Origin: Mesorhizobium erdmanii USDA 3471
GTDB taxonomy: Bacteria > Pseudomonadota > Alphaproteobacteria > Rhizobiales > Rhizobiaceae
Length of the DNA stretch: 64,000 nt
Direction of reading: 5' to 3'
NCBI RefSeq assembly: GCF_000472705.1
Contig: NZ_AXAE01000029.1
Location: 1 to 64,000, forward strand
Notes under the pieces: model-generated
The model's input: the letters and a program-made list of their open reading frames with translations, nothing else
The model's database searches: none
What the model was told of the DNA's origin: nothing
Translations under genes and position numbers: made by a program
Shown: positions 1 to 64,000 of the stretch, in pieces
Layout of the letters: each line of letters starts with the position of its first letter
Numbering within the stretch: position 1 is the first letter of the stretch

Positions 1-231
1 CATCGTCAACCAGACACCTCTTTTAGCCCAGCGGTTGAAGCGATTGTAGACCGTGGTGTAGGGGCCATATCGTTCGGGCAGATCGCGCCAAGGCGAGCCA
101 GTCCTCAAAACATAAAATATGCCGTTCACCACACGTCGATCATCGACCCGCTTCTTGCCCAAGCCGTGCGGCGGCAAAAGCGGCTCCACGATTTGCCATT
201 CCGTTTCGCTTAGATCGTAGCGTGCCATCAT
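1..231 (-). mobile_element. IS5-family transposase, N-terminal part (cut by window edge)
   Basis: The reverse strand from ATG at 231 (or 228) reads without a stop to the window edge. The start MARYDLSETEWQIVEPLLPP, followed by a DDRRVVNGIFYVLRTGSPWR-type segment, is the N-terminal DUF4096-like region of IS5/IS427-group transposases. About 77 residues are visible; the catalytic DDE part lies outside the window, so it cannot be judged whether the element is intact. Its end lies somewhere between 232 and the palindromic repeat beginning at 295. I could not identify the terminal inverted repeat, because only one end is present. Confidence 0.85.
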
Positions 232-294
232 CGCCTCCAAATCAAAGGCGTTGAATCACTGCTTCGAAAGTCATGCAAGGGTTGAGTACGCGCT

Positions 295-397
295 CTAGAA
301 TCCATGCCGTTCGGCCTGCCGTAGAACGAATACGGTGCAGAAGAGGGTATCCTGTCCGCACCGTTGCGCCGCTCTTAGGTTTCGGCATGGATTCTAG
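295..397. repeat. Palindromic repeat with 15-bp inverted ends
   Basis: CTAGAATCCATGCCG at 295-309 is repeated exactly in inverted orientation at 383-397, enclosing about 73 bases. A diverged relative (GGAGTCCATGCC ... GCCATGGATTCC) occurs at 43495-43536 in this window, so this looks like a dispersed intergenic repeat family. The stretch after it (about 400-445, ending in CCTAGAATGACGAAG) resembles the flank often seen with such rhizobial repeats, from memory only. It fills most of the gene-free stretch 232-524, between the IS fragment and the MarR-GNAT gene. Confidence 0.7.
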
Positions 398-474
398 GGT
401 CTGCGCGCGTCGCTTTGCTCCTTGCTCCGCCCTAGAATGACGAAGTTGTGAGATGCCTGGCCTTCACCATTTTA

Positions 475-487
475 TTGACTCAGTCAA
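475..487. promoter_or_regulatory. Perfect palindrome TTGACT-C-AGTCAA, candidate MarR operator
   Basis: TTGACT (475-480) and AGTCAA (482-487) are exact inverted halves around a single C, 37 bases before the ATG at 525 of the MarR-GNAT gene. MarR-family regulators typically bind such short palindromes and repress their own gene. The assignment is inferred from position and symmetry. Confidence 0.5.
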
Positions 488-524
488 CTAAGTGATCGAT
501 CCTGCGGAGACAGGAGAGAATGCC

Positions 525-1460
525 ATGACCGTCCACAATCACCCCGGCAAGGATCGCATCGACGCGGTGCGCGCCTTCAACCGTTTCTATACCCGCCAGA
601 TCGGTCTGCTCGACGAGGGGCTGCTGAAGAGCCCGTTCTCGCTGACCGAGGCTCGGGTGCTTTATGAGCTTGCCCATCGCGATGGGCTGGTCGCCAGCGA
701 CCTTGTACGCGATCTCGGTCTCGACCCCGGTTATGTCAGCCGTCTGTTGAAGAAATTCGAGGAGCGTGGCCTTGTCGAGCGCGCCGCCAGCGAGGCCGAT
801 GCGCGTCGCGCCTCGATTGCTCTGACGCCGACGGGCAGCGAGGCCTTCGCGCCGCTCAACCAGGATTCGCACGATCAGGTGCGGGCGCTGCTCGATCGCC
901 TGGCGCCCGCCGACCAAGACCGGCTGGTCAAGGCCATGCGCACCGTGCAGGACCTGCTTGGCGACAAGCCGGGGACCAAGGCGCCTTACATCCTGAGGCC
1001 GCTGCAGGTCGGCGACATCGGCTGGGTCACGCGCCGCCAGGGCATGCTTTATACGCAGGATTATGGCTGGGACGGAACCTATGAGGCGCTGGTCGCCGAG
1101 ATCCTCGCGGCGTTCGTCAAATCCTTCGACCCGAAATGGGAGCGCAGCTGGATCGCCGAGCGCGATGGCGAGGTCGTCGGTTCGGTCTTCGTCGTGCGCA
1201 AATCGCCCGAGGTGGCCAAGCTCAGGCTGCTCTATGTCGAGCCTTCGGCGCGCGGCCTCGGCATCGGCAAGCGGCTGGTCGAGGAATGCATCGGCTTTGC
1301 CCGCGCGAAGGGTTACAAGACGCTGACCTTGTGGACCAACGATATCCTGGCCGCCGCCCGGCACATCTACCAGGCGGCCGGCTTCGAACTGATCGAGGAA
1401 GAGCCTCACCATTCCTTCGGCAAGGATCTGGTTGGCCAGACCTGGGATCTGAAGCTTTAG
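525..1460 (+). CDS. MarR-family regulator fused to a GNAT acetyltransferase
   Basis: A 311-residue protein. Roughly residues 15-140 form a MarR winged helix (FSLTEARVLYELAHRD, then DPGYVSRLLKKFEERGLVER and the DRRA-like wing segment EADARRASIALTPTG). Residues about 155-310 form a GNAT domain with the acetyl-CoA loop ARGLGIGKRLVEECI and a C-terminal QAAGFELIEEEPHHSFG segment. This fusion is a known family in Proteobacteria; substrate and effector are unknown. I chose ATG 525 because CAGGAG lies at 511-516 at good spacing; the frame stays open back to a GTG at 492. Probably autoregulated through the palindrome at 475-487. It stands alone, convergent with the AraC gene downstream. Confidence 0.9.
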   Translation: MTVHNHPGKDRIDAVRAFNRFYTRQIGLLDEGLLKSPFSLTEARVLYELAHRDGLVASDLVRDLGLDPGYVSRLLKKFEERGLVERAASEADARRASIALTPTGSEAFAPLNQDSHDQVRALLDRLAPADQDRLVKAMRTVQDLLGDKPGTKAPYILRPLQVGDIGWVTRRQGMLYTQDYGWDGTYEALVAEILAAFVKSFDPKWERSWIAERDGEVVGSVFVVRKSPEVAKLRLLYVEPSARGLGIGKRLVEECIGFARAKGYKTLTLWTNDILAAARHIYQAAGFELIEEEPHHSFGKDLVGQTWDLKL

Positions 1461-1495
1461 TCTTCCCTTCTTCCACAGTGGGGAGGGAGACGCGT

Positions 1496-2329
1496 TCAGC
1501 CCTTCACCGGGATCCAGATCTCCAGCCCGCCATTGCCGCTGCGCGGATCGAATTCTGGGCCGTAGCGTTCGAAGTTAGGTGCGTCGGCTATCTCGTGGCC
1601 GGAGGCCGGCAGCCATTTGTTCCAGATCGTGTTGACGCTGCGGCGGATGGTGGAGATGTGCTCGCGATGCGCAAACAATGCATATTTCTGCGCCGGTATG
1701 CGCACAAAGCTGAATTCGTTGGGAAGGTCGGAAAAGTCCGAAACCTCGACGCCGGCGATGTAGTCGAAATTGCCGGCATCGTCGCCGTTGGCGCAGACAC
1801 CATAGGCGACGTCGCCGGTCTCGCCTGGAATGTTGCCGATATAGGGGCCAAAGCGCTGCCACTGCATGGGAATGGCGGCGCTGGTTTCGCAGCTGTAGCG
1901 CTCGCCCAGCCCCGCGACGAGGAAGGGTCGGGTGGTTTCGAAGCGCGGTGGTTCGAGATTGGCGAGAAGGGACTGGTCCATCAGAATTGGCTCCACGAGA
2001 TCGAGTGTCTTTGTCGAGCCTTGCGCGCGCACCAGTTCCGGCGTGGTGCCGAACTGGTCGCGGAAGGCACGGGTGAAAGCCTCGTGCGAGTTGTAGCCGG
2101 CCTCGAGCGCCACCGCGAGGATGTCGGGCGCGCCGCCGGCCAGCTTGCGCGCCGCTTCACTCAAGCGGCGTGCCCGCATATAGCCCATGACCGAGCGGCC
2201 GGTGGCGGCGCCGAAAGCCCGCGTCACATGGAAGCGTGAGACGCCGCTGCTTTGCGCGACATCGTCGAGCGAAATCGCATCCGGCAGATGGCTTTCAACG
2301 AACCACAGAGCTTTCTCGGTCGGGTTCAT
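1496..2329 (-). CDS. AraC-family regulator with GyrI-like effector domain (Rob/SoxS type)
   Basis: A 277-residue protein. The N-terminal ~105 residues carry two AraC helix-turn-helix motifs (SLDDVAQSSGVSRFHVTRAF and LAVALEAGYNSHEAFTRAFR, with FGTTPELVRAQG after the second). The remaining ~150 residues match the GyrI-like small-molecule-binding domain (PVAGLGERY-like strand, FSFVRIPAQKYALFAHR, NTIWNKWLPASGHEI, ending LEIWIPVKG). Such proteins are probably multidrug- or stress-responsive activators. It is transcribed away from the LacI gene and shares a 209-bp intergenic region with it. A degenerate copy of its first HTH segment lies at about 7251-7345. Confidence 0.9.
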   Translation of the reverse strand: MNPTEKALWFVESHLPDAISLDDVAQSSGVSRFHVTRAFGAATGRSVMGYMRARRLSEAARKLAGGAPDILAVALEAGYNSHEAFTRAFRDQFGTTPELVRAQGSTKTLDLVEPILMDQSLLANLEPPRFETTRPFLVAGLGERYSCETSAAIPMQWQRFGPYIGNIPGETGDVAYGVCANGDDAGNFDYIAGVEVSDFSDLPNEFSFVRIPAQKYALFAHREHISTIRRSVNTIWNKWLPASGHEIADAPNFERYGPEFDPRSGNGGLEIWIPVKG

Positions 2330-2421
2330 GGGTTCCTCGCATTTGGCTCCTCACTCTGGCGCCTCGTAGCAACGCCAGTTTGATCGAAATTGCGCAGCAC
2401 GCAAAATCGAACGGAAACAAC

Positions 2422-2451
2422 CATCGAAGCGATTGCGCAAACGTTTCGATG
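2422..2451. promoter_or_regulatory. 30-bp LacI-type operator palindrome
   Basis: The left half CATCGAAGCGATTGC (2422-2436) and right half GCAAACGTTTCGATG (2437-2451) are inverted copies matching at 13 of 15 positions, with the GC centre and CGNTT/AANCG flanks typical of LacI-family operators. It lies 88 bp before the lacI-type start at 2539 and 93 bp before the divergent AraC start at 2329, so it may control either gene. The function is inferred. Confidence 0.65.
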
Positions 2452-2538
2452 CCGGTATGGAATCTGCCAACGCCGATAGAGCGGACCGGGAACGCGTCAT
2501 CTGGGAGGAGCGCTTGCCAGCAGTCGATTTGAGTCGCC

Positions 2539-3537
2539 ATGCCGACAATGGCTGAGGTCGCGCGTCGCGCCGGCGTGTCGGTTTCGACCGTCTCGCATGT
2601 CATCAACCGCACCCGCTTTGTCTCGCCGGAGAAGGCACAGCTCATAAATGATGTGATCGCGGCCATGGGCTATCAGCCCAATGAACTGGCGCGGTCGCTT
2701 AAAGTCGCCTCGACCAACAGCGTCGGCCTTGCCATCTCGGCGATCTCCAATCCCTATTTCACCGACATCATCTGCGCCGTCGAAGCCGAATGCGCGCGGC
2801 TCGGGCTGATGGTGTTCCTCTCCGATACGCAGGAAGATCCGGACCGCGAGCTGCAGGTGGTGCGCGCCTTCCATCAGCGCCGTGTCGACGGGGTGATCCT
2901 GGCGCCGTCAGGCGCACCGCAGCGCGCGATCGACTATCTCGCCGACAAGAAACTGCCCTGTGTCCTGATCGACCGTTTCGCCGACGACCGCTTCGACCAG
3001 ATCGGCGTCGAGAACGAGACGGCGATGCATGCGCTGATCGACCATGTCGCGTCCTTCGGCCACAAGCGCATCGGTTACATTGCCGGCCAGCCGGGTCTTG
3101 CCACCACGCGCGAACGCATCGAGGCGTTTCGCAACTCTCTCCTGGCCAATGGACTTGAATGCTTGCCGCACTATGTCTCGCCGGACAACGTCGACACGGC
3201 GAGCGCCACAGCATCGACGCATGCGATCCTGTCGTTGGCCGCTCCGCCCACCGCACTGGTTACGGGCAACAACATGGCCACCATTGGGGCAGTCCGCGCC
3301 GTCAGCCAAAGGGGTCTTTCGATCCCGCGCGACCTGTCGCTGGTCGGCTTCGATGATTTTGAATGGGCGGACTGTTTCGAACCGAGGCTGACGCTCGTCG
3401 AGCAGCCCTGCACCGAGATCGGTCGCCAGGCGGCGGCGCTGCTCAGCGCCCGCATCGCCTCCAGCCACGCCGAACCTCACGCCGTTCGGCTCAAGGCACG
3501 GCTCCAGGTGCGTCAATCCTGTGCGAGGCCGGCATGA
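2539..3537 (+). CDS. LacI-family transcriptional regulator of the sugar ABC importer
   Basis: A 332-residue protein with a canonical LacI HTH and hinge at the N-terminus (MAEVARRAGVSVSTVSHVIN, then GYQPNELARSLK). A periplasmic-binding-protein-like effector domain follows from about residue 60 (SNPYFTDIICAVEAEC, then VDGVILAPSG, GHKRIGYIAG, LSLVGFDDFEWAD). The last codons overlap the start of the ABC ATPase gene (ATGA), so the regulator is the first gene of the operon it presumably controls. The likely operator is the palindrome at 2422-2451. A sugar or sugar-derivative effector is expected; its identity cannot be read from sequence. The ATG at 2548 is an alternative start, but 2539 is more usual for the family. 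Confidence 0.92.
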   Translation: MPTMAEVARRAGVSVSTVSHVINRTRFVSPEKAQLINDVIAAMGYQPNELARSLKVASTNSVGLAISAISNPYFTDIICAVEAECARLGLMVFLSDTQEDPDRELQVVRAFHQRRVDGVILAPSGAPQRAIDYLADKKLPCVLIDRFADDRFDQIGVENETAMHALIDHVASFGHKRIGYIAGQPGLATTRERIEAFRNSLLANGLECLPHYVSPDNVDTASATASTHAILSLAAPPTALVTGNNMATIGAVRAVSQRGLSIPRDLSLVGFDDFEWADCFEPRLTLVEQPCTEIGRQAAALLSARIASSHAEPHAVRLKARLQVRQSCARPA

Positions 3538-5051
3538 GCGCGCCCCTGCTTTCGGTTACCGGCGCGGTCAAGCGCTTTGGCGGCGTGCAGGCGCTGCGTG
3601 GCGTCGACTTCGATCTGAAGGCCGGCGAGGTTCACGCGCTGCTCGGCGAGAACGGCGCCGGCAAGTCGACGCTGATGAACCTGTTGTCGGGTGTCTACAC
3701 GCCGGACGAGGGGGAGATCCGCATCGACGGCAAGCCGGTCACCTTCAACAATCCGCGCGAAGCGCAGGCGGCCGGTATCGCCACCATCTTCCAGGAACTC
3801 GACCTCGTGCCGTCGCTCGACGTCGCGGCAAACCTCTTTCTCGGACGCGAACTGATGCGACCGGGCGGGCTGCTCGACGTGCCGGCCATGCGCCGCGAGG
3901 CGAAGAAACGGCTTGAAGCGATTGAACTCGCCATCGATCCGGCACGGCTGGTCGCCGACCTCTCGATCGGCCAGCGCCAGGTGGTGGCGATCGTCAAGGC
4001 GCTATCCTATGCGTCGCGCGTGCTGATCATGGACGAGCCGACGGCTGCCCTGACTGTCGGCGAGGTCGAGCGGCTGTTCGACATCATGCGCAAGCTCGCC
4101 GCGACCGGCGTCGGCATCGTCTACATCTCGCACCGGCTGGAGGAAGTGCCCGAGATCGCCGACCGCGTGACTGTCATGCGCGACGGCCGGGTCGCCGGCG
4201 TCACCGAACCGAACGCGCCGCAGTCAGAACTGGTCCGCCTCCTGGTCGGTCGGCCGTTGGACGAGCTTTATCCGCAGCGGGCGCAAAGCGCCGGCCGGAC
4301 ATTGCTCAGCCTGAAAGATGCTAGCTTCAGGCTCGCCCGGGAAAGCGCCGGCTGGCAGCCGCCGAGCGGCATCTCGCTGGAGGTCAGGGCAGGCGAGATC
4401 GTCGGGCTCGCCGGCATCATGGGGGCGGGGCGCACCGAACTGCTGTCCGCTCTCTACGGCACCGGGCTCGCCGGCCGTTGGGAAGGCGGCGTCGCGGTTG
4501 ACGGGAAACCGGTCAAGTTGTCCTCGATCGGCGCCGCGCGCGACGCCGGTATCGCCTTCGTCACCGATGACCGTCGTGGCAGCGGCCTGATGCTCAGAAT
4601 GGCGGTCGGCCTCAACCTCGTTATGTCTGTCATCCGACGCATCTCGCCCGCCGGGCTGATGTCGGCGAGCCGGCAGGCGGATGCGATCAAGCAATCGTTT
4701 GGCCAGTTCGACATCCGGCCGAAGAACCCGGACATAGCGGTGGGAGCGCTCTCCGGAGGCAACCAGCAGAAGGTGGTGCTGGCCAAGGAAATCCTTGGCA
4801 ATCCAAGGCTGCTGCTGCTCGACGAGCCGACGCGCGGCGTCGATGTCGGCGCCAAGGGCGAAATCTATGCGCGGCTGCGGCAACTGGCGGCGCAAGGGCT
4901 CGGCATCCTTGTCGCCTCCAGCGAGATGCCGGAACTGATCGGCCTGTGCGACCGGATCGTTGTGCTGCGCCAGGGGCGCAATGTGGCGGAATTCATCGGC
5001 GGCGTCGACGAGCACACCGTGCTGGCCGCGGCAAATGGCAGGGAGGCCTGA
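3534..5051 (+). CDS. Sugar ABC transporter ATP-binding protein (RbsA type)
   Basis: A 505-residue protein with two fused ABC ATPase halves, as in RbsA/MglA/XylG of the CUT2 family. The first half has Walker A GENGAGKSTLMN, signature LSIGQRQVVAIVKAL and Walker B LIMDEPTAALT. In the second half the Walker A region is degenerate (GIMGAGRTELL), while LSGGNQQKVVLAKE and LLLDEPTRGVDVGAKGEI are intact; this asymmetry is normal for the family. The ATG at 3534 overlaps the lacI-type stop, and the stop overlaps the permease start (TGATG), indicating translational coupling. It energises import of the sugar captured by the binding protein at 6228-7196. Confidence 0.94.
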   Translation: MSAPLLSVTGAVKRFGGVQALRGVDFDLKAGEVHALLGENGAGKSTLMNLLSGVYTPDEGEIRIDGKPVTFNNPREAQAAGIATIFQELDLVPSLDVAANLFLGRELMRPGGLLDVPAMRREAKKRLEAIELAIDPARLVADLSIGQRQVVAIVKALSYASRVLIMDEPTAALTVGEVERLFDIMRKLAATGVGIVYISHRLEEVPEIADRVTVMRDGRVAGVTEPNAPQSELVRLLVGRPLDELYPQRAQSAGRTLLSLKDASFRLARESAGWQPPSGISLEVRAGEIVGLAGIMGAGRTELLSALYGTGLAGRWEGGVAVDGKPVKLSSIGAARDAGIAFVTDDRRGSGLMLRMAVGLNLVMSVIRRISPAGLMSASRQADAIKQSFGQFDIRPKNPDIAVGALSGGNQQKVVLAKEILGNPRLLLLDEPTRGVDVGAKGEIYARLRQLAAQGLGILVASSEMPELIGLCDRIVVLRQGRNVAEFIGGVDEHTVLAAANGREA

Positions 5052-6100
5052 TGTCTGAACAGAAGATTTCGGAGGCAAGCGGCCCGGTGGCCGCAGCACC
5101 CGTGCGTCGCGATCCGCTGGCTCTGGTGGTGCGCTTCCAGAGCCTGATCGGTCTCGTCGTGGTGGCGATCGGCGGCATCATCTTCTCGCCGCGCCGCCAT
5201 GGAGAGATCCTGTTCCTCAACCCCGACAACATCGCCAACATCGTGCGCGCCGTGTCGGAGACCGGGATCATCGCCATCGGCATGACCTTCGTCATCATCA
5301 CCGCCGGCATCGATCTGTCGGTCGGCGCGGTGCTTGGCCTCTCCAGCGTCGTCACCGCATCGATGATGATTTCGGGCGGCTTCGGCCTCATCCCGACCAT
5401 CCTCGCGGTGCTCGTCATGGGCATCGTCTTTGGCGCCATCCAGGGCACTATTTCGACTCGTTTCAGGCTGGAACCGTTCATCGTCACGCTGGCCGGCCTG
5501 CAGGCGGCGCGCGGTCTGGCGCTGGTCGTCTCCGGCAACCAATACATCAACATTTCCTATGGCGAGGGGCCGGGCCTGGCGCCGCCGGTGTTCGCGGTGC
5601 TCGGCGAGCGGCTGTTCAACAACACCGTGCCGGTGGCGACCCTGGTCTTCGTCGTCTTTGCTGCCATCGCCACCATCGTGCTCAACACCACGCGCTTCGG
5701 CCGCTACGTTTTCGCCGTCGGCGGCAATGAGCGCGCCGCACGCATCTCCGGCGTGCCCGTCTCCATGGTGAAGATATCGGTCTATGCCATCACCGGCTTT
5801 GCCGCGGCGCTGGCAGGCATCGTGCATGCCGGCCAGTTCAATTTCGGCAGCGCCAATGACGGCATGGGCTATGAGCTGACGGCAATCGCCGCCGTGGTCA
5901 TTGGTGGCACCAGCCTGTTCGGCGGCGCCGGCTCGATGGTCGGCACCGTTGCCGGCACCATCATGCTGGGCGCGCTCGCCAACATCCTGCAGCTCAACAA
6001 CATCACGCCCGCCATGCAACTGCTCGCGACAGCCGCGATCATCGTTCTGGCGGCAGTGCTTCAATCCCTCGTTCGCCGCCGCGAGGGTTTGGGCCGTTGA
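5051..6100 (+). CDS. Sugar ABC transporter permease (RbsC type)
   Basis: A 349-residue inner-membrane protein with many hydrophobic helices and family landmarks: ETGIIAIGMTFVIITAGIDL, SVGAVLGLSSVV, GTISTRFRLEPFIVTLAGL and AVVIGGTSLFGGAGSM. It matches the BPD_transp_2 family of CUT2 importers. I chose ATG 5051, which overlaps the ATPase stop; the in-frame extension upstream to 4946 lies inside the ATPase gene and is not credible. The A of its TGA stop is the first base of a 49-bp hairpin repeat (6100-6148) that separates it from the binding-protein gene. Confidence 0.93.
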   Translation: MSEQKISEASGPVAAAPVRRDPLALVVRFQSLIGLVVVAIGGIIFSPRRHGEILFLNPDNIANIVRAVSETGIIAIGMTFVIITAGIDLSVGAVLGLSSVVTASMMISGGFGLIPTILAVLVMGIVFGAIQGTISTRFRLEPFIVTLAGLQAARGLALVVSGNQYINISYGEGPGLAPPVFAVLGERLFNNTVPVATLVFVVFAAIATIVLNTTRFGRYVFAVGGNERAARISGVPVSMVKISVYAITGFAAALAGIVHAGQFNFGSANDGMGYELTAIAAVVIGGTSLFGGAGSMVGTVAGTIMLGALANILQLNNITPAMQLLATAAIIVLAAVLQSLVRRREGLGR

Positions 6101-6148
6101 TGCATGCCGCGCAAAAAGTGAAATCGGTTTTGCGACAACGACATGCAT
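6100..6148. repeat. 49-bp hairpin repeat at the permease stop codon
   Basis: Outer arms ATGCATGCCG / CGACATGCAT and inner arms CGCAAAA / TTTTGCG around an 11-base loop, with a 4-base ACAA bulge. It has the same length and layout as the two copies after ileS (29663-29767). There the inner arms are CCCAAAA/TTTTGGG, so the C-G pair has become G-C by a double change that keeps pairing. It starts within the permease TGA stop. It may shape relative expression of permease and binding protein; this is inference. Confidence 0.75.
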
Positions 6149-6227
6149 CAACAAACAGGAGGAGAGACGGCAACGTTGACGTCAACCAAATGTCCGGCCC
6201 CCGGCCAGACGAGGAGGAGAGTGAGTA

Positions 6228-7196
6228 ATGAAAACGATTTTCAGAAGCGTGCTTCTGGCAGGCTCGTGCCTGTGCGTTGCCGGCACTGCCTATGCCGCCG
6301 AGCCACTGGTGAAAGCCTGCGCCAAGGACGGCCAGTTCATCATCGGCTTCTCGCAGGCCAACAATGCCGAACCCTACCGCCAGCACGTCAATGACGAGCT
6401 GACCGCGGCGGCGAAGGAAGTGCCCGGCTTCACGCTGCAGATCGCCGACGGCGCCGGCAACGTCAACACGCAGACCTCGCAGGTCGACAATTTCATCACC
6501 CAGAAGGTCGACATCCTGCTGATCTCGCCCTTCGAGGCAGCGCCGCTGACGCCGGCTGTGAAGCGCGCCATGGATGCCGGCATTCCGGTCATCGAACTCG
6601 ACCGCAAGACCGTTGGCGATCCCGGCAAGGACTACACTGCCTTCATCGGCGGCGACAATTACAAGATCGCGCTCGAGGCAGGCAAATATACCGCCAAGAC
6701 CTTGCTGCCCGAAGGTGGCGAAGCAGCCGTGTTGGAAGGGTTGCCGAGTTCCACCCCGGCAGTCGAGCGGCTGAACGGCTTCAAGGACGGCGTCAAGGAA
6801 AATGCCAAGATACAGGTGGTGGCCGAGCAGGCTGCCGACTGGGTGCCGGATAAAGCCCAGACCGCCTTCTCGGCGATGCTCCAGGCGCATCCTGATATCA
6901 AGGTGCTCTACGCCTCGAACGACATGATGGCGGCAGGCGCGCTGCTTGCCGCCAAGGGGGCGGGCAAGCAGGTAAAGATCATCGGCACAGACGGCCTGCC
7001 GGGGCCGGCCGGCGGCATCGAGGCTGTTGCAAAAGGTGACTGGGCGGCGACCTTCACCTATCCGACCGGTGCCAAGGAAGCGATCGAGATGTCGAAGAAG
7101 ATTCTGCTCGATTGCGCCTCGTCGGTGGAGCCGACGGTCACCGTCGACACCACTGCGATCACGCCTGAAAACGCCAAGCAGCTGTCAGGCAAGTAG
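6228..7196 (+). CDS. Periplasmic sugar-binding protein of ABC importer (RbsB-like)
   Basis: A 322-residue protein with a signal peptide (MKTIFRSVLLAGSCLCVAG, cleavage after TAYAA) and a Peripla_BP_4 fold: FIIGFSQANNAEPYRQHV near the mature N-terminus, QVDNFITQKVDILLISPFE, AMDAGIPVIELDRK, VLYASNDMMAAGALLA and VKIIGTDGLPGPAGGI. It captures the substrate for the RbsA/RbsC-type transporter upstream. The GFSQANN opening resembles ribose/galactofuranose-type binding proteins, but the substrate cannot be named. A GGAGGAGAG-like ribosome site precedes the ATG. A GC-rich hairpin follows at 7227-7250. No sugar-metabolic gene lies in this operon. Confidence 0.93.
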   Translation: MKTIFRSVLLAGSCLCVAGTAYAAEPLVKACAKDGQFIIGFSQANNAEPYRQHVNDELTAAAKEVPGFTLQIADGAGNVNTQTSQVDNFITQKVDILLISPFEAAPLTPAVKRAMDAGIPVIELDRKTVGDPGKDYTAFIGGDNYKIALEAGKYTAKTLLPEGGEAAVLEGLPSSTPAVERLNGFKDGVKENAKIQVVAEQAADWVPDKAQTAFSAMLQAHPDIKVLYASNDMMAAGALLAAKGAGKQVKIIGTDGLPGPAGGIEAVAKGDWAATFTYPTGAKEAIEMSKKILLDCASSVEPTVTVDTTAITPENAKQLSGK

Positions 7197-7226
7197 GCGC
7201 GGCTGCCTTTCAGCTATGCGATTCAG

Positions 7227-7250
7227 GGCGGGGTTCACTCGAACTCCGCC
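7227..7250 (+). terminator. GC-rich hairpin after the sugar ABC operon
   Basis: GGCGGGGTTC (7227-7236) pairs with GAACTCCGCC (7241-7250) at 9 of 10 positions around a 4-base loop, starting 31 bases after the binding-protein stop. No T-run follows, so it may be an mRNA-stabilising or Rho-assisted end rather than a classical terminator. Confidence 0.45.
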
Positions 7251-7345
7251 CATCACTGAGCAGCCGCTGGCGGCGCCGAAAGTCCGCATCACATGAAAGC
7301 GCGGCACGCCGCTGCTTTGGGGCGGCACTGTCGAGTTTTACGGCC
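7251..7345 (-). pseudogene. Remnant of an AraC-family regulator gene
   Basis: The reverse strand of 7251-7319 translates to QSSGVPRFHVMRTFGAASGC followed by SVM. This matches the first HTH of the intact AraC protein at 1496-2329 at 18 of 23 residues, and the DNA is visibly similar as well. Upstream similarity continues to LDxxA at about 7335, but an extra base breaks the frame. Downstream similarity stops after the SVMG codons, at the edge of the hairpin at 7227-7250. Only about 70-95 bases survive. It is probably debris of a duplicated or displaced regulator gene left by rearrangement around the sugar operon. Confidence 0.7.
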
Positions 7346-7461
7346 TGCGGGAGATGCATCCGGCCGATCCACCCTGGCAGCTTCGGCCTTTCGAGCTCCG
7401 AAATCCCGATCCGTTTTCTTAAAATTTGCCGATGTTTCGATGACCGGCTGCGATGCCGGGA

Positions 7462-7500
7462 TTGACACCGTCGCTTGTGTTGGTATGTTATACTATAACA
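7462..7500 (+). promoter_or_regulatory. Promoter with Zur-box-like palindrome
   Basis: TGTTATA-C-TATAACA at 7486-7500 is a perfect 15-bp palindrome. It agrees with the core of the proteobacterial Zur operator (TGTTATANTATAACA) as I recall it. TTGACA at 7462-7467 can serve as -35, with TATGTT (7484-7489) as -10 at 16 bp spacing, so a bound repressor would cover the -10 region. It lies about 75 bp upstream of the cobalamin riboswitch and would drive the DUF1636-ABC operon. The Zur assignment rests on motif match only. Confidence 0.6.
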
Positions 7501-7571
7501 AAATTTGCGGATCTTGCGGACGTGTTGAGGGTCGGACCAGAAAACCGTTGCGGCGCGATCTGCGGAAATCT

Positions 7572-7760
7572 ACGATGCTCGGGTGATGGTCCCCGCGCCG
7601 AAAGGCACGGGGTGAAAAGGGAACACGGTGAGACCCCGAGGGATCGAGACCGTGGCTGCCCCCGCAACTGTAAGCGGTGAGCAAGATCCGACATGCCACT
7701 GGCCGGCAAGGCTGGGAAGGCAGGATTGCGCTGAGACCCGCGAGCCAGGAGACCTGCCAT
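7572..7760 (+). promoter_or_regulatory. Cobalamin (B12) riboswitch
   Basis: The conserved landmarks occur in order: GGTCCCCGCGCCGAAAGGCA near the 5' end, AAAAGGGAACACGGTG, the B12 box GCCCCCGCAACTGTAAGCGG (about 7658-7677), GCCACTGG (7695-7702), GGGAAGGC and GAGCCAGGAGACCTGCC (7742-7758). It precedes the DUF1636 gene by about 40 bases. Adenosylcobalamin or a related corrinoid is expected to switch off the downstream transport operon. The short GC-rich stretch between 7760 and the GGGAGGAG ribosome site is the likely expression platform. Confidence 0.95.
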
Positions 7761-7797
7761 CACTGAGTTGACCGGACGGGGTGTGCCGGGAGGAGAC

Positions 7798-8265
7798 GTG
7801 GACGTCGGTCTTGTCGGCCGGCTCGCCAACATCCTTCCGTCGCCAGTTTTGGAAAGTGACGGAAAGTTGGACGGCGCCATCGATCATCGCATCATCGTGT
7901 GCACGCTTTGCCGTGACATCCCGACCGGCATCAAGTCGGGCGCAAGCGTGTGCGCCGATTTGCGGTCCCGGTTTTCGGCCCGCCACGAGCCCGCCTTGGC
8001 GTATGGCTTCACGATCGAAGGCGTCGAATGCATGGCGGGCTGCGCGCGGCCGCTGACGGTGGCATTCCAGGCGCCGGGCAAGGCGTCTTATCTTTTCGGG
8101 TCCATCGACGCCGAAGCCGACGCCGGCGATCTGGTGCGATTTGCCAGGCTCTACGCCTCGCTCGCCGACGGCTGGTGCAATTCCGGGCAACGTCCGCCGC
8201 GGCTGGCCGGCAAGACGCTGGCCCGCATCCCGGCGCCGGGCAAGCTTGCAGGTGACCGTCGATGA
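7798..8265 (+). CDS. DUF1636 cysteine-rich metal/Fe-S protein of B12-regulated operon
   Basis: A 155-residue protein from GTG 7798, which follows GGGAGGAG closely; in-frame GTG 7783 and TTG 7768 are less likely. Cysteines at about residues 35, 38, 52, 78 and 82 lie in IIVCTLCRD and GVECMAGCARPLTVAF. That is the layout of the DUF1636 (thioredoxin-like, probably [2Fe-2S] or metal-binding) family, which is found beside B12-riboswitch-controlled transporters. The exact role is unknown; corrinoid or cobalt handling is inferred from context. Its end overlaps the ABC ATPase start (ATGA), so the two are probably translationally coupled. Confidence 0.82.
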   Translation: MDVGLVGRLANILPSPVLESDGKLDGAIDHRIIVCTLCRDIPTGIKSGASVCADLRSRFSARHEPALAYGFTIEGVECMAGCARPLTVAFQAPGKASYLFGSIDAEADAGDLVRFARLYASLADGWCNSGQRPPRLAGKTLARIPAPGKLAGDRR

Positions 8266-9050
8266 CAACTGCACTCCTCGAATCCCGCGACCTCTGCGCG
8301 ATCGCGAATGGCCGGGACTTGGTCCATGCGGTCAGCCTGTCGGTGGCGTCAGGCGATCGTCTTGCCATCATCGGTCCCAATGGCGCCGGCAAGACCACAC
8401 TGCTGCGCATGCTGTCGGGTATGCTCAGGCCAAGTTCGGGCGAGGTGAAGCTTGGCGGGCGACGCCTGGACAGGATCTCGACCGCCGAGCGGGCTTTGTG
8501 CATTGCCGTCGTCGGCCAGACCGACCAGCCGGATCCGCGGCTGGCGGTGATCGACTATGTCGAGCTTGGCCGCGTTCCGCATGCCGGCTTGAGGCGCAGG
8601 AGCGAGGAGCGCGATATCGTCGTCGACGCGCTGCGCCGGACCGGCCTGTTGCCGCTGCTTGGCCGCACCATCGGTTCGCTGTCGGGCGGCGAACGCCAAC
8701 GCGCCCAGTTGGCGCGCGCCATCGCACAGCAGCCGAAAGTGCTGTTCCTCGACGAGCCGACCAACCATCTCGACCCACGTGCCCGCGCCGAGCTGCTCGA
8801 ACTCGTGGCTGGCTTCGGCATGACGGTCATCGCGGTCCTGCACGATCTGGCCCTTGTCGCACCGTTCGCCACCAGGGTGGCGGTATTGAACCATGCCCGT
8901 CTGCAAGCGCTCGCCGCGCCGCGCGAAGCGCTGACCCAACAGTTGATCCGCGAGATTTTCGGCGTCGACGTGTTTCGCCTGCGTCACCCCACCGAGGACC
9001 GGGAACTCACGGTCTTCGATGTCCCGAACCGCGCCGCGCCGCCTTCCTGA
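8262..9050 (+). CDS. ABC transporter ATP-binding protein (BtuD/FepC type)
   Basis: A 262-residue single ABC ATPase with Walker A GPNGAGKTTLLRM (residues ~38-50), signature LSGGERQRAQLARAIAQQ (~140), Walker B VLFLDEPTNHLD (~160) and the switch histidine in VIAVLHDLALV. It belongs to the cobalamin/iron-siderophore/heme import class. The operon order DUF1636, ATPase, binding protein, FecCD permease, together with the B12 riboswitch, points to corrinoid uptake. The Zur-like box leaves a metal-chelate substrate possible. Confidence 0.92.
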   Translation: MTTALLESRDLCAIANGRDLVHAVSLSVASGDRLAIIGPNGAGKTTLLRMLSGMLRPSSGEVKLGGRRLDRISTAERALCIAVVGQTDQPDPRLAVIDYVELGRVPHAGLRRRSEERDIVVDALRRTGLLPLLGRTIGSLSGGERQRAQLARAIAQQPKVLFLDEPTNHLDPRARAELLELVAGFGMTVIAVLHDLALVAPFATRVAVLNHARLQALAAPREALTQQLIREIFGVDVFRLRHPTEDRELTVFDVPNRAAPPS

Positions 9051-9111
9051 TCGAGCTTTCTTGATCGAACCCTTCCTTCATTCGACATCGTTCAACCAAG
9101 GAGCAAAACCT

Positions 9112-10059
9112 GTGAAACGTCTCGCACTGTCGCTCGTCTTCTCGCTGCTGGCCTCGGCAGCCTTTGCTTTCCCGGTCACCGTCGACAGCTGCGGCAAACC
9201 GCTGACCTTCGAGGCTCCGCCCAAGCGCGCCGTCATCCATGACCTAAATATGGCCGAGATGGCCTTCGCGCTGAAGCTGCAGCCGTCGATCGTGGGCCTG
9301 ACCGGTATCACCGGATGGTACAAGGTCGGCCCCGAATTCAAGGCCGAGCAGGGCTCGATCCCCGAGCTGGCGCCAAAATACCCGACGCTTGAGAATCTCG
9401 TCGCGGTCGAGCCCGATTTCTTCTTCGCCGGCTGGTACTATGGCATGAAGCCCGGCGGCGACGTGACCCCCGACACGCTCGCCCCGTACGGGATCAAGAC
9501 GCTAGTGCTGTCCGAAAGCTGCATCCATCTCGACAAGAACCGCCCGGCCGCCTCCATGGACCTTCTGTATGGCGACGTCGAAAAGCTGGGCAAGATCTTC
9601 GGCAAGGAGGCGGACGCGGAAAGGCTCGTCTCCGGCTGGAAGGCACAATTGGCCGGCATCACAGCGAAAGTCGGCAGCGCCAGGGGGACGCGCGTTTTCC
9701 TCTATGATTCCGGCGAGGACAAGCCGTTCACATCAGGAAAATTCGCCATCCCGAGCGCCATGATAGCTGCTGCCGGCGGCGACAACATCATGGCCGACAT
9801 GGAAACGAGCTGGGGCAATACGGATTGGGAAACCGTGGCGTCGCGCAATCCGCAATTCCTCATCCTGCTCGATTACCAGGATGGCGACGGCTACAAGAAA
9901 CTGCTCGATTTCCTTAAGGTCCATCCGGCCATGAAAGAGACGGACGCGGTCAAGAACGAGCGCTTCGTCGCGCTCCGCTATGCCGAACTGACGCCCGGGC
10001 CGCCAAACATCGAGGCGATCGAAAAGATCGCCAGGGCGATGCATCCGGAAGCGTTCTGA
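9112..10059 (+). CDS. Periplasmic binding protein of B12/metal-chelate ABC importer (BtuF-like)
   Basis: A 315-residue protein starting at GTG 9112, eight bases after AAGGAG. The signal peptide VKRLALSLVFSLLASAAFA is followed by a mature N-terminus FPVTVDSCGKPLTFEAPPKR that is classic for cobalamin/siderophore-binding proteins (Peripla_BP_2). The lobe features VIHDLNMAEMAFALKL, LENLVAVEPDFFFAGWYY and FLILLDYQDGDGYKKLLDFL are visible. It delivers a corrinoid or related chelate to the permease at 10059-11108, with which it overlaps (TGATG). The in-frame extension upstream overlaps the ATPase end and is not used. Confidence 0.9.
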   Translation: MKRLALSLVFSLLASAAFAFPVTVDSCGKPLTFEAPPKRAVIHDLNMAEMAFALKLQPSIVGLTGITGWYKVGPEFKAEQGSIPELAPKYPTLENLVAVEPDFFFAGWYYGMKPGGDVTPDTLAPYGIKTLVLSESCIHLDKNRPAASMDLLYGDVEKLGKIFGKEADAERLVSGWKAQLAGITAKVGSARGTRVFLYDSGEDKPFTSGKFAIPSAMIAAAGGDNIMADMETSWGNTDWETVASRNPQFLILLDYQDGDGYKKLLDFLKVHPAMKETDAVKNERFVALRYAELTPGPPNIEAIEKIARAMHPEAF

Positions 10060-11108
10060 TGCTTCTGGCCTCGGTGCATAAACCCGGTGCGCTTTCAGGA
10101 CACAAGGCATTCGCGGTGGCGATAGTGTCGGGCATGGTGGCGGTCGTCGCCCTCGTGTTGCTGTCGATCGCCTATGGTTCGACGCTGATCCCGCTGACCG
10201 ACGTCATCGCCTCGCTTGGCCATGTCGTCGGGCTGAACGAGCGCCAGGTGTCGGGCCCGGTCGGCAAGATCGTCGTCGATCTCAGGCTGCCGCGCACGAT
10301 CCTGGCGGTCTGCGTCGGCGGCGGCCTTGGCATCACGGGTGCCCTGTTGCAGACGGTGACCCGCAACGATCTCGCCGATCCCTTCCTGTTCGGCCTGTCG
10401 TCGGGCGCGGCCGCGGGGGCTGTCTCCGTCATCACCGTCTTTGGCGACAGTTTCGGTATCTGGACCTTGCCGGTCGCGGCCTTCACCGGCGGCATACTGG
10501 CCGCCTGCATCGTCCTGCTGCTGGTCGCGCGGGTGAGGGGGCAGGGGCCGGAACGGCTGATCCTCGCCGGGCTTGCCGTCTCCTTCCTGTTCACCGCCTT
10601 GACCAACTATCTGGTCTTTGCCGGCGACCAGCGTGCGGCCCATTCGGTGCTGTTCTGGACGATGGGCGGGCTCGGTCTGGCGCGTTGGGACAATGTGTGG
10701 CTCGGCGCCGTTGGCGCCGGCACGATTGCCGCGTACGGATTGTGGAACCATCGCAGGCTGGACGCCTTCCTGGCCGGTGAAAGTGCCGCCGAGAGCCTTG
10801 GCGTGCCGGTGGCGCGGATGCGCAGGATGACCTTTCTCGTCGCCGCCTTCTCGACGGCAATTCTCGTCTCGGTCGCCGGCGTCATCGGCTTTGTCGGGCT
10901 GATGATCCCGCATCTGTCGCGGCCATTGGCCGGTCCCCTGCATCTGCGCCTGATTGCGAGCTGTGCGCTGTTCGGCGCGGTGCTCCTGCTGGCAAGCGAC
11001 CTTCTGGCGCGGACCTTGCTGCCGCCTCAGGAACTGCCGATCGGCATCATCACCAGTTCGCTCGGCGCCTTCTTCGTCGTCACGCTGGTTGTGCGAAATC
11101 GCCTGTGA
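10059..11108 (+). CDS. FecCD-family ABC permease (BtuC/FecD type)
   Basis: A 349-residue multi-spanning membrane protein with family landmarks LRLPRTILAVCVGGGLGITG, LLQTVTRNDLADPFLFGLSS, LAGLAVSFLFTALTNYLVFA, FWTMGGLGLARWDN and GFVGLMIPHLSRPLAGP. The segment ESLGVPVARMRRMTFLVAA is the cytoplasmic ATPase-coupling region. It completes the importer encoded with the two preceding genes. A single permease gene implies a homodimer, as in BtuC2D2F. No clear terminator follows; the next gene has its own promoter/operator region. Confidence 0.92.
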   Translation: MLLASVHKPGALSGHKAFAVAIVSGMVAVVALVLLSIAYGSTLIPLTDVIASLGHVVGLNERQVSGPVGKIVVDLRLPRTILAVCVGGGLGITGALLQTVTRNDLADPFLFGLSSGAAAGAVSVITVFGDSFGIWTLPVAAFTGGILAACIVLLLVARVRGQGPERLILAGLAVSFLFTALTNYLVFAGDQRAAHSVLFWTMGGLGLARWDNVWLGAVGAGTIAAYGLWNHRRLDAFLAGESAAESLGVPVARMRRMTFLVAAFSTAILVSVAGVIGFVGLMIPHLSRPLAGPLHLRLIASCALFGAVLLLASDLLARTLLPPQELPIGIITSSLGAFFVVTLVVRNRL

Positions 11109-11215
11109 AGATGGCTGGTTCTGCCGTCTTGCGACGTTCATCGATCGCTAACCACGATCACGTTGGACCACCGTCACGCGCATCTGGCGGATCCTCCCGC
11201 AACGAGACATCTTGA

Positions 11216-11235
11216 ATAGTAAGCACGCTTATTAT
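11216..11235. promoter_or_regulatory. Inverted repeat ATAGTAAGC-AC-GCTTATTAT, MarR operator
   Basis: The halves at 11216-11224 and 11227-11235 match at 8 of 9 positions around AC, and end 11 bases before the MarR ATG at 11247. The position would allow repression of the marR-emrA-emrB unit. The A/T-rich right half may include the -10. Confidence 0.6.
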
Positions 11236-11246
11236 ATCTATCGCTC

Positions 11247-11726
11247 ATGGTTTCTGACGGCATAGACAGACTGGGATTTTTGATCCACGACGTGCAACGT
11301 CTGCTGCGCAAGCGCTTCGAGACGCGCGCCAGCGGGCTTGGCCTCTCGTCCGCGCAATGGCGCCTGATGGTGCGCGTCGCCAAGGAGGAGGGTGTTACCC
11401 AGGCCCGCCTCGCCGAATTGCTCGAAATCGAGCCGATCAGCGTTTCGCGCCTTGTCGACCGGATGGAGGAAGGCGGCTGGATCGAGCGCCGCGCCGACGC
11501 CGCCGACCGCCGCGTGCGCATGATTTTCCCGACCGCCAAGGCCAGCGCCGCCTACGCCGAGGTCAAGAGCCTCGCTGGCGAAGTCTATGAGGAATCGCTT
11601 ATCGGCGTTTCGCCGGAGGACCGCCGCGTCCTGATCAGGGCGCTCGACGTGATCGTGAAGAATCTGGCCGACGGCGAAGCTTCGTCGCTTGAAAAGATCA
11701 AGAATGCGGAAGGCGCGGCAGCATGA
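11247..11726 (+). CDS. MarR-family repressor of the EmrAB efflux operon
   Basis: A 159-residue protein with a standard MarR fold: GLSSAQWRLMVRVAKEEGVT, QARLAELLEIEPISVSRLVD (recognition helix) and the wing ADAADRRVRMIFPTAKA. It overlaps the EmrA-type gene by ATGA, so it is cotranscribed with the pump it probably controls. The 20-bp inverted repeat just upstream is the likely operator. The inducer is unknown; hydrophobic drugs or plant phenolics are typical for the family. Confidence 0.92.
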   Translation: MVSDGIDRLGFLIHDVQRLLRKRFETRASGLGLSSAQWRLMVRVAKEEGVTQARLAELLEIEPISVSRLVDRMEEGGWIERRADAADRRVRMIFPTAKASAAYAEVKSLAGEVYEESLIGVSPEDRRVLIRALDVIVKNLADGEASSLEKIKNAEGAAA

Positions 11727-12901
11727 ACGCGGTAGCAAAGGTCAACAAAAGCGCACCCGAGGTTGAAATGGAAGCGCCGGCACAGCCGGCTGCTGCTCCC
11801 GTTGCGGTCGCTCCTCCCCTGGAGCCGGTATCGGCGCCGAAGAAGAAGCGCCCCTTGGGCCGCTTCCTTTTGATGTTTGCCTTGCCGGCGGCGCTGATCA
11901 TCGGTGGCGGCTATGTCTGGGTGACCGGCGGGCGCTATCAGGAGACGGAGAACGCCAATCTGCAGCAGGCCAAGGTGTCGATCGCCTCGGACACGGCCGG
12001 CCGCATCGTTCAGGTCGCCATAGCGGACAATCAGGTGGTCAAGCAGGGCGATCTCCTGTTCGCCATCGACCCCGAGCCTTACCGGATCGCGCTTGCCCAG
12101 GCCGACGCCGCGGTTGCCGCCGCACGCCTCAACGTCGAGCAGCTGCGCGCTGCCTACAGCCAGTCGATGGCGCAGGAGAAATCCGCCAGCAGCGAGGTCG
12201 ACTATGCCCAGTCGCAATATGACCGAGCCGCCGATCTCGCGCAGAAGGGCATCAACGCCAAATCCTCTTTGGATCAGGCACGCAACGATCTCGACAAGGC
12301 AAAGCAGCAGCTTGCCGTTGCCGGTCAAGGCATCATCAGCGCCAAGGCCGCGCTCGGCGGCAATCCCGACATCGAAACCGACAAGCATCCAACCGTGATG
12401 TCAGCGCTCGCGGCACGCGACAAGGCCGCCTACGACCTAGCTCAGACCACGGTCAAGGCGCCGGCCGACGGCGTGATCTCTCAGGCCTCGTCCTTCAAGG
12501 TCGGCCAGTATGTCGGTTCCGGCACGCCGCTGTTTTCGCTGGTCGAAACCGGCGACACCTGGATCGATGCCAATTTCAAGGAAACCCAGCTCACCAATAT
12601 GCGGCCGGGCCAGAAGGCCGAAATTGTCGTCGATACCTATCCGGGCAGGACCTTCGAGGCGACGGTCAAGGCGATCGGGGCCGGAACGGGTGCTGAATTC
12701 TCGCTGCTGCCGGCTCAGAACGCGACCGGCAACTGGGTCAAGGTCACGCAGCGCATCCCGGTGCGCCTGGAACTGACCGATCCCGACGCCAGGATGGCGC
12801 TGCGCACCGGCATGAGCGCCAGCGTCTCCGTCGATACCGGCGTTGCACGTGGTTTTCCCGCCATATTCGGTCACGCCACGGCTGGCGAGGCCCCGCAGTA
12901 A
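11723..12901 (+). CDS. EmrA/HlyD-type membrane fusion protein
   Basis: A 392-residue protein. An alanine/proline-rich cytoplasmic N-terminus (~45 residues) is followed by one membrane helix (GRFLLMFALPAALIIGGGYV), a biotinyl-lipoyl-like segment (IASDTAGRIVQVAIADNQVV), an alpha-helical hairpin region (about 110-200) and a beta-barrel part with APADGVISQASSFKVGQYVG. It should link the inner-membrane EmrB transporter (13208-14740) to an outer-membrane channel. The start codon overlaps the MarR stop. A hairpin (CCCGC/GCGGG, 12913-12928) follows the stop, and a structured 306-bp gap separates it from emrB. Confidence 0.92.
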   Translation: MNAVAKVNKSAPEVEMEAPAQPAAAPVAVAPPLEPVSAPKKKRPLGRFLLMFALPAALIIGGGYVWVTGGRYQETENANLQQAKVSIASDTAGRIVQVAIADNQVVKQGDLLFAIDPEPYRIALAQADAAVAAARLNVEQLRAAYSQSMAQEKSASSEVDYAQSQYDRAADLAQKGINAKSSLDQARNDLDKAKQQLAVAGQGIISAKAALGGNPDIETDKHPTVMSALAARDKAAYDLAQTTVKAPADGVISQASSFKVGQYVGSGTPLFSLVETGDTWIDANFKETQLTNMRPGQKAEIVVDTYPGRTFEATVKAIGAGTGAEFSLLPAQNATGNWVKVTQRIPVRLELTDPDARMALRTGMSASVSVDTGVARGFPAIFGHATAGEAPQ

Positions 12902-13048
12902 GTCAGCAAAAGCCCGCGGACCAGCGGGTGGAAGTGGAGTTCAGGATTGGTCTGATGGGAGGAGTGGGAAGGATCAGCGCTCGGTTCGGGCTGCCTAGTG
13001 GCTTGGCCGAAATCTGAAATCTTCGACACGGACCCGTTGGTCCTCATG

Positions 13049-13165
13049 TTTCCGGGCGGCAGGCCTCCGCTAGAATAGAGACTTTCAATCGATGTAACCC
13101 CCACATCGATAATCGCGTCCCACCGCGACGAGGGTCTCTCGACGGAAGGCGTTGCCGCCCGGAAA
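13049..13165 (+). ncRNA. Candidate structured RNA between emrA- and emrB-type genes
   Basis: Hand pairing gives one nested structure. P1, 13049-13061 with 13153-13165, is 13 perfect pairs (TTTCCGGGCGGCA/TGCCGCCCGGAAA). P2, 13063-13069 with 13143-13150, has 7 pairs and one bulged A. P3 pairs AGAGAC 13077-13082 with GTCTCT 13134-13139. P4 pairs ATCGATGT 13088-13095 with ACATCGAT 13103-13110 around loop AACCCCC. P5 pairs TCGCG 13113-13117 with CGCGA 13124-13128 around loop TCCCAC. P3 closes a three-way junction carrying P4 and P5. A small hairpin GGACC-CGTT-GGTCC lies upstream (13030-13043), and TTTTT occurs at 13179-13183. It fills most of the 12902-13207 gap before the emrB start. It could be a regulatory leader, an sRNA (either strand) or a structured mobile repeat; I recognise no Rfam family. 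Confidence 0.5.
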
Positions 13166-13207
13166 CCCCGTGTACACGTTTTTGTTACCTGCTGGAAGTT
13201 CCGCATC

Positions 13208-14740
13208 ATGAGCACGCCAGAATCATTTCGAGAAGTGCCGCATCGCGGCCTGATCACGGTTGCGCTCATGCTGGCGACGGTCATGCAGGCGCTCGACACG
13301 ACCATCGCCAACGTCGCCCTGCCGACCATGGCAGGCGATCTCGGCGCCTCTCCGGACAACATCAACTGGGTGCTGACTTCCTACATCGTCGCCGCCGCCA
13401 TCATGACGCCGGTCACCGGCTGGCTCGCCGACCGCTTCGGCCGCAAGGAATTGTTCCTGATGGCTGTGGTCGGCTTCACCATCTTCTCCATGCTGTGCGG
13501 CCTGGCATGGAGCCTTGAAACCATTGTGCTGTTCCGGCTGATGCAAGGCGTGTTCGGCGCCGCGATCGTGCCGCTGTCGCAGACCTTCCTGCTCGACATC
13601 AATCCCAAGGAGCGTCACGGCCAGGCCATGGCCATCTGGGGCGCCGGCATCATGCTGGGACCGATCCTGGGTCCGACGCTGGGCGGCTGGCTGACCGACA
13701 ACTTCAACTGGCGCTGGGTGTTTTTCATCAACCTGCCCGTCGGCATCGTCGCCTTCCTTGGCATGGCCGCCTATCTGCCGGTTGTTGCCCGCCGTGTGCG
13801 CAGCTTCGATTTCTTCGGCTTTGCCATGATATCGCTCGGCGTCGGCGCGCTGCAGCTGCTGCTAGACCGCGGCGGCGAGGTCGACTGGTTTTCCTCGGTC
13901 GAGATCTGGATCGAACTCGGCTTGGCCATCACCGGCTTCTGGGTGTTCATCATTCACACGGTGACGGCGGAACATCCCTTTATCGACCCCAAGATATTCC
14001 GCGACCGAAACTTCGTGACCGGCCTGGCATTCATCTTCGTCATGGGTGTGCTTATCCTGGCCTCGATGTCGCTGCTGCCGCCAATGCTGTCGACCATTTT
14101 CGGCTATCCGACTGTCACCATCGGCATCGTCATAGGCCCGCGCGGTGTAGGCACGATGATTTCGATGCTCGTCGTCGGTCGGCTCATGGGCAAGATCGAC
14201 GCCCGAATTCTGGTCGTCATCGGCTTTCTGCTGACCGCGCAGTCGCTCTACACCATGGCCAGCTTCACCCCGCAGATGGATAACTGGCTGATCCTCAGCT
14301 CCGGCGTCATCCAGGGCCTGGGCATGGGAATGGTGTTCGTGCCGCTGTCCACGGTTGCCTTCGCCACGCTCGACGCACGCTACCGCACCGATGCAACCTC
14401 GTTGTTCAGCCTGGTGCGCAATCTGGGCTCGTCGATCGGCGTATCTGTGGTCACGGTGCTCCTGGTGCGCAACACGCAGATCAACCACGCCGAGCTTTCA
14501 GCCTTCATCAACCCGTTCAATCCCAATCTCTGGGCGGTCTCGCCGGCGGCCGCGGGCGGCAATCCGATGGCGCTGTCGGAGGTCGACCGCATGGTCAATC
14601 TCCAGGCGATGATGATCTCCTACGTCAACGACTTCAAAATACTGATGATGATGACGCTGCTCGCCATTCCGTTCGTGTTCCTGCTGCGCAAGCCGGCGCG
14701 GGCCCCAGCCGGTGGCGCGCCCGCAGCGCATATGGACTAG
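13208..14740 (+). CDS. EmrB/QacA-type 14-helix MFS drug efflux transporter (DHA2)
   Basis: A 510-residue inner-membrane proton antiporter. DHA2 signatures are clear: MQALDTTIANVALPTMAGDL, NINWVLTSYIVAAAIMTPVT, WLADRFGRKELF (motif A), GPILGPTLGGWLTDNFNWRW (motif C) and FFINLPVG. It works with the EmrA-type protein encoded just upstream under the MarR repressor. ATG 13208 follows GGAAG at 13194-13198. Unlike the tight marR-emrA overlap, the emrA-emrB gap is 306 bp and highly structured, so emrB may be controlled separately. Confidence 0.93.
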   Translation: MSTPESFREVPHRGLITVALMLATVMQALDTTIANVALPTMAGDLGASPDNINWVLTSYIVAAAIMTPVTGWLADRFGRKELFLMAVVGFTIFSMLCGLAWSLETIVLFRLMQGVFGAAIVPLSQTFLLDINPKERHGQAMAIWGAGIMLGPILGPTLGGWLTDNFNWRWVFFINLPVGIVAFLGMAAYLPVVARRVRSFDFFGFAMISLGVGALQLLLDRGGEVDWFSSVEIWIELGLAITGFWVFIIHTVTAEHPFIDPKIFRDRNFVTGLAFIFVMGVLILASMSLLPPMLSTIFGYPTVTIGIVIGPRGVGTMISMLVVGRLMGKIDARILVVIGFLLTAQSLYTMASFTPQMDNWLILSSGVIQGLGMGMVFVPLSTVAFATLDARYRTDATSLFSLVRNLGSSIGVSVVTVLLVRNTQINHAELSAFINPFNPNLWAVSPAAAGGNPMALSEVDRMVNLQAMMISYVNDFKILMMMTLLAIPFVFLLRKPARAPAGGAPAAHMD

Positions 14741-14813
14741 GGGCCGCGGTGGCGCTTGAGTCTCCGTGGCAGGACGCGAGAATCCAGGTGACGAGCGGAC
14801 GGGCCGGGAAGCA

Positions 14814-15329
14814 CTATTTGCCGAGAACCAGCGACCAGTAGCGCAGGTTGGGGTCACGTCCATCGCGGACATAGGCTAGTCCGAAGCGGCTGAAGTCCGG
14901 GTCAAGGATGTTGCGGCGGTGGCCTTGCGAGTGCATCCAGATATCGAACAGTTTCTGCTGGTCGAAGCGGCCTTCGGCGATGTTCTCGGCCGCGGCTCCC
15001 CGCACGCCATTGTCCTTCATGCGCGAGGCGAAATCCTTGCCCCATCCGGTGGTGTGGCTCATGCGCTCCCGCGACGCCATGTAACCAGCCTGCTGTAACG
15101 CCGCCTGCTCGAGCTGGGTGTCCGGCGTCAGCGCGCCAAGCCCGGCTGTCGCGCGCAAGCCCGCCAGAGTGGCCGTGGCGGAGGAAGAGACGCCCGCGCC
15201 TCCGCCCGTCGGTACAGAGACGGTGCTGCAGGCGGCTAGCACAGCCAAGGACGCGATACCGGCAGCCTTGAGCCATTTGCGCCTGCCTAAATTCGTGATC
15301 TGGTCAGTTTCGTTTCTCGTAGTGGTCAT
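14814..15329 (-). CDS. CAP-domain (SCP/PR-1-like) lipoprotein
   Basis: A 171-residue protein. The N-terminus has a twin-arginine-like GRRKWLK followed by a hydrophobic stretch and lipobox LAAC, so it is probably an exported lipoprotein. A serine/glycine/alanine linker leads into a bacterial CAP/SCP domain: LRATAGLGALTPDTQLEQAA, RERMSHTTGWG, GAAAENIAEGRF and the signature HSQGHRRNILDPDFSRFGLA. Bacterial CAP proteins are poorly understood secreted or envelope proteins. It is transcribed toward the efflux operon, tail to tail with emrB, and is the first of a group of exported proteins on this strand. Confidence 0.85.
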   Translation of the reverse strand: MTTTRNETDQITNLGRRKWLKAAGIASLAVLAACSTVSVPTGGGAGVSSSATATLAGLRATAGLGALTPDTQLEQAALQQAGYMASRERMSHTTGWGKDFASRMKDNGVRGAAAENIAEGRFDQQKLFDIWMHSQGHRRNILDPDFSRFGLAYVRDGRDPNLRYWSLVLGK

Positions 15330-15408
15330 GCCTGCCTGAGATAGTCGCGATCATGGCTTTTGCCGGGCAGTACGGTGAAAATCTGAGATCGAAACGGCAA
15401 TTGACCGC

Positions 15409-16632
15409 TCATTTCACAAGTGTGATGTGGCGGCTGGCATACATGTCTCGATTTCCAAACACAGCCGTGCAGTCGGTTTTGATGGATGAGTTTCCAGTCA
15501 TCTGCACGGTCAAGCCAACAAGCCTCAGACAGTCCCCCTGACCGCTCATATCTGAGTTGCCGGCAAAGGAAATGGCCGCGTCAGGCGCGTAGACAAACCC
15601 GCTGATCACGGAATTTGCGCCGCCATTCAGCGTCAAGGCTGATGTGTTTCCGCGGTTCTCGAAAATGGTGATGCCGGCGTAGGGACCGCTGGTGGGTGGG
15701 GATAGGTTCACCTGTTCATTGGCATTTATGTAGATCTGCGACCCCTCCATGAGGAATAAAGTCACGCCCGGACCAGTCAGGCTGCCGTTGCCGCCCGGTT
15801 TTATGGTGACGCCACGCAGGATGTAGACTCCAGGATTGAGCGTGATGTTTCCTGACAAAGTCTTGTCGCAATAGGTTCCGGGAGACAGCGTATAGGTTTT
15901 GCCGTTCGGGACGGGCAGGCACAACGTGTAGGGCGGAGGCGCGACATCAGCCAGTGGATCGAAGGACGCATATTGATGTTCGAGTGGGGCTCCGCAGTTG
16001 AGATTGGCGCTGGGCGGCGAAAGCCCGGAAGTGCTGCCCACCGTTGAGACGCAGCCCGCCGAAACCAGCGCGGAACCGCCTCTGCTGACCGCATCGGAGG
16101 CATCCGAGTTTGCCGCGATCACGCAGTTGCTCATGGAGACATCGGTCGAGCCCTGCAGGCTCACGGCGGCCGACGCATGTGGATCGAGCGCCAGCACGCA
16201 GGCCTGCGAACCCGGGTTCATCTTGACCGTGGCCGAACGGTGAGCTGGCCAGGCCGCCGCGCCATTGATGAAGCTCGGATGGTTGATGCCGGACGAAAGC
16301 GAGATGTAATAGGCGCTGGGGTCGCCGCTGGCGATTGCCGAAAAAGCGGAGACGCTGCCTGCATATTCCTGCTGGTCGGCGAGGCTCAGGTTGGCCGCGA
16401 AGAATGTCAACCCAAGTCCCTGCACATCACTCGCGGCCATGCTGGGTAGGTACTTCGTGCCGACCGCAAGTCCGGCCGCGTCCAGCGAGTTCTGCAACTG
16501 CGCGGCGTCATCGCTCGTGCCCGTCAGATCGACCGTTCCAGCGACGACAGCCATTATCGGCAGCATCGCTATGGCGGTGGCCATGGCAAAGTTGCCGCGC
16601 TTCGAAGACCAGAGGCCTTTCAATCTCAACAT
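15409..16632 (-). CDS. TadG-like pilus/surface protein without von Willebrand domain
   Basis: A 407-residue protein. The N-terminus SKRGNFAMATAIAMLPIMAV is the membrane-anchoring helix of the TadE/TadG-like family, the RGNxA motif included. An alanine-rich helix (LQNSLDAAGLAVGTKYLPSM) follows, and then a serine/glycine/threonine-rich extracellular part with paired cysteines (QACVLALDPHASAAV, SNCVIAANS, GTYCDKTLSGNITLNPGVYI). Its second half resembles right-handed repetitive structures by composition only. It is a relative of the two VWA-containing TadG-like proteins at 18552-20537 and 20736-22697. No other tad genes are in the window. Likely an adhesin or envelope protein; the role is inferred. 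Confidence 0.75.
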   Translation of the reverse strand: MLRLKGLWSSKRGNFAMATAIAMLPIMAVVAGTVDLTGTSDDAAQLQNSLDAAGLAVGTKYLPSMAASDVQGLGLTFFAANLSLADQQEYAGSVSAFSAIASGDPSAYYISLSSGINHPSFINGAAAWPAHRSATVKMNPGSQACVLALDPHASAAVSLQGSTDVSMSNCVIAANSDASDAVSRGGSALVSAGCVSTVGSTSGLSPPSANLNCGAPLEHQYASFDPLADVAPPPYTLCLPVPNGKTYTLSPGTYCDKTLSGNITLNPGVYILRGVTIKPGGNGSLTGPGVTLFLMEGSQIYINANEQVNLSPPTSGPYAGITIFENRGNTSALTLNGGANSVISGFVYAPDAAISFAGNSDMSGQGDCLRLVGLTVQMTGNSSIKTDCTAVFGNRDMYASRHITLVK

Positions 16633-16922
16633 TGCCTATCGCCCAAAATTTGTAAGATTCAGGTTGATAAGCCAAGGGTCTCTACGATGAATTTAAGCAA
16701 TATCTAAAATACTTAAATGCTAAAATTGATCGCAATGGTCGGCCAAAGGAGGGTCCGCCCAAGCACGCCAAATGAGGGGCGACATGAAGAGAAGATCACA
16801 ACGAGCAACGGATCTAGGTCAGCGACAACCCCTGGCAAATCGGCTATGCTGCCACATCTACTAGTGGCAGCTGCGGGCGGCCATCCCGGCGGTGACCGCC
16901 CCCGACACACGGGAGGATGGTT
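16633..16922. other. Gene-free divergent intergenic region
   Basis: The stretch between the divergent TadG-like (-) and DUF2189 (+) genes is distinctly A/T-rich at 16650-16735 (for example AAATACTTAAATGC), consistent with promoters. A GGGCGG / CCGCCC inverted pair near 16875-16902 precedes the GGGAGG ribosome site of the DUF2189 gene. I see no open reading frame with coding character. Confidence 0.4.
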
Positions 16923-17747
16923 ATGGCCGGCTTTCATGTCATGGCGGACGCCTACGGGATGCATGTGCAGCCCACGGTGCGCCGCATCACCACGACGGAT
17001 CTCTGGGACGCGCTCCAGCTCGGCGCCGAGGATTTCTGGGCAAAACCGTCCCACTACGTGTTCCTGTGCCTGATCTATCCGATCGTCGGCCTGATCCTGA
17101 CGCAGTGGACGTCGGGCTCCAATGCTGTCCAACTCGTCTATCCCCTGATGTCGGGCTTTGCCCTTGTCGGGCCCTTTGCCGCGATCGGGCTCTACGAAAT
17201 CAGCCGCAGGCGCGAACTCGGAATGAATACGGATTGGCGCCATGCGCTGGATGTGCGTCGTTCCCCGGCGCTGCCGTCGATCGCGGTCATCGGCATCATG
17301 CTGTTTGCGCTGTTCCTGCTGTGGCTGTTCACCGCGCAATCGATCTACACCAGCCTGTTCGGCGACCAGCCGCCGGCTTCGATCGGCGCCTTCGTCCGCG
17401 AGGTGCTGACGACCGGCAAGGGCTGGACCTTGATCCTGCTCGGCAATGCGGCCGGTCTTGTCTTTGCCGTGGTGGTTCTCGCCACAACGGTGATCGCCTT
17501 TCCGTTGCTGCTCGACCGTGATGTCGGCGCCGTCTCGGCAATCGAAACCTCGGCTCGAGCGGTAATGGCAAATCCGCTGCAAATGGCGCTGTGGGGTCTG
17601 CTGGTTGCCGTGCTGCTGGTGATCGGCTCGATCCCGCTGTTTGCCGGACTGGCCGTGGTCATGCCGATTCTGGGCCATGCCACCTGGCACTTCTATCGCA
17701 GGGTGATCGAGCCTGCGCAAATCCGGCCGATCCGCCGGCCGATGTAG
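16923..17747 (+). CDS. DUF2189 family integral membrane protein
   Basis: A 274-residue protein with about six hydrophobic segments (VFLCLIYPIVGLILTQW, LMSGFALVGPFAAIGLYEIS, IAVIGIMLFALFLLWLF, LILLGNAAGLVFAVVVLATT, LLVAVLLVIGSIPLFAGLAV). The opening PTVRRITTTDLWDALQLGAE and the closing GHATWHFYRRVIEP fit the DUF2189 family, whose function is unknown. I chose ATG 16923, six bases after GGGAGG, rather than ATG 16917, which overlaps that site. It is convergent with the LysE gene, only 14 bases apart. Confidence 0.85.
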   Translation: MAGFHVMADAYGMHVQPTVRRITTTDLWDALQLGAEDFWAKPSHYVFLCLIYPIVGLILTQWTSGSNAVQLVYPLMSGFALVGPFAAIGLYEISRRRELGMNTDWRHALDVRRSPALPSIAVIGIMLFALFLLWLFTAQSIYTSLFGDQPPASIGAFVREVLTTGKGWTLILLGNAAGLVFAVVVLATTVIAFPLLLDRDVGAVSAIETSARAVMANPLQMALWGLLVAVLLVIGSIPLFAGLAVVMPILGHATWHFYRRVIEPAQIRPIRRPM

Positions 17748-17761
17748 GGAGCTATTCGTCT

Positions 17762-18394
17762 TCAGCGTTGCGCATCGGTCGCCATTTTCAGCGCCAATGC
17801 CGTCAGCACGCCTCCCATCATCCAGCGCTGGATGACCAGCCACAATGGCCGTCCGGCAAGGAAGGTAGCGATCGAGCCGGCCGTCACCGCGATGATGGCA
17901 TTGACGGTCAGGCTGATCGAGATCTGCGTCGCGCCGAGCACCAGAAGCTGCGACAGGACATGGCCTTTGCCAATGCTTATGAATTGCGGCAGCAGCGACA
18001 GATAGAGAACGGCCACCTTGGGGTTGAGCAGATTGGTCATCAATCCCATGGCGAAGAGCTTGCGCGGCCGGTCTTTCGGCAGGTCGCGCACCTGGAAAGG
18101 CGAGCGGCCGCCAGGCTTCACGGCCTGCCAGGCCAGCCACAAGAGATAAAGCACACCGGCAAAACGCAGCGCGTCGTAGGCGTAGGGCACGGCGAGTAGC
18201 AGCGCTGTGATGCCGAATGCCGCAGACACCACATAGAACAGGAAGCCAACCGCAACCCCGCCAAGCGAGATCAGCCCGGCCTTTGGTCCTTGCGATAGCG
18301 AGCGCGAGATCAGGTAGATCATGTTCGGGCCTGGCGTCAGCACCATGCCGAGGCAGACCAGCGCGAAGGCGATATGGTTGGCGGTATCGGGCAT
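17762..18394 (-). CDS. LysE/RhtB-family amino-acid exporter
   Basis: A 210-residue membrane protein with the family opening ALVCLGMVLTPGPNMIYLIS, then GVAVGFLFYVVSAAFGITAL and MGLMTNLLNPKVAVLYLSLL. It probably exports an amino acid such as homoserine, threonine or lysine; the substrate is unknown. I chose ATG 18394, eight bases after GGGGA. The frame stays open upstream to 18514, but that extension is unlike the family and has no good ribosome site. Confidence 0.9.
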   Translation of the reverse strand: MPDTANHIAFALVCLGMVLTPGPNMIYLISRSLSQGPKAGLISLGGVAVGFLFYVVSAAFGITALLLAVPYAYDALRFAGVLYLLWLAWQAVKPGGRSPFQVRDLPKDRPRKLFAMGLMTNLLNPKVAVLYLSLLPQFISIGKGHVLSQLLVLGATQISISLTVNAIIAVTAGSIATFLAGRPLWLVIQRWMMGGVLTALALKMATDAQR

Positions 18395-18551
18395 TGTTTG
18401 TCCCCAGGCACGCCCACGACGGATGCACGATCCCGCGAGCGGCCAATATGTGCCCGTCAGGGCAGGCGCCTGCAAGGGGCTTGCCGGAACCAGGCATTGC
18501 ACCAGGGAAGGCAACCTTGTCTAATGCATGTCCGTTCAGGCGCTATGCGTC

Positions 18552-20537
18552 TTAGCCAACCACCCGCAAATTCGATAATTCGTTGCCGATTTCCTTGAAA
18601 TCGTTCGACAGGCTGGCGCCGGTCGCATTCCAGAACAGTTTCGCCGGTTTGGTCGGATCCGTCGGGTCCTTGCGGAAGCGCGAGTCCGATGAGCAGGATT
18701 TCAGCGCATCGATCGCCAGCTTGTCGCTGGCCTTTGTCGTCGACAGGTCGAGCGCCACCGTCATCACCATGATGTTGGCCGCCTTGGCGTTGTTGCAAAG
18801 CGTTGCCATCTGCTCGTTGAGTGCGTTGGTGTAGTTGCCGTTCGAATAGTCGAGCTGGCCGATGGCGCTCGATGTACCCATGAACATGCGCCCGACCGTG
18901 GTGCCGTTGTAGCCGGGATTGAGATAGCCGTAGGACGCATAGGTCGATTTCGAGTTGGCGGGGTCCGAATAGCTTAGCGAGGACGGCGTATAATAAGTGT
19001 TGGCGCCGTCGGTCAGCACGATCACGACCTTGTCGTTGCCCTTTTCCGTTTCCAGGCGCCCCTGCGTGAACGGCTCGCCGCTCGAGACCGCCCGCCAGCC
19101 CCACGCCATGCCCTCGGGAACATTGGTGCCGCCATTCGGCTGCATCAGGTCGATCGCGGCCTTGATCGAGGTGATCCCATCGGTGACGCTGACATCGGTC
19201 AGCGGCGTGATCGGGTTGGTGGTGCAGCTGTAGTTCGGGCCATTGCCGGTGGGCAGGGCCGGCGCATCGATCGGCCGCGGCATGAAGTACTTGGTCATGG
19301 TGCGCAACTGGGACTGGCCGGTGCTGCTCGCTGGATCATCGTTCCACCAGCTGTTCACGGCACCGTAGGCCTTCGGGGTCGCCTCCTTTGGGTCCTGCGT
19401 TACCTTCCACTGGTTGCCGGGTTCGTCCGGCGCGAACATCGGCACGAACATCGTCGCCGGGTCGCCGATCCCTATGCCGGTGTTTGCAGAGCCGCCCGAC
19501 GGCGGAGCATCATTGACATTGTACGGGTAGGGCCGGGCCTCGACACATCCTTGCCAACTGGCGAACGGGCCGTAGGTATCGACGTAGTCATAGGCGTCGT
19601 AGCTGCGCTTGCAGGTATTGTTCGAATAGTACTCGGCACAGACGACACGCTTGCTGTTGACGACGCGCTCGTGGTTCGTGACGACCTGCATGTCGCGGTA
19701 GAGCGAGAACCGGGTCAGCATCTGGCCTTCCTGGGCACCCCATCCCGAGCCGCGCTTGTACCAGATGCCGTTGGTCTGCTGGGCGTATTTGTCGGCGGCG
19801 TTCAGCGTCGACCAATCGAAATTCTCGTTCGACACCGGCGACAGGCCCTCCGTGTCCATCCACGACGCGTTGCCATTGCCTGGGCCGACATTGACCGAAG
19901 CGGCAAAGGGCACGAGGCCGAATTGCACCGGCTTGTCGACCTGCTTGATCATCGCCGCCTGCTGCGCCAGCGTGTCGACCAGCTGCTTGGACGCGGTCTT
20001 GAGCAGATCGATGCGCTTCTGGCCAGAGCCCGTGCCGAGCGTGGTCATCGATCCGGAATTGTCGAGCACCAGGGCAACTTCCAGCGTGTTCTTCAGCCGG
20101 ACCTGGGAAGTGACGTTGAAGTTGATCCTCTGGTTGGCATCGGTTCCGGATTCACCGACGAGCTGGGCGAAGGCCGGATAGAAATAGGGCTTGTAGGCAA
20201 GCTGTGCCGTCATCGTCAGCAGGCCGCCGCCGCTGGTGTTGCTCGGCAAGGTGACGTTGAGCGTCGTGCTGGCCGGATCGATGTCGTTCAAATTGGCGTT
20301 GAAGAAATCGAGCGCATAGGCTTTCAACTGGTCGTCGGTTGCCCCTTCCGTCAGCCGGCGCGCGGTGGCGAAGTTGGCGGCGTCGAGCGCATTCGTCACC
20401 ATCTGCTTTTCACGGTTCATTTCCGTGAAATCGATCGCGATCGCCAGGCCGCCCATCAGCGGGGCCATCGCCACGACTGTCATAAGAGCATAGTTGCCGC
20501 GTCTGTCGCGGCGGAACCGACGCCAAAGTTCATGCAT
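18552..20537 (-). CDS. TadG-like protein with von Willebrand factor A domain (copy 1)
   Basis: A 661-residue protein. The N-terminal DRRGNYALMTVVAMAPLMGG is a TadG-type membrane anchor, followed by a Tad-like helical region to about residue 145. The VWA domain opens with VALVLDNSGSM, with the metal-site DxSxS at about 159-163, and its later conserved strand is KVVIVLTDGANTYY. Between these lies a long insertion rich in W/Y/C. The end is FWNATGASLSNDFKEIGNEL. It is probably exported and surface- or pilus-associated, with metal-dependent adhesion possible. The neighbouring gene at 20736-22697 is a full-length paralogue with the same architecture. Confidence 0.87.
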   Translation of the reverse strand: MHELWRRFRRDRRGNYALMTVVAMAPLMGGLAIAIDFTEMNREKQMVTNALDAANFATARRLTEGATDDQLKAYALDFFNANLNDIDPASTTLNVTLPSNTSGGGLLTMTAQLAYKPYFYPAFAQLVGESGTDANQRINFNVTSQVRLKNTLEVALVLDNSGSMTTLGTGSGQKRIDLLKTASKQLVDTLAQQAAMIKQVDKPVQFGLVPFAASVNVGPGNGNASWMDTEGLSPVSNENFDWSTLNAADKYAQQTNGIWYKRGSGWGAQEGQMLTRFSLYRDMQVVTNHERVVNSKRVVCAEYYSNNTCKRSYDAYDYVDTYGPFASWQGCVEARPYPYNVNDAPPSGGSANTGIGIGDPATMFVPMFAPDEPGNQWKVTQDPKEATPKAYGAVNSWWNDDPASSTGQSQLRTMTKYFMPRPIDAPALPTGNGPNYSCTTNPITPLTDVSVTDGITSIKAAIDLMQPNGGTNVPEGMAWGWRAVSSGEPFTQGRLETEKGNDKVVIVLTDGANTYYTPSSLSYSDPANSKSTYASYGYLNPGYNGTTVGRMFMGTSSAIGQLDYSNGNYTNALNEQMATLCNNAKAANIMVMTVALDLSTTKASDKLAIDALKSCSSDSRFRKDPTDPTKPAKLFWNATGASLSNDFKEIGNELSNLRVVG

Positions 20538-20682
20538 GTCTTGCAGCGGCCCCCGCCGGCGGATTCTCGATTGACGTCAACTTTCCACAAAACGCTGAAG
20601 GACGGGTTTGGGAAACCGCTCTATTGCTCGGTCGGCGCTTCACCAACCGCTAACCAATCCGAGGCCGATGTCGCGACCCGCC

Positions 20683-20716
20683 CAAAAACAAAACGCCCTG
20701 CCGAGGCAGGGCGTTT
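20683..20716 (-). terminator. Strong hairpin terminator after VWA/TadG copy 2
   Basis: AAACGCCCTGCC (20691-20702) and GGCAGGGCGTTT (20705-20716) are perfect 12-bp inverted arms with a two-base spacer. Read on the minus strand, the stem is followed by a GTTTTGTTTTT run, which makes a good intrinsic terminator 20 bp after the stop of the 20736-22697 gene. It separates the two VWA/TadG paralogues into independent units. Confidence 0.8.
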
Positions 20717-20735
20717 GCGAGAGGAACCCCGACGA

Positions 20736-22697
20736 TCAGCTGACGATGCGCAGGTTGGACAGTTCGTTGCCGATCGCCTTGAAATCGTCGGAGAGCGTTG
20801 CTCCGGTCGAATTCCAGAACAGCTTCTCTGGCTTGCTGGGATCTGTCTGATCCTTGCGAAAGCGGGAATCAGAGGAGCAAGCCTTCAAAGCATCCATCTG
20901 GGCTTTTTCGGCTGTGTTCTTCGAATCAAGATCGAGTGCGATCGTCATGACGATGATATTGCCAGCCTTGGCGTTGTCGCAAAGTGCGGTGAACTGCTCG
21001 TTCATGGCATTTGAGTAGTTTTCTTCCGTGTAGGTGGACTTGCCGATATTTGAGCTGGTGTTCATGTACATCCGCGTTGTGCTGGTGCCGCTGTATCCGA
21101 CGCCGGTATAGCCAAATGCGGAGTAGCTTGATCTGTTGTTGGCGTAGTCGTTCCTACGGAAGTACCCGGGGGTGTAGTAAGTGTTCGCGCCGTCCGTCAG
21201 CACGATCACCACCTTGTCATTGCCTCTCTCCGTCTCCGGTCGCCCTTCGGTAAACGGCGCCCCGCTGGACAATGTACGCCAGCCCCAGGCCAGCCCTTCT
21301 GGAACGTTCGTCGCACCGACAGCTTGCATGTTGTCGATTGCAGTTTTGATCTTGTTCAATCCGGAACTGATGGTGACGTCGGTCAGCGCGGTTATCGGGG
21401 TGGTTGTGCAACTGTAGTTCGGCCCTCCGTCGATCGGGTCCGGGATGGCAAAGCCCATGGGGGCCGGGTAGAGATACTTCGCCATGTTCGTCTGGCGCGC
21501 CAATTGCGAGATCTGGCTGGTGTTGGTCGAGGTGTTGTTGTCGTCCCACCAGCTATTGATGACGTTGAAGGTTTTGACGGAACCATTGCTCAAGGTCCAT
21601 TTGTTTCCAGGCTCGTCCGGCGCGAACATTGGCACGAACATTGTAGCGGGCGTTCCCGTAGAGGCAGCAGTATCGCTGATGTTATGAGGGCTTGGTCGGG
21701 CTTCGACGCATCCACCCCAAGCTGCCGTCCGTCCATAGTCGGGGACGGTGACGGTATCGGGTACGCATGTGGTCCTGCCGCTTCTTGTAGTGCAAGTCTG
21801 GGTTCCTGTCGGCGCCTGATGTGAGCCTATCTGGGTCTGCATCAGATCGAACAGGGAAAATCGCGTGAGCGGTCGGTCCTTCTGGGCGGCACTCCACCCG
21901 GCTCCTTTGGCATACCAAACGCCAGCGAGATTCTCGGCGTACTTGTTCGATCCCCATGGCGAAGCGGACGGACTCATGCTCGCCAGCCAGCCGAAATTCT
22001 CGTGATGGATCGGCGAGATGCCGGTGGTATCCATCCAGGCCGCCGAAGCATTGTCCGGGCCGACATTCACTGACGCGGCGAAGGGAACCAGGCTGAACTG
22101 GACTGGTCTGGTGACCTGTCTCATCATCTGGGCCTGACCGGCCAACTGATCGACCAGCTGCTTGGCGGCACTCTTGAGCAGGTCGAACCGGACCTTATTG
22201 GAACCTTTGCCGAGCTCGGTCATCGAGCCGGAATTGTCGAGCACCAGGGACACTTCCAGCGTATTTTTCAGGCGGACTTCGGAACATGTGTTGAAGGCGA
22301 CGTTGGCATCCCCGCCAGTTCCGCCCAACAGGATTCTCGCCGTCGGCGCGAAGTAGGGCTTGTAGGTCAGGGTGCCGCAGAGCTTCAGGGTTCCGCCGCC
22401 GGTGTTGTTGTTGGGCAGTGTCACGGCCAGCGTCGTGTTGGCCGGGTCGATATGCGCAAGATTGGTCTCGAAGAAATTCTTGGCATAAGCCTTGGCGTCG
22501 GCGTCGCTGGCACCGGCAACGATCTGCTGGGCGGTGGCGATGCCGGCGGCATCCAGGGCATTCAGGGCGTTCTGCCGCTGGCGCGACATTTCGGTAAAAT
22601 CGATACCGAGCGCCAGACCGCCGATCAGCGGGACCGTGGCCAGGACAGTCATCAGCGCGTAATTGCCACGCCGATCGTTTCCGAATTTACGGATCAT
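20736..22697 (-). CDS. TadG-like protein with von Willebrand factor A domain (copy 2)
   Basis: A 653-residue paralogue of the protein at 18552-20537: same NDRRGNYALMTVLATVPLIG anchor, SLVLDNSGSM MIDAS motif (DxSxS about 154-158), KVVIVLTDGANTYYTPGYF strand, and nearly the same C-terminus (FWNSTGATLSDDFKAIGNEL). It differs in the insertion, which has a CTTRSGRTTC pair and repeated threonine/asparagine. I chose ATG 22697 (MIRKFGNDRRG); a TTG at 22724 in the same frame is an alternative. The tandem pair probably arose by duplication. The gene ends in a strong terminator. Confidence 0.87.
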   Translation of the reverse strand: MIRKFGNDRRGNYALMTVLATVPLIGGLALGIDFTEMSRQRQNALNALDAAGIATAQQIVAGASDADAKAYAKNFFETNLAHIDPANTTLAVTLPNNNTGGGTLKLCGTLTYKPYFAPTARILLGGTGGDANVAFNTCSEVRLKNTLEVSLVLDNSGSMTELGKGSNKVRFDLLKSAAKQLVDQLAGQAQMMRQVTRPVQFSLVPFAASVNVGPDNASAAWMDTTGISPIHHENFGWLASMSPSASPWGSNKYAENLAGVWYAKGAGWSAAQKDRPLTRFSLFDLMQTQIGSHQAPTGTQTCTTRSGRTTCVPDTVTVPDYGRTAAWGGCVEARPSPHNISDTAASTGTPATMFVPMFAPDEPGNKWTLSNGSVKTFNVINSWWDDNNTSTNTSQISQLARQTNMAKYLYPAPMGFAIPDPIDGGPNYSCTTTPITALTDVTISSGLNKIKTAIDNMQAVGATNVPEGLAWGWRTLSSGAPFTEGRPETERGNDKVVIVLTDGANTYYTPGYFRRNDYANNRSSYSAFGYTGVGYSGTSTTRMYMNTSSNIGKSTYTEENYSNAMNEQFTALCDNAKAGNIIVMTIALDLDSKNTAEKAQMDALKACSSDSRFRKDQTDPSKPEKLFWNSTGATLSDDFKAIGNELSNLRIVS

Positions 22698-22991
22698 TGC
22701 CTCGAAATACCCCCGCCAAATCAATTGTTCGTGAGGACGGTGTCATAAATCGTTAAATTTCAGGTTGCCGGAATATCTCCAAGGTCGATCTGCCCTTTCA
22801 ACGCGCGTTAACCAAATGCTGTCCAATGGCGGCTCTTGGCCAGCGGATAGCGGCGATCGGGCGGAAGAGGCGCCTTCGCCGTCGATCTCCAGGTGAAAGC
22901 TGGTGACAGCATGGATCGGTTCGGATAATTCCAACCCGCTCGGCGAACCGTCGGCCGCGGCACTCGCAACGCTCATATTGAAGGAAACGGC
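22698..22991. other. Gene-free divergent promoter region
   Basis: This separates the VWA/TadG copy 2 (-) from the HAD hydrolase (+). The first 75 bases are A/T-richer (CATAAATCGTTAAATTTCAG) and probably hold the minus-strand promoter; GTTAACC at about 22806 could be half a CtrA-like site. AAGGAAACGGC before 22992 is the HAD ribosome site. I see no credible gene or stable structure. Confidence 0.35.
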
Positions 22992-23852
22992 ATGGCGGAT
23001 TCGCCCGAAATCGTCGGCTCGCTCGAAGACGTCTCGAAAGCCTATTCGGCAATTCTTTGCGATGTCTGGGGCGTGGTGCACAATGGCGAATGGCATTTTC
23101 CGGCAGCCGCGGCGGCGCTCGCCAGGGCAAGGGCGGCCGGCATTCCCGTTGTTCTCATCACCAATTCGCCTCGCCGCAGCGCAGATGTCGTGGCTCAGAT
23201 GAGTGCGATCGGCGTTCCGCCGTCTGCCTACGACCGTGTGGTGACCTCGGGCGATGTGACCCGTGACCTGATCGCCGATGGACCGCGCAAGGTCTTCCAC
23301 ATCGGCGCCGACCGCGATCTGACCCTCTATGACGGCCTCGACGTCGATCTCGTCGAGGAGTTCGAAGCAGCCGGCGTCGTGTGCACCGGGCTGTTCAATG
23401 ACGAGGTCGAGAAACCTGAGGACTATGCCGACCTCTTGCGCCGACTGCGTGCCAGGAACCTGCCGTTTATCTGCGCCAATCCCGATATCATGGTGGAACG
23501 CGGCGAACGGATCATCTGGTGCGCCGGTGCCCTGGCGCGCGACTATGCCCAGCTCGGCGGCCGCACGCTGATCGCCGGAAAGCCCTACGCGCCTGTCTAC
23601 GATGTCGCGATGAAGGAGGTGGCGGAGGTGCTTGGCCGCCCGATTGAACGGTCTCGGATATTGGCCATCGGCGATGGCATGATGACCGATGTGAAGGGCG
23701 CCGCCGACAATGGTTTCGACGTTCTCTATGTCTCCGGCGGCATTCATGCCCGCGACTACGGCGACGCATCCCGGCCGGATCCGGCAAAGCTCGGGCTCTT
23801 CCTGGAACGGCACGGCTATCGTCCGGTCGCCGTCATGGTCAGGCTGCAGTAG
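22992..23852 (+). CDS. HAD-superfamily (class IIA) hydrolase
   Basis: A 286-residue protein of the TIGR01459-type HAD-IIA phosphatases. Motif I is ILCDVWGVVHNG; other landmarks are VVLITNSPRRSADVVAQM (motif II), AGKPYAPVYDVAMKEVAEVL (motif III lysine) and ILAIGDGMMTDVKGAADNGF (motif IV). The substrate is unknown; relatives act on small phosphorylated metabolites such as sugar or nucleotide monophosphates. It sits directly before ribF with almost no gap, a pairing common in Hyphomicrobiales that hints at flavin-nucleotide metabolism. Confidence 0.9.
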   Translation: MADSPEIVGSLEDVSKAYSAILCDVWGVVHNGEWHFPAAAAALARARAAGIPVVLITNSPRRSADVVAQMSAIGVPPSAYDRVVTSGDVTRDLIADGPRKVFHIGADRDLTLYDGLDVDLVEEFEAAGVVCTGLFNDEVEKPEDYADLLRRLRARNLPFICANPDIMVERGERIIWCAGALARDYAQLGGRTLIAGKPYAPVYDVAMKEVAEVLGRPIERSRILAIGDGMMTDVKGAADNGFDVLYVSGGIHARDYGDASRPDPAKLGLFLERHGYRPVAVMVRLQ

Positions 23853-23858
23853 GTGGCA

Positions 23859-24839
23859 ATGGTGGGCTTCCAGCATCTCTCGGCAACCGCGCCGCTGCCC
23901 GCCAATCTGCGTGGCGGCGTTGTCGCGATCGGCAATTTCGATGGCGTCCACCGCGGTCATCAGGCGGTGCTCGAACGGGCGTTGGCCGAGGCTGTGCGGC
24001 GTGACGTGCCGGCCCTGGTGCTGAGCTTCGAACCGCACCCGCGAAAGGTCTTCAGGCCCGACATGCCGTTGTTCGTGCTGACGCCGCCGCCGATGAAGGC
24101 ACGGCTCCTGTCGTTGCTGGGCTTTGCCGCGCTCGTCGAGCAGCCATTCACCCGCGACTTCGCCTCGCTGTCGGCGGAAGCGTTCGTCACCGACGTGCTG
24201 GAGAGGACGCTCGGCATCACCCACGCGGTGACCGGTTTCGATTTTCATTTCGGTAGGGATCGCCAGGGCGGGCCGGCCTATCTGATGGCGGCCGGCGAAC
24301 GCCATGGGTTTGGCGTGACACTCGTCGACGCCTTTCGCGACGAGGGCGCCGAGGTGGTGTCGTCGAGCCGTATCCGCGGCTTGCTATGCGATGGCAATGT
24401 GGCCGAGGCCGCTGGCCTGCTCGGCTATCGCTTCACCGTGGAGAGCGAGGTGGTGGGCGGCCAGCAACTCGGCCGCACGCTTGGCTTCCCGACAGCCAAC
24501 ATGAGACTTTCGCCGGAAGCGACTCTCAAGGAAGGGATTTATGCCGTCCGCTTTCGGCGCGCCGACGGCACCTTGCACGACGGCGTTGCCAGCTTCGGCC
24601 GCCGCCCGACCGTCGACGACAATGGCGCGCCGCTTCTGGAAACATTCGTCTTCGATTTTTCCGGCGATCTCTATGGCGAGACCTGCGAGGTCTCGTTCTT
24701 CGGCTTCCTGCGCAGCGAGATCAAATTCGACGGGCTCGATGCATTGGTGGTGCAGATGAAGCGCGATGAAGCCGAAGCACGCGCCCTGCTTGCCGGCGTC
24801 AAGCCGCTTTCGCAGCTCGACGCCGCCATTGCATTCTGA
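23859..24839 (+). CDS. ribF: Bifunctional riboflavin kinase / FMN adenylyltransferase
   Basis: A 326-residue enzyme making FMN and then FAD from riboflavin. The N-terminal adenylyltransferase half has GVVAIGNFDGVHRGHQAVLE and, later, VVSSSRIRGLLCDGNVAEAA. The C-terminal kinase half has GGQQLGRTLGFPTANMRL and the catalytic-region GVASFGRRPTVD. ATG 23859 or GTG 23853 are both possible, with no strong ribosome site; the gene follows the HAD stop by a few bases and is probably translated by coupling. Confidence 0.95.
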   Translation: MVGFQHLSATAPLPANLRGGVVAIGNFDGVHRGHQAVLERALAEAVRRDVPALVLSFEPHPRKVFRPDMPLFVLTPPPMKARLLSLLGFAALVEQPFTRDFASLSAEAFVTDVLERTLGITHAVTGFDFHFGRDRQGGPAYLMAAGERHGFGVTLVDAFRDEGAEVVSSSRIRGLLCDGNVAEAAGLLGYRFTVESEVVGGQQLGRTLGFPTANMRLSPEATLKEGIYAVRFRRADGTLHDGVASFGRRPTVDDNGAPLLETFVFDFSGDLYGETCEVSFFGFLRSEIKFDGLDALVVQMKRDEAEARALLAGVKPLSQLDAAIAF

Positions 24840-24840
24840 C

Positions 24841-25395
24841 TTACTTTTTGAGCGCCAGGCCGACGGCGATGAAGGTCCAGCCCTGGAAGATCAAGTCGAT
24901 CGCCAGGAATAGTCCGAGCACCCACAGGCTGTTGACCGGCCAGCCCATGGCGATGATCAGGCCGGCAAGCACGCTGATGAGACCCGCCGCGACAATCCAG
25001 CCCCAGCCCCTTTCCGGACGGTGACTGTAGCCGACCCAGGCCCGCAGCGCGCCGGAAGCGACGAGCGCAACGGCCAGCAGGAAGGTCAGCACCGCCGAGG
25101 CCAGCAGCGGATTGTCGAAGGCGAAAAATCCGGCGACCGCGTAAAGAAGTCCACTGAGCAGCCAGTAGAAGAAGCGGCCCCAGGTCTTGACGCCGAAAGC
25201 ATGCATGATCTCGATGATGCCGGCCACCAGCATCAGCCAGCCGACGACATAGACGGAAGCCACCGTGGCGATGAACAGATTACCGAAGGCAATGCCGCCG
25301 AGGATCAGCAACAACACGCCAAGGCCGACAAACCATCCCCACTTTGCTCGGGTCTCGCCGATCGCGTTCTTCAGTGTATCGCCGTGCAATGTCAT
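24841..25395 (-). CDS. HdeD-family (DUF308) membrane protein
   Basis: A 184-residue protein with six predicted helices (WGWFVGLGVLLLILGGIAFG, VASVYVVGWLMLVAGIIEIM, FFYWLLSGLLYAVAGFFAF, SAVLTFLLAVALVASGALRA, WIVAAGLISVLAGLIIAMGW, LWVLGLFLAIDLIFQGWTFI). These fit the HdeD/DUF308 repeat family, linked to acid resistance in enterobacteria; the role here is unproven. The start at 25395 has GGAGG seven bases upstream. It is convergent with ribF, with stop codons one base apart. Confidence 0.87.
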   Translation of the reverse strand: MTLHGDTLKNAIGETRAKWGWFVGLGVLLLILGGIAFGNLFIATVASVYVVGWLMLVAGIIEIMHAFGVKTWGRFFYWLLSGLLYAVAGFFAFDNPLLASAVLTFLLAVALVASGALRAWVGYSHRPERGWGWIVAAGLISVLAGLIIAMGWPVNSLWVLGLFLAIDLIFQGWTFIAVGLALKK

Positions 25396-25571
25396 GTCGC
25401 CACCTCCATCGGGGACCGCCAGCATGCAACGAAATTAGCTCCCGTGCCGGTCCCCGTCCAGCCGATGGTGCAGGCGATACGAAGCGGATGTCTCATCCTT
25501 AAATCAAATTTTACCAAAGCCTCGTCAAAGCTGTCACCGAGAGACAGTTGTATCGTGTTAGTGGAGTGGCC

Positions 25572-26384
25572 ATGAGTCCGGTCGGGAAGATTTCTGCAGC
25601 CTTGGCTGCCGTGATGCTGGCGACGTCAGGCGCGGCCGAGGCCGGCGACGGGGCTTTCGGCTGGCTGTCCGGTGACTGGTATCTGACGGTTGGTGCCACT
25701 GGCCTGGTCGCGCCGAATTTCGAGGGCGGCAAGAAATACATGCTGAGCGCCCAGCCCATTATCTCCTTGGGCAAGGCTGGTCCCCAGGCACGCTTCACCT
25801 CCCGCAACGACAACATTTCGTTGGCGCTTGTCGATGATGGCAGTGTGCGTGCCGGCCTGACCGGCAAGTTCCTCTTCACGCGTGACGACAGCAATGCCGA
25901 TGAACTCAAGGGGCTCGATCCGGTCCGCTGGGGTGGCGAGGTCGGCGGCTTCTTTGAATTCTATCCGACCGACTGGCTGCGCGCGCGAGCCGAATTGCGG
26001 CACGGCATCCGTGCCCATAACGGCTTTGTCGCCGATATCGCCGCCGACGCCTTCTATGATGTGACGCCGACTGTCAGAATTTCAGGTGGCCCGCGCGTGT
26101 CCTTCGCCTCGGCCAACTATTTCGACGCCTATTATGGCGTCAATGCGCAGGAAGCGGTGGCCTCGGGCCTGAGCCAATACAGTCCCGGTGGCGGCCTGAA
26201 GTCCGTTGGCCTCGGCGGCGCGGTGACCTGGAAGGTGACCGATCCGATGACCGCCAGCCTGTTCGGCGAATATTCGCGCCTGGAGGGTCCAGCGGCCGAT
26301 TCCAGCCTGGTCAAGGAGCGTGGCGACCGCAATCAGTTCATGGTCGGTGTGTCGACCACCTATCGCTTCGACTTCAAGATGTAG
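25572..26384 (+). CDS. MipA/OmpV-family outer-membrane protein
   Basis: A 270-residue protein. The signal peptide (MSPVGKISAALAAVMLATSG, cleavage near AAEA) is followed by DWYLTVGATGLVAPNFEGG, the family's typical first strand. Alternating hydrophobic strands continue to the terminal STTYRFDFKM, which ends in an aromatic strand as expected of an outer-membrane beta-barrel. MipA/OmpV proteins are scaffold or channel proteins of uncertain function. I chose ATG 25572, after a GTGGAG site; the frame extends to 25548, but that extension would precede the signal peptide. Confidence 0.85.
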   Translation: MSPVGKISAALAAVMLATSGAAEAGDGAFGWLSGDWYLTVGATGLVAPNFEGGKKYMLSAQPIISLGKAGPQARFTSRNDNISLALVDDGSVRAGLTGKFLFTRDDSNADELKGLDPVRWGGEVGGFFEFYPTDWLRARAELRHGIRAHNGFVADIAADAFYDVTPTVRISGGPRVSFASANYFDAYYGVNAQEAVASGLSQYSPGGGLKSVGLGGAVTWKVTDPMTASLFGEYSRLEGPAADSSLVKERGDRNQFMVGVSTTYRFDFKM

Positions 26385-26669
26385 GCGAATCGAACGAGAC
26401 GCTTTATTCCTGCGCCTATCTCCGCTAAAAGCCACGCCATGATGAGCTTTTCGCGCCTTTTCGCGATCGCGATACGAATTACTGGCCCGGTGCTCCGGGT
26501 GGCCTGAGCGCCGCCGGAGCCGCCGGGAGTTTCGCGCTCGCCCCGCGCTTTTCCAGAACATTGACGCATATCGCCCAAAAGTGGGTCCGGTTTGGGAAAC
26601 GATATGCATCAACCCAAAGACTTCAACGCCCGGGCTTTTGTGCCGACGGGCTATGCAGATGGCAGATCA
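26385..26669. other. Leader region of ileS with GC-rich folds and a hairpin repeat
   Basis: This 285-bp stretch holds a palindrome CGCGATCGCG near 26462, a small hairpin CCCGG-tgct-CCGGG near 26486-26499, a possible enclosing GAGCG ... CGCTC stem at about 26507-26546, and then a hairpin repeat copy (26564-26609). No coding frame looks real. The GC-rich part could be an ileS leader or an sRNA, but the pairing is short and not convincing alone. Confidence 0.35.
26564..26609. repeat. Hairpin repeat copy upstream of ileS
   Basis: Outer arms GCATATCG (26566-26573) / CGATATGC (26600-26607) and inner arms CCCAAA / TTTGGG. It is a diverged member of the 49-bp family seen at 6100-6148 and 29663-29767. 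The outer arm changed from ATGTCG/CGACAT to ATATCG/CGATAT, a G-C to A-T pair change on both sides. It ends about 60 bases before the ileS ATG, so it would lie in the ileS leader. Confidence 0.65.
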
Positions 26670-29663
26670 ATGACCGACACTGTTGAAACGATCGACTATT
26701 CGAAGACGCTCTACCTGCCGCAGACGGATTTCCCGATGCGGGCCGGCTTGCCCGAGAAGGAACCGGTGCTGGTCAAGCGCTGGCAGGACATGGACCTCTA
26801 CCGCAAGCTGCGCGAGAGTGCCGCCGGCCGCACGAAATACGTGCTGCATGACGGGCCGCCCTACGCCAATGGCAACATCCATATCGGTCATGCGCTGAAC
26901 AAGATCCTCAAGGATGTCATCACCCGCTCGTTCCAGATGCGCGGCTACGATTCGAACTACGTGCCTGGCTGGGACTGCCACGGCCTGCCGATCGAATGGA
27001 AGATCGAGGAGCAGTACCGCGCCAAGGGCAAGAACAAGGACGAGGTGCCGGTCAACGAGTTCCGCAAGGAGTGCCGCGAGTTCGCCGCGCACTGGATCTC
27101 CGTGCAGGGCGGCGAATTCCAGCGGCTTGGCGTCATCGGCGACTTCAAGAACCCCTATACGACGATGGCCTTCCATGCCGAGTCGCGCATCGCCGGCGAA
27201 TTGCTGAAATTCGCCATGTCGGGCCAGCTCTATCGCGGCTCGAAGCCGGTGATGTGGAGCGTCGTCGAGCGCACCGCGCTGGCCGAGGCCGAGATCGAGT
27301 ACCAGGACTATGAGTCCGACACGATCTGGGTGAAGTTTCCGGTGGCCAATCTCGCTGTCGCCAGCGTCGTGGACGGGCAGCCGGCGGAACTCAACCCGGA
27401 CCTGAGCGGGCGGTCGCTGGATTTGCTGGATGCCCATGTCGTCATCTGGACGACGACGCCGTGGACCATCCCGGGCAACCGTGCCGTCAGCTATTCGCCG
27501 CGTGTCGCCTATGGCCTCTACGAGGTGACGGCGGCCGAGAATGCGTTTGGCCCGCAGCCGGGGGAGAAGCTGATCTTTGCCGACGCCCTGGCCGAGGATA
27601 GCCAGGCCAAGGCCAAGGTCACCTTGAAGCGCCTTCATGGCATCGGCACCGAACAGCTTGGAAATCTTGTGCTTTCGCATCCCTTCAAGGGTCTCGGCGG
27701 CGGTTACGAATTTCCGGTGCCGATGATCGCCGGCGATCACGTGACCGACGATGCCGGTACCGGTTTCGTTCACACCGCCCCCAGCCATGGCCGCGAGGAC
27801 TTCGACGCCTGGATGGACGCGGCACCCGAGCTGCGCGCACGCGGCATCGACACGGTGATTCCCTTCACCGTCGACGATGCCGGCTTCTTCACCAGGGAGG
27901 CGCCGGGCTTCGGTCCCGATCGCGAGGGCGGACCGGCGCGCGTCATCGACGACAACGGCAAGAAGGGCAACGCCAACCAGGCGGTCATCGACGAACTGAT
28001 CAAGCGCAACGCGCTGTTCGCGCGCGGCCGCCTGAAGCACAGCTACCCGCATTCCTGGCGGTCGAAGAAACCGGTGATCTTCCGCAACACGCCGCAATGG
28101 TTCGTCTACATGGACAAGGATCTCGGCGACGGCACGACACTGCGCAGCCGCGCCTTGAAGGCCATCGACGATACCCGTTTCGTACCGGCAGCCGGCCAGA
28201 ACCGCATCCGCGCCATGATCGAGGAGCGGCCGGACTGGGTGCTGTCGCGCCAGCGCGCCTGGGGCGTGCCGATCGCCATCTTCGCGGATGAGGATGGCAA
28301 TGTGCTGAAGGACGAGGCGGTCAACCAGCGCATCAGGGACGCGTTCGAGGAAGAGGGCGCCGACGCCTGGTTCGCCGCCGGCGCCAAGGAGCGTTTCCTC
28401 GGCAATCACGATGCCTCCCGTTGGCGGCAGGTAATGGACATCCTCGATGTCTGGTTCGATTCGGGTTCGACGCACGTCTTCACGCTGGAGGACCGTCCTG
28501 ACCTGAAATGGCCAGCCGACGTCTATCTCGAAGGCTCCGACCAGCATCGCGGCTGGTTCCATTCCTCGCTGCTCGAAAGTTGCGGCACCAGGGGCAGGGC
28601 GCCTTACGACACCGTCGTCACCCATGGCTTCACCATGGACGAGGACGGACGCAAGATGTCGAAGTCGCTCGGCAACACGGTGGTGCCTCAGGACGTCATC
28701 AAGCAGTCGGGCGCCGACATACTGCGCCTGTGGGTGGTGACGACGGATTATTGGGAAGACCAGCGGCTCGGCAAGAACGTGCTGCAGACCAACATCGACG
28801 CCTACCGCAAGCTGCGCAACACCATCCGCTGGATGCTGGGCACGCTCGCCCATGACGATGGTGAGACCGTGCCGCTGGAGGCCATGCCGGAGCTGGAGCG
28901 GCTGATGCTGCACCGGCTGGCTGAACTGGATGAAGTCGTGCGCTCTGGCTACGACGCCTTCGAGTTCAAGCGCATCACCCGCACGCTCATCGATTTCATG
29001 GTGGTCGAGCTGTCGGCCTTCTATTTCGACATCCGCAAGGACGCGCTTTACTGCGATGCGCCGTCGAGCGTGAAGCGCAAGGCCTCGGTGCAGGTGGTTC
29101 GTCATCTCTTCGATTGCCTGGTGAAATGGCTGGCGCCGATGCTGCCCTTCACCATGGAAGAGGCTTGGCTCGACCGGCATCCCGATGCCGTATCCGTGCA
29201 TCTCGACCAGTTCCCGGAAATCCCGGCGGATTGGAAGAATGAGGCGCTGGCGGAGAAATGGCGCAAGGTCAGGCAGGTGCGCCGCGTCGTCACCGGCGCG
29301 CTCGAGATCGCGCGCGCCCAGAAGGTGATCGGCTCCTCGCTGGAGGCAGTGCCGGTCGTCACCATCAACGATGCAACGCTCGAGGCGGCGATAGCGGATG
29401 TCGACATGGCCGAGATGGCGATCACCAGCGATCTCGTCATTGCCCATGGCCCAATCGGTGATCAAGCGCCGGCAGCTGCTTTCACACTCGACGACGTCAA
29501 GGGCGTCGCCGTGGTGGTCGAGAAGGCAGAGGAGCGCGGCCTGGTCAAATGCGCGCGTTCCTGGCGCTACACGGCCGATGTCGGGCAGGATCCTGCGTTT
29601 CCCGATGTCTCGGCGCGCGATGCCGCAGTGTTGCACGAATTGAAGGCGCTCGGCCGGCTCTGA
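26670..29663 (+). CDS. ileS: Isoleucyl-tRNA synthetase
   Basis: A 997-residue class I aminoacyl-tRNA synthetase charging tRNA-Ile. HIGH motif in [16 protein letters not shown] (near residue 70), editing domain with [37 protein letters not shown], and KMSKS in [13 protein letters not shown] (near 660). The C-terminal anticodon-binding part is present, but there is no obvious terminal zinc-finger cysteine cluster. I chose ATG 26670 ([17 protein letters not shown]); an in-frame extension to 26592 runs into the hairpin repeat. The stop TGA overlaps the first base of another hairpin repeat. Confidence 0.97.
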
Positions 29664-29767
29664 TGCATGTCGCCCAAAAGTGTACAGCGGTCTTGGGACA
29701 ACGACATGCATCCACCAAGTGCATGTCGCCCAAAAGTGTACAGCGGTTTTGGGACAACGACATGCAT
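29663..29767. repeat. Two tandem 49-bp hairpin repeats after ileS
   Basis: Copies at 29663-29711 and 29719-29767 differ at only two positions. Each has outer arms ATGCATGTCG/CGACATGCAT (first base G in copy 2), inner arms CCCAAAA/TTTTGGG (one mismatch in copy 1), an 11-base loop and an ACAA bulge. Copy 1 begins on the last base of the ileS stop codon. They may act as a 3' mRNA end or stabiliser, but no T-run follows. Confidence 0.8.
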
Positions 29768-29964
29768 CTGATCAATAGTGCACAAATGCCACGCCGGGCG
29801 GGCGAAAACCGCCCGTGCGTTGCCCTTAACGAGTGGTTGAGGTAAACACGCGAAACTCCGGAAGACAAATTGTCGCCGGATTTCCGTCGCAAGTGCTTGG
29901 ACGATGGGGGCCGGTCACAGGACCGGCGGCGATCGAGAGGCTGTCTAGAGTGGGACTTTTTGGC
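29768..29964. other. Intergenic region with two GC-rich hairpins
   Basis: Between the tandem repeats and the lipoprotein gene: hairpin CGGGCGG/CCGCCCG (29795-29801 and 29809-29815) and hairpin GCCGGTC-acag-GACCGGC (29910-29927), both perfect. The first may end ileS transcription; the second lies in the leader of the lipoprotein gene. The A/T-richer stretch at about 29830-29875 may hold the promoter. No gene seen. Confidence 0.4.
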
Positions 29965-30642
29965 ATGACCGAGAGATATAATGCGCGCCTTGCGCTGCTG
30001 GCGCCGCTTGTCGCATCGGGCCTGGCTTTGTCCGGCTGCATGGGTTCGCCGACCTACGGCACCGACAAGACGGCTGCCGAACAGCTGGCCGGCGATCTCA
30101 CCGGCGCCGTTTCCTTCGCGCCGAAGCGCAAGGACCCGATCGACTACAAGCCGCGCCCCACCTTGGTGAAGCCCGCTCCCGGACAGAAGGAAGCGCTGCC
30201 TGCACCGCAGGACAGCATCCAGTCGGCAAGCGCCGAGTGGCCCGAATCGCCCGAGCAGCGCCGTGCGCGGCTGCGCGCCGACGCCACGGCCCACCAGAAC
30301 GATCCGAGCTATCAGGCCGAGATCGTCGACGACGTGCAGACCGATCCGGCCTCAGTCAAGAAGGCAATGGCGGACTCAGGCTCCAGCCATCCGCCGGCAT
30401 GGTCGCCCGCGGACTCCGACAAGGGCCGTGCCGCCGAAATTCAGCGTCGTCTTGCGGCCAGCAAACAGGGCGACCCCAACACCCGCAAATATCTGAGCGA
30501 GCCACCGTTGGCCTACCGTGTCGCGTCCGACACGGCGCCGCAAAACGAACTCGGCGAGGATGAGTACAAGAAGGAACGCCGCCTGAAGAAAGAGGCGGAG
30601 GGCAAGAAGGGCGGCTGGTTCGACTGGTTGCCGTCGCTGTAA
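29965..30642 (+). CDS. Hypothetical lipoprotein, proline/lysine-rich
   Basis: A 225-residue protein with a short basic N-terminus, a hydrophobic core and lipobox ALSGC (MTERYNARLALLAPLVASGL start), so probably a lipoprotein. The mature part is hydrophilic and low in structure: PKRKDPIDYKPRPTLVKPAP, SPEQRRARLRADATAHQND, and a lysine/glutamate-rich end finishing GGWFDWLPSL. No domain is recognised; such lipoproteins downstream of ileS are common in Hyphomicrobiales genomes, from memory. An in-frame GTG at 29950 is an alternative start; longer extensions to 29833 lack signal-peptide logic. Confidence 0.7.
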   Translation: MTERYNARLALLAPLVASGLALSGCMGSPTYGTDKTAAEQLAGDLTGAVSFAPKRKDPIDYKPRPTLVKPAPGQKEALPAPQDSIQSASAEWPESPEQRRARLRADATAHQNDPSYQAEIVDDVQTDPASVKKAMADSGSSHPPAWSPADSDKGRAAEIQRRLAASKQGDPNTRKYLSEPPLAYRVASDTAPQNELGEDEYKKERRLKKEAEGKKGGWFDWLPSL

Positions 30643-30681
30643 GAACGACGACGCGGCCCTTTTCCGGCTGGATGGCGTGGT

Positions 30682-31131
30682 TCAGTCGCGACGTTCCCTG
30701 AAAAACTCCTTAAGCAGCAGGGCCGCTTCGGTCTCGCCCATGCCCGGATAGATATCGGGCGCATGGTGGCATGTCGGCGAGGCAAAGAAGCGTGCGCCAT
30801 TGACCACCGCACCGCCCTTTTCGTCTGCGGCGCCGAAATAGAGCCGGCGCAGCCTGGCGAAGGAAATGGCTCCGGCGCACATGGCGCACGGCTCCAGCGT
30901 CACATAGAGATCGTGGCCGGTCAGCCGCTCGCTCGAGAGTTTCCCGCAGGCTTCGCGGATAACCAGCATTTCCGCGTGCGCCGTTGGGTCGGCAAGTTCG
31001 CGCGTGCGGTTGCCGGCTTTTGCAACCACTGTGTTGCCGGTGGCGATGACGGCGCCGACCGGCACTTCGCCCCGCAAGGCTGCCGCTTCGGCCTCCCTCA
31101 GCGCCAGTGCCATGAAATCAGGCCGCTTCAC
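30682..31131 (-). CDS. tadA: tRNA-specific adenosine deaminase
   Basis: A 149-residue zinc deaminase converting A34 to inosine in tRNA-Arg(ACG). The catalytic HAE motif is in PTAHAEMLVIREA and the zinc cysteines in TLEPCAMCAGAISFARL; the opening MALALREAEAAALRGEVPVG is typical. I propose GTG 31131, which gives the usual length; ATG 31113 is the alternative. A strong GAGGAG lies at 31157-31152 (minus strand) but faces ATG 31148 in another frame. That frame runs only six codons (MGMESA) and stops in a GTGA overlap with GTG 31131, so tadA may be translated by reinitiation. Confidence 0.93.
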   Translation of the reverse strand: MKRPDFMALALREAEAAALRGEVPVGAVIATGNTVVAKAGNRTRELADPTAHAEMLVIREACGKLSSERLTGHDLYVTLEPCAMCAGAISFARLRRLYFGAADEKGGAVVNGARFFASPTCHHAPDIYPGMGETEAALLLKEFFRERRD

Positions 31132-31245
31132 GCGGATTCCATTCCCATTATCTCCTCGCCCCTCCAGGTTTTCGGTCTTCGTTTGTCTTTCCAGAAAAAC
31201 CGGCAGCCACTTTTCCCTGACAAACGCCGATGATCCTGTTATTGA

Positions 31246-31293
31246 GCGCATCAACCCGAAAATCGGACTCGATTTTCGGAAAAGATCATGCGC
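31246..31293. repeat. GCGCAT-type hairpin repeat upstream of the pseudouridine synthase
   Basis: Ends GCGCAT (31246-31251) / ATGCGC (31288-31293) enclose arms CCGAAAATC / GATTTTCGG. The layout parallels the 49-bp ATGCAT family, but the sequence is a different subfamily of rhizobial intergenic hairpins. It lies between the divergent tadA and pseudouridine synthase genes, in the leader of the latter. Confidence 0.65.
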
Positions 31294-31372
31294 CAAATCA
31301 AAGTGCACCAGCGTTCGTTGCGCGCCCGAAAGGTTGCGCCACGCTGTAGCAGCGCAAACGGACAAAGGCCAC

Positions 31373-33418
31373 ATGGACGACACCGACAAGAAATCTCCGC
31401 GCCAAAAAGGCCCGGGCAAGACACCTGCGGCTCCGCGAGGCGACAGAAGCGGCAAGCCATCCTTCGGCGCGAAGAAGCCTTACGCGCCGCGCGGCGATCG
31501 GCCAATGGCCGCCGAGGGTGAGCACCCGAAGCGCGACTTCAAGGGCGGCGACAAGCCGTTCGGCAAGGGGCCACGCCCCGCGGGCAAACCGTATGAGAAG
31601 CGCGAAGGACCGCGCAAGCCCTATGCGCCGCGTGGCGACCGCCCGATGGTGGCCGAAGGCGAGCGCAAGCCGTATGAGAACCGCGAAGGACCGCGCAAGC
31701 CCTACGCGCCGCGTGGCGACCGCCCGATGGCGGCCGAAGGCGAACGCAAGCCGTATGAAAAGCGCGAAGGGCCGCGCAAGCCCTACGCGCCGCGTGGCGA
31801 CCGTCCAATGGCGGCCGAAGGCGAGCGCAAGCCCTATGAGAAGCGCGAAGGACCGCGCAAGCCCTACGCTCCACGCGGCGACCGTCCAGTAGCCGCTTCG
31901 GCGGAAGGAGGCGAAAAGCGCTTCGACCGTCCCAAGCGTGACTTCGGCGACCGTCCCAAGCGCGACTTCGCGGATCGCCCCAAGCGTGACTTTGGCGATC
32001 GGGCGCAAGGGGCGGGCGGCTTCAAGCCGCGCCCACGGCCCGCCGAAGCCACGGAAGAGGCCGGCGAACGTATCGCCAAGCGGCTGGCACGTGCCGGCCT
32101 TGCCTCGCGCCGCGACGCCGAGGAACTGATCGCGGCCGGCCGCGTCAAGGTCAATGGTCGCGCTCTGACTTCGCCTGCGTTCAATGTCATGCCTGGCGAC
32201 ATCATCCATCTCGACGGCATGGAGATCCCACCGATCGAACGCACGCGCCTGTTCCTGTTCCACAAGCCTGCCGGCGTCGTCACCACCAATCGCGATCCCG
32301 AGGGCCGCAAGACCGTGTTCGACGTGCTGCCGGCCGAATTGCCGCGGCTTATGACCATTGGCCGGCTCGATATCAACACCGAAGGCCTGCTGCTGCTCAC
32401 CAATGATGGTGGCCTGTCGCGCGTGCTCGAACTGCCGGCCACCGGCTGGCTGCGCCGCTACCGCGTGCGCGTCCACGGCAAGGTCGAGGAAAGCGCGCTT
32501 GCCGGCCTGCGCGAAGGCATTGCCGTCGATGGTGTCTTCTATGGTGCGATCGAGGCGAGCCTCGATCGCGAGCAGGGTTCAAATGCCTGGCTGACGCTCG
32601 GCCTGCGCGAAGGGAAGAACCGCGAGGTCAGAAACATTCTCGGCGCGCTCGGCCTCGACGTGACGCGGCTGATCCGCATCTCCTACGGTCCCTTCCAGCT
32701 CGAGGATCTTCCTGAGGGCCATGTGCTGGAGATCAAGGGCCGCGTGTTGCGCGACCAGCTTGGCGAGCGCCTGGTCGAGGAATCCGGCGCCAATTTCGAC
32801 GCCGAGATAACAAAGCCGTTTTCCAACAAGCCGGTACGGCGCACCGAAGTTCGCGAGCCGGAGCCAGAGCGGCCGAAATTCACCCGCGACGGCGAGCGCC
32901 GGCCGATCGGCGAGGGTGGACTGATCAAGAACCGCAAGCGCCGCGAAGGCAGCCGCGACGAGGCGCTTGGCAAACTGTCGACCAGTCCCGACAGGGGCGA
33001 GAGGCCGGAAAAGAGCTTCGGCGAACGCGGCCCCAGGCCCGAACGCGGCGCATTTGGCGACAAGCCACGTAGCGGCTTTGGCGACAAACCGCGCGGTGGC
33101 TTCGGCGACAAGCCGCGTGGCGGTTTCGGCGGCAAGAAATCCGAACGCGAGCAGCGGCCGATCGAGCCGCCCGGCCAGCGCAAGGCCAATGTCTGGATGG
33201 CGCCCGGTGCCAGGCCGATCGGCAAGGGCAGGGCGGAAGCCGACGCCGCCAAGGCGGCGGACGCCAAGGCGCGCAAGGCCGCGTTCAAGCCGTCTTATGG
33301 CAAGCCCGGCGGCAAACCGGACGGCGCAAAGCCGTTCGGCAAGCCGCGTGGCGAGCGCCCCGGCGGCGCTGGCGGTGAACGGCCGCGCGGCGGCCCCAAG
33401 GGGCCTCGGACAAGATGA
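31373..33418 (+). CDS. 23S rRNA-type pseudouridine synthase (RsuA/RluB family) with long repeat-rich tails
   Basis: A 681-residue protein, more than twice the usual family length. The core is ordinary: S4 domain (ERIAKRLARAGLASRRDAEE, about 230-280) and catalytic GRLDINTEGLLLLTNDGG (about 328-345, Asp of GRLD), then FHKPAGVV and GKNREVRNILGALGLDVTRL. Residues 1-225 are basic and repetitive: about four copies of a 27-residue unit (KPYEKREGPRKPYAPRGDRP...) and three of PKRDFGDR. Residues 470-681 are again basic, with GDKPRGGF units. The tails are probably disordered RNA-binding regions. ATG 31373 was chosen because earlier in-frame codons overlap the divergent tadA. The exact rRNA site (RluB-like U2605 or other) is not certain. 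Confidence 0.88.
   Translation: MDDTDKKSPRQKGPGKTPAAPRGDRSGKPSFGAKKPYAPRGDRPMAAEGEHPKRDFKGGDKPFGKGPRPAGKPYEKREGPRKPYAPRGDRPMVAEGERKPYENREGPRKPYAPRGDRPMAAEGERKPYEKREGPRKPYAPRGDRPMAAEGERKPYEKREGPRKPYAPRGDRPVAASAEGGEKRFDRPKRDFGDRPKRDFADRPKRDFGDRAQGAGGFKPRPRPAEATEEAGERIAKRLARAGLASRRDAEELIAAGRVKVNGRALTSPAFNVMPGDIIHLDGMEIPPIERTRLFLFHKPAGVVTTNRDPEGRKTVFDVLPAELPRLMTIGRLDINTEGLLLLTNDGGLSRVLELPATGWLRRYRVRVHGKVEESALAGLREGIAVDGVFYGAIEASLDREQGSNAWLTLGLREGKNREVRNILGALGLDVTRLIRISYGPFQLEDLPEGHVLEIKGRVLRDQLGERLVEESGANFDAEITKPFSNKPVRRTEVREPEPERPKFTRDGERRPIGEGGLIKNRKRREGSRDEALGKLSTSPDRGERPEKSFGERGPRPERGAFGDKPRSGFGDKPRGGFGDKPRGGFGGKKSEREQRPIEPPGQRKANVWMAPGARPIGKGRAEADAAKAADAKARKAAFKPSYGKPGGKPDGAKPFGKPRGERPGGAGGERPRGGPKGPRTR
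31586..31909 (+). repeat. 81-bp coding tandem repeats (about 4 units)
   Basis: Units begin near 31586, 31667, 31748 and 31829, each coding for 27 residues starting KPYE(K/N)REGPRKPYAPRGDR. The DNA units are nearly identical with scattered synonymous changes; the fourth decays after 31895. A partial unit (KKPYAPRGDRP) precedes the array near 31470. The array is in frame, so copy-number changes would alter tail length without breaking the protein. Confidence 0.85.
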
Positions 33419-33431
33419 GGCCGGGGACAAG

Positions 33432-33986
33432 ATGAGAATCGTTGGCGGTGAGTTTCGCGGGCGTCCGCTGGCGACGCCCCGCAGCAGCGCCATCCGTCCG
33501 ACGACCGACCGCACCCGCGAGGCCGTCTTCAACGTGCTGGCGCATCGCTTCGCCGAACAGCTGGACGGCGCGCGCGTGCTCGACCTGTTTGCCGGCACAG
33601 GCGCGCTTGGTCTGGAAGCGCTGTCGCGCGGCGCCTCCTATGGTGTCTTCATCGAGGAATCGGCCGAAGGCCGCGGCTTGATCCGCGACAATGTCGAGGC
33701 CTTCGGTCTGACCGGCCGCACCAAGATCTTTCGCCGTGACGCGACCGGCCTTGGCGAGGCGGGCACGCTGGCACCGTTCGGCCTCGTCTTCGCCGACCCG
33801 CCCTATGGCAAGGGCCTGGGTGAACGCGCCTTGCAGTCGGCTAAGGCCGGCGGCTGGCTGCGCCCTGGCGCGCTGTGCGTGGTCGAGGAGGCGGCGGCGG
33901 CGCCCTTCGAGCCAGGTCCAGGCTTTGCCGTGCTGGATGAGCGCAACTATGGCGAAACCATCATTCGCTTCATCGAGGCCGCCTGA
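33432..33986 (+). CDS. rsmD: 16S rRNA (guanine(966)-N(2))-methyltransferase
   Basis: A 184-residue SAM-dependent methyltransferase acting on G966 of 16S rRNA. It opens MRIVGGEFRGRPL and continues IRPTTDRTREAVFNVL. The SAM-binding motif is VLDLFAGTGALGLEALSRGA and the catalytic motif DPPYGKGL, the family's (D/N)PPY. The end GETIIRFIEAA is normal. It follows the pseudouridine synthase by 13 bases, probably cotranscribed as an rRNA-modification pair. Confidence 0.94.
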   Translation: MRIVGGEFRGRPLATPRSSAIRPTTDRTREAVFNVLAHRFAEQLDGARVLDLFAGTGALGLEALSRGASYGVFIEESAEGRGLIRDNVEAFGLTGRTKIFRRDATGLGEAGTLAPFGLVFADPPYGKGLGERALQSAKAGGWLRPGALCVVEEAAAAPFEPGPGFAVLDERNYGETIIRFIEAA

Positions 33987-34098
33987 CACACGCGTTCAGC
34001 GCCGGCCTCTTTGCCGCCGCCTTTGCCGGCAACAACAATTCACTTTGCTTGTCGCCAGCACCTTGCCTATCGTTCTCTAGGGAAAACCGGAGCCATTG

Positions 34099-35487
34099 AT
34101 GACATCCAGGACTGAATGGCTGCGGACAACACTGCTGGCGACGTCGCTGGCCTTCACACTCACCGGCTCCGCGCTGGCGGATGGCACTGTCTCGCCAAAC
34201 ACCAAGCCGGCCGAATTCAAGGTGACGGATTTCCTCCTCGACAACGGCATGGAGGTGGTCGTCATTCCCGACCATCGCGCGCCGATAGTCACTCATATGG
34301 TCTGGTACAAGATCGGCAGCGCCGACGAGCCGCCGGGCAAATCCGGCATCGCGCATTTCTTCGAACATTTGATGTTCAAGGCGACGACCCATCACGCGGC
34401 CGGCGAGTTCGACCGCGCAGTCTCCGACATTGGCGGCTCCAACAACGCCTTCACCTCCTACGACTACACCGCTTTCCACGAGACGGTGGCGCCGTCGGCG
34501 CTCGAACAGATGATGGGCTTCGAGGCCGACCGCATGCGCAACCTCATCCTCACCGACGATGTCATCAAGACCGAGCGCGATGTCATTCTCGAGGAGCGCC
34601 GCTCGCGCATCGACAACAATCCGCAGGCGGTGCTCGACGAGGAAGTCGATGCCACGCTCTGGCAGAACCAGCCCTATCGCATCCCCGTCATCGGCTGGAT
34701 GCAGGAGATGGAGCAGCTCAACCGCGTCGACGCCACCGCCTTCTATGACAAATACTACCGGCCCAACAACGCCGTGCTGATCGTGGCCGGCGATGTCGAA
34801 CCGGAGACGGTCAAGGCACTGGCCGAGAAAACCTATGGCAAGGTGGCGCGCGGTCCGGACCTGCCGCCGCGCATCCGCCCGGTCGAGCCGGAACAGAACA
34901 CCAAGCGCACCGTCACGCTCTCCGACGCCCGTGTCAGCGTGCCGAGTTTCTCGACGCAGTGGGTGGTGCCGTCCTATCACACGGCCAAGCCCGGCGAGGC
35001 GGAAGCGCTTGACCTGCTGGCCGAAATCCTCGGCGGCGGCAACCGCAGCCGGCTCTACCAGGCTTTGGTCGTCCAGCAAGGCATTGCTGCCAGTGCCGGC
35101 GCCTATTTTCAGGGCACCATGCTCGACGCCACCAATTTCACCGTCTATGGCGCGCCGCGCGGCGACGCCAAGCTGGCCGACGTGGAGGCCGCTGTCGATG
35201 CCGAAGTGGCGCGCATCGCCAGCGGCGGCGTGACAGCCGATGAGCTCGAAAAGGCCAAGGACCGCTACGTCAGGTCGATGGTCTTTGCCCGCGACAAGCA
35301 GGACTCCATGGCCGAAATCTATGGCTCGACACTGGCCACCGGCGGCAATGTGCAAGACGTCCAGCAATGGCCGGAGCGCATCCGCAAGGTCACGGCGGAC
35401 GAGGTCAAGGCCGTCGCCGCGCGCTATCTGGTGCTGGCCCGCTCGACGTCGGGCTATCTCTTGCCGCAACAACAGGCGGGGAATTGA
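34099..35487 (+). CDS. M16-family zinc metallopeptidase (active subunit)
   Basis: A 462-residue secreted protein with signal peptide ([20 protein letters not shown]) and the inverted zinc motif HxxEH in [12 protein letters not shown] (His86, Glu89, His90), followed by the third ligand region [12 protein letters not shown]. It is a periplasmic insulinase/PqqL-like peptidase with the half-size typical of two-subunit bacterial M16 enzymes. The stop overlaps the start of the next M16 gene (TGATG). The partner lacks the zinc motif, so the two probably form a heterodimer like mitochondrial processing peptidase. Confidence 0.93.
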
Positions 35488-36887
35488 TGATGACCTCGAT
35501 GCATATGCGCAAATCGGCGAAGGCGCTTTCCCTTCTCCCACAAGAGGAGAAGGGAAGACCGCGCGCGAGCGCCGCGCTCGCAACCCTTGTCCTTTCCATC
35601 CTCTTCCTGATCCTGCCGGCGCTGGCCGCCCGCGCCATGGAAATCCAGCAGGTCACCTCGCCAAAAGGCATCACGGCCTGGCTGGTGGAGGATTATTCGG
35701 TGCCGATCGTCGCCGTCCGTTTCGTCTTCGGTGGTGGCTCGACGCAGGATCCGGCGGGCAAGGAAGGACTGGCCAATCTGATGACCGGCCTGTTCGACGA
35801 GGGCGCCGGGCCTCTCGATTCGGAAGCCTTCCAGATCAAGCTCGACGATGCAGGCGCCGAGATGAGTTTCGACGAGACCCGCGACGGCATCTACGGCTCC
35901 ATGCGCATGCTGGCAGAACAGCGCGACGAGGCCTTCGACCTGTTGCGGCTGGCGGTCAACGAGCCGCGCTTCGACCAGGCGCCGATCGACCGCATCCGAG
36001 CCCAGATTCTGTCCGGCATCATCGCCAACGAGAACAATCCCGACACCGTGGCGCAGAGCAAATGGGCGCGCGCCATCTATGGCGACCATCCCTATTCGCG
36101 CTCCGACCAGGGCACCAGGCAGAGCATCGCCGCCGTCACGCAGAACGATCTGAAAACCCTGCACAAGGCAGTTTTCGCACGCGGCGGCCTGCATGTCGCC
36201 GTGGTCGGCGCCATCGACGCCGAGACGCTGAGGAAGAAGCTCGACATGGTGTTCGGCGACCTGCCGCAAAACCAGGCGCTCACCCCCGTCGCCGATGTCG
36301 AGCCGAAGCTGGCGCAGCATCTGGAGGTCAATTACGACCTGCCGCAGACCTCGCTGCAGCTTGCCTGGCCGGGCGTGAAGCGCAAGTCGGCGGATTTCTT
36401 CCCCGCCGTCCTGATGAACGAGATCCTTGGCGGCGGCACCTTCACCTCGCGCCTGTACCAGGAGGTGCGCGAAAAGCGCGGGCTCGCCTATGGCGTCAAC
36501 TCGTCGCTGGTCAACCAGGACCATGCCAATGCGCTGATCGTCACCACCGGCACGCGCTCCGACCGCGTCGCCGAGACGCTCGGCATTGTCCGCGATGTCG
36601 CCAGGCAGCTGGCTGAGGACGGCCCGACCGAGGCAGAACTGGCGGCCACCAAGAAATATCTGATCGGCGCCTATGCCATCACCAATCTGGACTCTTCGAG
36701 TTCCATCGCCGCGACGCTGGTCGAATTGCAGCTCGACGACCTCGGCATCGACTACATGCAGCGCCGCGCCGGCTATATCAACGCGGTGACGCTCGACCAG
36801 GTCAAGGCGGCGGCCAAAAAGCTGCTGACGACCGAGCCGACGATCATGGTGGTCGGGCCGCCGCTGGCCGGGGACGGCAAGGGATGA
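35487..36887 (+). CDS. M16-family peptidase-like protein (inactive subunit)
   Basis: A 466-residue protein with the M16 fold (WLVEDYSVPIVAVRFVFGGG, KKLDMVFGDLPQNQAL, LMNEILGGGTFTSRLYQEVR, EKRGLAYGVNS). Where HxxEH should be it reads GLANLMTGLFDEGAG, so the zinc site is lost. It is probably the non-catalytic partner of the upstream M16 peptidase. The N-terminal ~45 residues are unusual: a 29-bp intergenic-type palindrome (35528-35556) is translated as part of SLLPQEEKG just before the hydrophobic signal segment LATLVLSILFLILPALAARA. Its end overlaps the patatin gene by ATGA. Confidence 0.92.
   Translation: MMTSMHMRKSAKALSLLPQEEKGRPRASAALATLVLSILFLILPALAARAMEIQQVTSPKGITAWLVEDYSVPIVAVRFVFGGGSTQDPAGKEGLANLMTGLFDEGAGPLDSEAFQIKLDDAGAEMSFDETRDGIYGSMRMLAEQRDEAFDLLRLAVNEPRFDQAPIDRIRAQILSGIIANENNPDTVAQSKWARAIYGDHPYSRSDQGTRQSIAAVTQNDLKTLHKAVFARGGLHVAVVGAIDAETLRKKLDMVFGDLPQNQALTPVADVEPKLAQHLEVNYDLPQTSLQLAWPGVKRKSADFFPAVLMNEILGGGTFTSRLYQEVREKRGLAYGVNSSLVNQDHANALIVTTGTRSDRVAETLGIVRDVARQLAEDGPTEAELAATKKYLIGAYAITNLDSSSSIAATLVELQLDDLGIDYMQRRAGYINAVTLDQVKAAAKKLLTTEPTIMVVGPPLAGDGKG
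35528..35556. repeat. Palindrome TTCCCTTCTCC...GGAGAAGGGAA inside the M16 gene
   Basis: Perfect 11-bp arms (35528-35538 and 35546-35556) around a seven-base loop. It resembles the common rhizobial intergenic CCTTCTCC...GGAGAAGG hairpin, but here it sits within the first 25 codons of a reading frame and is translated. Confidence 0.65.
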
Positions 36888-37747
36888 GCCCGACTTTCGG
36901 CATAGCTTTCGGCGGCGGCGGCGCGCGCGGGCTGGCGCATATCCATGTCATAGAGGCGCTGGACGAGCTCGGCATAAAGCCGGTGGCGATCGCCGGCTCG
37001 TCGATCGGCGCCATCATGGGCGCCGGCATGGCCGCGGGCATGACCGGCAAGGACATCCACGACTATGCCCGCTCGATCCTCGGCCGCCGCGCGGAGGTGG
37101 CGAGCCGCATGTGGCGCGCCCGCCCGGGCACGATCGCCGAAGCCATGCAAAACGGTATCCGCGTCAGCCAGTTCAATGTCGAGCGCATCCTGAAGGCGTT
37201 TTTGCCGGATGCCATTCCCGAAACCTTCGCCGCGCTGAAAATCCCGCTGAAGGTGACGGCGACCGACTATTTCGGCCACAAGCTCGCCGTCTTCGATGAA
37301 GGCGACCTGCATTCCGCGCTCGCCGCCTCGGCCGCCATTCCCGCCGTATTCCGCCCGGTGATGCGCGACGGCAGGCTGCTGATCGACGGCGGCATCTACA
37401 ACCCCGTGCCGTTCGACCTCATCGAGAACGATGCCGACATCATCATCGGCGTTGACGTCGTCGGAGCACCCGAAGAGGCCGACCGCAAGCACCCCACCTC
37501 TGTCGACCTGATGTTCGGCGCAACCCAGCTGATGATGCAGTCGATCATCGCCAACAAGCTGAAACAGTGCCAGCCCGATATTCTGGTCCGCCCGGCGGTG
37601 TCGAAATACCGCGTGCTCGATTTCCTGAAGATCGACGCGCTGATGAGCGAGACGGCGGATATCAAGGATCAGCTGAAGCGCGAGGTGGAGCGAGCGGTTG
37701 AGACGCGGGGCGGGAAGGGGAAGAGGGGGAAGCGGCTGGCTAGGTAA
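36884..37747 (+). CDS. Patatin-like phospholipase (RssA/NTE type)
   Basis: A 287-residue hydrolase. The oxyanion loop GGGGARGLAH (residues 10-19), nucleophile elbow GSSIG (38-42, Ser40) and DGG motif in LLIDGGIYNPVPFDLIEN give the Ser-Asp catalytic dyad. The C-terminus is lysine/arginine-rich (GGKGKRGKRLAR), possibly membrane-binding. It is the third gene of the M16-M16-patatin unit, joined by an ATGA overlap. Cytoplasmic lipid esterase activity is expected; the substrate is unknown. Confidence 0.92.
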   Translation: MSPTFGIAFGGGGARGLAHIHVIEALDELGIKPVAIAGSSIGAIMGAGMAAGMTGKDIHDYARSILGRRAEVASRMWRARPGTIAEAMQNGIRVSQFNVERILKAFLPDAIPETFAALKIPLKVTATDYFGHKLAVFDEGDLHSALAASAAIPAVFRPVMRDGRLLIDGGIYNPVPFDLIENDADIIIGVDVVGAPEEADRKHPTSVDLMFGATQLMMQSIIANKLKQCQPDILVRPAVSKYRVLDFLKIDALMSETADIKDQLKREVERAVETRGGKGKRGKRLAR

Positions 37748-37771
37748 TCGACGGGTTTTCTGGCTCGATAA

Positions 37772-38695
37772 TCAGGGAGCGAGGCGACGCTTGATGCGAT
37801 CGACCACTGTGCGAATTGGGGCGGATGTGCGCCAGGTCGTGCTGGAAATTATGGCGGCCAAGTGAGTCTGCGCGTCCAGGCTCGCCTTTCGTATGCATTC
37901 AATCTCTTCAATCAGCTTTGAGTTATCAGACCGCAGTCGGCCTATTTCGGCGTGGATTTTTGGAGAATGCACCTCAGTTATGTGTGACCATAGCTGCCGC
38001 TGCGACCGCTCCAGATAGGTCTCCCGATCCAACGCATGAGGTTGAAGCTGATCCCGGACCGCTGAGGCCACACTGCCCAGGCCCACAACGGCCACGGTGT
38101 CTGGAAGGAACACTGTTTCGTACGTGATACCGAGATGATCGAGGAAACGTTCCGCGTTGACTATCGCGTCCGCGATTAGGTTGGCGTCGTGGAAGGAAAT
38201 GATGCAGTCCGGGTTCATAAGTGGCAAAACACCGACAAAGTCCGAAAAGCAGGCTCTGTTCGTGTGCTCGCCGTCGATCAGTGCAAGTGTGGCCTTGAAG
38301 TCGACTGCGTCGGGGCGCAGATCCGAGACGTCGCTGTCAATCGTGGTCAGCTTGGCCATTGCGGCAGGGGGGAGCCAATCCGACAGTCCGGCGATCATGC
38401 GGGCAGCTGAGTTTTCGGGATAGTGGAAGACTTGCGAGCGTTCGTCAGGCTGCGCGGGGGGGCGCGGATCAACCGATATCGCAGCCTCGCAGGCCGGATC
38501 AATCAGGTGTGGGAACAGGCTGCCGCCAAGATGCGATCCGACCTCCAGATATACATAATGGCCCAGCACCGACCGAGTGACGTTCTGCACGCGCAAGAAA
38601 CTCTTCCGATCACTGAGGGTGCTCTCGGTCTTGACCTGGAAGACGGCAATATCGAGCTTCTCGATCATGCCTATGGCTTGATCCGGGGTTGGCAT
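37772..38695 (-). CDS. SAM-dependent methyltransferase with C-terminal coiled coil
   Basis: A 307-residue protein. Residues about 40-200 resemble class I methyltransferases of the Methyltransf_24 type (HYVYLEVGSHLGGSLFPHLI, ATLALIDGEHTNRACFSDF, PDCIISFHDANL). Residues about 250-307 form a heptad-like helix (IGRLRSDNSKLIEEIECIRK) ending in a STTWRTSAPIRTVVDRIKRR motif of the kind often seen at the ends of rhizobial glycosyltransferases. I chose ATG 38695, eight bases after GGGAG; the frame remains open to 38809 but overlaps the promoter region of the divergent gene. Probably part of the glycan-modification island; substrate unknown. Confidence 0.72.
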   Translation of the reverse strand: MPTPDQAIGMIEKLDIAVFQVKTESTLSDRKSFLRVQNVTRSVLGHYVYLEVGSHLGGSLFPHLIDPACEAAISVDPRPPAQPDERSQVFHYPENSAARMIAGLSDWLPPAAMAKLTTIDSDVSDLRPDAVDFKATLALIDGEHTNRACFSDFVGVLPLMNPDCIISFHDANLIADAIVNAERFLDHLGITYETVFLPDTVAVVGLGSVASAVRDQLQPHALDRETYLERSQRQLWSHITEVHSPKIHAEIGRLRSDNSKLIEEIECIRKASLDAQTHLAAIISSTTWRTSAPIRTVVDRIKRRLAP

Positions 38696-38822
38696 TGGGC
38701 GGCTCCCTACGCATCTGGTTGCGATTGCACGTCGCGAATTGATGGTCGTTCCGTTGCACTTTGGCTGGATATCCGCAACAGCATATTTGGATAAGGAAAC
38801 GTGATGCACTGAAAGGTCGACT

Positions 38823-39581
38823 GTGAACCGCCTCTATACAGATCTCTTGATCAAGATCATTACCAATACAATCTACGGCTCCGGCTCGCAGGTGATGGAC
38901 CCCGCGAGAATTGGCGAGTCGACTCCGTTCAATCGCGAGGATCGGCTCAATGGCCGCGATTGGCCAACGGTCGCCCATTCGATGGCTGGCATCAAGCGCC
39001 TGACCAATCTGCGCGACCTCGTCCAGCGCGCCATTGATGAGAATGTGCCCGGGGATTTTATCGAGACCGGCGTCTGGCGCGGCGGCTGCTGCATCCTCAT
39101 GCGCGGCGTGCTGGCCGCCAACGGGATCAAGGACAGGAAGGTTTATGTCGCCGACTCATTCGACGGTCTGCCGCCGCCCGATCCCGAGAATTTTCCGGCG
39201 GATCGCGGCGACAGGCTGCACGAGTTCCGTCAATTGGCGATCGATCAAGCGCAGGTTGAATCAAATTTTGCCGCCTATGATTTGCTGGATGAGCAGGTGG
39301 TCTTCGTCAAAGGACTGTTCGGCGACACACTACCCAGCCTGAAAGCTGGTCCCTTCGCCCTGATCCGGTTGGACGGGGATCTATACGAGTCGACAATAGA
39401 CAGCCTCGAGGCGCTCTATCCAAGGCTGTCGCCCGGCGGTTTCGCGATCATCGATGACTTGGCGCTGCCGACTTGCCGTCAGGCGGTCGAGGATTACCGC
39501 GCACGCAACCAAATCACCGCACAGATGTACGAGATAGACTGGACCGGCGGTTGGTGGCAGAAGTCCATTGCCGACACCTGA
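38823..39581 (+). CDS. TylF/MycF-family O-methyltransferase
   Basis: A 252-residue protein matching the macrocin-O-methyltransferase (TylF) family: DFIETGVWRGGCCILMRGVL (SAM site), VYVADSFDGLPPPDPENFPA, GPFALIRLDGDLYESTIDSL (metal/substrate site) and GGFAIIDDLALPTCRQAVED. Family members methylate sugar hydroxyls. The start is GTG 38823 after an A/T-rich leader. It is followed 14 bases later by the glycosyltransferase-methyltransferase fusion, so both probably act on the same cell-surface glycan. Confidence 0.9.
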   Translation: MNRLYTDLLIKIITNTIYGSGSQVMDPARIGESTPFNREDRLNGRDWPTVAHSMAGIKRLTNLRDLVQRAIDENVPGDFIETGVWRGGCCILMRGVLAANGIKDRKVYVADSFDGLPPPDPENFPADRGDRLHEFRQLAIDQAQVESNFAAYDLLDEQVVFVKGLFGDTLPSLKAGPFALIRLDGDLYESTIDSLEALYPRLSPGGFAIIDDLALPTCRQAVEDYRARNQITAQMYEIDWTGGWWQKSIADT

Positions 39582-39595
39582 GGCACGGAAGCGCG

Positions 39596-41599
39596 ATGAA
39601 GCAGAACCACGTGTCGGTCATTGTTGTTGCCTACAACATTCCCCGAGAACTGCCCCGAACCCTGCTTTCACTTGCATTGCCCTATCAGCAAGGAGTGACG
39701 ACCAACGACTATGAAGTCATCGTCGTCGACAATGGATCATCACCTGCGGTCAGCGCGAGCCTTGTAGAGGAATATGGGCCGAACTTTCGCCTGCTATGCA
39801 TAGATGACGCGTCACCTTCGCCCGCAGCTGCCGTGAACCTCGGAATCATGGCGGCCCGGGGAGACAAGATCGGCGTCATGATCGACGGTGCACGTATTGT
39901 CACGCCCGGCTTGGTGCATTTCGCTGGCGTCGGCACAGTCATGGGGCGGGCTGCAGTGGTGGCCGCGCCCGGATGGTACCTTGGGAGCGACATTCAGGGC
40001 AATGCGCCCCGGAATGGATATACACGGATGGTCGAGGATTCGCTTTTGCAATCGATCCGATGGCCGGAGGACGGATATCGACTGTTCGAAATCGGCACGA
40101 TGGACGAGTCCTCGGTCGATCCGTGGTTCTCGCCGATAGCCGAAGCCAATGCTCTCTTCATGAGCAGGAAGAGTTGGCACGCGATCGGTGGCATGGATGA
40201 ACGTTTCAGACAGCCTGGAGGCGGCCTCGTTAATCTCGATACGTTAGAGCGTGCGATGAACCTGCCGGAGGCAAAGCTAATCCTCACTTTGGGAGAGGCA
40301 ACATTTCACCAATTGCACGGCGGCATATCCACCAACGCACCCATAGAACAGCAGTCCAAGAACTGGATACGCTGGAAGGCCGAAAGGGATGCATTAAGGG
40401 GACAGGAGGACCTTCGATTTCATATCCCTTCCGCGTTTGTGGGATCACTGCCTCGATCACTGTTGCCGCATCTTGCCCGTGCAACGATAGCATCCCCTTT
40501 CAGGGTTGGCCCGGCCGTTGTCGCCGGGTTTAGGGCGGAACTGAAGCCGCCAGAGGGTTCCCCACCAACGAATCAGACAGCAGCAACACTGGTTAGCTTG
40601 GCCAAGGTACAGTTTCAATCAGGGCATTACCAAGCGGCGGCAGATATCCTTCGCATGGCAAGCACACATGCTCCCGCGGAACTGGCGGCGTCGCGACTTC
40701 TTGCATTTTCCGGCATTCTTGCTCGACATAATCCGGTTCGAGATGCCACCTACTTTGCCGGAATCGGCGATGCGTACTTCGCCATTGGCGAGACTGAAAA
40801 GGCTACGGTTCAGTACCGAAAGGCGTTGGATCTCAACTCCGGTGCCGTGGAGCCAGTGGTTGCGCGGCTCCAAGCCAATCTGGGGGAAGAAAGAGGAGAG
40901 CTGTCAAGGCGGTTAGTATCGGTACAATCAGAGGTCGAGGAGAATTTGATGGGTGGATTTCTGCACCAGTATTTTTTGAACAACAGCGGCAAGGAGATAT
41001 ACAAATGGCTGCACTATTTCAACGTTTATGAACGTCATTTCGAAAGGTTCAGGAACCGGAGGCCTGTCGTCGTGGAGGTGGGCGTCTACAAAGGAGGATC
41101 GCTTGAAATGTGGCGAGCCTATTTCGGTGAGGGGGCTCGGATTGTTGGCATTGATATCGACCCTGCATGCAAGGCACACGAGGCAGAAGGCATTGAGGTT
41201 TTTATCGGCAGTCAGGATGACACTGAACTTCTCGATAGGGTCGTTGGCAAGTACGGCCCCATAGACATTGTCATCGATGACGGCAGTCACATGATGGATC
41301 ATGTGGTTGCGACATTTGAGCATCTCTATCAGCACGTGCAGCCGAACGGGATTTACCTCGTCGAGGATACACATACGAGCTATTGGGATGATTATGGCGG
41401 CGGGCTCCGCAAGCCGGGGTCTTTCATGGAATTCGTCAAGAGGAAGCTCGACGAGATCAATGCGCATCACGCGCGCGGCACATTGTCGGCGACCGCGTTC
41501 ACCAATTCGACGGACTCAATCTGTGTCTATGACAGCATTGTCGTCTTTGAAAAACGACAGCAAGGCAAACGCCAGTCGATCATGACCGGTAAGAGCTAG
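39596..41599 (+). CDS. Fused GT2-like glycosyltransferase - TPR - methyltransferase
   Basis: A 667-residue three-part protein. Residues 1-260 are a GT-A glycosyltransferase (VSVIVVAYNIPRELPRTLLS, YEVIVVDNGSS, NALFMSRKSWHAIGGMDERF); the expected DxD is replaced by DGAR (97-100), so metal use or activity is uncertain. Residues about 350-440 look like tetratricopeptide repeats (AKVQFQSGHYQAAADILRMA, GDAYFAIGETEKATVQYRKA). Residues about 475-660 are a MycE-like methyltransferase (VVVEVGVYKGGSLEMWRAYF, IVIDDGSHMMDHVVATFEHL, YLVEDTHTSYW). ATG 39596 follows the TylF stop by 14 bases. Base composition is lower in G+C than flanking genes (60 bases from 40561: 50%), suggesting transfer. Confidence 0.82.
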   Translation: MKQNHVSVIVVAYNIPRELPRTLLSLALPYQQGVTTNDYEVIVVDNGSSPAVSASLVEEYGPNFRLLCIDDASPSPAAAVNLGIMAARGDKIGVMIDGARIVTPGLVHFAGVGTVMGRAAVVAAPGWYLGSDIQGNAPRNGYTRMVEDSLLQSIRWPEDGYRLFEIGTMDESSVDPWFSPIAEANALFMSRKSWHAIGGMDERFRQPGGGLVNLDTLERAMNLPEAKLILTLGEATFHQLHGGISTNAPIEQQSKNWIRWKAERDALRGQEDLRFHIPSAFVGSLPRSLLPHLARATIASPFRVGPAVVAGFRAELKPPEGSPPTNQTAATLVSLAKVQFQSGHYQAAADILRMASTHAPAELAASRLLAFSGILARHNPVRDATYFAGIGDAYFAIGETEKATVQYRKALDLNSGAVEPVVARLQANLGEERGELSRRLVSVQSEVEENLMGGFLHQYFLNNSGKEIYKWLHYFNVYERHFERFRNRRPVVVEVGVYKGGSLEMWRAYFGEGARIVGIDIDPACKAHEAEGIEVFIGSQDDTELLDRVVGKYGPIDIVIDDGSHMMDHVVATFEHLYQHVQPNGIYLVEDTHTSYWDDYGGGLRKPGSFMEFVKRKLDEINAHHARGTLSATAFTNSTDSICVYDSIVVFEKRQQGKRQSIMTGKS

Positions 41600-41714
41600 A
41601 GACTCTCTTGGCCGCCCTTCCCGTAGCCCAAAATCCGGCTATGCCGTCCGAAAGCAGCTGGCCGCAGCTTGGTGCCGGCCTGGGCTAGATGCCGGCTGAA
41701 CCAATCAACTGCCC

Positions 41715-42284
41715 TTAATCCTTCGCACGCTCCACATAGGACCCATCGGCCGTCATCACCACCACCCTGGTGCCCGGCGCGATGTGCGGCGGCACGGTGG
41801 TGCGCACGCCGTTGGAGAGCACGGCGGGTTTGTAGGAAGACGAGGCCGTCTGGCCCTTGGTCGTCGGCTCGGTCTCGACCACTTCGAAGGTGGCGCGTTG
41901 CGGCAGCACGAGCGCGATCGCGATGCCGTTGAACTGCGAGACCTGCACCGGCATGCCTTCCTGCAGATAGGGGGCTGCATCGCCGACCACGGCTTCCGTC
42001 ACCGCCACCTGGTCGTAGGTTTCCGGGTTCATGAAGTGGTAGCCTTCGCCGTCGGCGTAAAGGAAGGTGTGCTCGCGCTCCTCGACATAGGCGCGCTCCA
42101 CCTGCTCGGTGGTGCGGTAGCGCTCCGACACCTTCACCCCGTCGCCAATGCGGCGCATGTCGAGCTGCGTCACGGGCGTGCCCTTGCCTGGATGGATGTT
42201 TTCGGCAAAGAGGATCACATAAAGCTTGCCGTCCTTGTCGACGACATTGCCTTTGCGGAGCGAACTGGCGATGACTTTCACCAC
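41715..42284 (-). CDS. efp: Translation elongation factor P
   Basis: A 189-residue ribosomal factor that rescues ribosomes stalled at polyproline. The KOW-like N-domain carries NIHPGKGTP, with Lys34 at the position beta-lysylated by EpmA; OB domains follow ([40 protein letters not shown], ending [20 protein letters not shown]). It is divergent from epmA, which encodes the modifying enzyme, with 123 bases between start codons. Confidence 0.96.
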
Positions 42285-42407
42285 GGTTTTTTATCCTGCG
42301 AGAGTTGACGGGCGTTTGCCGGCTTGTGCGGCGCTGGAACGGGGCCTAGCGCATCTTGGCGCGAACCGCCAGCCCCCCATGCTCACCGGCATGCCTGCAA
42401 ACCACCC

Positions 42408-43454
42408 ATGACCGCTGCTTCACCGTGGTGGACGCCACATGTCCACGCCGACCGCCGCCCGCGATTGCTGTTGCGCAATGGCCTCACCGCGGCCTTGCGC
42501 GACTGGTTTGCCCAAAACGATTTCATCGAGGTCGAAACGTCGGCGCTCCAGGTGTCGCCCGGCAACGAGGCGCATCTGGCGGCTTTCGCCACCGAGGCGG
42601 TCGGACCGGATGGCGCGCGCTCGCCGCTTTATCTCCGCACCTCGCCGGAATTCGCCTGCAAGAAGCTGCTCGCCGCCGGTGAGGTCAGGATTTTCAGCCT
42701 CGGGCCGGTCTACCGCAACCGCGAGCGCGGCCCCTTGCACCATCCCGAATTCACCATGCTCGAATGGTACCGGGTGGGCGAGGCCTATGAGAACCTGATG
42801 CGCGATTGCGCCGATCTGCTGGCGTTGGCCGCGACAAGGGCAGGGGCCACGCGCTTTTCCTTCCGGGGCCGCGACTGCGATCCGTTTGCCGAACCGGAGC
42901 GGCTGACGGTGGCGGACGCATTCTCCCGCCTTGCCGGTATCGATCTCCTGGCCACGGTCGCCGCCGATGGTGGCACCGATCGGGATGCGCTTTACGCCGC
43001 CTTGACCCGTGCGGGTCTGCGCACGGCGACCGACGACAGCTGGGCCGACCTGTTCAGCCGCGTGATGGTGGAAAAGATCGAGCCCAATCTTGGCTTCGGC
43101 CGCGCCACCATCCTCTACGAGTATCCGGTCGCGGAGGCCGCACTTGCCCGGCCGAGCCCGCGCGACCCGCGCGTCGCCGAGCGCTTCGAGCTCTATTGCT
43201 GTGGTGTCGAGATCGCCAACGGTTTTGGCGAACTGACCGATGCCGAGGAGCAGCGCCGGCGCTTTATCCTCGAGATGGATGAGAAACAGCGCATCTATGG
43301 CGAGTGCTACCCGCTGGACGAGGATTTCCTCGCAGCGCTCGCCATCATGCCGCAGGCTAGCGGCATCGCGCTCGGCTTCGACCGGTTGGTCATGCTGGCA
43401 ACCGGCGCCCAGAAGATCGAGGATGTGATCTGGACGCCTGTGGCGGCGTCCTGA
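42408..43454 (+). CDS. epmA: EF-P-(R)-beta-lysine ligase (EpmA/PoxA/GenX)
   Basis: A 348-residue class II lysyl-tRNA-synthetase paralogue lacking the anticodon-binding domain; it attaches (R)-beta-lysine to Lys34 of EF-P. Visible motifs are FIEVETSALQVSPGNEAHL, YLRTSPEFACKKLLAAGEV, GPVYRNRERGPLHHPEFTML (motif 2) and GIALGFDRLVMLATG (motif 3). I chose ATG 42408, giving the standard length; the open frame extends to 42324. The pairing with efp supports the call. No lysine 2,3-aminomutase (EpmB) gene is in the window. Confidence 0.94.
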   Translation: MTAASPWWTPHVHADRRPRLLLRNGLTAALRDWFAQNDFIEVETSALQVSPGNEAHLAAFATEAVGPDGARSPLYLRTSPEFACKKLLAAGEVRIFSLGPVYRNRERGPLHHPEFTMLEWYRVGEAYENLMRDCADLLALAATRAGATRFSFRGRDCDPFAEPERLTVADAFSRLAGIDLLATVAADGGTDRDALYAALTRAGLRTATDDSWADLFSRVMVEKIEPNLGFGRATILYEYPVAEAALARPSPRDPRVAERFELYCCGVEIANGFGELTDAEEQRRRFILEMDEKQRIYGECYPLDEDFLAALAIMPQASGIALGFDRLVMLATGAQKIEDVIWTPVAAS

Positions 43455-43494
43455 GACCACCAAACGCAGGGGTTGCCCCTTCATCCGCTGGCCT

Positions 43495-43536
43495 GGAGTC
43501 CATGCCGATGCCGGCGGCAATCACGCCATGGATTCC
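43495..43536. repeat. Inverted repeat related to the 295-397 element
   Basis: GGAGTCCATGCC (43495-43506) and GCCATGGATTCC (43525-43536) match as inverted arms at 10 of 12 positions. They share the GAATCCATG core with the arms at 295-309/383-397. It lies between epmA and pmbA. Confidence 0.55.
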
Positions 43537-43621
43537 GGTCTTCGCCATTGCACAAGCCGGGTCGGAACAATAGATGGGTGGGCGCGGCCGCAAGCTGGCC
43601 GCGACAAGCAGGATCACGGGC

Positions 43622-44965
43622 ATGGCCGACACATCAGACGCTAAAAAACTGACCGACCGCGTCGCGGCACTTGTCGAGGCCGCCAAAAAGGCAGGCGCCG
43701 ACGCTGCCGACGCGGTCGCCGTGCGCGGCCGCTCCACTGGAGTGTCGGTGCGGCTCGGCAAGGTCGAGGCTACCGAATCGTCCGAGGCCGAGGACGTCTC
43801 GTTGCGCGTCTTCGTCGGCCAGCGGGTGGCGAGCGTCTCGGCCACCGCCGCGTCCGATCCGCGCTCGCTGGCCGAGCGAGCCGTTGCCATGGCCAAAGTC
43901 TCGCCCGAGGATCCCTTTCAGGGTCTCGCCGACCCGGCGCTGCTGGCCAAGCAAACGCGCGATCTCGATTTGTTCGACGCCACCGAAGTGTCGGCCGACC
44001 AGTTGAAGGAAGCAGCGCTGGCGGCGGAAGCGGCAGGGCTTGCCGTCAAGGGCGTGACCAATTCGTCCGGCGCCAGCGCCGGTGCCGGTCTCGGCGGGCT
44101 GGTGCTGGCCACCTCGCACGGCTTCATTGGCCACTATGTCGGCTCGCGTTTCTCGCGTTCGGCCAGCGTCATCGCCGGCGAGGGCACCGGCATGGAGCGC
44201 GACTATGAATTCTCCTCGCGCCTGCATTTTGCCGATCTCGATGCGCCCGAAGACATCGGCCGAAAAGCCGGCGAACGCGCCGTGCGCCGCCTCGGCGCTC
44301 GCAAGGCTGCGACCGGGCCGGTAGACGTGGTGTTCGATCCGCGCGTGGCGCGCGGCATCGCCGGCCATATCGCCGGGGCCATCAATGGCGCGTCCGTGGC
44401 GCGCAAGACCTCGTTCCTGCGCGACATGATGGGCAAGCAGGTGGCCGCATCCGCGATCACCGTCACCGACGAGCCGCTCCGACCGCGTGGCCAGGCCTCG
44501 CGTCCGTTCGATGGCGAAGGTATCGAGGGCGAGAAGCTGCTCATGGTCGAAAAGGGCGTGCTCAACCACTGGTTCCTGTCGACTTCCGCCGCACGCGAAC
44601 TCGGCCTTGTCACCAATGGGCGCGGATCGCGCAGTGGTTCTTCCGTCTCGCCGTCCTCGACCAATCTCGCCATCGAACCGGGCGAGCGTTCGCCCGAGGA
44701 TATGATCAAGTCGCTCAGGACGGGCTTCTATGTCACCGAAGTGTTCGGCCACGGCGTCGACATGATCACCGGCGAATACAGCCGCGGCGCGTCCGGCTTC
44801 TGGATCGAGAATGGCCAGCTTGCCTATCCGGTCGCCGAAGTCACCATCGCCTCGAACCTGAAGACGATGTTCCTCAACATGGTGCCCGCCAACGACCTCG
44901 ACCGCAATTTCGGCACCGCCGCCCCGACGCTCCTGATCGAAGGCATGACCCTTGCCGGGGCCTGA
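43622..44965 (+). CDS. pmbA: TldD/PmbA-family metalloprotease subunit PmbA (TldE)
   Basis: A 447-residue protein of the PmbA/TldE family: RSTGVSVRLGKVEATESSEA, HGFIGHYVGSRFSRSASVI, VDVVFDPRVARGIAGHIAGA, FDGEGIEGEKLLMVEKGVLN and the C-terminal EMTLAGA-like end. With TldD it forms a heterodimeric protease that processes small peptides; PmbA itself lacks the zinc site. ATG 43622 (MADTSDAKKLTDRV) is the likely start; an in-frame extension to 43574 has no family similarity. It overlaps the next gene by 14 bases. tldD is not in the window. Confidence 0.93.
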   Translation: MADTSDAKKLTDRVAALVEAAKKAGADAADAVAVRGRSTGVSVRLGKVEATESSEAEDVSLRVFVGQRVASVSATAASDPRSLAERAVAMAKVSPEDPFQGLADPALLAKQTRDLDLFDATEVSADQLKEAALAAEAAGLAVKGVTNSSGASAGAGLGGLVLATSHGFIGHYVGSRFSRSASVIAGEGTGMERDYEFSSRLHFADLDAPEDIGRKAGERAVRRLGARKAATGPVDVVFDPRVARGIAGHIAGAINGASVARKTSFLRDMMGKQVAASAITVTDEPLRPRGQASRPFDGEGIEGEKLLMVEKGVLNHWFLSTSAARELGLVTNGRGSRSGSSVSPSSTNLAIEPGERSPEDMIKSLRTGFYVTEVFGHGVDMITGEYSRGASGFWIENGQLAYPVAEVTIASNLKTMFLNMVPANDLDRNFGTAAPTLLIEGMTLAGA

Positions 44966-45761
44966 ACCGACCGCTTCCCCTTCCGGCGACATTGGGGATC
45001 TGCCGCTGCTGCGCGACGCCGCCCGCGAGGCGGGGCTCATCGCCATGCGCTACTTCGGCAACAGCCCGCAGGTCTGGATGAAAGGCGGTACCTCGCCGGT
45101 CAGCGAAGCCGATCATGCGGCGGACGCCTATCTGCGCGACACGCTGCTGGCGGCGCGGCCGGATTACGGCTGGCTGTCGGAGGAGACGGTCGACGATCCG
45201 GCCCGGCTTTCGGCGCGCCGCACCTTCGTCGTCGATCCGATCGACGGCACGCGTGGCTTCCTGGAGGGACAGCGCACATGGTGCGTCAGCGTCGCCGTCG
45301 TCGAACATGGCCGAACGCTTGCCGGGGTGCTCGAATGTCCGGCGATGGACGAGACCTACTGGGCGCAGCCCGGCCAAGGCGCCTTCCGTAACGGCAAGCG
45401 CATCGCGGTGCGTACGCTTGGCGACAAGGCCGAGATATCAGGGCTGAAGCAATTGATCGACCTGGTGCCGGCCAACTGGCAGAAGCGGCTGACACGGGCG
45501 CCCTACAGCCCTTCGCTCGCCTATCGACTGGCGATGATCGCCAATGGCACGCTCGACGCCACGTTCGTCAAGCCGAATGCGCATGACTGGGACATCGCCG
45601 CCGCCGATCTCATCCTGCGCGAGGCCGGCGGCCTGTTGCTCGACCCGCATGGCCGCGCGCCGCTCTATGCCGGCGAGGTGACCCGCCATGGCGCGCTCGC
45701 CGCCGGCAGCGGTGAATTGCTGGCGGTGCTCGTCGATGTCATCGCCGGACTGCATGCGTGA
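44952..45761 (+). CDS. Inositol-monophosphatase-family phosphatase (CysQ-like)
   Basis: A 269-residue Mg2+-dependent phosphatase. Metal-site motifs are WLSEET, VVDPIDGTRGFLEG and AHDWDIAAADLILREAGG. Relatives are 3'(2'),5'-bisphosphate nucleotidase (CysQ), inositol monophosphatase and histidinol phosphatase; I cannot separate these firmly. The start appears to be TTG 44952 inside the end of pmbA, with GAAGG eight bases before it; no ATG occurs upstream of the family core. It leads into the DUF4170/lipid A gene block. Confidence 0.87.
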   Translation: MPGPEPTASPSGDIGDLPLLRDAAREAGLIAMRYFGNSPQVWMKGGTSPVSEADHAADAYLRDTLLAARPDYGWLSEETVDDPARLSARRTFVVDPIDGTRGFLEGQRTWCVSVAVVEHGRTLAGVLECPAMDETYWAQPGQGAFRNGKRIAVRTLGDKAEISGLKQLIDLVPANWQKRLTRAPYSPSLAYRLAMIANGTLDATFVKPNAHDWDIAAADLILREAGGLLLDPHGRAPLYAGEVTRHGALAAGSGELLAVLVDVIAGLHA

Positions 45762-45837
45762 AACCACATTCGCAGGTTCCAAAGTCGGCGGCTTTGGTCT
45801 AGACCTGTCACAAACTCACAATATGTGAAGGACCGGC

Positions 45838-46083
45838 ATGACCGCGGAAGACGGGAAGAAGCAGCTTTTGCACCTGGTGTTCGGCGGCGAACTGAAGAAG
45901 CTTGGCGGCACCGAGTTCCGGGATCTCGACGGGCTCGACATTGTCGGCATCTATCCGGACTATCAATCCGCGCACACGGCGTGGAAGGCCAAGGCGCAAG
46001 CCAGCGTGGACAATGCCCATATGCGTTATTTCGTCGTTCATCTCCATCGCCTTCTGGACCCCGACAGCAAGGTCGTCGGTTGA
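45838..46083 (+). CDS. DUF4170 family small protein
   Basis: An 81-residue protein with LLHLVFGGELKKLGGTEFRD, DIVGIYPDYQSAHTAWKAKA and a closing MRYFVVHLHRLLDPD, matching the alphaproteobacterial DUF4170 family. The function is unknown. It is consistently found before the DUF374 acyltransferase and Kdo transferase genes, so a role linked to envelope synthesis is possible. The ribosome site is GAAGGA; the preceding 76 bases are A/T-richer and probably carry the promoter of the lipid A block. Confidence 0.88.
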   Translation: MTAEDGKKQLLHLVFGGELKKLGGTEFRDLDGLDIVGIYPDYQSAHTAWKAKAQASVDNAHMRYFVVHLHRLLDPDSKVVG

Positions 46084-46088
46084 CTTCG

Positions 46089-46880
46089 ATGGAGCATGAC
46101 CTGGCGAAGGAGCCAGCCAGCGAGGCCGCGTCCACCGGCAGGGGCCGCAGCCGCACGACCAAGGCGTTCTGGCGCAAGATCCGCGAACCGCTAGCGCAGT
46201 CGCGATTCGTCAAGAACGCCATTGCCAGCCTGCTCGCCCAATTCGTGCGCCTGGTTCGCCTGACCAGCCCCCTGGTCGCCGGATCGGCGCGCTTTTCGGG
46301 CGGCGCCTATGCTGAGTTCGAGCCCGGCATCATCGCTCTGTGGCATGGCCAGCATCTTTTGACGCCAGCCTATTATCCTAAGCGCAAACCGCTGGTCGCC
46401 ATGGTGTCGCGCAGTGCCGATGCCGAGCTCAATGCGCTGATGCTGGAGAAATTCGGCATCGAGGCGGTGCGCGGTTCGGGTGGGCGCGACAATGCCAGGC
46501 ATCTCGACAAGGGTGGGGCCAAAGCGCTCATCGCCCTGAAAAAGTCGCTCGTTGCCGGCAAGAACGTTGCCATGATCGCAGACATTCCGCACGGCACGCC
46601 GCGCGACGCGGGGCTCGGTATCGTTCTCCTGGCGCGCCTTTCGGGCCGGCCGTTGCTGCCGGTCGCCATCGCCACCAGCCGCCGCAAGGTGCTGGAGAAG
46701 AGCTGGGACAAGACCACCATCAACCTGCCGTTCGGCCGATCCGCCGTGACCATCGGCACGCCGATTTTCGTGGCGGCCGACGCCGACGACGCAGAAATGG
46801 AGCGCAAGCGCCAGGAAGTCACCGCCGCTCTCAATGCCGCGACGGCCGAGGCCTATCGTCTCGTGGATGGCCGGCGATGA
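46089..46880 (+). CDS. DUF374 lysophospholipid acyltransferase-family protein
   Basis: A 263-residue protein of the DUF374 (LpxL-like) family: GIIALWHGQHLLTPAYYPKR with the catalytic-type histidine, VAMVSRSADAELNALMLEKF, GIEAVRGSGGRDNA, VAMIADIPHGTPRDAGLGIV and GRPLLPVAIATSR. It probably acylates a lipid A/Kdo-containing precursor; in rhizobia such genes sit with waaA and lpxK. A basic N-terminal ~40 residues precede the core. ATG 46089 was chosen. It overlaps waaA by ATGA, so it is coupled to it. Confidence 0.88.
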   Translation: MEHDLAKEPASEAASTGRGRSRTTKAFWRKIREPLAQSRFVKNAIASLLAQFVRLVRLTSPLVAGSARFSGGAYAEFEPGIIALWHGQHLLTPAYYPKRKPLVAMVSRSADAELNALMLEKFGIEAVRGSGGRDNARHLDKGGAKALIALKKSLVAGKNVAMIADIPHGTPRDAGLGIVLLARLSGRPLLPVAIATSRRKVLEKSWDKTTINLPFGRSAVTIGTPIFVAADADDAEMERKRQEVTAALNAATAEAYRLVDGRR

Positions 46881-48193
46881 GCGGCCGCTGGGCGCGTACC
46901 ATGCTGACGGCATACCGCTTCGCCGGTGCGGCAGCCTATCCGTTGGTCGGCCCCTATGTCGCCTGGCGCACCTCGCGCGGCAAGGAAGACCGCAACCGCC
47001 GCCGCGAGCGCTACGGCGTCGCCGGCCGCCCGCGCCCCGAAGGGCCCGTGATCTGGATCCATGCCGCGAGCGTCGGCGAGACCATAGCCGTCGTGCCGCT
47101 GGTCGAAAGCATTCTCGACTATGGCGTCAACATCGTGCTGACGACCGGCACGGTGACATCGGCCCAGGTTGCCGACGAGCGGCTCGGCGACCGCATCATC
47201 CACCAATATGTGCCGCTCGACCTGAAGCCGGCGGTCAGCCGGTTCCTCGACCACTGGCGGCCGGACCTGGCGATCATCGCCGAATCCGAAATCTGGCCGA
47301 TGACCATCCTCGAACTTGGCGCGCGCCACGTACCGCAGGTGCTGGTCAATGGCAGGCTGTCCGATCGCTCGTTCACCTCGTGGAAGAAGCGGGCCAACAT
47401 CGCCGAGGCGCTGTTCGAGAACCTGGCCCATGTCGTCGCCCAGTCCGATGTCGATGGCGAGCGTTTTCGCGCACTGGGTGCCCGGCCGGTGACGGTGTCG
47501 GGCAACCTCAAGGTCGATACCAACCCGCCGCCCGTCGACGAACGGGCGCTGGCCACCATGCAGCGGCAGATCGGCGGCCGACCGACCTGGGCGGCAATCT
47601 CGACCCATGATGGCGAGGAAGTGGTCGCGGCGGAAGTCCACGCGACGCTGCACAAACGTCACCACGGCCTGCTGACGATCGTGGTGCCGCGCCATCCCGA
47701 TCGGGCGGAAACCCTTGCCGCGCAGATTTCCGGCATGGGCCTGAAGGTCGCGCGGCGCAGCAAGGGCGACCGCATCGGGCCTGACACCGATATCCTGCTC
47801 GGCGATACGATCGGCGAGATGGGGCTTTATCTCCGGTTGACCGAGATCGCCTTCGTCGGCCGCTCGCTGACCTCGGAGGGCGGCCAGAATCCGCTCGAGC
47901 CGGCCATGCTCGACACCGCGGTTCTGGCCGGGCGCAACGTTCAGAATTTCCGCGAAGCCTATCAGCGCCTGATTGACAGCGGCGGCGCCAAGCTGGTGCG
48001 CGATCGCGACATGCTGGCAGGTGCGGTCAATTTCCTTTTGACCAACGAAGTGGCGCGCCACGAGATGATGGCGGCAGGGATCGCGACCGTCGACGAGATG
48101 CGCGGCGCGCTGGCGCGCACGCTGAGATCGCTCGAACCCTATATCCAGCCGCTGGTCGTCAAGTCGCGCCTGAAGGGCGCCAACGGGCGCTAG
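46877..48193 (+). CDS. waaA: 3-deoxy-D-manno-octulosonic acid (Kdo) transferase
   Basis: A 438-residue inner-membrane-associated GT30 enzyme that adds Kdo to lipid IVA. Landmarks: IWIHAASVGETIAVVPLVES (catalytic Glu), QYVPLDLKPAVSRFLDHWRP, AIIAESEIWPMTILEL, VNGRLSDRSFTSWKK and FVGRSLTSEGGQNPLEPAML. It lies between the DUF374 acyltransferase and lpxK in a tight operon (ATGA before, one-base gap after), consistent with coordinated LPS core and lipid A synthesis. Confidence 0.96.
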   Translation: MSGRWARTMLTAYRFAGAAAYPLVGPYVAWRTSRGKEDRNRRRERYGVAGRPRPEGPVIWIHAASVGETIAVVPLVESILDYGVNIVLTTGTVTSAQVADERLGDRIIHQYVPLDLKPAVSRFLDHWRPDLAIIAESEIWPMTILELGARHVPQVLVNGRLSDRSFTSWKKRANIAEALFENLAHVVAQSDVDGERFRALGARPVTVSGNLKVDTNPPPVDERALATMQRQIGGRPTWAAISTHDGEEVVAAEVHATLHKRHHGLLTIVVPRHPDRAETLAAQISGMGLKVARRSKGDRIGPDTDILLGDTIGEMGLYLRLTEIAFVGRSLTSEGGQNPLEPAMLDTAVLAGRNVQNFREAYQRLIDSGGAKLVRDRDMLAGAVNFLLTNEVARHEMMAAGIATVDEMRGALARTLRSLEPYIQPLVVKSRLKGANGR

Positions 48194-48194
48194 C

Positions 48195-49220
48195 GTGGCC
48201 TCCGAAGCACCACCATTCTGGTGGGAAGAGCCGGACTGGAAAGTCCTGGCGCTGTCGCCGTTGTCGGCTATCTACGCACTCGTTGCCGGCCGTGGCATGC
48301 GGCGGGCCCGCCGTGAGAAGATCGAGGCGCCGGTTCTGTGCATCGGTAATTTCACTGTCGGCGGCACTGGCAAGACGCCGGTGGCCATCGCGCTCGCTGA
48401 ACAGGCCAAGCGCATGCGACTGAAGCCCGGTATCCTGTCGCGCGGCCACGGCGGATCCTTCGCCGAGCCGCACGTCGTCGATGCCGATCACGATGCCGCC
48501 AAGCATGTCGGCGACGAGCCGCTGCTTTTGGCCGAACACGCCCCGGTGGCGGTGACGCCGAACCGCGCCGCCGGCGCCCGGCTGCTCATGGAAAAGCACG
48601 GCTGCGATTTCCTGATCATGGACGATGGCTTTCAGAGCGCGCGCATCCATATCGATTATGCGCTGGTCGTGGTCGATGCCCGCTACGGCATCGGCAATGG
48701 CCGTGTCATTCCGGGTGGCCCGCTGCGGGCCAAGATCGTCGACCAGCTGGTCTTCACCAGCGGACTGTTGAAGATGGGCGAGGGTACCGCCGCCGACGCC
48801 GTGGTGCGCCAAGCGGCGCGCGCCGGCCGGCCGATCTTCGAGGCTCATACCGAGCCAAACAGCAAGGCGGGGCTTGCCGGCAAGCGCTTCCTGGCCTTCG
48901 CCGGCATCGGCCATCCTGACAAATTCTTCGACACGGTGCGGGCGGCAGGCGGCGAGGTCGTTCTCTCAAAGCCCTTTCCGGATCATCATTTCTATGCCGA
49001 GGATGAGTTGGCCGAACTGGCGGCGACGGCGCTTGCCGAAGGCATCGGCCTCATCACCACCGCCAAGGACGCCGCCCGGCTGCGCCACGGCGCCGCGCAG
49101 GACTTTCTCGACAAACTCGAGGTGCTGGAAATCGACGCGGTGTTCGAGCTCGACCACGTTCCCGAACGCATCATCGAGGAAACGCTCGATGCCTGGCGGC
49201 AGCGCAAGCTGAGGGGCTGA
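48195..49220 (+). CDS. lpxK: Tetraacyldisaccharide 4'-kinase
   Basis: A 341-residue enzyme phosphorylating the 4' position of the lipid A disaccharide. N-terminal PPFWWEEPDWKVLALSPLSA, then the P-loop NFTVGGTGKTPVAIALAEQ, ILSRGHGGSFAEPHVVD, DFLIMDDGFQSARIHIDYAL and GPLRAKIVDQLVF. The start is GTG 48195, one base after the waaA stop. Length and motifs are complete. Confidence 0.96.
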   Translation: MASEAPPFWWEEPDWKVLALSPLSAIYALVAGRGMRRARREKIEAPVLCIGNFTVGGTGKTPVAIALAEQAKRMRLKPGILSRGHGGSFAEPHVVDADHDAAKHVGDEPLLLAEHAPVAVTPNRAAGARLLMEKHGCDFLIMDDGFQSARIHIDYALVVVDARYGIGNGRVIPGGPLRAKIVDQLVFTSGLLKMGEGTAADAVVRQAARAGRPIFEAHTEPNSKAGLAGKRFLAFAGIGHPDKFFDTVRAAGGEVVLSKPFPDHHFYAEDELAELAATALAEGIGLITTAKDAARLRHGAAQDFLDKLEVLEIDAVFELDHVPERIIEETLDAWRQRKLRG

Positions 49221-49268
49221 ACAGCAATCGGCGTCGTCTGTGGCGCACTCGGGCGTGCTTCCGCTCCC

Positions 49269-49499
49269 TCAGCGCCGGCTGCGCAGCTCCGGATGCACCT
49301 CGATTTCGCGGCGCAGCGAGGCGGTGGCGCTCACATAAGGCTCCTGCCTGGCGACGCTCCAGTATTTCAGCTCATCCAGGGGGATGCTTTCCCCGGTCAC
49401 CGCGCAGCGCACGAACGAGCCGGGGCTGGTGACCTGGAAATCGCCATCAAGATAGCGGATGCGGGCTTCCTTGCCGCCCGGGCCTTCGAAACGGTTCAT
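49269..49499 (-). CDS. DUF2093 family small protein
   Basis: A 76-residue protein (ATG 49499; a second ATG at 49502): FEGPGGKEARIRYLDGDFQV, SFVRCAVTGESIPLDELKYW and SVARQEPYVSATASLRRE. This matches DUF2093, an uncharacterised alphaproteobacterial family regularly found next to lpxK on the opposite strand. The function is unknown. It is convergent with lpxK, with 48 bases between stops. Confidence 0.88.
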   Translation of the reverse strand: MNRFEGPGGKEARIRYLDGDFQVTSPGSFVRCAVTGESIPLDELKYWSVARQEPYVSATASLRREIEVHPELRSRR

Positions 49500-49624
49500 C
49501 ATGCGGTGGTGCCGAGGTTCATACGGATTTCATCGCCACAAATCGCGGGCCAGGTCAAGCATGTGACAAGCTTGGGACAATGCTGAGGCGTTAACACAAT
49601 CTTAAAAGTTTCTGTTTTGGGGGC

Positions 49625-50215
49625 ATGATGGATATTTCTTCCGCCCGCCTGGCTTCCTTGCTCAAGGAGGCGGTGACGCCGCAGCCCGTGCCGTTGGCGA
49701 AAGCCGATCCGGTCAGGACGGCGCTGGTCAGGGAACTGGTCCAGCCCGCCGCGCCCTCCCTGTTCGCCCAACGCACGGCGCCGGCTTTGCTGGCGATGCC
49801 TGTGGCACCCATCGCCGTCAAATCGCAGCAGATCGCTTCTTCCGGTATCGTCGAAGCCTATCAGGTCCAGCTCGATACGCGCGACGAGGCGGTATTGGCA
49901 ACGGTGGTGGGGAGAAAGGCAGCGCCCGAAGCTGAAACGCAGCGCGGCGCCTTACCGCCTTCGGCAACGGCCAATGACAACGCTCCCGCCAGGGCTGCCG
50001 GGGTGTCCTTGCTGTCGTTTATCCCGCCGCAGGCTCCTGTCCTGCAAAACGCTGCTGCCCTGGCTACGCCGGCGGGACGGCGAAGGCCTATCAATCAATC
50101 CCACGCTGCGGCAGCCAACCCCGAGGGTTTGCTGGTGAGGATCGGCTTTGTGTCGATCATGACCGGCTTGTTGGCGACAGTGATGTTCGGGTTCGTTTTG
50201 CTGCTGCTTCGCTGA
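49625..50215 (+). CDS. Hypothetical protein with C-terminal membrane anchor
   Basis: A 196-residue protein without a recognised domain. It has an alanine/proline-rich soluble N-terminal part and a single hydrophobic segment at the very C-terminus (IGFVSIMTGLLATVMFGFVL), so it looks tail-anchored. No signal peptide. Codon use is like its neighbours. ATG 49625 and ATG 49628 are both possible, after a GGGGGC stretch. It lies between DUF2093 (divergent) and the LysR gene (convergent). No function is proposed. Confidence 0.65.
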   Translation: MMDISSARLASLLKEAVTPQPVPLAKADPVRTALVRELVQPAAPSLFAQRTAPALLAMPVAPIAVKSQQIASSGIVEAYQVQLDTRDEAVLATVVGRKAAPEAETQRGALPPSATANDNAPARAAGVSLLSFIPPQAPVLQNAAALATPAGRRRPINQSHAAAANPEGLLVRIGFVSIMTGLLATVMFGFVLLLLR

Positions 50216-50240
50216 ACGAATCGGCGATAGGCCAGGAGGC

Positions 50241-51167
50241 CTATCGCTCCGCTTCGATGAAAGCCTCGATCTTGTCCGGCGCCAATCCGGCCTGCTGCGC
50301 GATGCGGCGGGCAAGGTCGGCGGCGGCAGTGCGTGGCCGTCCCAGCGGCCGGTCAAGCCAGTAGGACACCGGATTGAGCGCGGTGCGCTCGTCGACAGCG
50401 GTGATGCGGCCCGATTCCAGCTGATGCCCGGTCAGCGGCGGACGCGCCAGCGCGATGCCGAGCCCATAGGCAGCGGCATCCAATACCAGATTATAGTCTT
50501 CGAAACGGCGGTCCTGTGGGCGCGGGCGATAGTCCATACCTTGCGCGGCGAACCAGGCACGCCAGCCTGAGGCATCGGAATCGTTGATCAGCGGAAATCT
50601 CAGCAGCCGGGCAGGATCGCCACGGCCGATTTCGCGCGCCAGTTCGGGCGAGGCGACCGGGAAGACATGCTCCTCGAACAGCTGCACCGACACGCGGCCT
50701 GGAATGCCGCCCCGGCCGCAGCGGATCGACAGGTCGATGCCTTCATCGGCAAGGTCGGCCTGGCGGATGTCGACATCGAGCACGATGCGCAGCTTGGCGG
50801 GATTGTTCTCCAGCGCCGCCATGCGCGGCATCAGCCAAAGCCCGCTGACAGAGGGGATCGACGTCAGTCGCACCACCGCCGTGCCGCGCGGCTCGACCCA
50901 GCGATCGGAATGGCTCGATATCAGCGCGAAAGCCTCCGACGTGCGCAGATGCAGCCGGTTACCTTCGATCGTCAGTGAGACGCCACGCGCGCCGCGATCG
51001 AACACTTTCAAGCCCAGCCAGTCCTCGAGCTTGGCGATCTGCCGGCTGACGGCGCCATGGGTGATGTTGAGCTTTTCGGCAGCCGCCGAAAAGCTGCCGG
51101 TGCGCGCCGCCGCGTCGAAGGCACGCAAGGTTTCGAGCGGAACCATCGTATCTGAGCTGTGATCCAT
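50241..51167 (-). CDS. LysR-family transcriptional regulator (GcvA-like)
   Basis: A 308-residue regulator. The N-terminal HTH is PLETLRAFDAAARTGSFSAA then LNITHGAVSRQIAKLEDWLG; the effector domain has TSIPSVSGLWLMPRMAAL and LADEGIDLSIRCGRGGIPG, as in the GcvA/AmpR group. I chose ATG 51167 (MDHSSDTMVPLETL); ATG 51146 is a shorter option. It is divergent from the EamA transporter at 51260 with 92 bp between, the classic LysR arrangement, so it probably regulates that exporter. Confidence 0.92.
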   Translation of the reverse strand: MDHSSDTMVPLETLRAFDAAARTGSFSAAAEKLNITHGAVSRQIAKLEDWLGLKVFDRGARGVSLTIEGNRLHLRTSEAFALISSHSDRWVEPRGTAVVRLTSIPSVSGLWLMPRMAALENNPAKLRIVLDVDIRQADLADEGIDLSIRCGRGGIPGRVSVQLFEEHVFPVASPELAREIGRGDPARLLRFPLINDSDASGWRAWFAAQGMDYRPRPQDRRFEDYNLVLDAAAYGLGIALARPPLTGHQLESGRITAVDERTALNPVSYWLDRPLGRPRTAAADLARRIAQQAGLAPDKIEAFIEAER

Positions 51168-51259
51168 AGTCACAGGTGATCCTCGATTTGGTCGTTTGTC
51201 AACCAGCAGGAAAAGGCGTTCTGTGGCTTTCGAGATGGAAGAACAAGGAGGACAGTGAG

Positions 51260-52153
51260 ATGGGCGCGATGACGGGCACGTTGAATCAGACACAGCGGAT
51301 GGACACCACGGCGGCTGTCGCGGTTGCGCTGACGGTGGTTGGTTGGGCGTCCGCCTTTCCGGCGATCCGTGCCGGCCTTGCCGCCTTTCAGCCGCTGGAG
51401 CTTGGCGCGCTGCGCTTCGCCATCGCCGCGGTGCCGGCGGCGATCTTCCTTGCGGTCAAGCGCCCGGCGCTGCCGAGGATCGGCGAATTGTGGCGCTTTG
51501 CCTTTGGCGGCGCCATCTTCGTCGCGCTCTACACAGCCATGCTCAATTTTGGCGAATTGACGGTCTCGGCGGGCGCCGCCGGCTTCATCATCAATGTGAG
51601 CCCGATCTTCACCGCCATCATGGCGATGGCGCTTCTCGGCGAGCGCTTCTCGCGCCTGGCCTGGCTCGGCACGGCCATCTCCTTTGCCGGCATTGGCATT
51701 ATCGCCGTGGCCGACGGCCATGGCCTGCACTTCAACGCCGGCGCGCTGCTGGTGCTTGGCTCCGCGCTCTGCTCGGCTGTCAACACCATCGTCCAGAAGC
51801 CGTTGTTTGCCCGCCACCACCCGCTGACCATCGCGGCGTCCAACATGGTGCTCGGTGCGCTCTGCCTGGCGCCTTTCCTGCCCGCCGCTTTCCAGCAGGC
51901 CGCCGTCGCCGACACCGCCGGTCTCGGCGCCGTCATCTATCTCGGCATCGTGCCGAGCCTGATCGCCTATGCCGCCTGGGCGACGGCCCTGTCGCGACTG
52001 CCGGCGGCGCGCGCTTCGAATTTCCTCTACCTTGTCTCGCCGATGTCCGCCTTGATCGGCTTCTTCTGGCTGGGTGAAGTGCCGACCCTGCTCGGCATCT
52101 TCGGCGGCGCGCTGGCGCTCGGCGGCGTCATCGTGGTGAATTTGAAGAGGTAG
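51260..52153 (+). CDS. EamA/DMT-family transporter
   Basis: A 297-residue protein of ten predicted helices in two EamA repeats: ALTVVGWASAFPAIRAGLAA and LGALRFAIAAVPAAIFLAVK in the first, GALLVLGSALCSAVNTIVQK and LYLVSPMSALIGFFWLGEVP in the second. A metabolite exporter of unknown substrate. ATG 51260 has AGGAGG eight bases upstream. Probably controlled by the divergent LysR regulator; it converges on mutL downstream. Confidence 0.92.
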   Translation: MGAMTGTLNQTQRMDTTAAVAVALTVVGWASAFPAIRAGLAAFQPLELGALRFAIAAVPAAIFLAVKRPALPRIGELWRFAFGGAIFVALYTAMLNFGELTVSAGAAGFIINVSPIFTAIMAMALLGERFSRLAWLGTAISFAGIGIIAVADGHGLHFNAGALLVLGSALCSAVNTIVQKPLFARHHPLTIAASNMVLGALCLAPFLPAAFQQAAVADTAGLGAVIYLGIVPSLIAYAAWATALSRLPAARASNFLYLVSPMSALIGFFWLGEVPTLLGIFGGALALGGVIVVNLKR

Positions 52154-52165
52154 AACAGAAGGTTG

Positions 52166-52191
52166 GAAGGTTTCCCTGAATCGAAACCTCC
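52166..52191. terminator. Hairpin between convergent EamA and mutL genes
   Basis: GAAGGTTTC (52166-52174) pairs with GAAACCTCC (52183-52191) at 8 of 9 positions, loop of eight. It lies between the 3' ends of two convergent genes and could serve both, but there is no T-run. Confidence 0.35.
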
Positions 52192-52227
52192 CCTACGGAG
52201 AGGCAGCGAACTGCGCCGAGAGCGCCT

Positions 52228-54102
52228 TCACCGCCGCCCGAATAGCCGCTCGATATCCGCCAGCTTGAGCTCGATATAGGTCGGCCGTCCATGGTTGCAG
52301 GTGCCGGAACCGGGCGTAGCTTCCATCTGGCGCAGCAGCGCGTTCATCTCCTCGGCCTTGAGCAGACGGCCGGAGCGCACCGAGCCGTGGCAGGCCATGG
52401 TGGCGGCGATCTTGTCCAGCCTGTCCTTGAGTGTCTCGACGGTGTCGTTGTCGGCGATCTCGTCGGCAAGATCGCGCACCAATTGCTGGACGTTGGTCTC
52501 GCCCAGCATCGACGGCGTCTCACGCACTGCCACCGCTCCCGGGCCGAAACGCTCGATGCCGAGGCCGAAGCGGGCCAGTGTTTCGGAATGCATGGCCAGA
52601 CGCTCGGCATCCTCTTCCGGCAGATCGATGATCTCGGGCAGAAGCAGTATCTGCGAAGGGACGGGGCGCGAATGCAGGGCGTTCTTCAGGGCTTCGTAAA
52701 CTAGCCGTTCATGAGCGGCGTGCTGGTCGACGATGACGAGCGAATCCCTGGTCTGGGCAACGATGTAGTTCTCGTGCACTTGGGCGCGAGCCGCACCGAG
52801 CACTGCGCCAAGCAGCGTCTCGGCCGCCTCGCTCTGCCCGGCGCGCGCATCGGCGCTGACAAGCGGGCCGCTATCGAACGCCGCCTGCTCATTCTCACGC
52901 AGGCCGCTATGCTCGAAACCGGCGCCCTCGAAACCCATGTCGAGTGGCCGCTGCGGCGATCGGTTCGCGTCGAAGCCAGCCGAACCTGACGCGCGGTAGG
53001 CCGCGTCGTAGCTGCGATGACCGTTGGCCGGGCCGCCATGGCCGTAGGCGGCGGCGCCTGGTCGGAACGCCGCCATCATGCCGGCGGCTCCCGTCGTGGC
53101 CGAGCGGATGCCGGCATCGGCGAGTGCCTGGCGGATGGCGCCGACGATCAGCCCGCGCACCAGGCCTGGATCGCGGAAGCGCACATCGGCCTTGGCCGGA
53201 TGGACGTTGACGTCGACGATGGCCGGATCGAGCGTCAGGAACAGCACCGTCACCGCGTGGCGGTCGCGCGGCAGCACGTCGGCGAAGGCGCCGCGAATGG
53301 CGCCGGCGATCAGCTTGTCGCGCACCGGCCTGCCATTGACATAGGCATATTGCTGCAGCGCGTTGGCGCGGGTGAAGGACGGGATCGAGACGTGACCGGT
53401 GAGATGCACACCTTCGCGCATCGCGTCGATGGCAATCGAATTGGCGGGAAACTCGGCCCCCATGACCTGGGCGACGCGGCGCAGGCTGCCTTCCGGACCG
53501 TCGTCGGTCGCCGGCAATTCAAGTGTCGACCGATCCGTGCCGGCCAGCGTGAACCGCACGGTGGGGAAAGCGATGGCGATACGCTTGACGACATCGCTGG
53601 TGGCAGAGCTTTCGGCGCGCTCGCCCTTCATGAATTTCAGCCGTGCCGGGGTGGCGAAGAACAGGTCGCGCACCTCGACGGTGGTGCCACGGTTGGCTGC
53701 CGCCGGCCTGACGGGGAGCACACGGCCACCCTCTATGCCGATCTCGGCGGCGCTGTCGCCCAAAGCGGTGCGCGACCGGATCGAAAGCCGCGACACCGAA
53801 CCGATCGACGGCAGCGCTTCGCCGCGAAAGCCCAGCGAGCGGATGTCATTGATATCTTCGGCAAGCTTGGACGTGCAGTGGCGCGCGATCGCCAGCGAAA
53901 GCTCCGGTTCGGGGATGCCGTAACCGTCATCGGTGACGCGGATCAGGTTCAGCCCGCCGCCTGACGTGACGATTTCGACGCGTGACGCGCCGGCATCCAG
54001 CGCATTCTCGACCAGTTCCTTGACCACGCTTGCCGGACGCTCGATGACTTCGCCGGCGGCGATCTGGTTGATCATCGTTTCGGAAAGCTGGCGAATGGGC
54101 AT
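52228..54102 (-). CDS. mutL: DNA mismatch repair protein MutL with endonuclease motif
   Basis: A 624-residue protein. The N-terminal GHKL ATPase has [33 protein letters not shown] and [16 protein letters not shown]; a linker (~340-430) is low-complexity. The C-terminal domain has [12 protein letters not shown], matching the DQHA(X)2E(X)4E metal-binding endonuclease motif, plus [10 protein letters not shown] and [11 protein letters not shown]. It therefore should nick DNA itself, as expected in a MutH-less alphaproteobacterium. It interacts with MutS, which is not in the window. Confidence 0.96.
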
Positions 54103-54157
54103 GACGACAGTATAGGCGGATTCGTGTCATGCGGGAGGGGAGAATTGCCCGAGTGGT

Positions 54158-55120
54158 TCAGTTTGCAGCACGGATTTCGCGCACGCCCCGGTGCAGCCGC
54201 CGGCGCAACAGGTTGCGCAGCGTCACCCCGTCGCCATACCCGACCTTGGCCGCGATTTCATCGACGCTGTCGGATGTGCTCTTCAACAAATGCACAGCCT
54301 GCTCCACGCGCAGATCCTGGAAATAGGACAGCGGCGTCTTGCCCAACACGTCATTGACCCGTCGCGACAGCGTCCGCTTGCTGACACCCAGCACCGATGC
54401 CGCTTCGTTGAGATCGAAGCCGGCGGCAAGATGGCCGCGCGCCCAGCGTTCGAATCGCTCGACCAGCGGGTTCGAATGGCTGAGGTGGTCCGAGATCGCG
54501 TAGGCCGATTGCAGCGGCCGGCTGTCGACGATCAGATATTTCGCCGTCAGCGCCGCCAGCTCCGGGCTTGCCTGGCGGACGACCATCAGAGCCAGATCGA
54601 TATGGCCGAGTGCAGCACCAGCGGTCGCGAACTGCCCGTCATTGATCAGCATACGCGAGGCGTCGAGCCGCACTTGCGGGTAAAGTTGCCGAAACATCGG
54701 CGCCAGCCACCAGGTCGTGGTCGACGGCCGCCAGTCGAGCAGGCCGGTTTCCGCCAGGATGAAAGTGCCGATACAGGCGGCCCCGATACGGGTGCCGGTA
54801 TTGGCGGCGGCGCGCAACGCCCTGGTCGCCCTGGCGATGTCGCTTCGCTTCAATGCCTCGGCAAGCGGATCCGGCATCTTCTGGCCGATCGCCGGGATCA
54901 TGAGCCAATCGGGGGGCGGCTCAGTGCCCATCGAGACGACTGGCACCTGAAGGCCTTGTCCCGTGTAGACGGTATCGCTCACCCCGACGACGGTGGTGAC
55001 GAAACGGCCGGGCGACGTCGCCATCATTCCAGCCAGTTCGTTGGCGGTGCCGAAAACGTCGAGCATGGTGGCCAGGCCGGTGTCGAAGACGCCATCGAGC
55101 GCAAGGACGGAGATGTTCAT
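54158..55120 (-). CDS. GlxA-type AraC-family regulator with DJ-1/PfpI domain
   Basis: A 320-residue protein. The N-terminal ~180 residues are a DJ-1/PfpI (class I amidotransferase-like) domain with the nucleophile-elbow cysteine in IGAACIGTFILAETGLLDWR. The C-terminal ~105 residues are an AraC DNA-binding domain (GFDLNEAASVLGVSKRTLSR; SVDEIAAKVGYGDGVTLRNL). It is divergent from a small monooxygenase gene at 55229, which it probably controls. The ATG immediately follows a 33-bp palindrome that leaves no ordinary ribosome site, suggesting unusual translation control or a different start. Confidence 0.92.
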   Translation of the reverse strand: MNISVLALDGVFDTGLATMLDVFGTANELAGMMATSPGRFVTTVVGVSDTVYTGQGLQVPVVSMGTEPPPDWLMIPAIGQKMPDPLAEALKRSDIARATRALRAAANTGTRIGAACIGTFILAETGLLDWRPSTTTWWLAPMFRQLYPQVRLDASRMLINDGQFATAGAALGHIDLALMVVRQASPELAALTAKYLIVDSRPLQSAYAISDHLSHSNPLVERFERWARGHLAAGFDLNEAASVLGVSKRTLSRRVNDVLGKTPLSYFQDLRVEQAVHLLKSTSDSVDEIAAKVGYGDGVTLRNLLRRRLHRGVREIRAAN

Positions 55121-55153
55121 GGCAATAATGATATCAAAGATGTCATTATTGCC
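55121..55153. promoter_or_regulatory. 33-bp palindrome between GlxA-type regulator and monooxygenase
   Basis: GGCAATAATGATATC (55121-55135), AAA, GATGTCATTATTGCC (55139-55153): the arms match at 14 of 15 positions. The left arm touches the start codon of the regulator gene (CAT at 55118-55120 on the plus strand). It is probably an operator for one or both divergent genes and, in regulator mRNA, a hairpin next to the start codon. Confidence 0.7.
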
Positions 55154-55228
55154 AATACGGTTTCCGCTTCGATGCTGCGACTATGCTCATCGACGGCCTT
55201 GGCCGTGCAAACGACGAGGAGAAGACAT

Positions 55229-55537
55229 ATGATCAAACTTGCATTGTTCGCGCGCTTCGAAGCCAAGCCCGGCAAGGAGAAGGACGTGGCCGCGTTCCTC
55301 GCGACCGGGTTGCAACTCGCCAATCAGGAAGCCGGGACACCGATCTGGTTCGCCTTGCAGCTCTCGCAGCGCGTCTTCGGCGTATTCGATGCGTTCCACG
55401 ACGAGGCTGGGCGACAGGCGCATCTCACCGGCGAGATTGCCAAGGCATTGATGGCCAATGCCGAAACCTTGTTTGTCGGCCCGCCGACCATCGACAAGAT
55501 CGACGTGCTCGGCCTCAAGAACGACGGTTCGGTCTGA
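55229..55537 (+). CDS. Antibiotic-biosynthesis-monooxygenase (ABM) domain protein
   Basis: A 102-residue single-domain protein: IKLALFARFEAKPGKEKDVA, GTPIWFALQLSQRVFGVFDA, FHDEAGRQAHLTGEIAKALM and PTIDKIDVLGLKN. It matches dimeric ferredoxin-like ABM proteins (putative quinol/small-molecule monooxygenases). ATG 55229 follows GAGGAGAAG. Divergent from the GlxA-type regulator across the 33-bp palindrome, so probably its target. Substrate unknown. Confidence 0.87.
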   Translation: MIKLALFARFEAKPGKEKDVAAFLATGLQLANQEAGTPIWFALQLSQRVFGVFDAFHDEAGRQAHLTGEIAKALMANAETLFVGPPTIDKIDVLGLKNDGSV

Positions 55538-55587
55538 TCTCCAGCATGTGAACGCAATCCGGTCACGCGCCGGATTGCGCCGCGAAC

Positions 55588-56490
55588 CTATGCCTGCGCC
55601 GCCAGCCAATCCCTGACCTTGCGGGCATTCTCGCTAAGCTCGCGGTTCTTCGGCCAGACGATGTAGAAACTTTTGCCGGTCTTGAGCACATGATCCGTCA
55701 CCTGCACCAGCAGACCTGTAGCCAGCAGCCGCTCGGCTAGGTGCCGCCAGCCGAGCGCGATGCCTTGCCCCTCCATCACACCCTGGATCACCAGGCCATA
55801 ATCGTTGATGCGCAAGCCGCGCGCGGTGTCGCCCAGTTTGCCGCCGGCTGACTGGAACCATTCGTCCCAGCTCGCCGCCTCGCGGTAAGGCTCCTCGAGA
55901 TGGATGAGGCGATGCATGGTCAGGTCCGCAACGCTGGTCGGCATGCCGAACTTGGCCAGGTAGCTGGTACCGGCGACGGGGAAAATCTCCTCATCGGCTA
56001 GCGGCAGCGAATGGTAGTCTGGCCAGTCCCGTGGCTCGCCGCCGCGCACCGCCAGCGGGATGCCTTCGGCGATGATGTCGAGGTCGCGGTCGGCGGTCTG
56101 GATGCGCAGATCGATACCTGGCAATTCGTCGCGGAACTGTTGCAGGCGCGGCATCATCCAGAACGAGCCGAAAGCGGTCGATGCGGCGAGCGTCACATGG
56201 CCGCCCGTCGCCTGCAGGCGCAGATCCTCGGCCGACTTGCGAATATGCGACAGCCCCAGCGAGACATCGGCATGGAAACGTTCGCCGGCTTCGGTCAGGC
56301 TGACCTGCCGGTGGCGGCGCTGGAACAGCTTGGCACCGAGCTGTTCTTCCAGCCCGCGCACCGCATAGGAGACAGCTGCCTGCGTCATGCCGAGCTCGCG
56401 CCCGGCGGCGGTGAAGCTCGACAGCCTGCCGGCCGCCTCGAAGACGATCAGGCTGCCGGCTGAGGGCAGGAGGTGGCGCAGGCTTCGCAT
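55588..56490 (-). CDS. LysR-family regulator (GcvA-like) divergent from mttB-like gene
   Basis: A 300-residue regulator with HTH LIVFEAAGRLSSFTAAGREL and GMTQAAVSYAVRGLEEQLGA. The effector domain has STAFGSFWMMPRLQQFRDEL and LDIIAEGIPLAVRGGEPRDW, typical of the GcvA subgroup. I chose ATG 56490; a GTG two codons upstream (56496) is in frame. It is divergent from the MttB-family gene at 56580 with a 6-3-6 inverted repeat over its own start, so it probably regulates methylated-amine genes and itself. Confidence 0.91.
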   Translation of the reverse strand: MRSLRHLLPSAGSLIVFEAAGRLSSFTAAGRELGMTQAAVSYAVRGLEEQLGAKLFQRRHRQVSLTEAGERFHADVSLGLSHIRKSAEDLRLQATGGHVTLAASTAFGSFWMMPRLQQFRDELPGIDLRIQTADRDLDIIAEGIPLAVRGGEPRDWPDYHSLPLADEEIFPVAGTSYLAKFGMPTSVADLTMHRLIHLEEPYREAASWDEWFQSAGGKLGDTARGLRINDYGLVIQGVMEGQGIALGWRHLAERLLATGLLVQVTDHVLKTGKSFYIVWPKNRELSENARKVRDWLAAQA

Positions 56491-56503
56491 AAGCACAGCT
56501 TAT
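56489..56503. promoter_or_regulatory. ATAAGC-ACA-GCTTAT inverted repeat, candidate LysR box
   Basis: A perfect 6-bp inverted repeat with a 3-bp spacer, length 15, compatible with the LysR T-N11-A pattern. It overlaps the LysR start codon and lies 76 bp before the divergent MttB-type ATG. The function is inferred. Confidence 0.5.
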
Positions 56504-56579
56504 ACAGAAGATCAGGATTTTCCAGCGTCACAGCCATATTTCGGGTCGCTAACGTGTGTGGCGGGAAGAAGGAGGCTCC

Positions 56580-58130
56580 ATGAACGCACCGGCCGTCGAA
56601 TTGACCGAACAGACCCATCGCCGTGGCGGTGGCCGTCTTGGCCGCAAGGCACTAAGAAGCGCGCCGATCGCTTCCTTTCCGACCTTGGTGCGCAAGATCC
56701 CCGTCTATGAGATCGTACCCGACGAGGCGGTGGAACTGATCCACGAGGAATCGCTCAAGATCCTCGAGGAGGTGGGCTGCGAATTTCGCGACGACGGCGC
56801 GATCGAGCTGTGGAAGGCGGCTGGGGCCGATGTCCGGGAGACGCGTGTCCGCATCGACCGTGCGCTGCTGATGGAACTCGTTTCGAAAGTGCCGTCCGAG
56901 TTCACGCTCCATGCGCGCAACCCCGAGCGCACCGTGCGCGTCGGCGGCAAGAACTCGATTTTCGTGCCGATGTATGGCGCGCCCTACGTGCGCGACCTCG
57001 ATAACAACAGGCGCTACGGCACGCTCGCCGATCTCAACAATTTCCACAAAATGGCCTACATGGCGCCGGCGCTGCATTCCTCGAGCTCGGTCATCTGCGA
57101 GCCTATGGAGATAGCGGTGCCGAAACGGCACCTGCACATCATCCATTCGGCGCTGAAGCATTCCGACAAGCCGTTCATGGGCATAGTAACGTCGAAGGAG
57201 CGCGCCGAGGATACGATGGCGATGGCTGGCATCGTCTTCGGCGAGGCGTTCGTGCGCGACAACCCTGTGCTGGTGGCGATCACCAACTGCAATTCGCCGC
57301 TGGTGTGGGACGCCACCATGATCGACGCCATGCGGGTCTACGCGAGCCATAATCAGCCGCTGATCCTGGCGCCTTTCGCGCTGTGCGGGGCTTCGACCTC
57401 GGCTTCCGCCGTCGGCGCTGTGGCGCAAGTCAACGCCGAGGCACTTGCCGGCGTGGCGCTGACCCAGCTCATCCGCCCAGGCTCGCCGCAGATCTACGGC
57501 CAGTTCATGGTCACGGTCGATATGAAGACCGGTGCGCCGATGGGCGGCACGCCGGAGGCCGCCCAGATGATGTACCTGATGGGCGCGCTGGCGCGGAAAT
57601 ACCGGCTGCCATGGCGCACCTCGGGCTTCCATGTCGGCTCGAAGCTGAACGACGCCCAGGCCGGATACGAATCGAACATGCTCATGCATGCCGCCATCCT
57701 GTCCGGCGCCAACTACATCTGGCATTCCGCCGGATGGCTGGAAGCCGGCCTGACCTGCGGCTATTCGAAGTTCGCCACGGACTGCGAGCAGCTTGTCGGC
57801 TGGTACAAATATGCCGGCGGGCTGCCGTTCGACGATTTCAAGGAAGCCATGGCGGCGATCCGCGAAGTCGGGCCGCAGGGCCATTTCCTCGGCACCCAGC
57901 ACACGCTCGAACACTTCGAGTCCGCCTTCTTCATGCCCACGATCATGGACTTCAATTCCTACGAGCAGTGGAATGCCGAAGGGGCGAAGGACCACGACAC
58001 GCGCGGCCGCGAGAAGGCGCGCAACATGCTCGCCGATTACGAAGAGCCGAAGCTCGACGAGGGTATCGCCGAAGGTCTCAGGGATTTGATCGCGCGGCGC
58101 GAGGAGAAGCTGCCGGACACTGTGAGTTGA
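56580..58130 (+). CDS. MttB-superfamily methyltransferase (non-pyrrolysine type)
   Basis: A 516-residue protein of the trimethylamine methyltransferase (MttB) superfamily: HEESLKILEEVGCEFRDDGA, NSIFVPMYGAPYVRDLDNNR, PLILAPFALCGASTSASAVG, TSGFHVGSKLNDAQAGYESN and LEAGLTCGYSKFATDCEQLV. The frame is open throughout with no amber codon, so it is not the pyrrolysine enzyme; characterised relatives such as MtgB demethylate glycine betaine or similar compounds and pass the methyl group to a corrinoid protein. The start has AAGGAGG. No corrinoid protein is adjacent. It is cotranscribed with the binding-protein gene 44 bases downstream. Confidence 0.88.
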   Translation: MNAPAVELTEQTHRRGGGRLGRKALRSAPIASFPTLVRKIPVYEIVPDEAVELIHEESLKILEEVGCEFRDDGAIELWKAAGADVRETRVRIDRALLMELVSKVPSEFTLHARNPERTVRVGGKNSIFVPMYGAPYVRDLDNNRRYGTLADLNNFHKMAYMAPALHSSSSVICEPMEIAVPKRHLHIIHSALKHSDKPFMGIVTSKERAEDTMAMAGIVFGEAFVRDNPVLVAITNCNSPLVWDATMIDAMRVYASHNQPLILAPFALCGASTSASAVGAVAQVNAEALAGVALTQLIRPGSPQIYGQFMVTVDMKTGAPMGGTPEAAQMMYLMGALARKYRLPWRTSGFHVGSKLNDAQAGYESNMLMHAAILSGANYIWHSAGWLEAGLTCGYSKFATDCEQLVGWYKYAGGLPFDDFKEAMAAIREVGPQGHFLGTQHTLEHFESAFFMPTIMDFNSYEQWNAEGAKDHDTRGREKARNMLADYEEPKLDEGIAEGLRDLIARREEKLPDTVS

Positions 58131-58174
58131 CGCAAAGGGCGAAGACCCGTCGGGAACCATAAGGGAGGAAGAAA

Positions 58175-59824
58175 ATGACACTTTTCAGAAGCAATGGCGA
58201 TCGCGTGCCAAGCGCCATCGAAGCGATGGCGCAGGAGACGCGTGCAGGCCGCATGGATCGGCGTGAGTTCCTGGCGCTGGCCAGCGCCTTTGGCGCCTCG
58301 ACGGCTCTGGCCTATGGCATGATCGGTCTTGCCGCGCCGCAACAAGCCCTGGCCGAGGAGCCGAAGAAGGGCGGTACGCTGCACGTCTCGATGTCGGTCA
58401 AGGCGCAGAAGGACCCACGCACTTACGACTGGGTGGAACTCGCCAACATTTCGCGCAGCTGGCTGGAGCCGCTGGTCCGCTACACCAGGCAGTTCACCTT
58501 CGAGCCGGTGCTGCTCGAAAGCTGGGACATCAACGACGACGCCACCGAATACACGCTGCATGTGCGCAAGGGCGTCACCTGGAACAATGGTGATGCCTTC
58601 AACGCCGACGACGTGGTCCACAATGTGACGCGCTGGTGCGAGAAAGGCGTCGCCGGCAATTCCATGGCCGCCCGCGTCGGCGCGCTGATCGACGCCAAGA
58701 CCGGCAAGGCGAGGGACGGCGCGATCACCAAGGTTGACGACAACACGGTCAAGCTGAAGCTCAGCGAGCCCGACATTTCGCTGATCCCGAACTTCACCGA
58801 CTATCCAGCGCTTGTCGTGCACCGCAATTTCGATGCCGATGGCGCCGACCCGATCAAGAAACCGATCGGCACGGGAGCGTTCGAACTGGTTTCTTACGCT
58901 GTAGGTACGAAGGCGGTGGTAAAGCGCCGTGAGAATGGCAAATGGTGGGGCGGCGAGGCGCCGCTCGACAGCATCGAATTCATCGACTACGGCACCGACT
59001 TCAACGCCACGGTGAACGCTTTCGAGTCCGGCGAGATCGACCTCAATTTCGAATCGCCCGCCGACTTCATCGATATTCTCGACAAGATGGGGCTGGAGAA
59101 ATCCGAGGTTGCGACGGCGACGACGCTCGTTGCCCGCACCAACATCACCCACAAACCCTATGACGACAAACGCGTCCGCAACGCCCTGCAGATGGCCGTC
59201 GACAATAGTGCCGTATTGCAGCTCGGTTATAACGGGCGCGGCACGGTCGGCGAGAACCACCATGTCAGCCCGATCCATCCTGAATATTATGCGCTGCCCA
59301 AGAAGGAGCGCGACGCCGCCGGCGCCAAGAAGCTGATGGCGGAGGCCGGTCAGGCCGACTTTGAGCACGAACTGATCACCATCGAGGACGATTGGCAGAA
59401 GAACACCGGCGACGCCATCGCCGGCCAGTTGCGCGATGCCGGCATCAAGGTGAAGCGCACGGTGCTGCCCGGTTCGACGTTCTGGAACGACTGGACCAAA
59501 TATCCCTACTCGATGACCATCTGGTACATGCGCCCGCTCGGCGTCCAGGTGCTGGCATTGGGATATCGCACCGGCGAGGCCTGGAACGAATCGGCCTATT
59601 CCAATCCCGACTTCGACGCCAAGCTGAAGCAGGCGCTTTCGCTGATCGACGTCGCCAAGCGCAAGGAGGTGATGAAGGACGTCGAGCAGATCCTGCAGGA
59701 CTCCGGCGTCATCATCCAGCCGTTCTGGCAGAAGCTCTACAGCCATACCAACAAGAAGGTGAAGAACTACGGTGTCCACCAGACCTTCGAGATGGACCTC
59801 CAGAACGTCTGGCTGGACGGCTGA
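58175..59824 (+). CDS. Tat-exported ABC substrate-binding protein (SBP_bac_5 family)
   Basis: A 549-residue periplasmic protein. The N-terminus has a twin-arginine signal ([20 protein letters not shown]). The mature part fits peptide/nickel/opine-type family 5 binding proteins: [72 protein letters not shown] and [20 protein letters not shown]. No permease or ATPase genes follow, so it must work with components elsewhere. Its place behind the MttB-like gene suggests a methylated amine or betaine-like ligand; this is inference. The ribosome site is AAGGGAGGAAG. Confidence 0.9.
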
Positions 59825-59909
59825 AAGGCGGCGGCGCAGGGACTTCATGAGCTGCAAAAAAGCCGGTATGCACGATCCGTGGTATTGCCGCCGAATCCGG
59901 AGATCCTGC

Positions 59910-60389
59910 ATGAAACCGATAGTGCTTGTCGCTGTCTTTTCGATTGCCTTGCCTGCCGCTGCGCTGGCCGGGCCTGCCTCCAATGCCGTCAAGTTCTTTT
60001 ATGTGCCTGAAGTAAAATTCGAGGGCGACGAGCAATACCGCGACCGCTTCACCGAGCCGGTGACCAAGCTCTTCGACCTCAACGACAAGGCCATTAAGAA
60101 CAAGCCCGATGAGGTCGCCTGTCTCGACTTCGATCCCGGTCTCGACGCGCAGGATTTCGACCAGAAGACGATTTCGAAGACATTGAAGCTGGCCGAGACG
60201 GTCAACGGCGATACGGCCGAAGTGACGGCCACATTCAACCTTTTTTCGGAAGGCGATGATTCCAAACGAGAAATGCTGTGGTCGCTGAAGAAAATCGACG
60301 GCAAATGGAAGATCGCCGACATCACCTCCAAGACCAGCAACTGGACGCTGAGCGCTTTGGAATGCATGCCCGACAAAGTGCCGGAGTGA
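59910..60389 (+). CDS. Secreted DUF3828-like protein (paralogue 1)
   Basis: A 159-residue protein with signal peptide (MKPIVLVAVFSIALPAAALA) and a compact domain: AVKFFYVPEVKFEGDEQYRD, DEVACLDFDPGLDAQDFDQK, VNGDTAEVTATFNLF and LWSLKKIDGKWKIADITSK, ending with a cysteine. The pattern (helical start, C..DPGLDAQD, then a KxxGxWKIxDI strand) fits the NTF2-like DUF3828 family. It is a paralogue of the next gene. ATG 59910 follows CCGGAGA. Function unknown. Confidence 0.78.
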   Translation: MKPIVLVAVFSIALPAAALAGPASNAVKFFYVPEVKFEGDEQYRDRFTEPVTKLFDLNDKAIKNKPDEVACLDFDPGLDAQDFDQKTISKTLKLAETVNGDTAEVTATFNLFSEGDDSKREMLWSLKKIDGKWKIADITSKTSNWTLSALECMPDKVPE

Positions 60390-60393
60390 TGCC

Positions 60394-61002
60394 ATGCCGC
60401 GCTGTCTCGCTCTGGCGTTGTCGACCTTGTCGATGCTTGCGGCAGGGCTGAACGGCGCCTCGGCGCAGGGGTTGCTTGGTCCGCCGCCTGCAAATGCGCC
60501 GGCGCAGACCGTGCCGGGCGGCGACGGCGCAACGCCCGCGAACCCACCCGGCAAGGCGGTGGAGCCGGCAACGCCACCCCCGGCCTGGCCGCCATCCACG
60601 CCGGCCGCGCCGGTGTTACCGGGCTCGCCGACGGCGGTGGTCAAGCCGTTCTACGAACATCTCGGGCTGGAAATCGATCCGGCCCAGCGCAAGAATTTCG
60701 TCGATCCGGCCAAGGCCGTGCTCGACAAGAGCGATGCGCTGCGGGCGTCGGGGCAGGGCGAATGCCTCGACCCCAACATGGCGCTCGACAATGCCGACTA
60801 CGACAAGCTCGCGATCGACAAGAGCCTGAAAAGCATCGAGGCCGTGAACGGCGACCAGGCCAAGGTGGTGGTCGCCTTCGTCGTCGAAGGCCATCAGCAC
60901 CGCCTCGAATGGAAGCTGAAGAAGGTCGACGGCGACTGGAAGATATCGGATCTGCTGTCGGTGACCGGCGAATGGGCGCTCAGCCAGTATCAGTGCGAAT
61001 GA
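60394..61002 (+). CDS. Secreted DUF3828-like protein (paralogue 2), proline-rich linker
   Basis: A 202-residue protein with signal peptide (LALALSTLSMLAAGLNGASA) and a ~50-residue proline/alanine linker. The domain resembles the preceding protein: AVVKPFYEHLGLEIDPAQRK, GECLDPNMALDNADYDKLAI, VNGDQAKVVVAFVVEGHQHR and LEWKLKKVDGDWKISDLLS, ending in cysteine. It starts four bases after the stop of paralogue 1, so this is a tandem duplication expressed as one unit. Function unknown; convergent with queF. Confidence 0.78.
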   Translation: MPRCLALALSTLSMLAAGLNGASAQGLLGPPPANAPAQTVPGGDGATPANPPGKAVEPATPPPAWPPSTPAAPVLPGSPTAVVKPFYEHLGLEIDPAQRKNFVDPAKAVLDKSDALRASGQGECLDPNMALDNADYDKLAIDKSLKSIEAVNGDQAKVVVAFVVEGHQHRLEWKLKKVDGDWKISDLLSVTGEWALSQYQCE

Positions 61003-61010
61003 TGGTCGAG

Positions 61011-61472
61011 CTAGCCGCGCCCGCGATAGGGGGCAACGCCGGTTTCCGGCAGCCAGGCGCCTTCCGGTGGCGCGCCGGTCTGCCAGAAAACGTCGATCGG
61101 AATGCCGCCGCGCGGATACCAATAGCCGCCTATGCGCAACCACAGCGGCTTGGTGGCTGTCACGATGCGGCGGCCGATCATCACGGTGCAGTCTTCATGG
61201 AAGGCGCCATGATTGCGGAACGAGGTCATGAACAGCTTCAGCGATTTCGATTCCACCAGAGCCGCATCCGGTGCGTAGTCGATGACGATATGGGCGAAAT
61301 CCGGCTGTCCGGTAACCGGGCAGAGCGAGGTGAATTCCGGGCAGGTGAAGCGCACGATGGCGGGCGGCCCGTCGCCGCGCGTGAACGGCACGGTCTCCAG
61401 GACCGCTTGTTCGGGGCTCTGTGGCGTCTCGACATGTGCGCCGAGCTGGGTGAGGGTTTTGGTATCGATCAT
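61011..61472 (-). CDS. queF: NADPH-dependent 7-cyano-7-deazaguanine reductase
   Basis: A 153-residue type I QueF reducing preQ0 to preQ1 in queuosine synthesis. The catalytic cysteine lies in [20 protein letters not shown]; the substrate-binding glutamate region is [20 protein letters not shown] then HEDC. It is complete. It sits between unrelated genes, without other queuosine genes in the window. The short leader holds a CGCGG/CCGCG pair around an AGGAAA sequence, but this does not fit a preQ1 riboswitch. Confidence 0.95.
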
Positions 61473-61531
61473 CGCGGTTTCCTAGGGATTTTTCCGCGCT
61501 CATTAGCACAAATTGGAACCACAGGAAGACG

Positions 61532-63577
61532 ATGACAAGCAACGACCCGCTTCTCCAGCCCTACCAGCTCAAGCATTTGACGCTGAAGAACCGGGTGATG
61601 TCGACCAGTCACGAACCGGCATATTCCGAGGACGGCATGCCGAAAAAGCGCTACCGGCTCTATCATGCGGAAAAGGCCAGGGGAGGCATGGCGCTGACCA
61701 TGACCGCCGGCTCGGCCATCGTCTCGCGCGACAGTCCCGCCGCCTTCGGCAATCTGCATGTCTATGATGACCGCATTGTGCCATGGCTCTCCGAACTTGC
61801 CGAGGCGTGCCACGAGCATGACTGCAAGGTGATGATCCAGATCACCCATCTTGGCCGCCGCACCGGTTGGAATAAGGCCGACTGGCTGCCGGTGCTTTCG
61901 GCTTCGCCCGTGCGCGAGCCGGCGCACCGCGCTTTCCCGAAAACCATCGAGGACTGGGACATTGAGCGCATCGTCGCCGACTATGCGTCGGCCGCCCAGC
62001 GCTGCCAGGCCGCTGGCCTCGACGGCATCGAGTTCGAATCCTACGGCCATCTGATGGATGGCTTCTGGTCGCCGGCCACCAATCATCGCGACGACGAGTA
62101 TGGTGGCTCGCTCGACAATCGCTTGCGCTTCACCAACATGGTGCTGGATGCCGTGCGCGCGGCGGTCGGCGAGAAATTCGTCGTCGGCATCCGCATGGTC
62201 GCCGACGAGGATTTCGAGAAAGGCTTATCAAAGGAGGAGGGCGTGGAGATCGCCCGGCGGCTGGCCGGCTCCGGCAAGGTCGATTTCCTCAACATCATCC
62301 GCGGTTCGATCGAAAGCGATGCGGCACTCACCAAGGTCATCCCGGTGACCGGCATGCGTTCCTCGCCGCATCTCGATTTCGCCGGCGAGGTAAGGGCGGC
62401 GACAAAGTTCCCGACCTTCCACGCGGCGCGCATTTCCGACGTTGCCACGGCGCGCCATGCCATCGCGACGGGAAAGCTCGATATGGTCGGCATGACCCGT
62501 GCGCATATCGCCGATCCGCACATCATCAAGAAGGTGATGGAGGGCCGCGAGCACGAGATCCGGCCCTGTGTCGGCGCCACCTATTGCCTCGACCGCATCT
62601 ATGAAGGCGGCGAGGCGCTGTGCGTGCACAATGCGGCGACCGGCCGCGAGGCCGAGATTCCGCACATCATCGTCAGGACCGAAGGGCCGAAGCGGAAAGT
62701 CGTCGTCGTCGGCGCCGGCGCCGGCGGGCTGGAGGCGGCGCGGGTCGCAGCCGAGCGCGGCCATCGGGTCACGATCCTGGAAGCATCGTCACAGGCAGGC
62801 GGTCAGGTGCGCCTGGCGACGCAGAATCCGCGCCGCAAGGAATTGATCGGCATCATCGACTGGCGGCTCGCCGAGCTCTACCGGCTCGGCGTCGAGATCC
62901 GCTACGACACCTGGGCCGAGCAGGACGATGTTCTGGCGCTGGCGCCGGATGTGGTCGTCGTCGCCACCGGCGGCCTGCCCCAGAACCCGCCACTGACGGC
63001 GGGCGACAATTTGGTGACTTCGAGCTGGGACATCATGGCCGGCAGCGTCAAGCCGGCAGAAAACGTACTGATCTATGACGACAATGGCGGCCATCAGGGC
63101 ATGGGCGCGGCCGAGTTGATCGCCAACAGCGGCGCAAGGCTGGAACTTGTTTCGCCGGAGCGTTTCTTCGCCCCGGAAATGGGCGGCATGAACCATGTTC
63201 CGTATATGCGCGCCTTTCAGGAGAAGGGTGTCACCATCACCATCAACACGCGCCTGCGCTCGGTGCGCCGCGAAGGCAACCAACTGGTCGCCGAACTCGC
63301 TTCCGACTTCGCCGATGGCTGGCGCGGAGAGCGCAGGGTCGACCAGGTGGTGGTCGAACACGGCACGGCGCCGCTCGACGATCTCTACCTCGCCCTGAAA
63401 CCGCTTTCGAAGAATGGCGGCGCGATCGACTATGAACGTCTGGTCGGCGGTGGCGACATTTTTCCGGCGCGCAATCCGGGTGCCGGTTTCGTGTTGTTGC
63501 GCATCGGCGATGCGGTCGCTTCGCGCAACATCCATGCCGCCATCTATGATGGGATCAGGTTCGGTTTGCGGATCTAG
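61532..63577 (+). CDS. OYE-type NADH:flavin oxidoreductase / N-demethylase (DgcA/TMADH-like)
   Basis: A 681-residue protein. Residues ~1-370 are an FMN TIM barrel (LLQPYQLKHLTLKNRVMSTS, MIQITHLGRR, TNHRDDEYGGSLDNRLRF). A cluster region follows, IRPCVGATYCLDR...EALCVHN, with cysteines 346, 352 and 364. The remainder is an FAD/NAD domain (VVVVGAGAGGLEAARVAAER). Compared with the C-x2-C-x2-C of trimethylamine dehydrogenase as I recall it, position 349 is Ala, leaving only three visible ligands. Relatives include dimethylglycine, stachydrine and N-methylproline demethylases. The nearby MttB-like enzyme and binding protein support methylated-amine breakdown. The start ATG 61532 is divergent from queF, 59 bases apart. 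Confidence 0.88.
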   Translation: MTSNDPLLQPYQLKHLTLKNRVMSTSHEPAYSEDGMPKKRYRLYHAEKARGGMALTMTAGSAIVSRDSPAAFGNLHVYDDRIVPWLSELAEACHEHDCKVMIQITHLGRRTGWNKADWLPVLSASPVREPAHRAFPKTIEDWDIERIVADYASAAQRCQAAGLDGIEFESYGHLMDGFWSPATNHRDDEYGGSLDNRLRFTNMVLDAVRAAVGEKFVVGIRMVADEDFEKGLSKEEGVEIARRLAGSGKVDFLNIIRGSIESDAALTKVIPVTGMRSSPHLDFAGEVRAATKFPTFHAARISDVATARHAIATGKLDMVGMTRAHIADPHIIKKVMEGREHEIRPCVGATYCLDRIYEGGEALCVHNAATGREAEIPHIIVRTEGPKRKVVVVGAGAGGLEAARVAAERGHRVTILEASSQAGGQVRLATQNPRRKELIGIIDWRLAELYRLGVEIRYDTWAEQDDVLALAPDVVVVATGGLPQNPPLTAGDNLVTSSWDIMAGSVKPAENVLIYDDNGGHQGMGAAELIANSGARLELVSPERFFAPEMGGMNHVPYMRAFQEKGVTITINTRLRSVRREGNQLVAELASDFADGWRGERRVDQVVVEHGTAPLDDLYLALKPLSKNGGAIDYERLVGGGDIFPARNPGAGFVLLRIGDAVASRNIHAAIYDGIRFGLRI

Positions 63578-63785
63578 ACCGCTGCCTGCTCAGGTTGGCA
63601 TATTGAACGGCGTGATGATCTGGATGTTGGATGCATCAGGCGAGAAGGTCGTGGCCGTAATTGACAGAATTGGTGGCGCCGGCCTGACCTCTCTGTACGA
63701 GAGCCCGTGTACATCGGGGCCTGGCCGTGCGCCCGCACGTCATGGCTCGTCGCCTGACAACGTGCGATCTGTGAGCTTGGGGTGA

Positions 63786-63995
63786 TCAGATCATCCTGGC
63801 GATCGCCATGCACAGCACCGTGACCACCAGCAACCATGCGGCGAAGCGTTCGCCCATGGCCATTCTGGCGCGCAGTTGCGTTTCGAGGTCCGCATTGGCG
63901 CCGGCAAGTCGCCGGCTGGGCGCCCTGACCATGGCGCCGAGCACGCCGGCGGCGGCGAAAGCGGCCAGGATGCCAAGCGCCAGCACCATTTCCAT
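63786..63995 (-). CDS. Small two-helix membrane protein
   Basis: A 69-residue frame (ATG 63995 or 63989) with two hydrophobic segments, LALGILAAFAAAGVLGAMV and FAAWLLVVTVLCMAIARMI, separated by a charged linker (RAPSRRLAGANADLETQLRA). No family is recognised. The gene ends near the window edge, and a start beyond 64000 cannot be excluded. The 208 bases between it and the flavin oxidoreductase contain no further gene that I can support. Confidence 0.55.
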   Translation of the reverse strand: MEMVLALGILAAFAAAGVLGAMVRAPSRRLAGANADLETQLRARMAMGERFAAWLLVVTVLCMAIARMI

Positions 63996-64000
63996 CGAGC

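Follow-up and report, generated by a model that had tools for sequence, protein, structure and literature searches.

A conserved structured element related to a dispersed palindromic repeat lies in the adaptor-pump gaps of two Mesorhizobium efflux operons

Introduction

Short repeats that have been captured in efflux-pump transcripts, and RNA structures that divide a message into segments of different stability, are the systems closest to the locus described here. The transcript of the mtrCDE pump carries a Correia repeat, and the available part of the report on this system describes RNase III cutting the mRNA at the terminal inverted repeats of the element (PMC10969869). In Escherichia coli, according to the accessible text of another report, RNA structures shape the unequal decay of operon segments (PMC5927463). 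Several families of bacterial palindromic repeats are likewise described in the sources at hand. They include Bru-RS1 and Bru-RS2 of Brucella, which are palindromic repeats 103 and 106 bp long (PMC10800456), the RIMEs, which are rhizobial intergenic repeats of unknown function with a conserved secondary structure (PMC2573895), and the REP elements, defined as palindromes of 20-40 bp present at high copy number (PMC3733652). The available text of two surveys of Sinorhizobium meliloti sRNAs indicates that repeat-bearing spacers were excluded (PMC2245857, PMC2573895), so that an RNA of such origin would be passed over there.

We analysed a 64,000-nucleotide stretch of the genome of Mesorhizobium erdmanii USDA 3471 (the window), for which an initial annotation had proposed a multibranched RNA-like structure between two efflux genes. 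Literature searches on intergenic mosaic elements, Bru-RS and CIR repeats, palindromes and MITEs of Rhizobiales, Mesorhizobium sRNAs, emrAB and riboswitches, and intercistronic efflux mRNA, mostly in sources outside subscription journals, retrieved no entry that describes the element.

Results

A structured element between emrA and emrB

The locus comprises three genes on the forward strand of the window. An open reading frame matching a MarR-family regulator model (11247-11726) is followed by an emrA-like periplasmic adaptor gene (11723-12901) and an emrB-like MFS pump gene (13208-14740). The pump gene product scores above the cut-off of TIGR00711 and that of the adaptor gene above the cut-off of RND_mfp, the name EmrA being taken from its best model, the subfamily model TIGR00998, which it matches below the curated cut-off. 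The end of emrA (12901) and the start of emrB (13208) are separated by 306 bp. Alignment of this gap across the genus revealed a conserved purine-rich block on the forward strand (12944-12979), which is independent of the structured element, a form of it being retained in genome G003, where the gap lacks the element. A short open reading frame starting from the ATGGG of this block is not conserved, with the start present in 43 of 92 emr regions and lengths that vary, and comparison of the upstream regions did not identify the block as a consistent partner of the element loops. Viral contigs were also searched for EmrB relatives, and none were found. Elsewhere in the window, a search with Rfam at gathering score identified only a cobalamin riboswitch (RF00174, 134 bits) at 7570-7774 on the forward strand, downstream of which lies a run of same-strand open reading frames that look transporter-like on inspection.

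Folding of positions 13030-13183 with RNAfold yielded a minimum free energy of -75.6 kcal/mol, as compared to -47.6 (sd 4.3) for shuffled sequences (z -6.49), and none of 200 shuffles folded as well. The structured element itself spans 13048-13167 on the forward strand, as defined by RNAfold and by a covariance-model match of 127 bits, and the five nested helices described in the initial annotation are all present. The perfect 13-bp closing stem, P1, pairs TTTCCGGGCGGCA (13049-13061) with TGCCGCCCGGAAA (13153-13165). Within it, P2 pairs 13066-13069 with 13143-13146, as read from the sequence and with its columns included in the covariation count, and P3, detected by RNAfold and covariation, pairs 13078-13086 with 13130-13138. 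The two remaining helices are hairpins with C-rich loops. P4 (13088-13110) has a stem formed by 13088-13095 and 13103-13110 and a nearly invariant AACCCCC loop (13096-13102), and P5 (13113-13128) has a stem formed by 13113-13117 and 13124-13128 and a TCCCAC loop (13118-13123) that is found in 132 of 136 distinct elements. The same annotation had placed an extra hairpin before the element and a T-run after it, and both are there: the former is a separate small hairpin, GGACCCGTTGGTCC, at 13030-13043, which belongs to the emr-gap consensus and not to the RND-gap consensus, and the latter lies at 13179-13183.

Distribution and genomic context

A second copy of the element, 74% identical over 126 bases, was identified in the same genome. 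Its flanking genes code for a periplasmic adaptor (scoring above the RND_mfp cut-off) and an AcrB-type RND pump (Pfam ACR_tran), and a TetR-type regulator gene lies ahead of them. With the 306-bp gap as query, matches were obtained in 32 of 61 genomes, all from one genus, and 21 second copies were listed among them, of which 20 were used and that of G035 was left out. A set of 49 elements (29 from emr gaps and 20 from rnd gaps) served to build a covariance model, R1; the element of L028, which has a partial P1 5' arm and scores 85 bits, was excluded from the corresponding alignment (A1) and model and included in a later one (A5). Within the M. erdmanii USDA 3471 genome, R1 matched just two places at E<=10, each of them also on the reverse strand.

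Across the genus, R1 matched 134 of 146 genomes at E<=0.001, the weakest being diverged elements or the match in G760, and 30 among the matches listed became loci. G760 presents an R1 match at 7.1e-4, yet its emr gap (0 nt) and its RND gap (34 nt) both lack the element. In a sample of the family, 15 of 297 genomes matched at E<=0.1, with 10 of these outside the genus, and in a sample of the order 13 of 397 genomes matched, with 4 outside the genus. The best score outside the genus was 55.5 bits, versus 98-138 bits for the P5-bearing elements among the matches listed or aligned, and all 29 of the weak outside matches that were read, from a total of 47, correspond to a dispersed repeat discussed below. 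An exact-pattern search of one genome per species (84,980 species) returned 110 stretches. Among the 80 for which a taxon was established, 77 belong to Mesorhizobium, two to an unclassified "Bacterium" and one to a Hyphomicrobiales MAG, and the last three are G025 and G007, of the same genus.

The P5-bearing element lies in an adaptor-pump gap and on the mRNA-sense strand in all 189 stretches that contain it. These stretches, which include the 30 pattern stretches beyond the 80 with a named taxon, repeat some genomes and represent 136 distinct elements (93 emr and 43 rnd). Their flanks are emrA and emrB in 136 stretches and MFP and RND genes in 48, with one gene of the pair visible in the other 5. 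The distance from the element to the pump start ranges from 36 to 305 nt in emr gaps and from 42 to 179 nt in rnd gaps, and the middle values of the distance from the adaptor stop to the element are 145 nt and 35 nt, respectively.

The initial annotation had pointed out that operons of this kind normally present almost no space between adaptor and pump genes. EmrB and the RND pump were looked for in thirty genomes, including 18 members of the genus with absent or weak R1 matches. Eleven of the 13 emrA-emrB gaps that lack the element span 0-52 nt, the other two being of 74 and 122 nt, so that the statement holds as a rule. Inside the genus, these gaps measure 0, 0, 27 and 74 nt, with 122 nt in G003 and 2 nt in G796, the last of which adjoins a distant EmrB (52%), and the seven gaps from other genera measure 4-52 nt. 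Among MFP-RND gaps, three closely related ones that lack the element are of 34 nt, and the remaining RND matches, being distant pumps (39-45%), were excluded from this count. The junction in the 122-nt gap of G003 (L246) resembles a deletion between short repeats (GGA), as though the emr copy had been lost naturally, and the same genome keeps a diverged element in its RND gap (L267). The emr gap of G003 hence indicates that the element is dispensable at least there.

Diverged elements were identified in the emr gaps of L248, L249, L252 and L257-L261 and in the RND gaps of L267, L289, L075 and L095. All twelve keep a sense-strand C-rich hairpin loop and an outer GC-rich stem and differ in the inner stems; L252 has, in place of P3, a different stem that is still paired. 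L248, missed by R1, was assigned from a C-rich loop and the structure given by RNAfold, and the assignment of L249 is weak, at 24.4 bits versus 25.0 bits for the reverse strand.

Relationship to a dispersed repeat

The weak matches in other genera are palindromes of about 100 bp, with similar outer arms and P1-P4 helices, and without P5, which is absent from all 30 dispersed repeats that were aligned. An alignment of 24 repeat sequences revealed compensatory change in 20 of 33 pairs. A sequence-only profile was built from 23 repeats of other genera, with the Mesorhizobium repeat excluded, and produced 103 matches at E<=1 in 113 stretches (825 kb). Matches to the pump elements reached E-values as low as 7e-11, and the best match in the reversed-sequence control had an E-value of 0.91. 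The repeat model, R2, matched the copy in the window at E 1.5e-4, and in the order sample it matched 78 of 397 genomes (in five cases the source of sequences used to build R2) and 49 of 141 genera at E<=0.001. Copy number reaches at least 10 per genome, with up to 10 copies among 10 scored candidates. Classified with a rough open reading frame rule, 30 repeats lie between convergent (9), divergent (5) or tandem genes (14, of which 5 in sense and 9 in antisense orientation), or at sequence edges (2). In G522 and other R2-matched genomes, several copies of the repeat, of about 100 bp, are located at contig ends, as if a high-copy element caused assemblies to break there. A search of 72,556 plasmid records with one repeat copy returned no match at E<=0.001.

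The M. erdmanii USDA 3471 genome does not carry the repeat in multicopy or dispersed form: the only two copies are those in the adaptor-pump gaps. A third copy was detected in three Mesorhizobium genomes (L104, L306, L311 at 1501-1600), 33-35 kb from the RND copy and antisense to its two flanking genes, one of which looks like an ABC substrate-binding protein gene. Overall, sequence homology supports the notion that the pump element descends from a dispersed, palindromic repeat of about 100 bp of the Hyphomicrobiales. The possibility that the structure is merely a dispersed repeat, which had been raised together with its first description, is borne out for its relatives, dispersed in other genera, but not for the P5-bearing form, found exclusively in adaptor-pump gaps. 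Homology to the repeat combined with this exclusive siting means that the objection applies to the ancestry of the element and not to its present use.

Other repeat families were also considered. An assignment to the REP elements was ruled out, given that the Mesorhizobium element is about 120 bp long and has two copies in the genome. CcrM-associated repeats (CIR) contain a conserved GANTC site, and were rejected as well, with GANTC found in 3 of 30 repeats and, at positions that differ, in 10 of the 136 distinct elements. An indirect comparison with RIMEs, which are carried by the S. meliloti pSymB, was made by searching this replicon with R2, and nothing convincing was retrieved (best E 0.37).

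Sequence conservation and covariation

Mean pairwise identity was computed for each class of sites over 89 emr and 41 rnd loci. In both, the highest values within the element are those of the loops, with identities (emr and rnd, respectively) of 0.994 and 0.975 for the P4 loop and of 0.996 and 0.976 for the P5 loop. Paired positions follow with 0.948 and 0.888, and other unpaired positions of the element show 0.731 and 0.762. Outside the element, identity is 0.669 and 0.736 in the upstream spacer, 0.841 and 0.675 in the downstream spacer, 0.799 and 0.762 at the third codon position of the pump gene, and 0.982 and 0.953 at its first and second positions. These figures bear on the idea that the element is a passive remnant of the palindromic repeat, inserted by chance in two adaptor-pump gaps and conserved through recent spread or gene conversion. 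The wide dispersal of its relatives in mixed gene arrangements, and the third, antisense copy in another context in three Mesorhizobium genomes, would fit such an origin. It is disfavoured, however, by the identity comparison, in which the conservation of loops and pairs far exceeds that of spacers and third codon positions at both loci, and by the sense-strand G-U bias described below, and we regard it as very unlikely.

Compensatory changes at paired positions, which had been put forward as a check on the proposed structure, were found. Among 55 elements, including five diverged ones, two-sided changes affect 17 of 38 pairs, versus a shuffled mean of 5.6 and with none of 500 shuffles as high, although the significance of this pair count arises with the diverged members, whose alignment was fitted to the model. 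The same elements present 64 two-sided cells, versus 23.5 after shuffling (0 of 500 as high), and controls in which the register was slid gave 3-9 pairs with two-sided changes. For the 49 closer elements, the pair count is weaker (5 of 38, reached by 43 of 500 shuffles) and not unusual, and the number of two-sided cells is 37, as compared to 16.3 in shuffles (0 of 500 as high).

If the strand that matters is that of the mRNA, G-U mismatches are expected to be tolerated more than A-C mismatches. The aligned elements contain 408 G-U versus 78 A-C cells, distributed over 24 and 13 of the 38 columns. Parsimony on the gene trees assigned 61 changes from Watson-Crick pairs to G-U, 36 to A-C and 37 to other mismatches, with 37 returns to Watson-Crick from G-U versus 3 from A-C. 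Counted as events, the sense bias is therefore modest (61:36). The dispersed repeats are without a G-U bias, with 16 G-U and 27 A-C cells in a hand count.

Two-sided changes in a palindrome could also arise at the DNA level, and covariation as such cannot separate the two. An element operating as DNA, be it a cruciform or a protein-binding palindrome acting on transcription or on the nucleoid, would be in line with the palindromic outer arms. The sense orientation of the adaptor-pump copies examined and the excess of G-U over A-C on the mRNA strand argue against it, making this an improbable account. Compensatory pairs, purifying selection, the sense bias and the matching position in two unrelated operons support the original suggestion of a conserved cis-acting RNA element of the pump operon.

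Regulatory signals around the element

A search of positions 12880-13230 against Rfam 15, which includes the ykkC guanidine riboswitches, returned no matches at E<=5, in agreement with the earlier remark that the fold does not resemble known transporter riboswitches. A terminator scan identified two sites in the region, with 0.4 expected, and flagged the small hairpin at 13030-13043 as terminator-like. The same scan found no intrinsic terminator after P1 of which the T-run would form part, and the T-run is absent from the consensus of 23 RND gaps. No match to an E. coli-type promoter, as defined by an E. coli-type consensus, was detected in 12850-13260. The proposed complementarity between the P5 loop and an upstream GTGGGA is present in the window, with GTGGGA at 12964-12969, but the pairing is not conserved: GTGGGA occurs in 32 of 92 emr and in none of 43 rnd upstream regions, and was hence discarded as a general feature. 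The shorter GGGA is found in 88 of 92 emr versus 3 of 43 rnd upstream regions.

A multibranched fold with nearly invariant loops, located upstream of two pump genes, could be construed as a ligand-sensing riboswitch or attenuator. We deem this hardly probable. Besides the lack of Rfam matches and of a terminator after P1, the element stands at distances from the pump start that leave no fixed expression platform visible, and its descent would be from a dispersed repeat. The drug- or metabolite-sensing leader envisaged by the initial annotation thus finds no support in these searches.

The element might alternatively be processed from both pump messages into an sRNA, with its C-rich loops pairing with G-rich, Shine-Dalgarno-like sites in other mRNAs and linking efflux to other genes. 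The conservation of the loops in both operons, their location on the sense strand in the adaptor-pump copies that were examined, and the variable distance between element and pump start are all compatible with this proposal. The promoter and terminator searches, on the other hand, yielded neither signal, and the RND copy is preceded by a short spacer that shows little conservation. On balance, such an sRNA seems unlikely, if less so than the alternatives considered above.

Discussion

Comparison among genomes supports the fold of the element, its conservation, its sense bias, its presence at two sites and its homology to a repeat. The explanation that we favour, with roughly even confidence, is that of an mRNA element located between cistrons, with its origin in a dispersed palindromic repeat, that would set the output of the pump relative to that of the adaptor and whose loops would bind a factor in trans. 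Its source would be the palindromic repeat of about 100 bp dispersed in the Hyphomicrobiales. In Mesorhizobium, the element would have become fixed in the adaptor-pump gap of EmrAB-type MFS and RND operons, in a form having a fifth hairpin, P5, that the repeats lack. Its long, GC-rich helix could split the polycistronic message, either through cleavage by RNase III or RNase E or by posing a barrier to exonucleases. The adaptor and pump mRNAs might then decay separately, leading to unequal amounts of the two products. The two nearly invariant C-rich loops may bind a common trans factor, a protein or an sRNA, adjusting both pumps.

The variable distance between element and pump gene and the lack of a terminator after P1 speak against a riboswitch with a fixed platform, and fit an element that works on its own in mRNA processing or stability. 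Invariant loops, on the other hand, are more than a plain decay barrier calls for, which is why a trans factor is proposed, although no partner of the loops was found. Other observations that weigh against a processing element are the emr gap of G003, which lacks it, the modest bias in events and the antisense third copy in three genomes. A more tentative and rather doubtful extension is that the domesticated selfish repeat defines a two-operon, post-transcriptional efflux regulon, in which a dedicated loop-reading factor, such as an RNA-binding protein or a G-rich sRNA, would shift the pump-to-adaptor ratio under stress.

The element offers a clean case for asking how repeats become regulators and how the ratio of adaptor to pump is set within a single bacterial operon. 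A natural comparison strain is G003, which has an emr gap without the element and an RND gap with a diverged one.

Among palindromic repeats, the closest relative is the R2 repeat, which has in common with the pump element the outer arms (GTTTCC..GGAAAC), helices P1-P4 and homology over the full length of the sequence. Unlike the pump element, it lacks P5, reaches at least 10 copies in some genomes and appears in mixed contexts and orientations. Bru-RS1 and Bru-RS2 resemble the repeat in being palindromic and of similar length, a likeness that refers to their description in the available text (PMC10800456). The RNA structures that shape mRNA decay in E. coli are like the action proposed here, but are generally located inside coding regions, and the accessible part of that report does not mention an origin from repeats (PMC5927463). 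The Correia element of the Neisseria mtrCDE operon, a MITE, is also a short repeat captured in an efflux-pump transcript (PMC10969869), and would be the nearest precedent in terms of its mode of action. It sits just downstream of the promoter, whereas the Mesorhizobium element lies between adaptor and pump genes, and the available account of it makes no mention of nearly invariant C-rich loops or of two unrelated pump operons (PMC10969869). In the lineage studied here, such a repeat seems to have been converted into a conserved structured RNA, at a matching position in two unrelated efflux operons.
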